A stretch of 21,100 bases of DNA from the IMG/VR virus record IMGVR_UViG_3300001838_000200, positions 1-21,100 of that record; one strand, 5' to 3'. The notes under the pieces were generated by a model, which saw nothing but the letters and a program-made list of their open reading frames with translations, had not been told where the DNA came from and did no database searches. A program made the translations under genes and the position numbers. Position 1 is the stretch's first letter. Each line of letters starts with the position of its first letter. The DNA is from a virus. Positions 1-21,100 of the stretch are shown here, piece by piece.

Positions 1-87
1 ATGGGCCAGTCATGGTTTCGATTGGGCAACTAGTATAGAAGTGGACAACTCGACACAGAGAGTCGCTAAAAGTAAATCAAGATAAAT

Positions 88-120
88 GCAAACGATGAAA
101 AGTTCGCATTGGCTGCCTAA
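88..120 (+). other. tmRNA proteolysis tag reading frame
   Basis: Ten sense codons (GCA AAC GAT GAA AAG TTC GCA TTG GCT GCC) followed by TAA encode ANDEKFALAA. The ALAA end is the signal that ClpXP-type proteases recognise in proteobacterial tags, and the AND start is typical of SspB-type adaptor binding. It has no start codon or ribosome binding site, as expected for a frame entered by trans-translation at a resume codon. The AT-rich run just before the GCA resembles the resume-codon context of other tmRNAs. Confidence 0.85.
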
Positions 121-139
121 GTAAAGGCACCTAGGGTTT

Positions 140-173
140 TGGTGATTGTACCTCGTAACAGAATCAATCACCA
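140..173 (+). other. hairpin at 3' end of tmRNA piece
   Basis: A perfect nine-pair stem (TGGTGATTG at 140-148 with CAATCACCA at 165-173) closes a 16-base loop. It lies just after the tag frame and 25 bases before the next start codon. There is no T-run after it, so it is not a standard terminator. It may mark the processed 3' end of the tag-bearing tmRNA piece, protect it, or separate it from the mRNA of the next gene. The stem is seen directly; its role is inference. Confidence 0.5.
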
Positions 174-198
174 CTATGTTCAACAACTAGGAGTTTAA

Positions 199-645
199 AT
201 GAAGAAAATCGCATTAGCCGCATTGGCAGCAGTATCTTTGTCTGCAAGTGCTTTGGAAGTTGGCATCAACGGCGTTGAATCAACCTCTGGAGCTAATCGT
301 TATGGTGCAGGTGTTACTGTTGGCCAAAAAATGGGTGATATTGGCGTTACTGCCGGTGTTAGCCGTTTTGCTCGTGAAAAAAATGACCAAACCCGTTGGT
401 CTTTGGTTTTAGATAAGCAAGTAGCAAGTTTGGGACCAGTCGGCGTAACAGGCCGTGTTGGTGGCGCATACTTGAACAACAAGACAGGTAATGATGGTTA
501 TGCTGCAACCGTTGGTGTTGGTGCATCTGTTGCTCTTGCCAAGAATATGAATTTTGTCGCCTCTGTTGACCATCAAATGGGTCAAAAGGATGTTAAATCA
601 TTTAATGGTAACATCATGGCTGCTGGAGTAAAAGTAGGTTTCTAA
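199..645 (+). CDS. small outer-membrane beta-barrel-like protein
   Basis: A 148-residue protein with a clear Sec signal peptide (residues 1-18, MKK then an Ala/Leu-rich core ending SASA) and probable cleavage before LEV. The mature part alternates short beta-type stretches with Gly-rich turns and ends in Phe (GVKVGF), the usual signature of outer membrane barrels handled by the BAM complex. About 130 mature residues suit a small eight-stranded barrel. The start is well supported by AGGAG seven bases before ATG. It lies directly after the tmRNA piece and before the cell wall hydrolase. The exact family is not recognised. A role in altering the infected cell surface, for example blocking superinfection, is only inference. 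GC content is higher (48% in 241-300) than in the tail genes, but gp32 is also GC-richer, so this is weak evidence for recent transfer. Confidence 0.75.
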   Translation: MKKIALAALAAVSLSASALEVGINGVESTSGANRYGAGVTVGQKMGDIGVTAGVSRFAREKNDQTRWSLVLDKQVASLGPVGVTGRVGGAYLNNKTGNDGYAATVGVGASVALAKNMNFVASVDHQMGQKDVKSFNGNIMAAGVKVGF

Positions 646-665
646 TCTACTTACCCTGGGTTTTT

Positions 666-689
666 AGGTGGTTCCCTTCAAAACCACCT
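666..689 (+). other. intergenic hairpin
   Basis: An eight-pair stem (AGGTGGTT 666-673 with AACCACCT 682-689) with an eight-base loop lies between the outer membrane protein and hydrolase genes. No T-run follows on the plus strand; a T-run precedes it instead. It could be an RNA-processing or stability element. I do not call it a terminator. Confidence 0.4.
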
Positions 690-708
690 CAATCAACAAA
701 GGAAAACA

Positions 709-1266
709 ATGCGTAGTAAACCAATACTACTTACAATGTTATTCTCTGCCATCATCCTGTCACTTAACATGGTTAATGTGAATTTATACAGGATACTTCC
801 TTTTAAAGCAACATATCACTCTTTGACCAGAGATGCTCAAAAACAGGTGACTTGCTTGGCAGATAATATTTATTTTGAGGCTGCACACGAACCACTAGAT
901 GGTAAAAAGGCTGTAGCTTTCGTAACAATTAACCGAGTTCAAACAGGCAATTATGCCGACAACATTTGTGATGTTGTTTATCAAAAGACGGGTGGTACAT
1001 GTCAGTTCTCTTGGTATTGTGAACCACAAACCGTGGCAAAACGCTTGACAATCAGGGACACAAAGTTGTATAATGATATTCGTGAGTTAGCAACACATAT
1101 GGTTATTAATTATGAACGAATGACCGATGTAACCAAAGGAGCGACTTACTATCATGCCGACTATGTTAGACCGGGTTGGAAATTGGACAAAGTTGACCAA
1201 ATTGGCCGACATATTTTTTACAAAAGAAAAGGTGACGAAATTGACCGCAACAGAGAGTTCTACTAA
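709..1266 (+). CDS. SleB-type cell wall hydrolase (probable endolysin)
   Basis: A 185-residue protein of the Hydrolase_2/SleB family, peptidoglycan hydrolases first known from spore cortex lysis and common as phage lysins. Family marks in order: CLADNIYFEA (residues 49-58) with the likely catalytic Glu57, then a G-K-x-A-V-A-x-V-x-x-N-R-V helix, the Cys-bearing CQFSWYC block (98-104), GATYYHADYV with His149, and IGRHIFY near the C-terminus with His168. The first 26 residues form one hydrophobic segment with a basic start and no obvious cleavage site, so it may be exported through Sec as a signal-anchor (SAR-like) enzyme. AAAGGA gives a good ribosome binding site before ATG. A small membrane protein follows at once, which fits a lysis module. 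Assignment to the family is firm; the endolysin role is inferred from context. Confidence 0.85.
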   Translation: MRSKPILLTMLFSAIILSLNMVNVNLYRILPFKATYHSLTRDAQKQVTCLADNIYFEAAHEPLDGKKAVAFVTINRVQTGNYADNICDVVYQKTGGTCQFSWYCEPQTVAKRLTIRDTKLYNDIRELATHMVINYERMTDVTKGATYYHADYVRPGWKLDKVDQIGRHIFYKRKGDEIDRNREFY

Positions 1267-1267
1267 A

Positions 1268-1495
1268 ATGAGCAATTATTCTTCTACATTTGTTACAATT
1301 ATAGTTTGTATTATGATTATTGCAATGACCGGAATTATTTCCGTATCATTTAATTATATCAATGATCGTAATAACATGGCTAAAAATATTGAAGCAGCAA
1401 TTGCTAAAGGTGTTGATCCACTTTCTGTGAAGTGTGCATATGAAATTAATCCTACAGCTACTTGCATCACCTATGGTTTGAATGTGAAGAAATAA
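1268..1495 (+). CDS. small single-span membrane protein
   Basis: A 75-residue protein starting MSNYSSTF. Residues about 8-30 form one strongly hydrophobic membrane segment, followed by a soluble tail containing NIEAAIAKGVDPLSVKCAY and a second Cys near the end. The ATG at 1268 comes one base after the hydrolase stop; a longer in-frame start at 1154 would overlap the hydrolase by over 100 bases and is less likely. Its stop overlaps the next gene's ATG (TAATG). Position beside an endolysin suggests a holin or spanin-like lysis accessory, but a single-span topology with a conserved soluble tail is not diagnostic. Function unknown. Confidence 0.65.
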   Translation: MSNYSSTFVTIIVCIMIIAMTGIISVSFNYINDRNNMAKNIEAAIAKGVDPLSVKCAYEINPTATCITYGLNVKK

Positions 1496-1716
1496 TGGCT
1501 ACAAAAAGTGAAATTCAAGAATTCAGCGAAAAAATTGTTGAATTGGCTTATAATGAAAAATGTTCAATTATGGATGCAATTGTAAGTTATTGTGAAAAAA
1601 CTGGTATGGAAATAGATGTTGCATCTAGTTTAATTTCAAATGCTTTGAAATCTAAAATTCGTGGTGAAGCTGAAGAATTAAATTTATTGAAGAAGTCATC
1701 AAAACTACCGATTTAA
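1495..1716 (+). CDS. gp33: late-transcription coactivator gp33-like
   Basis: A 73-residue mostly helical, acidic protein starting MATKSEIQEF. The block MDAIVSYCEKTGMEI, then VASSLISNALKSKI and EAEELNLLKK, matches the short gp33 proteins of T4-like marine phages. In T4, gp33 binds the RNA polymerase beta-flap and the sliding clamp gp45 and, with the sigma-like gp55, turns on late promoters. The start is taken as the ATG at 1495, which overlaps the previous stop, rather than an upstream ATG at 1462. The TATAAATA-type promoters elsewhere in this window fit a T4 late system. T4 gp33 is longer (112 residues), so this is a reduced form. Confidence 0.75.
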   Translation: MATKSEIQEFSEKIVELAYNEKCSIMDAIVSYCEKTGMEIDVASSLISNALKSKIRGEAEELNLLKKSSKLPI

Positions 1717-1719
1717 ATT

Positions 1720-2331
1720 ATGAGTTTTACATTTCAAGAGCGAAACGGATATTCCGCATTTGCTTTGTATAATGCGTTAAAACTACATTTTAGTTCTCCT
1801 TCTTATGATTATTTCAAATACCACGGAACAACAAACATAAGTGAAAATTCATTTATGAAAAGGAAAGACAAATACTCTTTCTATAAGTTGTCACGTAAAT
1901 ACAATCTTGAACAACTCAAAAACTTCTATATTGCCAACATACTAGAAACCGATATCAAATGGATCGGTGATATCATGGGGCCAGAAGGTGAAGAAAATTT
2001 TAAGAAGTGGCAAAAAAGAAATGAGAGCTTGACATACCGTTTCGAGCAAGATATAATACTCCTTTTTGAATCATCAGGTAATTTCCTGTATGTAGATAAT
2101 GGTAACCATCCATATCTATTGACTTGTTTAATGCAAGGTGATATAATGATTGAAACGGTGGCAATTTTAAATGACCTGATGGGTTTCTTTCCAATGTGGG
2201 AAAGAAAAATACAAGATGATATTATTTGGCCAAACTGGAAATTAAAAATTGAAAAATATACACCGTTTTTAAATTATGATAAACCAAAACTAAAAGGTAT
2301 TTTGAAAGATAACATACATGAAAACGCCTAG
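1720..2331 (+). CDS. gp59: gp59-like replicative helicase loader
   Basis: A 203-residue protein close in length to T4 gp59 (217). The N-terminal part (FALYNALKLHF, YDYFKYHG, SFMKRKDKYSFYKLSRKY, residues about 14-63) is the characteristic gp59 pattern, followed by an all-helical C-terminal half. gp59 binds fork DNA and gp32 and loads the gp41 helicase, coupling recombination to replication. The nearby gp32 gene fits this partnership. The ribosome binding site is weak (AT-rich DNA before ATG, four bases after the gp33 gene's stop), so translation may be coupled to gp33. Its 3' end overlaps the next gene by 14 bases. Confidence 0.85.
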   Translation: MSFTFQERNGYSAFALYNALKLHFSSPSYDYFKYHGTTNISENSFMKRKDKYSFYKLSRKYNLEQLKNFYIANILETDIKWIGDIMGPEGEENFKKWQKRNESLTYRFEQDIILLFESSGNFLYVDNGNHPYLLTCLMQGDIMIETVAILNDLMGFFPMWERKIQDDIIWPNWKLKIEKYTPFLNYDKPKLKGILKDNIHENA

Positions 2332-2806
2332 AGTATCTAAAATCTATGTTGACATGGATGGTGTCCTGTGCGACTTTGAGAAACGATACAAAGAATTGTA
2401 TGGTAATATCAAAGACAGAGACAAAAAATCTTCATTCAGGCCAAATTTCAAAGAATTTATTAAAACTGGCCAGTTTGCAACACTTGAACCAATGGAAGAT
2501 TTTTATGTATTAAAAAGTTTTTTAGATTCAATTGAAGTGCCGAAAGAAATTTTATCTTCAACAGGATATGAAGAAACATACGATACTATTTCAGAACAAA
2601 AAATGAAATGGTTAAATGAATATGGCGTTACTTGGAAACCAAACTTTGTAGCTGGTAAAAGGTTCAAATACAAGTATGCCACACCTGATGCATTAATCAT
2701 TGATGATACACTAAGTGTTATTCAAGATTGGCATAAAGCCGGTGGCTTTGCCATCTGGCACAACAATGCGTTTTCTACCATTAATCAAACAAATTTGTAT
2801 GTTTAA
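2318..2806 (+). CDS. HAD-family 5'(3')-deoxyribonucleotidase-like protein
   Basis: A 162-residue protein of the HAD superfamily, closest in pattern to NT5C-type 5' nucleotidases. Motif I is IYVDMDGVLCDF with the nucleophile and acid pair Asp12/Asp14; motif II is the ILSST run near residues 78-82; a Lys at about 114-117 and the acidic pair Asp129/Asp130 in ALIIDDT supply motifs III and IV. Such enzymes remove phosphate from deoxynucleoside monophosphates, so a role in adjusting the nucleotide pool during phage replication is likely. The gene starts inside the end of the gp59 gene and stops 84 bases before gp32. Substrate is not determined from sequence. Confidence 0.8.
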   Translation: MKTPRVSKIYVDMDGVLCDFEKRYKELYGNIKDRDKKSSFRPNFKEFIKTGQFATLEPMEDFYVLKSFLDSIEVPKEILSSTGYEETYDTISEQKMKWLNEYGVTWKPNFVAGKRFKYKYATPDALIIDDTLSVIQDWHKAGGFAIWHNNAFSTINQTNLYV

Positions 2807-2810
2807 GATG

Positions 2811-2818
2811 GATAAATA
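2811..2818 (+). promoter_or_regulatory. candidate T4-type late promoter for gp32
   Basis: GATAAATA differs from the T4 late consensus TATAAATA at one base. With T4 spacing transcription would start near 2824, leaving a leader of about 67 bases that holds the AAAGG ribosome binding site at about 2880. The leader is where T4 gp32 represses its own translation; no clear pseudoknot was found here by eye. Confidence 0.45.
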
Positions 2819-2890
2819 TACATATATGATGCATAATGTGGATAATACGCTTACATTCCGTTAATACTCCGTCTATACGAAAGGTAATAT

Positions 2891-3775
2891 ATGACAGACT
2901 TCTCTAATCTCAAAAAACAGTCCGGTAATTACGACAAACTCGCAAAAGCCATCGAAGCTCTCAACACTAGTTCTGAGGCCGCATCTGGTAAAGAAAATTT
3001 CTGGCGACCAGAAGTTGATAAAGCAGGCAACGGCATGGCAACTATCCGATTCCTTCCCGCACCTCCACAAGATGGTGATGATGGCCTACCTTGGGTCAAA
3101 ATCTTCTCTCATGGTTTTCAGGGACCTGGCGGTTGGTTGATTGACAATTGTTTGACAACCAAGAATCAGCAATGTCCAGTTTGTGAACACAATAGTAAAT
3201 TGTGGAACTCTGGTATTGAAGCCAATAAAGAAATTGTAAAAAAACAAAAGCGTAAACTTTCTTACATTGCCAACATCTATATTGTTAATGATCCTAAGCA
3301 TCCAGAAAACAACGGAACAGTTAAATTGTTCAAGTTTGGTGCCAAGATTTTTGATAAGATTACTGAGGCAATGAATCCTCAGTTTGAAGATGAAACACCT
3401 ATCAATCCGTTTGATATGTGGAAAGGTGCAAACTTTAAGTTGAAGATTACTAAAGTGGCTGGTTATCAAAATTATGATAAATCAGAATTCGAATCTTCAA
3501 CGCCTCTATCTAATGATGATGAGCAACTCGAAAAGATTTGGAAATCAGAAATGTCTTTGCAGGATCTTGTGTCTGAAAAAGAATTCAAAACATATGATGC
3601 TTTGAAAACACGCCTTGATAAAGTTCTTGGTTTGAATGGTGAAACTGCCGCACCAAAAACAACTGTTGAACAAATGAAAGCACAACCTAAGAAAACTGTT
3701 AGTGATGATAGTCCGCCTTGGGATGCACCTGAAGATGATGATATGGCTTACTTCTCAAAGTTGGCTGAAGAATAA
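2891..3775 (+). CDS. gp32: single-stranded DNA-binding protein gp32
   Basis: A 294-residue protein (T4 gp32 is 301) that coats single-stranded DNA during replication, recombination and repair. The N-terminal region (1-20) is the basic cooperative-binding segment. The core carries the zinc site His74, Cys87, Cys95 and Cys98 (H-x12-C-x7-C-x2-C), near the T4 spacing; aromatic and basic residues around 112-125 (KKQKRKLSYIANIYIV) fit the OB-fold DNA-binding cleft. The C-terminus is a disordered acidic tail (PWDAPEDDDM and LAEE) that in T4 recruits gp59 and the polymerase. AAAGG precedes the ATG. A terminator follows 21 bases after the stop. Base composition is GC-richer than the tail genes (45% in 3061-3120), as often seen in strongly expressed genes. 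Confidence 0.95.
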   Translation: MTDFSNLKKQSGNYDKLAKAIEALNTSSEAASGKENFWRPEVDKAGNGMATIRFLPAPPQDGDDGLPWVKIFSHGFQGPGGWLIDNCLTTKNQQCPVCEHNSKLWNSGIEANKEIVKKQKRKLSYIANIYIVNDPKHPENNGTVKLFKFGAKIFDKITEAMNPQFEDETPINPFDMWKGANFKLKITKVAGYQNYDKSEFESSTPLSNDDEQLEKIWKSEMSLQDLVSEKEFKTYDALKTRLDKVLGLNGETAAPKTTVEQMKAQPKKTVSDDSPPWDAPEDDDMAYFSKLAEE

Positions 3776-3794
3776 ACAAAAAGACCTTTGTTTC

Positions 3795-3819
3795 AACCCC
3801 GCCTAGTGCGGGGTTTTTT
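3795..3819 (+). terminator. rho-independent terminator after gp32
   Basis: CCCCGC (3797-3802), loop CTAGT, GCGGGG (3808-3813), then six T. AA/TT pairs extend the stem by two. This is a textbook terminator for the plus strand and lies between the convergent gp32 and minus-strand tail genes. On the minus strand the same stem lacks a long T-run, so it may stop that operon less well. Confidence 0.92.
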
Positions 3820-3821
3820 GT

Positions 3822-5309
3822 TTATACGACACGGGTATTATCAATAATTAATCTTCTAAATGTTTCTTCCGTATTTCTAACAGCAACTTCAGTTAATTTT
3901 ATTATAGGTGTTGCGGCAGAATTCATGTTGTTTGAAATATTATTAATCATTGTTTGAACATCATCTTGTGGTTTAGGTAAATTCAATTGAGAATTTTCCT
4001 TTACAGCTTGAACCATTCTTTGCGATTTCTCGACACTAGGTACCGTAGTTGTTGTAGATACTGGTTGTGCTTTCTTTTTTCTAATTCCCGATTTTGGTGC
4101 AATGTAAACGGCTTTAGTTCCTTCTTGAATTAATTTTTCTCTATCTTCTTCAGCAAGTCTTTTAGCTGTTAATTCTTCTTCTGTTGGACCTTCAGGTAAA
4201 GGTTGCATCTTCAAACTTATCATTGCAGATGGTTCTGGATTTTTATCTAACCAATCCTGTAAATCTTGTTTATATACACCATATGCATTGAATATTTCTA
4301 TTGCATTTAAAGTTTTAAGAATTTCTTCAACATCACCTCTACGCATTTTGGTAAAGGTTTCTTTTCTATTTTCAGCACCAGCTTTACCTACTGTTTCTTT
4401 TTCACCTCGCAACACTTGTGCATAAGGAATATTATCAAATTTAGGATCAAATGGATTTGCTTCCAGTTCTTCTTTGTATTTGGCTGTCTCCTCGATTGCG
4501 AAATCAAGACCAGCTGCAACAATAGTTGGGCCAACCCAAGGCAATAAAGCTTTCAAAGTGCTTTTCATTGTAGATGCTTTTTCAGCACCTTTTGGTGGTT
4601 CTGGTGGTGTTGGTGTTGTTTTTGGTGTTCCACCTGGTTTTATTGGTTCGGGTCCAGGTGTTTTAGGATTTGTTTTTCCGGGTACCCCACCAATACCTGC
4701 AGGCCAAAGGTCTTTAATTTTATCCCAAATACTATCAAATAAACCCTTTTCTTGTTGTTGTTTCTTATCAAAGATAAGAATTGAAGGTACATTTAAAAAC
4801 TTTTTCAATTCTTCCATAAATTCATCATGTCGTTTTTTATCTTCAAGTTCTTTTTCTTCCAAAAAGTTTATTTCTTTGTTTCTTCTTTTTGTATCTTTGA
4901 ATTGTGATTCTCTTAATAATTGATAAATTTTATTCAACATACCACTTTGATCACCACCAACTTTTGTTAGAGGTTCAGTAGCTGTTATTGGTTTTAATTT
5001 TGATACTGTATCATAAGAACGAATTGGTCTATAACGACCAGTAAAGAATTGAATATCTCTTGCGGAACGACCTGTTAATTTTCCAAGCAAAGCAGGACCT
5101 AAAGAAGAACCGCCGGTCAAAAATTTGGCAACATTAAGTGGATCAAATTTTTGTTTGATACCTTTTTCGAAAGCCAGAGTTTTTAAAGAAAATGTCTTTT
5201 TTATTGCGCCGGTAATAGTTTGCTTTGGATCAGATAGTTGATCCGCAAATATATCAGCCCAGCCAGTTTTTCTAATTCTACTGGCTGTTTGGTATTCCAT
5301 ATTCTTCAT
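3822..5309 (-). CDS. hub/tape-measure-like structural protein
   Basis: A 495-residue protein without a recognised family name. Visible parts: an N-terminal globular region with GRSARDIQFFTGRYRPI (80-96); a charged coiled-coil stretch (125-172); a Pro/Thr/Gly-rich linker (204-243); a hydrophobic segment ALLPWVGPTIVAAGLDFAI (254-272) that could insert in a membrane; a charged helical region; and a C-terminal NNISNNMN segment followed by helix. The coiled coil and the C-terminal NN-rich segment resemble those of the protein encoded just upstream (5306-6745), suggesting an old tandem duplication. The start ATG overlaps the upstream stop (ATGA) with AAGG before it. Position next to gp26 and the hydrophobic patch make a tail tape measure or baseplate hub role plausible; no dedicated gp29 was otherwise found in the window. 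Confidence 0.6.
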   Translation of the reverse strand: MKNMEYQTASRIRKTGWADIFADQLSDPKQTITGAIKKTFSLKTLAFEKGIKQKFDPLNVAKFLTGGSSLGPALLGKLTGRSARDIQFFTGRYRPIRSYDTVSKLKPITATEPLTKVGGDQSGMLNKIYQLLRESQFKDTKRRNKEINFLEEKELEDKKRHDEFMEELKKFLNVPSILIFDKKQQQEKGLFDSIWDKIKDLWPAGIGGVPGKTNPKTPGPEPIKPGGTPKTTPTPPEPPKGAEKASTMKSTLKALLPWVGPTIVAAGLDFAIEETAKYKEELEANPFDPKFDNIPYAQVLRGEKETVGKAGAENRKETFTKMRRGDVEEILKTLNAIEIFNAYGVYKQDLQDWLDKNPEPSAMISLKMQPLPEGPTEEELTAKRLAEEDREKLIQEGTKAVYIAPKSGIRKKKAQPVSTTTTVPSVEKSQRMVQAVKENSQLNLPKPQDDVQTMINNISNNMNSAATPIIKLTEVAVRNTEETFRRLIIDNTRVV

Positions 5310-6745
5310 CCGTTATACCTTTTTTCAATAAATGGAGGATTGTCGTTAACTTTATTGTTTCTATATTCACCAGTAGTTTGTGTCTGATTAACTTGCAAAT
5401 TATTAATTATCTGTTGCATTGGTTGTGTTTGACTCAAATCTTTTTTCATATCTGTATTTTCTTTAGATGTATTATCTATTGTCTGACCACTTGATGGTTC
5501 GACTTCCAGAGAAAGTTTTCTTCTCATTTCTACACGGTTTTGTAACCCTTTGATTCTACTTTCACCATGAGTTTGTAAATATGTTGGAAACATTTTCTTA
5601 ATGTTTTCATCAGATATATCATGTTCTGCTATTTTTGTAATGAATTCTTCAGGAGTTTTTGCGGAAATAGAATATTTTATGGCACTTTCTTCCATAACTG
5701 TACCAACTTGGTTTCTTCTATCTGCCATGTATGTCAAAACTTTGTCATTTGAAGCCAACTCACTTGGCAACAATTTCTTCATATCCTTTTTTAATGGATC
5801 ATAAACATATTTTTCATACCATTTTATTTGTGCTTCATAAAACTCTTTAGTTTTTTCCGCAGCAACACTTTTCCAACTATCATCAAATTCTTTTGAACCA
5901 GGATTTCCAATCAAATTAAATTGTGGATTTTCTTTAATAAAGGTTTGAACAGAACCTTGTGAATTAATACCAAAAACACCGTATGATTTAACACCAGGTT
6001 TTGGATCATTATCTACGACCTGACCTACTTTTTTAACATCGGCACTAACGGATTTTAGGTCTTTTACTCCGGTTTCACCACGAACTGAAAGTGATGCAGC
6101 GGCAAGTAAACCACCACCTACAATTTTTTCTGCTGTTGGTGTAACAGGCTTAGGTATGACTGGCGGCGCCGTTGTGGTTGTTTTTGGTGGTAGCTGTGTT
6201 GCTGTTTTTGGTGTTATTACTGGCGCCGGTGTCTGAGTCACCGGTGCTTGAGTTGGTAAAGTTGTTTGTGGTGCAGTTTGAGGCGTTGGAGTTGTTTGAG
6301 TGGTGGTATTTTTTGGAACCGGAGTAGTTTGTGTTGTTGTAGTTGTTTTTGGTGTTGTTTCGGGTTGTGTAGTTGTTTGCGTTTTTTTATTTTTTTGTTT
6401 TTTTAATTTATCAATTTTTGGTTGATCGTCTTTTTTCTGTTTATCATCTATTTCTTTTTTCTTGGCAACAAATCTTTTTAAAGAAAAAGCTTTCATAATT
6501 TGTTTATGACGATCTTCTTCTTTTTGTTCTATTTGTATTTGCGTTTTGTCTTTTCTTTGATAATCTCGGTCTTTATCATTTTCGATTCTGACCATTAAAT
6601 TATAAATGTTACCAAGAATTTTTGGTGAAAGCTGTTTTCCAGCTTCCTCACCAGAAATTTCTTCTTGGTTACGATTCATCATGCGACTGAAACCATCCAG
6701 TATTTTACCGGTGTTTATTTTGGTTGATTCTTGAAGCTCAATCAT
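5306..6745 (-). CDS. hub-like protein with lysozyme-like muralytic domain
   Basis: A 479-residue protein. Residues 36-100 are a charged coiled coil (KILGNIYNL, then KEEDRHKQIMKAF); 121-206 a Thr/Pro/Gln-rich linker; about 218-400 a lysozyme-like domain; 440-479 an Asn/Gln-rich tail. The domain matches a phage and secretion-associated muralytic family by pattern: RGETG with candidate catalytic Glu224, then SYGVFGINSQGSVQTFI (254-270), a conserved Trp291, QIKWYEKYVYDPL (306-318), DRRNQVG, and a closing Arg/Glu helix. Family and catalytic residue are assigned from memory of the pattern. A tail-borne enzyme of this kind would open the peptidoglycan for DNA entry, replacing the lysozyme domain of T4 gp5, which is absent here. 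The ATG directly follows the stop of the gp51-like frame (TAAATG), so translation is probably coupled. Confidence 0.7.
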   Translation of the reverse strand: MIELQESTKINTGKILDGFSRMMNRNQEEISGEEAGKQLSPKILGNIYNLMVRIENDKDRDYQRKDKTQIQIEQKEEDRHKQIMKAFSLKRFVAKKKEIDDKQKKDDQPKIDKLKKQKNKKTQTTTQPETTPKTTTTTQTTPVPKNTTTQTTPTPQTAPQTTLPTQAPVTQTPAPVITPKTATQLPPKTTTTAPPVIPKPVTPTAEKIVGGGLLAAASLSVRGETGVKDLKSVSADVKKVGQVVDNDPKPGVKSYGVFGINSQGSVQTFIKENPQFNLIGNPGSKEFDDSWKSVAAEKTKEFYEAQIKWYEKYVYDPLKKDMKKLLPSELASNDKVLTYMADRRNQVGTVMEESAIKYSISAKTPEEFITKIAEHDISDENIKKMFPTYLQTHGESRIKGLQNRVEMRRKLSLEVEPSSGQTIDNTSKENTDMKKDLSQTQPMQQIINNLQVNQTQTTGEYRNNKVNDNPPFIEKRYNG

Positions 6746-6877
6746 TTATCGTTTTTGTCGTTCTTTTAATTTTTGGTTTTCTTCATCAAGATATTGTATC
6801 AACATTGTTACATAAATGTCACGCTCCCACGGTAACATATCTTCCAATTCACTCAAACTATACTTATGGTGTTGCAT
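6746..6877 (-). CDS. gp51-like short frame, probably expressed by -1 frameshift from gp26
   Basis: A short frame on the minus strand (43 residues from ATG at 6877) ends LPWERDIYVTMLIQYL then a charged Lys/Glu helix. The frame stays open 19 codons further upstream, back to 6934, where it meets the end of gp26. The ATG at 6877 has no Shine-Dalgarno sequence, whereas the upstream extension joins exactly to a -1 slippery site in gp26. The best reading is that it is the C-terminal part of a gp26 fusion of about 302 residues, like the G-GT tail chaperones of lambda. In T4-like phages the hub assembly factor gp51 acts alongside gp26, and this fragment probably stands in that place; the homology to gp51 is inference. 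It fills most of the gap between gp26 and the hub-like gene. Confidence 0.7.
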   Translation of the reverse strand: MQHHKYSLSELEDMLPWERDIYVTMLIQYLDEENQKLKERQKR

Positions 6878-6924
6878 CAAAGAAAAGTTAGTTTGATAAT
6901 AGTTTCTTAAAGTATCATAACAAA

Positions 6925-7653
6925 TTAAAACCCGAAAAAACTTTCGAGTCCTTCAACATTCATTTCATGTTCAAATTGACATTTGGAACATTTTAATTTA
7001 ACATCTTTTTTTAATTTTGGTAGATGTTCCAAAAAATTTTCAATTTTACTAAATTGTTGTTGATTTAATTGTTCCACAAATTGCAATAATTCTTCTTGTG
7101 TTTGTTCTTTTGCATAATAAAACTGTTCACCATCATAAATGTATTCAATTGAATTTGCTATCATATTAAATGTTACTTCAGTAATATTGTCTAACTGTAT
7201 GGAATTTTTAATTAAACCAAATTCTGGATATTTCATCTTCAATATCAAGTTTTCTGTCAATTGAATTTCAGGATTAATATCTTCATCTCTATCAATTTTA
7301 ATTTCAGTCAAATCAATTTTTGTTTCCATAATATTATTGCATAACTTATCTTCAACTATATTATTACAACGATATTTTGATTCAACAACTTCACCAACAG
7401 ATTTGGCTCTTAAATTGATAAAGAAATATTCCACATCAAGTATAGGCATTTCATCAAAGTTAATATCTTTGGTTAAGGTGCAAACTTCAAGTATATCTCT
7501 TACCACATTTTGAATACTGTCGGCATCACCAGATTCCATGGCCATTAAAAGATTTTTTTGTTCTTTAACAACAAATGGTCTGTATTTTAGTTTTTTCTTA
7601 CTTAAAGGCAATTCAATTTCATATGAAGGCAATTCAAGTTTTGGTAAAGGCAT
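6925..7653 (-). CDS. gp26: baseplate hub subunit gp26-like (T4_baseplate family)
   Basis: A 242-residue protein of the T4 gp26 baseplate family. The N-terminus (MPLPKLELPSYEIELPLSKKK, then YRPFVVKEQKNLL) is typical: a beta strand pair leading to a helix, similar to tail assembly chaperones. Four cysteines in two pairs (Cys96/Cys105 and Cys222/Cys225, CSKC) suggest a zinc site. In T4, gp26 belongs to the central hub; chaperone activity has been proposed for the family. GAGGAG precedes the ATG by seven bases, a strong ribosome binding site. The last codons hold a -1 slippery heptamer that would give a longer product of about 302 residues. It follows the tube-fold protein in the minus-strand operon. 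Confidence 0.85.
   Translation of the reverse strand: MPLPKLELPSYEIELPLSKKKLKYRPFVVKEQKNLLMAMESGDADSIQNVVRDILEVCTLTKDINFDEMPILDVEYFFINLRAKSVGEVVESKYRCNNIVEDKLCNNIMETKIDLTEIKIDRDEDINPEIQLTENLILKMKYPEFGLIKNSIQLDNITEVTFNMIANSIEYIYDGEQFYYAKEQTQEELLQFVEQLNQQQFSKIENFLEHLPKLKKDVKLKCSKCQFEHEMNVEGLESFFGF
6934..6954 (-). promoter_or_regulatory. -1 ribosomal frameshift site in gp26
   Basis: Reading the minus strand, the heptamer T TTT TTC (6940-6934) sits in the gp26 zero frame as codons TTT TTC, three codons before its stop. This is the standard X XXY YYZ slippery form. Slipping back one base gives TTT TTT and then CGG GTT TTA, which is exactly the open gp51-like frame. A Shine-Dalgarno-like GAAGGA lies at 6954-6949, eight bases before the heptamer, as in dnaX-type stimulators. 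No clear downstream stem-loop was seen by eye. Confidence 0.75.
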
Positions 7654-7670
7654 AATAACTCCTCATTATT

Positions 7671-8204
7671 TTAAATCAATCTAATCCAACTAGTATAAGC
7701 AAAAGTAACTGTTAATTTGTGATAACCTTCGGCATTCCAATCTAATCCTAGTTGTCCTACAGAAATCGGATATATTTCATTAAACATTACTCTATAAGTT
7801 TCTTCATTCATTTGATCATATTGGCTTATTTCTATATCACCAACATAATCTTCTTTATAATTAAAATCATATGATGTTTGTGGATTAATTAAACTCAACC
7901 AATCGTCAAATATTTTTTTCTGAGTCATCTCTCCATCTAATATAAATGTTAAATCCAGATCATTATATGTTGTTAAATAAGGAAACTTTTCAATAGGTCC
8001 ATATATTTTTTGTTCTGTTGTTGCAAGAGTTCTGGCTGGCAATTCAGCGGTTTCACAACGCAAAGTGATGGTTTCATAGCCATTTTCTGGCGGTACTTCA
8101 AAATCATTATTTTGTGGAAAAAAGATTCTGGCTTCAAACCTTTTGGGTGTTGAAAAATCTTTGGACCTAAAAGCACTTAGAAATCTATCTATTGATGCTG
8201 GCAT
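7671..8204 (-). CDS. tail-tube-fold protein (gp19/gp54 family)
   Basis: A 177-residue protein with the pattern of T4-like tube proteins: ITLRCETAELPARTLATTE (a short strand with Cys and the ELPGR/ELPAR turn), then GPIEKFPYLTTYNDLDLTFI, a helix KKIFDDWLSLI, and the C-terminal LGLDWNAEGYHKLTVTFAY strand pair. The tube fold is shared by gp19 (main tube) and the baseplate tube starters gp48 and gp54. Placement in a hub operon rather than beside a sheath gene favours a tube initiator or specialised first tube ring over the main tube, but this is inference. AAGGAATTC before the ATG is a good ribosome binding site; the start follows the previous stop directly. Confidence 0.75.
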   Translation of the reverse strand: MPASIDRFLSAFRSKDFSTPKRFEARIFFPQNNDFEVPPENGYETITLRCETAELPARTLATTEQKIYGPIEKFPYLTTYNDLDLTFILDGEMTQKKIFDDWLSLINPQTSYDFNYKEDYVGDIEISQYDQMNEETYRVMFNEIYPISVGQLGLDWNAEGYHKLTVTFAYTSWIRLI

Positions 8205-8855
8205 TTATGAATTCCTTATTTGTTCCATCGAATCTTCCCAAACAGTCGATGGCCTATCTTTTTTAAATTGATGAACGGGAAGTGTGATTGCTACATCCCA
8301 TTCTTCTGGTTGAATTTGTATTATTTTAGATTTCATGTGCGAAAAAAGGTATTTTTTAACACAAGGTCTAAATTCTTTTAATTTTTTAGAAGCATTTAAA
8401 ATTTCATATGTTATACGAAATCTGTAAGGTTCTTCATTCTCATCATAAATGGCTCTGGCCATCAATTTACGCATAAAATAAATTCTATATTTCATAGGTA
8501 GATAGTGTATATTTAAACCCAAAAAACCACCAGATTCCATTTGTAGTGGTATAATCAAAGGAAATCTATCATAATACGGCAAGTCATTTTTACCTAATGG
8601 ATCATATAAAAAGAAATACATACCACCAATCAAGAATTTGTTTCTTTGTGGGTTTTGCCTTGGATTTGCAGCGCTTAGCAAAGGTCTGACGTATCGATTT
8701 CTTTCTCTAACAATAGGTTGTGACAAAGCAGGAGATGAACGTAATTGATTCATCTTCTTTTGTAACCAACGGAAAGAATCCAAACTCATGTCTTTTACAT
8801 CAGTCTGTTTCTTTTCTTCATTAATTTTGGTAAGTATAGAGGGTTTTGTAGCCAT
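8205..8855 (-). CDS. conserved T4-like phage protein of unknown function
   Basis: A 216-residue basic protein. The centre has a distinctive pattern: FLIGGMYFFLYDPLGKNDLPYYDRFPLIIPL (split here as residues about 75-105), then GGFLGLNIHYLP and RIYFMRKLM. Similar blocks seem familiar from T4-like marine phages as a virion or assembly protein, but I cannot name the family. T4 places gene 2 (DNA end protector) beside gene 4, so gp2-like function is one possibility without sequence proof. The start ATG has no Shine-Dalgarno sequence; instead CATAAATA lies exactly five bases upstream (see promoter entry). It is 13 bases downstream of gp4's stop. Confidence 0.6.
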   Translation of the reverse strand: MATKPSILTKINEEKKQTDVKDMSLDSFRWLQKKMNQLRSSPALSQPIVRERNRYVRPLLSAANPRQNPQRNKFLIGGMYFFLYDPLGKNDLPYYDRFPLIIPLQMESGGFLGLNIHYLPMKYRIYFMRKLMARAIYDENEEPYRFRITYEILNASKKLKEFRPCVKKYLFSHMKSKIIQIQPEEWDVAITLPVHQFKKDRPSTVWEDSMEQIRNS

Positions 8856-8860
8856 TACAA

Positions 8861-8868
8861 TATTTATG
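8861..8868 (-). promoter_or_regulatory. late-promoter-like motif five bases before the start of the 8855 gene
   Basis: CATAAATA on the minus strand, one base off the T4 late consensus TATAAATA. It occupies most of the 13-base gap after gp4. With T4 geometry (motif at about -13 to -6) transcription would begin at or next to the ATG at 8855, giving a leaderless message. Confidence 0.5.
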
Positions 8869-9303
8869 TTATAGTCCTAGATGTTCTTCAGTCAGTATTT
8901 TGAAATCCCATCCTCTGTCCAAACAATATTCCGATGCAGCCTTCCATTTGGCCTGATTCACACCCCAGGTCACAACCTCGTTTAAATATTGTTTAGTTAT
9001 TCTTTTCTTTTTTTCGGGTTCCATGGTCTGTTTTTTAGGTTTGACTTCAATCATCATGGTTTTGATTTTGCCATCTCTAGATTTAACTTTGACCAAAAAA
9101 TCTGGAAAATAACGGTGCCAACGACCATCAACGGGTGATATGTATGGTACAGTTAATTCTTCAGATGCCCATGATAAAATATCTGGATTTTTGTCGAGCC
9201 AATTCATCACTCTACATTCCCATGAAGAGCGATAAATGATGTTTTTGTGGTCCCCAACGTATTTTTGAGGATGTCTTGGTCTAAAAATTCCTTGGTAAGC
9301 CAT
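8869..9303 (-). CDS. gp4: head completion protein gp4 (nuclease-like fold)
   Basis: A 144-residue protein (T4 gp4 is about 150). FRPRHPQKYVGD, YRSSWECRVMNWLDKNP, SWASEELTVPYISPVDGRWHRYFPDF and MIEVKPKKQ follow the gp4 pattern closely. The family shares the TnsA/Holliday-resolvase-like nuclease fold: Glu28, Asp (YFPDF) and the E-x-K of IEVKPK form a likely active site. In T4, gp4 finishes packaged heads before tails attach. No Shine-Dalgarno sequence is seen before the ATG; a degenerate late motif (CATAATAT) lies just upstream. Divergent from the gp48/54 gene, with the two starts 34 bases apart. Confidence 0.92.
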   Translation of the reverse strand: MAYQGIFRPRHPQKYVGDHKNIIYRSSWECRVMNWLDKNPDILSWASEELTVPYISPVDGRWHRYFPDFLVKVKSRDGKIKTMMIEVKPKKQTMEPEKKKRITKQYLNEVVTWGVNQAKWKAASEYCLDRGWDFKILTEEHLGL

Positions 9304-9310
9304 ATAAATA
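9303..9310 (+). promoter_or_regulatory. T4-type late promoter, perfect consensus
   Basis: TATAAATA matches the T4 late promoter consensus at all eight positions. Transcription would start near 9316, leaving a 22-base leader with AAGGA before the ATG at 9338. The motif begins on the last base of the divergent gp4 start codon. It probably drives the long plus-strand baseplate operon. Confidence 0.8.
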
Positions 9311-9337
9311 TTATGTATGTTATTTCAAGGACAATAA

Positions 9338-10279
9338 ATGGCCACAACGATTTACGGAGGACAGCCTACCGATTTGGTAAATGATCCTATTATTGGACCA
9401 GCTCAAAAACTGTATCAAAACAAATTTTCTCCTCCAAGCCTTCTTACTTATCCTATGGATTTAAGCCAAGAACATAGAAAACATTCAATCATTTTTAAAA
9501 TATATGAAATTGTTCCTTTTTTTGAAAATATTGGTGGAGAAAGAGTTACCAATACGCCAGACTTAGGTGCCTATAATGAAATGGGTAGTTTAGATGCTGT
9601 GGTGGAAAAAGCAACCAGTTTAACATCAAAAATGAAGGATGAATATACAAGAGGTGGATTTACAAATTTTAATTCAAAAACCAGAAGCAATCCTGTAGCC
9701 ACAATCGCTTTATACATGCCAGACACCATTAATTTTACAACAAATGCTCAATATGATAATTTGAGTGTCGCTAAAGCCGCAGAAAATACTAGTTTGCCTT
9801 TGGTTGGAAGAATTGCAAAAGCTATAACATCTACTGTTGGTGGTGAAGGTTTAAGCAGACTATTAACTTCCAGATTGGGTTATGTTTTAAATCCACAACA
9901 ACAATTATTATTTGAAGGTATAGATTTTAGAACTTTTGATTTTTCTTTTACTTTTACACCAAGATCACAAAAAGAAGCGAATTCTATAAAAAATATAATT
10001 ACTGAATTAAGAAAACACTCTTTACCTGAAATAAACAAAGGAGCTGCTGGATTCTTTTTCACTCCACCATCAATTTTTGAAATTGAATTTAAAAGTGGAG
10101 ATACAATCAATTCAAATATTCCTAAAATTAAAAGATGTGTTGTTGAAACGGTGGATGTAAATTTCGCACCAAACGGATGGGCCGCACATGTTGACGGTGC
10201 ACCAGTTCAAACAACAATGCAAATGAGAGTTAAAGAAATTGAACTTGTTGATAGCAATGAGGTTAAGTCAGGATACTAA
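9338..10279 (+). CDS. gp48: baseplate tail-tube cap/initiator gp48/gp54-like
   Basis: A 313-residue protein (T4 gp54 320, gp48 364). The C-terminal two thirds hold the tube-related fold: ATIALYMPDTINFTTNAQYD (130-150), RLGYVLNPQQQLLFEGIDFRTF (about 189-210), FSFTFTPRSQKEANSI, and the end strands VVETVDVNFAPNGWAAHVDG and MQMRVKEIELV. These proteins sit on top of the hub and nucleate the tail tube. In T4-like marine phages this type is usually named gp48; the short length also allows gp54, so the symbol is tentative. First gene after the TATAAATA promoter, with gp53 starting two bases after its stop. Confidence 0.82.
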   Translation: MATTIYGGQPTDLVNDPIIGPAQKLYQNKFSPPSLLTYPMDLSQEHRKHSIIFKIYEIVPFFENIGGERVTNTPDLGAYNEMGSLDAVVEKATSLTSKMKDEYTRGGFTNFNSKTRSNPVATIALYMPDTINFTTNAQYDNLSVAKAAENTSLPLVGRIAKAITSTVGGEGLSRLLTSRLGYVLNPQQQLLFEGIDFRTFDFSFTFTPRSQKEANSIKNIITELRKHSLPEINKGAAGFFFTPPSIFEIEFKSGDTINSNIPKIKRCVVETVDVNFAPNGWAAHVDGAPVQTTMQMRVKEIELVDSNEVKSGY

Positions 10280-10281
10280 AA

Positions 10282-10887
10282 ATGAAATATTTTCAATCTT
10301 TACCCTTAATGTTAAGAACAAATGATAAAGGACAAAGACAAACCCTTATCAACCTAACGGCTCGTGCATCAATGATACAAAGTTTGTTAAAAAATCCTTT
10401 ACTATTTTATACCTATGACATACAGGACGGAGAAACTCCTGAAATAATTGCACACAGATATTATGATAACAGTTACCGTTATTGGTTAATATTGTTTGCA
10501 AATGAAATGTTGGACCCTCAATGGGATTGGCCACTTACATCAAAAGATTTTGAAAAATACATAGACGAAAATTTTGTTGATCCGTATACAACAGTTAAAT
10601 ATTGGGAAAAAATTATTACACAATATGATTCACAATCAAGAACAACAACAGTGAGAAAAATTAAAATTGGCCAAGAAGAATATAATAATTTAATTGAATC
10701 TTCACAAACAGTGACTTTTCCAACCAGTACGGTTACTATAAGCACTACTAAACATGCTGAATCGGTTTATCAATATGAATATAATTTGAACGAATCAAAA
10801 AGAAATATAAAAGTAATTAAAGAAGAATATGCACCTATAGTTGAAGAACAATTACAAACCGTAATGGGAACATTAGTTGGAAGATAA
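10282..10887 (+). CDS. gp53: baseplate wedge subunit gp53
   Basis: A 201-residue protein, near T4 gp53 (196). The pattern YTYDIQDGETPEIIAHRYYDNSYRYWLILFANEMLDPQWDWPL (residues 44-86, split in reading) is the LysM-like core typical of gp53. In the wedge, gp53 is the last subunit to join and links neighbouring wedges to the hub. AGGAT lies before the ATG. The C-terminal half is more variable, Thr-rich and ends in a helix. It lies between the tube cap and the hub gene gp27. Confidence 0.9.
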   Translation: MKYFQSLPLMLRTNDKGQRQTLINLTARASMIQSLLKNPLLFYTYDIQDGETPEIIAHRYYDNSYRYWLILFANEMLDPQWDWPLTSKDFEKYIDENFVDPYTTVKYWEKIITQYDSQSRTTTVRKIKIGQEEYNNLIESSQTVTFPTSTVTISTTKHAESVYQYEYNLNESKRNIKVIKEEYAPIVEEQLQTVMGTLVGR

Positions 10888-10890
10888 TTG

Positions 10891-12207
10891 ATGAGTAATA
10901 CAGAAAACGAACTTGCATATTATCCACAAGATGCAAGTGTAGATGAATTAGAAATTATAACATCCTCGGGAAGTTTTAATGTTCGTAGACTTTTGGTTGA
11001 ATTATCTTATTACGAAGATTTATATTCTTTTGTGGTTTCTGGTTACGTTATTTTAAGAGATGGTCAGGGAATTATTGAAAAACTTGAATTAAGTGGAAAA
11101 GAAAGTATCAGTATTGCATTTGGTAAAAATGAAAAGGGTGAAAACGCAGTCAAAAAAGTGTTTAGGTTGTATTCTGTTCCAGATAGAACACCCATAGGAA
11201 ATTTACGAAGTGAGTATATAAAATTACATTTTTGTTCGGAAGAATTACTTTTATCCGAATCAACTAAAATTACAAAATCATTTAAAGGAAAAACTGTTTC
11301 TGAAATGATTGAAGATATTATGTCAAACGAATTGAAAACAAATTCAAATAATTTAACTATTGAACCAAGTGTTGGAATTTATAATTTTAATATACCAACA
11401 TTAAAGCCTTTTGAAACGATTAGTTGGTTGTCAACATATGCAAGACCTTCAATGACAAAAGATGCTGGTGCCGATATGTTATTTTATGAAACAAAAAATG
11501 GCTTCAATTTCAGTTCTCTTGGCACATTATATAAAAAAGAACCAGAAAAAACTTATAGATATGATTTAAAAAATATACCCTCAACATTTTTAGAAAAAAT
11601 TACATCTGTTATAGATTATCAATTTGTTAGGGGTTTTGACAGCTTAAAAGATATAAATTCAGGAACTTTTGCTAATCGAATAATAACACTTGATCCATTA
11701 AATAGAACTAAATTGGTAAAAGATTTTGATTACTCTGATTATGGTGGATCAAAATTAAATGGTGGTGATCCTGCTCCAAATTCAACCAATAGATTGGGTA
11801 AAAAAAATTCCGATTCTTCTCTCGGTGTTCTGAAATTAGGGGTATCAAATGCAAATCAACAAAGAAAAGAATCTCTTTCGGAAGGTGTTGGTTCTTTAGC
11901 ACCAGATATTTTTCTAGAAACAACTGTGACAAATAGAACGGCACAATTATCATTGGCGAATTATACTGTAATCAAAATAAGAATACCTGGTGATACGGAA
12001 TTAACTGCTGGATCAATAATTAATTTTAAAATACAATCTTTAAATTCAGAAGATTCCAATAATTTGGATAGATACTATTCTGGTAAATATCTTGTCACGG
12101 CGGTAAGACATATTATTCAATCTCAAGGTGTTTTTCAGTCTGTTTTGGAAATAACAAAAGATAGTTCAACACAAGATTATTCTAATAATGAGGTGCCAGC
12201 AATATGA
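10891..12207 (+). CDS. gp27: baseplate hub subunit gp27-like
   Basis: A 438-residue protein from ATG at 10891; a TTG three bases earlier is possible, but GGAAGA spacing (seven bases) favours the ATG. T4 gp27 has 391 residues. Features include an N-terminal two-strand domain (VDELEIITSSGSFNVRRLLVEL, about 15-37), a hub beta-barrel with FRLYSV and KLHFCSEELL, a helix TVSEMIEDIMSN, PTLKPFETISWLS (about 169-181), typical of gp27/gpD-type hubs, and a closing barrel with IRIPGDTELTAGSIINF and GKYLVTAVRHII. gp27 forms the trimeric ring that holds the gp5 spike. The next gene is the gp5 OB-fold, overlapping by four bases (ATGA), as expected for partners. Confidence 0.85.
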   Translation: MSNTENELAYYPQDASVDELEIITSSGSFNVRRLLVELSYYEDLYSFVVSGYVILRDGQGIIEKLELSGKESISIAFGKNEKGENAVKKVFRLYSVPDRTPIGNLRSEYIKLHFCSEELLLSESTKITKSFKGKTVSEMIEDIMSNELKTNSNNLTIEPSVGIYNFNIPTLKPFETISWLSTYARPSMTKDAGADMLFYETKNGFNFSSLGTLYKKEPEKTYRYDLKNIPSTFLEKITSVIDYQFVRGFDSLKDINSGTFANRIITLDPLNRTKLVKDFDYSDYGGSKLNGGDPAPNSTNRLGKKNSDSSLGVLKLGVSNANQQRKESLSEGVGSLAPDIFLETTVTNRTAQLSLANYTVIKIRIPGDTELTAGSIINFKIQSLNSEDSNNLDRYYSGKYLVTAVRHIIQSQGVFQSVLEITKDSSTQDYSNNEVPAI

Positions 12208-12542
12208 TCCGTGGATTTTTAGGTAAAGATGGCTTTATTTGGTGGGTCGGTGTAGTAGAAAACCGAATGGATCCTTTAGGTCTAGGACGATGCCAGGTGC
12301 GTATTTTTGGTTGGCATGATGACGGATCAGATAGTGCCGAGATAAAAATTCCTGTGGAAAATTTACCGTGGGCTATGCCATTATTGCCACTTAATCATTC
12401 TAACAGTTTTTCAACGCCAGAACTTGGTGATTGGGTGGTTGGTTTCTTTTTTGATGGCCAAGCTGCACAATTTCCAGTTATGATGGGTGTTTTACCAGGT
12501 ATACCACCAACCGATCAAGATAAATTAATTGGTGAGGGATAA
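12204..12542 (+). CDS. gp5: stand-alone gp5 N-terminal OB-fold protein
   Basis: A 112-residue protein matching the first domain of T4 gp5: WWVGVVENRMDPLGLGRCQVRIFGW (residues 13-37, read in parts) parallels WFVGVVEDRMDPLKLGR in T4, followed by ENLPWAMPLLPL and LGDWVVGFFFDG. This OB fold binds the gp27 ring. The chain stops at residue 112, so the lysozyme and beta-helix domains of T4 gp5 are absent. The beta-helix is encoded two genes later (13434-14282); no lysozyme follows. GAGGTG precedes the ATG. A split spike is a real feature here: the stop is clean and the next gene is unrelated and intact. Confidence 0.88.
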   Translation: MIRGFLGKDGFIWWVGVVENRMDPLGLGRCQVRIFGWHDDGSDSAEIKIPVENLPWAMPLLPLNHSNSFSTPELGDWVVGFFFDGQAAQFPVMMGVLPGIPPTDQDKLIGEG

Positions 12543-13427
12543 ATGACAACAGAAAAATCAGTTAATCTTGGTGAGATAGAAGTTTTAAATTTAAAAATTA
12601 AAGAAACTTTTCCACCAAATTCTTTATATGCAAAATTATTAGATAAACCAGGAGTTCAAACCACCTCACAATTAGCTAGAGGTTATATGCCAGGTTCAGC
12701 CATTGCGATTATGAATGGCCAGACGGCACACGTTTGTGATTTCAAATTCATCTTCAATGTAGATATCAATTTATTTGGTAATATTAATCCTGTTAGTGCT
12801 ATACAAAAAGCCATAAGAAATTCACAATTAAAAGCTGCACAGAGACTTAGAAATTTGGTTCAAGATGCTGCAAGGCAGTTTAGAGAAGCAATTGATGCAA
12901 TATTGAAAGCCATTGGATTTGATCCATCTGGACAACTATCTTTCTACTTTTCTACCGGAAAAAATATACTTAGAAAAATACAAGAAACAATTGAATATAT
13001 TGCAGAAAAATTAGAAATTGTATTGGAATACGTATTTTTTGCACAACAAATTGCACAATTAATTTCATGGATAGAAAGTTTACCAGAAAAAATTAAAAAT
13101 CTATTGTTGTCTTGTTTAAAACAATTTACCGGTTCATTAAAACAGGTGGCGAACCAAATAAAAAGTACGCCAGATAAAATTTCAAATTTGACCCGTCAAC
13201 AAATTGATGGTATTGCAAAATCTTTTACTTCAGCAGAAGAGGCAGTAAAAAAATCATTGGATCAAAGTTTAGTTGTAAATTCTGGTCAATTACCAAGTGG
13301 TGCTGCAGCTGCCTTAGGTGGTAGCGCCAATAATGTTCTTGCATATATAAATTCATCAACACCATCATCAAATTCAATAACGGCCAATACAGTCGCTACT
13401 AAAATGGCCAATTCACAATCACCCTAA
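12543..13427 (+). CDS. helical virion protein between the two gp5 parts
   Basis: A 294-residue protein. Residues about 48-75 hold MPGSAIAIMNGQTAHVCDFKF, a conserved-looking beta start seen in T4-like marine phages in this place. The rest is almost wholly helical and coiled-coil-like (80-235), with amphipathic stretches rich in Ala, Ile, Gln and Lys, and ends in a Ser/Asn/Thr-rich flexible tail. GAGGG precedes the ATG, which directly follows the OB-protein stop. Its position between the OB and spike genes suggests that it contacts the hub or fills the tube end; the function is unknown. Confidence 0.65.
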   Translation: MTTEKSVNLGEIEVLNLKIKETFPPNSLYAKLLDKPGVQTTSQLARGYMPGSAIAIMNGQTAHVCDFKFIFNVDINLFGNINPVSAIQKAIRNSQLKAAQRLRNLVQDAARQFREAIDAILKAIGFDPSGQLSFYFSTGKNILRKIQETIEYIAEKLEIVLEYVFFAQQIAQLISWIESLPEKIKNLLLSCLKQFTGSLKQVANQIKSTPDKISNLTRQQIDGIAKSFTSAEEAVKKSLDQSLVVNSGQLPSGAAAALGGSANNVLAYINSSTPSSNSITANTVATKMANSQSP

Positions 13428-13433
13428 TAAATT

Positions 13434-14282
13434 ATGGAAAAACCAAGTTTTGTAGACGCCTGGACCGAGCCGGAATCAGCTGCTAATACCGATTACCAAC
13501 CAATATATCCATACAATAATGTCATTGCACACACAAAAGCAGGACATTCGTTGGAGATGGATGACACACCCACCCGTGAACGTATTCGTTTGCAACATGG
13601 TTCAAATACTTTTTTAGAAATGCATCCAAATGGTGATGAGGTTCATAAGATTGTCCGTGATGGTTATCATATTGTGGAAGGCGACAATTATATACGGATA
13701 GGTGTGGATGACGGCAATTTAGCTAAAAAATTGCAAATTGAAGTATATGGTGATGTGAAAATGCATGTTCAAGGAAACATGGTACATCAAGTTGATGGTG
13801 ATTTAGAACAATACGTTAAAGGCAACTATACACAAATTGTGGAAGGAATTCATACGGTTTCATCTTTTGGTAATATGAGAATAAATGCTGGTTCTGGTTT
13901 GTTGGGTAAATTAGTTATTAATACACCCGATTATGTTCGTATAAATGGTGATTTAAATGTGACAGGAGAAGTTACAGCAGATAAAATGACTTCAACAACA
14001 AGAGTTGATGCGGGAACAGGAATGAGTGCGGGACCACTAGGATTTGTAACTTTGACTGGTGGATTATCTGTTGGAATTCCAGCAGCAGTACCATTAAATG
14101 TTATTTGTGCAGGTCCGATCACATCTTTTGCATCGGTAAATGCGCCATTAGGAACTTTTGGTGTTTGTTCTTCTGTTTTGGCTTTTGATGTTGTAAATCA
14201 ACTTCTGAGAAAAGTTCACACACATATGGCTTTTAAGGGTCCAACATCGGCCCCAATTACTGGTTTGGAGATTAAACAATGA
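13434..14282 (+). CDS. gp5-type beta-helix spike protein
   Basis: A 282-residue protein of the T4 gp5 C-terminal/VgrG spike type. Residues 38-95 contain HSLEMDDTPTRERIRLQHGSN (split in reading) and FLEMHPNGDEVHKIVRDGYHI, typical of gp5/VgrG domains leading into the spike. From about 113 short beta repeats recur (VYGDVKMHVQGNMVHQVDGDLEQYVKGNY), the pattern of a three-chain intertwined beta-helix. Near the end KVHTHMAFKGP carries the H-x-H seen at metal-binding tips of contractile-tail spikes such as P2 gpV. The protein probably forms the membrane-piercing needle, joined to gp27 through the OB protein of 12204-12542. No Shine-Dalgarno sequence is evident. Its stop overlaps the next ATG (ATGA). 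Confidence 0.8.
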   Translation: MEKPSFVDAWTEPESAANTDYQPIYPYNNVIAHTKAGHSLEMDDTPTRERIRLQHGSNTFLEMHPNGDEVHKIVRDGYHIVEGDNYIRIGVDDGNLAKKLQIEVYGDVKMHVQGNMVHQVDGDLEQYVKGNYTQIVEGIHTVSSFGNMRINAGSGLLGKLVINTPDYVRINGDLNVTGEVTADKMTSTTRVDAGTGMSAGPLGFVTLTGGLSVGIPAAVPLNVICAGPITSFASVNAPLGTFGVCSSVLAFDVVNQLLRKVHTHMAFKGPTSAPITGLEIKQ

Positions 14283-15115
14283 GTGGAGTGTATGCAATGT
14301 TGGGTTTTCCAACAAATGATCCTGTTGCAAATAGTGGTGTTGAAACCTTGTCACCTAAAGTTCAAACACAACTAGAGATGATGCCGCAAATGATGACTGA
14401 TTGGCAAGAACAAGACCTAATTAGTAATCAAACGGAAACATATTTTAAAAATCCTTGTGCGGCCGCCACACAAAAAGCATGGAATGCAGCCAATACAATT
14501 TCTCTTTATCCTTCCATAACTTTTGCGAATACAGCTGCCGGTACTCTTTATAATTATATCTATAATGTAAGCCATGAAATTTCGACAAATACTGCAAACA
14601 ATTTTATGATACACACTAATAGAATGTCGAATGTCGTTCCTTTAGATTTTGAACTTGAAAAACCACATTATGAAACTGCTGTGGGTTATGGAAAAATGGT
14701 TATGTATATTACCAATCAAACAGATGGTATACAAAATAATTCTCCAATGATGGGTAGTTTTACAAGTTTATTTTTTGGAAATAACTTATCGATTTATGCA
14801 AATAGTTACTATTCAAACACGCAAATTTTTGCAAATACCATAACTTCAAATGTTGACGGTGAAGGTTATACTACCTATAATTCCAATTTAACACTATCGC
14901 AAGCTCGTACTTTAGCTAATTGTGTGAATTCCGTTATTTTAATGGACACTTATAGGACACAAGATAATACATTCTTTCAAAACTCAAAAACTGTGGTTGA
15001 AAGATATAATAAAGTCAGTCAATTTAATAAAATTGGTCAAGGTGAATCTTTTTTAATCAACACTTTCATAGGAACTCCAGAATTGACTGCAAATTTGGCA
15101 AACACTACAACATAA
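14279..15115 (+). CDS. unknown Asn/Thr-rich baseplate-region protein
   Basis: A 278-residue protein with no recognised family. It is rich in Asn, Thr, Ser and Tyr, with an N-terminal helical part (VQTQLEMMPQMMTDWQEQDL) and repeated NTA/NAAN segments (NAANTISLYPSITFANTAAG) that could be beta-structured. No signal peptide or membrane span. Its ATG overlaps the spike gene's stop, and gp25 follows after a 92-base gap, so it is co-transcribed with hub genes and likely a virion part. Function is not assigned. Confidence 0.6.
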   Translation: MSGVYAMLGFPTNDPVANSGVETLSPKVQTQLEMMPQMMTDWQEQDLISNQTETYFKNPCAAATQKAWNAANTISLYPSITFANTAAGTLYNYIYNVSHEISTNTANNFMIHTNRMSNVVPLDFELEKPHYETAVGYGKMVMYITNQTDGIQNNSPMMGSFTSLFFGNNLSIYANSYYSNTQIFANTITSNVDGEGYTTYNSNLTLSQARTLANCVNSVILMDTYRTQDNTFFQNSKTVVERYNKVSQFNKIGQGESFLINTFIGTPELTANLANTTT

Positions 15116-15194
15116 AAATTCGAAAAATTTGATTCCGGCCCCTAATTTTTTTGGAACGAAACCAAAAGATAAAAAAAGCGATTTTATTTTCACG

Positions 15195-15202
15195 CATAAA
15201 TA
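15195..15202 (+). promoter_or_regulatory. late-promoter-like motif five bases before gp25
   Basis: CATAAATA lies exactly five bases before the gp25 ATG at 15208, the same spacing as in front of the 8855 gene on the other strand. With T4 geometry transcription would start at the ATG itself. The 92-base gap it sits in is otherwise AT-rich and shows no convincing terminator. Confidence 0.5.
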
Positions 15203-15207
15203 AAAAG

Positions 15208-15603
15208 ATGGCACTAACGATAAACAAACTATACTCCGACATAGATTTTACCTTCACTAAAAAACCAGTGACGGGTGATGTTGCTTTGAGCCATGATGTT
15301 CAAGCCGTAACAAGGTCAATTAGAAATTTGATTAGAACCGGTCACTATGATAGACTTTTTAATCCGGATTTGGGTAGTAATTTAAACACATTATTGTTTG
15401 AACCTGTTTCATTTATCTCAGCTTCAGCTATAGAATCTGAAATAAAATCAATGATTTTTGCATATGAACCTAGAGCCATTTTACAAAAAATAGAAGTGAG
15501 ACCAAGAATTGACAACAATGCATATGAAGTTTCTATCACTTTTTATTTGGAAAATGCTACACTTCCCACAACAACAACGATTCTTTTAGAGAGATTAAGA
15601 TAA
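15208..15603 (+). CDS. gp25: baseplate wedge subunit gp25
   Basis: A 131-residue protein, almost equal to T4 gp25 (132). LSHDVQAVTRSIRNLIRTGHYDRLFNPDLGSNL, then FEPVS and an E-x-R block (YEPRAILQKIEVRP) define the gp25/GPW lysozyme-like fold without enzymatic activity. The E-P-R motif joins sheath and wedge. The ATG at 15208 is chosen because MALTINKLYSDID matches the family N-terminus; a TTG at 15151 would add 19 basic residues with no family support. No strong ribosome binding site; a late motif stands close by. gp6 follows one base after the stop. Confidence 0.93.
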   Translation: MALTINKLYSDIDFTFTKKPVTGDVALSHDVQAVTRSIRNLIRTGHYDRLFNPDLGSNLNTLLFEPVSFISASAIESEIKSMIFAYEPRAILQKIEVRPRIDNNAYEVSITFYLENATLPTTTTILLERLR

Positions 15604-15604
15604 A

Positions 15605-17686
15605 ATGGCAGGTGCAAATTCTCAAATTCAGATTGCAGAATTGGATTTTGATACAATCAAGAACAATTTAAAGACTTTTCTGAAATCACAAGATATACTT
15701 AAAGACTACAATTATGAAGGTTCAGCACTTTCTGTTCTATTGGATGTTTTGGCATATAATACACAATACAATGCTTATTATTTGAACATGGTGGCTAATG
15801 AAATGTTTTTAGACACTGCTTTATTAAGAAGTTCTGTCGTTTCTCATGCAAAAGCTTTAAATTACACACCAAAATCAGCGAGAGCACCACAAGCCACAAT
15901 TAATGTTAGAGTCAATCAAGTTACTAGCCCTTCATTAACTTTACCTAAAAATGCATCTTTTCTATCTGAATCAATTGATGGAACAAATTATAATTTTGTA
16001 ACTTCGGATGCAACTACTGTAAGTGTGGTAAATAATCAAGCACTTTTTGCCAATGTTGAAATATATCAAGGTATTCCAACATCTATAACATACACAGTCA
16101 ACACAACAAATAATCCAAATGCTGTATTTGAAATAACAAATGAAAATATTGATACTTCAACTTTACTGGTAACTGTTCAACAATCATCAAGCAATACCTC
16201 TTACGATATCTACACATTATCAAATGATGTTTTGGTATTAGATGAAACTTCCAAGGTTTATTTCTTAGAAGAAGATGTGGATGGATTATATAAAGTTAGG
16301 TTTGGTGATGGAATTATAGGAAAAAAACTAATAGATGGAAATATAGTTAATTTCTCCTATATTGTAACTGATGGAACTATGGCAGCTGGTGCAAATAGTT
16401 TCATAAATGTTCAATCGATTGGTGGTTTTTCCAATGTGGTTGTTTCATCGGTACAGGCTGCATCTACAGGACTAGAAAAAGAATCTATAGATTCAATAAA
16501 ATTTCAAGCACCAAAAACCTTTGCCGCACAAAAAAGAGCTGTATCAAAAGAGGATTACATTACTGCATTGCAACAAAATAATTTAGGTGTTTCTTTTGAT
16601 GCGGTAAGTGTTTGGGGTGGACAAGAAAATGAACCTCCAGTTTATGGCCAAGTGTTTGTTGCATTGAAACCATCCGGTGCATACAATTTAACTTCTATAC
16701 AAAAACAAAAATTATTAAATGATGTGTTGAAACCCATGTCTGTTATGACGGTTCAACCAACAATTGTAGATCCGGATTACACATATTTGCAATTAACTGC
16801 AAATGTATTTTATGATCCAAAGAAAACAAATTTAACTTCAAATCAATTAAGAGATCAAGTTAAGGCAGCTATGATGACGGCGGCCACAAATAATTTAAAC
16901 ACATTTAATTCTACATTTAACATAACAGATTTTAATAATACTATTGCCGCCGTCAACCAATCTATCATTACAAATGAAATTTCGGTACAAGTTCAGAAAA
17001 AAATATTCCCAATATTAACTTCGGCCACAAGTTATAAGTTACACTATGGCGTACCATTAAAAAGAGGATTGTTTTTAAGTGGTATTAATAGTTCACCTTC
17101 AATTAAAGTTAGAGATCCGGTAACACCTAGTGTGATTGTAGATGGTTTGTATTTTGAAGAAGTTCCAAATGCAACCGGTGGTGTGGAGAGTATATCTTTA
17201 ATTAACCCCGGTTTTAGTTATCAAACCGCACCAAAAGTTACCATTTTAGGTGATGGTTCTGGCGCAACCGCAGAGGCACAAATATCCATCAACGGAACAA
17301 TTAGAGAAATTGTAGTTACAAATAAAGGCACAAACTATACAAGTGCAATAGTTCAAATTACACCTTCAACAAATGATACAACAGGACAACTAGGTGCGGC
17401 CGTTGCACAACTTGAAGGCAGATATGGAACATTAAGAACATACTACAATGATAATCAAAATGTTAAAAAAGTTTTTAATAGTAATGCCGGAACAGTAGAT
17501 TATAATTTGGGCATAGTTAATTTAGATTCATTTAGTCCATTTGATGTAAACAACCAGTTGGGTCAGTTAACATTATCAGCAAATCCAACTACAACAATTA
17601 TTTCTTCCACATATAATAGAATTATTACTGTTGATCCTTTTGATCCAAATTCTATAATTGTTAACATTATTCCCAAGTCAACATGA
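15605..17686 (+). CDS. gp6: baseplate wedge subunit gp6
   Basis: A 693-residue protein (T4 gp6 660). The N-terminus (IAELDFDTIKNNLKTFLKSQ, then DYNYEGSALSVLLDVLAYNTQYNAYYLNMVANEMFLD read in parts, residues 10-76) is the gp6 signature. RFGDGIIGKKL (237-247), KRAVSKEDYITALQQ (about 312-326) and the following domain match the gpJ-type wedge core shared by contractile tails. Gp6 dimers form the inner ring that holds wedges together. Around residues 520-605 there is an added Gly-rich beta repeat (INPGFSYQTAPKVTILGDGSGA, VTNKGTNYTSAIVQI) like repeats in the next gene. The stop overlaps the next ATG (ATGA). Confidence 0.93.
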   Translation: MAGANSQIQIAELDFDTIKNNLKTFLKSQDILKDYNYEGSALSVLLDVLAYNTQYNAYYLNMVANEMFLDTALLRSSVVSHAKALNYTPKSARAPQATINVRVNQVTSPSLTLPKNASFLSESIDGTNYNFVTSDATTVSVVNNQALFANVEIYQGIPTSITYTVNTTNNPNAVFEITNENIDTSTLLVTVQQSSSNTSYDIYTLSNDVLVLDETSKVYFLEEDVDGLYKVRFGDGIIGKKLIDGNIVNFSYIVTDGTMAAGANSFINVQSIGGFSNVVVSSVQAASTGLEKESIDSIKFQAPKTFAAQKRAVSKEDYITALQQNNLGVSFDAVSVWGGQENEPPVYGQVFVALKPSGAYNLTSIQKQKLLNDVLKPMSVMTVQPTIVDPDYTYLQLTANVFYDPKKTNLTSNQLRDQVKAAMMTAATNNLNTFNSTFNITDFNNTIAAVNQSIITNEISVQVQKKIFPILTSATSYKLHYGVPLKRGLFLSGINSSPSIKVRDPVTPSVIVDGLYFEEVPNATGGVESISLINPGFSYQTAPKVTILGDGSGATAEAQISINGTIREIVVTNKGTNYTSAIVQITPSTNDTTGQLGAAVAQLEGRYGTLRTYYNDNQNVKKVFNSNAGTVDYNLGIVNLDSFSPFDVNNQLGQLTLSANPTTTIISSTYNRIITVDPFDPNSIIVNIIPKST

Positions 17687-20496
17687 TTCCTGGAAATAAA
17701 AAAACCTCTCTCTTAATTGATTCTCAACTGCCTGGATTTGTCAAAGACGATCCAGATTATAGTAATTTTGTATTGTTTTTGGAAGCATATTATGAATGGT
17801 TGGAACAAAACAATAACATTACTAAAAGATCCAAAAGTTTGTTGTCATACAAAGATATTGATACGACAACAAATGAATTTATGGATTATTATTTAAATGA
17901 ATTTTTACAATATTTTCCAAAAGATATATTGATAGATGAAGAACAAGCTGTAAAGTATGCAAGGCAATTATATCAAACTAAAGGAACGCCTGCATCCTAT
18001 AAATTCCTTTTCAAAATATTATATAATTCCGATTTCGATTATTTTTATACCAAAGACGCACTATTAAAACCATCAGATGGTTCTTGGTATGTTGCGAAAA
18101 GTGTTAGATTGGCCACTTCTGATCCAAATTTCTTATTGGTAGATAATTATAGATTGTTTGGTGAAACATCAAAAACGATTGCAACAATAGAAAACTCTGT
18201 TGCAACCGGAAATAAAACTGATATTTTTATTTCTAATATGACCAGATTATTCGAATCTGGTGAAACAGTTAGAGTTGTTGATAATAACAATCAAGATGTT
18301 CTTTTTAATGGACAACCACTTAGTGCAAAAATTATTGGACAAGTAAACCAAGTTAAAATTGATCCAAATAGAAGAGGTTTGTTGTATGAGACTGGTGATC
18401 CAGTAATATTGTTTAATGGTTTAAATCCAAACACAGCCAATCCTATTGGAGCCACCGCAGAAGTTGGTGATGTAACCACAGGTTCCATTGAACGTGTTAA
18501 TGTTATCAATGGTGGATTTGGTTATAGATTATACAATACAACATATAAAGTAACAAATGCTCCAGGTGCAATTTTATCCACAGGTTCTGTTAATCCTGAT
18601 CCAATTCTTTCCGGAAACGTAAACTTTATACCGATTGATGTTATAGCACCAAAACAAGCTATAACATTGAGTGCTGCAAATTATAATTTTGCAAACATGG
18701 TTACAGCCAATGCAAACACAACGTTATATGATGCACTCAACTTTAGAGCATTCGAAACCAATCCAATATCATCTGTCATAGTTAATAATGGTGGCGGTGG
18801 AATCAGACAAATACCAGTTGTTACTGCACAATCAACATATACAATTGAAACAACAGCAACAGCTAACTTAGCAACATTGGGTATATTGGCACCAATTCAA
18901 GTTCTTGATGGTGGCCATGGTTATCAAGCAAATGACATAATTGTTTTCCATGGTGGTGATGGAGTCGGTGCATATGCAAATGTCACATCGGTAAGTAACA
19001 CCGGTGGTATACTTCGTGTGGAATATGTAAACAGTCCAATAAATTACAGATATCCAAAAGGTGGTTTGGGTTATTCATTGAAGTATTTGCCTGGTGTATC
19101 AGTTCAATCTGCAAATGCAAACGCTGCAAACGCAATCGTTTATGTTCCTGGTATTTTAGGATTAGGTGCAACATTCTCTGTAATTACAAATAGAACAGGA
19201 TCAATCACTACAATTAATATTATAGATCCAGGTGAAGATTATGTATCAGCACCAAATGTTTCCTTAAGAGTGCAAGACATTGCTGTATCGAATGTTGCAC
19301 TATCAAATTTACCGGAAAAAGGTGATATTGTTTATCAGGGTGCAAATTTAAATGTGGCCACATATCAGGCAACGGTTAATTCTGTATCCACATTAGTATA
19401 CAACGCAAATGCATCACAAAGTATATGGAATTTGCAAGTATTTAATTATACTTCAAAACCAAACACAGCTGCACCTCTATTGATTGATAAAAATATAACT
19501 ATGTTACCTGCTAATACAGCAGTTACATCACACTACAATACTAATGGTATCAAAACATATGGTGACGGATCAGCTAAAGCTTCAGCATCTTTCTTGAATG
19601 GATTAGTCATAAGTCAAGGTCAATATTTAAATACCAAAGGACATCCAAGTTCTTATGATGTTTTACAAAGTGAAATTTATAATAATTACACTTACATCAT
19701 TACAGTTGAAAAAGAAATTGAAAAATATCGTGATATATTATTCAAGCTTTTACACCCAGCTGGTATGAAAGTTCTTGGAAGATATGCACTCAAGGCAAAT
19801 ACAGATTACTTTATTGATTTCCATGAGGCGATATATCAAGGTCAACCATTAAGTTATCATACTGGTTATCCTGGTTCACATGCTCACATGTATGCGGATT
19901 TTACCAACAAGAGTAATAATATTATTGAATTCCAAGGCTTGGCGGGTGCAAATTTAGAATCATTCATTTTCCCAGGTCAAAGTATCATTTCAATTGTTGC
20001 AACAAATGGACCAAATGTAAGGTCTGATGTGGTATCGGTGGACGGAGCCAGCAATACTGTAACAATTTCAAGTAATGTTTGGTTGACCTATTCAAATGTT
20101 GCAGTTGTTTCTGGAAATGCATCAAGTAATATAATAAATATTAAATCTATTACAAATTCATATAATGTAATCAACAACGGAAGATACAGCAATACAAGTT
20201 ATCCTATCAAAGATATTGTATATGTTGGTGATACAATTTTGGTTGATAATAACACCAGTAAATTGGTATCTTGGGTTGATTATACGAATAACAGAATTAT
20301 ACTTTCTTCAACACTATCGTCAAATGTTTCCAATTCCTATTTGTCAGTCAACAGAACATTCTTGGCAAATAGTTATGTATCAAATGAACAAATTCACATT
20401 TACGGTCCTGTTGGACAAATTTATGTGCCGTATATAATTACAGAAGATGAAAATCAATTAATAACAGAGAGCGGCGAAGAACTAATTTTGGGGTAA
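17683..20496 (+). CDS. large baseplate wedge/tail protein (gp7-position)
   Basis: A 937-residue protein directly after gp6, the place of T4 gp7 (1032 residues). The N-terminal 150 residues (LPGFVKDDPDYSNFVLFLEAYYEWLE, DIDTTTNEFMDYYLNEFLQYFP, QLYQTKGTPASYKFLFKILYN, LKPSDGSW, in parts) form a helical domain common in T4-like marine phages and resembling P2 gpI-type wedge connectors. From about 265 to 540 several Gly-rich repeats recur (INGGFGYRLYN, NNGGGGIRQIP, LDGGHGYQANDIIVF, DPGEDYVSAP). A further helical block (650-720) precedes a beta-rich C-terminus ending ITEDENQLITESGEELILG, a linker-like end often found in phage fibre-attaching proteins. Equivalence to gp7 is inferred from order and size only. 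Confidence 0.7.
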   Translation: MIPGNKKTSLLIDSQLPGFVKDDPDYSNFVLFLEAYYEWLEQNNNITKRSKSLLSYKDIDTTTNEFMDYYLNEFLQYFPKDILIDEEQAVKYARQLYQTKGTPASYKFLFKILYNSDFDYFYTKDALLKPSDGSWYVAKSVRLATSDPNFLLVDNYRLFGETSKTIATIENSVATGNKTDIFISNMTRLFESGETVRVVDNNNQDVLFNGQPLSAKIIGQVNQVKIDPNRRGLLYETGDPVILFNGLNPNTANPIGATAEVGDVTTGSIERVNVINGGFGYRLYNTTYKVTNAPGAILSTGSVNPDPILSGNVNFIPIDVIAPKQAITLSAANYNFANMVTANANTTLYDALNFRAFETNPISSVIVNNGGGGIRQIPVVTAQSTYTIETTATANLATLGILAPIQVLDGGHGYQANDIIVFHGGDGVGAYANVTSVSNTGGILRVEYVNSPINYRYPKGGLGYSLKYLPGVSVQSANANAANAIVYVPGILGLGATFSVITNRTGSITTINIIDPGEDYVSAPNVSLRVQDIAVSNVALSNLPEKGDIVYQGANLNVATYQATVNSVSTLVYNANASQSIWNLQVFNYTSKPNTAAPLLIDKNITMLPANTAVTSHYNTNGIKTYGDGSAKASASFLNGLVISQGQYLNTKGHPSSYDVLQSEIYNNYTYIITVEKEIEKYRDILFKLLHPAGMKVLGRYALKANTDYFIDFHEAIYQGQPLSYHTGYPGSHAHMYADFTNKSNNIIEFQGLAGANLESFIFPGQSIISIVATNGPNVRSDVVSVDGASNTVTISSNVWLTYSNVAVVSGNASSNIINIKSITNSYNVINNGRYSNTSYPIKDIVYVGDTILVDNNTSKLVSWVDYTNNRIILSSTLSSNVSNSYLSVNRTFLANSYVSNEQIHIYGPVGQIYVPYIITEDENQLITESGEELILG

Positions 20497-20499
20497 ACA

Positions 20500-21100
20500 A
20501 TGTCAACAGTAAAAATAACACAGTTAATTGAAAAAACTACTTTGGATGCCAACACGGCAAATACCATACTGTTAGGTGTGGATAAATCTACATCTACCAC
20601 AGTTCAATTTACCTTAGGTAATGTAATTTCCAGAATAGTTTCAGATACCGGCACAGGTTCTTATGCAAACAGTTCTTTTGTTCATGCAAACGCAGCATTT
20701 TTGGCTGCGAATACACCAAATCATGTAGCAAATTCATCTGCAATCTATGCTAATGGTGCATTTATACAAGCCAACGCAGCATTTTTGGCTGCGAATACAC
20801 CAAACCATGTAGCAAATTCCGCAGCCTTATATGCTAATGGTGCATTTATACAATCTAATGCAGCATTTTTGGTTGCGAATACACCAAATCACGTATCTAA
20901 TTCTGCATCCATTTATGCTAATGCTGCATTTACACAAGCCAATGCAGCATTTTTTAGAGCAAACACGCCAGATGCAATTGCAAATTCATCTGCAATCTAT
21001 GCTAATGGTGCATTTATTCAAGCCAATGCATCATTTATAAGAGCTAATACTCCACACGCAATTTCAAATTCAGCTTCATTGTATGCTAATGGTGCATTTA
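20500..21100 (+). CDS. tail fibre-like protein, 5' part, cut by window edge
   Basis: The first 200 residues of a longer protein starting MSTVKITQLIEKTTLDANTANTI. The N-terminus (TQLIEKTTL, TILLGVDKSTSTTVQFTLG) resembles the domain that opens many phage fibre and neck proteins. From residue 54 on, 28-residue repeats of the form ANSSAIYANGAFIQANAAFL-xANTPxHV dominate; they suit a long trimeric shaft. GGGGT precedes the ATG three bases after the previous stop. The receptor-binding end lies beyond the right edge. Confidence 0.75.
   Translation, partial: MSTVKITQLIEKTTLDANTANTILLGVDKSTSTTVQFTLGNVISRIVSDTGTGSYANSSFVHANAAFLAANTPNHVANSSAIYANGAFIQANAAFLAANTPNHVANSAALYANGAFIQSNAAFLVANTPNHVSNSASIYANAAFTQANAAFFRANTPDAIANSSAIYANGAFIQANASFIRANTPHAISNSASLYANGAF
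20659..21100 (+). repeat. 84-bp in-frame tandem repeats in fibre gene
   Basis: Four full copies (20728-21063) of an 84-base, 28-residue unit, with a partial copy before (20659-20727) and another running off the window. Copies are similar but not identical: GCA/GCT choices and a few residues differ, and the ANTPNHV end becomes ANTPDAI or ANTPHAI in later copies. The frame is kept in every copy. Such repeats allow fibre length change by recombination. Confidence 0.9.

Follow-up and report, generated by a model that had tools for sequence, protein, structure and literature searches.

A probable -1 frameshift joining gp26 of a T4-like phage to a gp51-like frame, giving short and long forms of a tail assembly chaperone

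One chaperone of a T4-like phage appears to be made in two lengths by means of a -1 ribosomal slip at the end of gene 26, a reading to which we assign a probability of about 0.9. The gene lies in a stretch of viral DNA of 21,100 nucleotides (positions 1 to 21,100 of IMG/VR record IMGVR_UViG_3300001838_000200), referred to here as the window. Most ribosomes would end at the gp26 stop codon and release a short form of 242 residues. Some would slip by -1 on the heptamer T TTT TTC, with two Phe tRNAs re-pairing with TTT TTT and an upstream GAAGGA helping the slip, and would produce a long form of 302 residues that carries a 'gp51' C-terminal domain beyond a Phe240-Arg241 junction. By analogy with lambda, the abundant short form may serve, like gpG, as a coat for the tape measure protein; the long form, expected to be rare, may recruit tail tube subunits in the manner of gpGT. 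Duplication of the frameshift gene in T4 and its nearest relatives would have fixed the two forms as separate genes, gp26 (short) and gp51 (long). Homologies, the junction, its conservation and gene copy numbers were read directly from the sequences; that the slip occurs, that it is the rarer outcome and that the products act as chaperones is what we infer.

Layout of the gp26 locus

The features of the locus are as follows, in the order of transcription.

7671-8204, minus strand: tail tube (gp19-like) gene, directly upstream of gp26 (phrog_45 7.2e-36, PF23849 1.8e-6)
6925-7653, minus strand: gp26 homologue, putative short form (TAC-N), 242 aa (PF12322 1.2e-58, phrog_150 2.2e-62)
6949-6954, minus strand: Shine-Dalgarno-like GAAGGA, likely 5' stimulator, 8 bases upstream of the heptamer
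6934-6940, minus strand: slippery heptamer T TTT TTC, in frame, its TTC being the third sense codon before the gp26 stop
6746-6934, minus strand: -1 frame, 62-residue C-terminal T-like 'gp51' domain (phrog_634 3.8e-28)
6875-6877, minus strand: sole ATG of the -1 frame ahead of the conserved core, lying mid-way through the conserved domain and lacking a Shine-Dalgarno match
5306-6745, minus strand: downstream neighbour, 479 aa, in tape measure position (PF21277 2e-9; phrog_3547 tape measure at E 0.015 only)

The PF12322 profile matched residues 9-240 of gp26 with 198.8 bits (curated cut-off 24.5). The 3' end of the gene reads GTT GAA GGA CTC GAA AGT TTT TTC GGG TTT TAA on the minus strand, and after a -1 slip at the heptamer the next codon would be CGG (Arg241), the first of 62 open codons that end at a TAA at 6746-6748. 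A preliminary description, made from the sequence of the window alone, had proposed a slip into a 62-codon frame from a heptamer three codons ahead of the gp26 stop, with GAAGGA eight bases before it and an ATG lacking a Shine-Dalgarno sequence in the short frame, and all of these features were confirmed at the positions given above. The segment LPWERDIYV, described there as the end of the -1 frame, is internal and is followed by 20 further residues. The position of the ATG in mid-domain, together with its lack of a Shine-Dalgarno match, argues against an independent gene. The phrog_634 family to which the -1 frame belongs is annotated as 'baseplate hub assembly catalyst' (gp51). The -1 frame also matched the C-terminus of phrog_150 (2.2e-7), a profile of 282 positions, enough for full-length fused members such as T4 gp51.

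We read gp26 as most probably the short form of a tail assembly chaperone, and the shifted product as the long form, as in lambda G/GT; gp26 had been described earlier as a T4-type hub gene, and tail assembly chaperone is the better description than hub structural gene. Two forms with a common N-terminal domain are present by anatomy in the window and as two real genes in T4. A tail tube gene, such as the one that adjoins gp26 upstream, is usually found next to genes for tail assembly chaperones. T4 gp51 is needed for assembly and absent from the particle (PMC3004832), which fits a chaperone. An AlphaFold2 model of gp26 reached a pLDDT of 85.7. A fold search of the PDB with this model gave no significant match, the HK97 tail assembly chaperone 2ob9 appearing at E 2.2 (prob 0.33), and the same search with a T4-type gp51 model was likewise without a significant match. 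In the latter model, of a natural fusion (L206), the added C-terminal domain is formed by three helices. Searches by sequence for solved homologues returned chance matches only, and a search of NCBIfam with gp26, the -1 frame and T4 gp51 gave nothing meaningful. The gp26 fold was matched by predicted proteins of many large non-T4 phages, such as PaBG, phiRSL1, SP-15 and Campylobacter CP220.

Several further observations concern the neighbourhood. Two minus-strand ORFs stand in the tape measure position, the 479-aa ORF at 5306-6745 and a 495-aa ORF at 3822-5309. The former encodes a VgrG3-like C-terminal domain (the PF21277 match) and a Pro/Thr-rich linker; a PHROG search bearing on tape measure identity of its product gave weak similarities only. 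At 8869-9303, also on the minus strand, lies a gene for a protein similar to head closure gp4 that contains a TnsA-like nuclease domain (PF08722 1.5e-27).

Conservation of the shift site and competing explanations

All of 80 IMG/VR relatives (62-100% identity) have T TTT TTC in the gp26 frame, with the gp26 stop located one or two sense codons past the heptamer, and keep the -1 frame open. The comparison covered 194 related loci, comprising these relatives and cyanophage, Ackermannviridae, Aeromonas and other loci. The preliminary description had looked to the gp26 3' ends of related phages for a conserved heptamer and -1 frame, and this is what the comparison revealed: T TTT TTC in 172 of the 194 loci, T TTT TTT in 3, T TTC only in 19, and an open -1 frame in every one (194/194), although these are sequences of shared ancestry, in which events are not independent. 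T TTT TTC was also present in Stenotrophomonas, Xanthomonas, Ochrobactrum, Aeromonas and Vibrio phages, including Vibrio phi-ST2 (a Schizotequatrovirus). The 19 loci with T TTC only are those of Ackermannviridae and one Vibrio phage; in Serratia phage KNP4 (Ackermannviridae) the site is G GTT TTC. None of the relatives compared combined a disrupted heptamer with a downstream gene that is intact and well initiated. The nearest to such a disruption are the Ackermannviridae, with T TTC only, yet mostly without an early start codon downstream. The proposed joining of gp26 and a gp51-like frame by a -1 slip is thus supported by a heptamer, a -1 frame and a junction conserved across several phage families.

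Codon usage at the site was equally uniform. The two Phe codons were TTT followed by TTC in 56/56 distinct window-group genes and in 79/79 cyanophage-group genes, which are again related by descent; TTC makes up 30% of all Phe codons in window-group genes and 22% in cyanophage-group genes. At other conserved Phe positions both codons were mixed, with a few positions leaning strongly to TTT. The Arg codon (CGN) read in the -1 frame may contribute to the constraint on the C of TTC, and such a constraint would itself be evidence for translation of that frame.

To gauge how often such an arrangement is to be expected, ORFs of 100 aa or more were scanned for two features: a heptamer of the form X XXY YYZ within the last 16 codons, and an extension of the -1 frame by at least 50 open codons past the stop. 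Within the window, 4 of 24 ORFs contained a heptamer, and gp26 alone also passed the -1-frame test. In the fetched loci, 182 of 1138 ORFs passed both tests, and 174 of these 182 end in FF at TTTTTTN, that is, they are the gp26 locus. Other ORF ends, near AAAAAAA or TTTGGGT and with a long open -1 frame, were seen in a few loci (L076, L078, L081, L022, L024, L025 and L027) and are probably due to chance.

RNA structure 3' of the site is a frequent aid to -1 frameshifting, though not an obligatory one. Cyanophages carry a hairpin 3' of the site that exceeds synonymous expectation, as judged by a per-sequence test only (mean z -2.58; 36/50 below -2). In the window group no 3' hairpin or pseudoknot was found (mean z 0.09 against synonymous expectation), and no 3' hairpin was present in the Ackermannviridae examined; a consensus fold of the whole alignment by RNAalifold revealed nothing in either the window or the cyanophage group. 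Predicted pairing of the upstream sequence with the anti-Shine-Dalgarno exceeded that after synonymous randomisation, with mean z -1.34 in the window group and -1.97 in cyanophages, a moderate effect among related sequences. Because the 3' hairpin is absent from the window group, the window site seems to depend on the heptamer together with the element upstream. The shift in Ackermannviridae would be a single-tRNA slip, since only the P-site Phe codon re-pairs well (TTC to TTT).

The -1 frame might instead be a separate small gene (gp51), translated either from a start codon of its own or by ribosomes that reinitiate past the gp26 stop. The annotations of S-PM2 and P-SSM2 take this view and begin gp51 at an ATG a few bases past the gp26 stop; nearly all of the 85 cyanophage-group loci have an ATG at stop+5, so that reinitiation is possible there. 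In the window group, however, the first ATG before the core normally lies at stop+50 or +53, within the conserved domain and with no Shine-Dalgarno match; the interval from the heptamer to mid-domain is ATG-free in all but two loci, and in 21 of the 86 the core is not preceded by any ATG. Ackermannviridae mostly have the mid-domain ATG only, and the early ATG is absent from ACG-2014h, SFP10 and UPM2146. A separate gene would also leave the fixed TTT TTC codons unexplained, and T4 gp51 demonstrates that the domain works when fused to a gp26-like domain. We therefore regard separate initiation as improbable.

Fixed codons and an open junction also bear on the idea that there are two genes, that the heptamer is kept merely for a Phe-Phe at the gp26 C-terminus and that the overlap is a relic. 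The short protein does conserve E-G-L-x-x-F-F in its own right, and T4 gp26, for which no shift is needed, still ends in LKEFFELL. It is codon choice that is fixed, however, and not the amino acids alone, and the -1 frame runs without a stop across the junction in every locus, which makes a relic overlap still less probable than a separately initiated gene. An extension that arises by transcriptional slippage on the run of six T, or by sequencing error, is scarcely credible: six T is a short run for transcriptional slippage, Ackermannviridae with four T only have the same -1 frame, and an error is excluded by the recurrence of the arrangement in dozens of independent contigs and in finished phage genomes. 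Programmed -1 frameshifting on the heptamer is the reading we retain.

The T4 gp26/gp51 pair and its history

T4 gp51 is a protein of 249 aa whose residues 1-201 match the gp26 family (PF12322 3.9e-52) and whose residues 147-246 match the cyanophage gp51 family. In profile-profile alignments, short forms fell on residues 6-201 of T4-type gp51 (1.6e-15) and -1 peptides on residues 201-252 (1.3e-9). These intervals are contiguous; the two halves of gp51 therefore meet where the frameshift would join gp26 and the -1 frame. The preliminary description had stated that genes 26 and 51 are separate in T4, which is true but incomplete, as T4 gp51 consists of a gp26-like domain and the same C-terminal domain. 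On the evidence of these alignments T4 gp51 is the long form as a standing gene, and its fusion is the best independent evidence for the frameshift reading.

Copy numbers were obtained by searching whole records. There was one PF12322 gene in 19/19 frameshift-type records and two in 6/6 T4-type records (T4, Acinetobacter Kimel, RB43, Aeromonas 31, Proteus phiP4-3 and Escherichia FL15). The C-terminal domain was found once per record in 21/25 records; its profile missed X1, SFP10, Moby and Vibrio K355, in all four of which the frame is nonetheless open. A tree of the N-terminal domain, with several long branches and a midpoint root only, placed T4-type gp26 and gp51 on one side and all frameshift-type genes opposite (95/95). 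Genes 26 and 51 are divergent in T4. In RB43 (L202, 1501-2244 and 2237-2794) gp51 and gp26 stand in tandem on one strand and overlap.

The simplest history that these sequences suggest begins with a frameshifting gene. Within one Straboviridae lineage it would have been duplicated, after which one copy retained the short form and the other came to encode a fixed long form. The frameshift is placed first in this history because it is so widely spread, most relatives of T4 apparently sharing it. A broader proposal, which we advance only tentatively and consider somewhat less likely to hold than to fail, is that the -1 frameshift is ancestral to the T4 superfamily (here cyanophages, Ackermannviridae, rhizobial, Xanthomonas/Stenotrophomonas and several Straboviridae phages), in the simpler form T TTC in Ackermannviridae, with the gene 26/51 pair as a derived duplication, an account that is not yet in print. 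Within one phage lineage, gene duplication apparently replaced the frameshift.

Many deposited genomes omit or mis-start the -1 frame, and the arrangement offers a simple rule for their correction. In L084, L085 and L092 and in the Ackermannviridae loci L088, L093 and L094, the deposited annotation lacks the C-terminal frame, so that gp26 is followed by a gap; in Ackermannviridae the next gene lies about 500 nt away.

Comparison with known systems

The parallel with lambda G/GT drawn in the preliminary description was upheld under comparison. In both systems a short form and a -1-shifted long form would share one start, the shift site lies just ahead of the short-form stop, and the gene adjoins the tail tube gene. 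The heptamers differ, G GGA AAG in lambda and T TTT TTC in the window, as do the short forms, of 140 aa and about 240 aa, respectively; the likeness drawn here is one of arrangement.

T4 gp26 and gp51 belong to the same protein family as the products considered here, with gp26 corresponding to the short form, gp51 to the long form, and the same fusion point. Unlike in the window, they are encoded by two genes (divergent in T4, tandem in RB43), and no frameshift is needed. The T4 chaperone pair has been published (Vladimirov, Gautam and Davidson 2022, Virology 566:9-15, as cited in PMC10274946 and PMC12846349). According to these citing papers, some T4-like phages have one short and one long fused chaperone gene with no frameshift (PMC10274946), and poly-T -1 signals occur in T4-like chaperone genes (PMC12846349). 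The T4 'hub assembly catalyst' gp51, long unexplained, can now be tied to the common tail-chaperone frameshift.

Cyanophage gp26/gp51 (P-SSM2, S-PM2) shares the gene pair, the heptamer and the -1 frame with the window, but is deposited as two genes and has the 3' hairpin that the window group lacks. Cyanophage gp51 has been reported to be without its first ~200 residues, and Aeh1 to be apparently without gp51 (Sullivan et al. 2010; PMC3037559). A frameshift would account for the 'missing' cyanophage residues, and may also explain the apparent absence of gp51 from Aeh1, judging from related Aeromonas phages. A conserved -1 poly-T shift has likewise been described in a myovirus tail assembly chaperone of Vandenendeviridae/Andersonviridae (phage Adele; PMC12846349); this system, compared here by description only, differs from that of the window in its phage families and in its motif, GTTTTT. 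The parts of the arrangement are thus largely known already, and the window is a well-supported further case of it rather than a new type of system.
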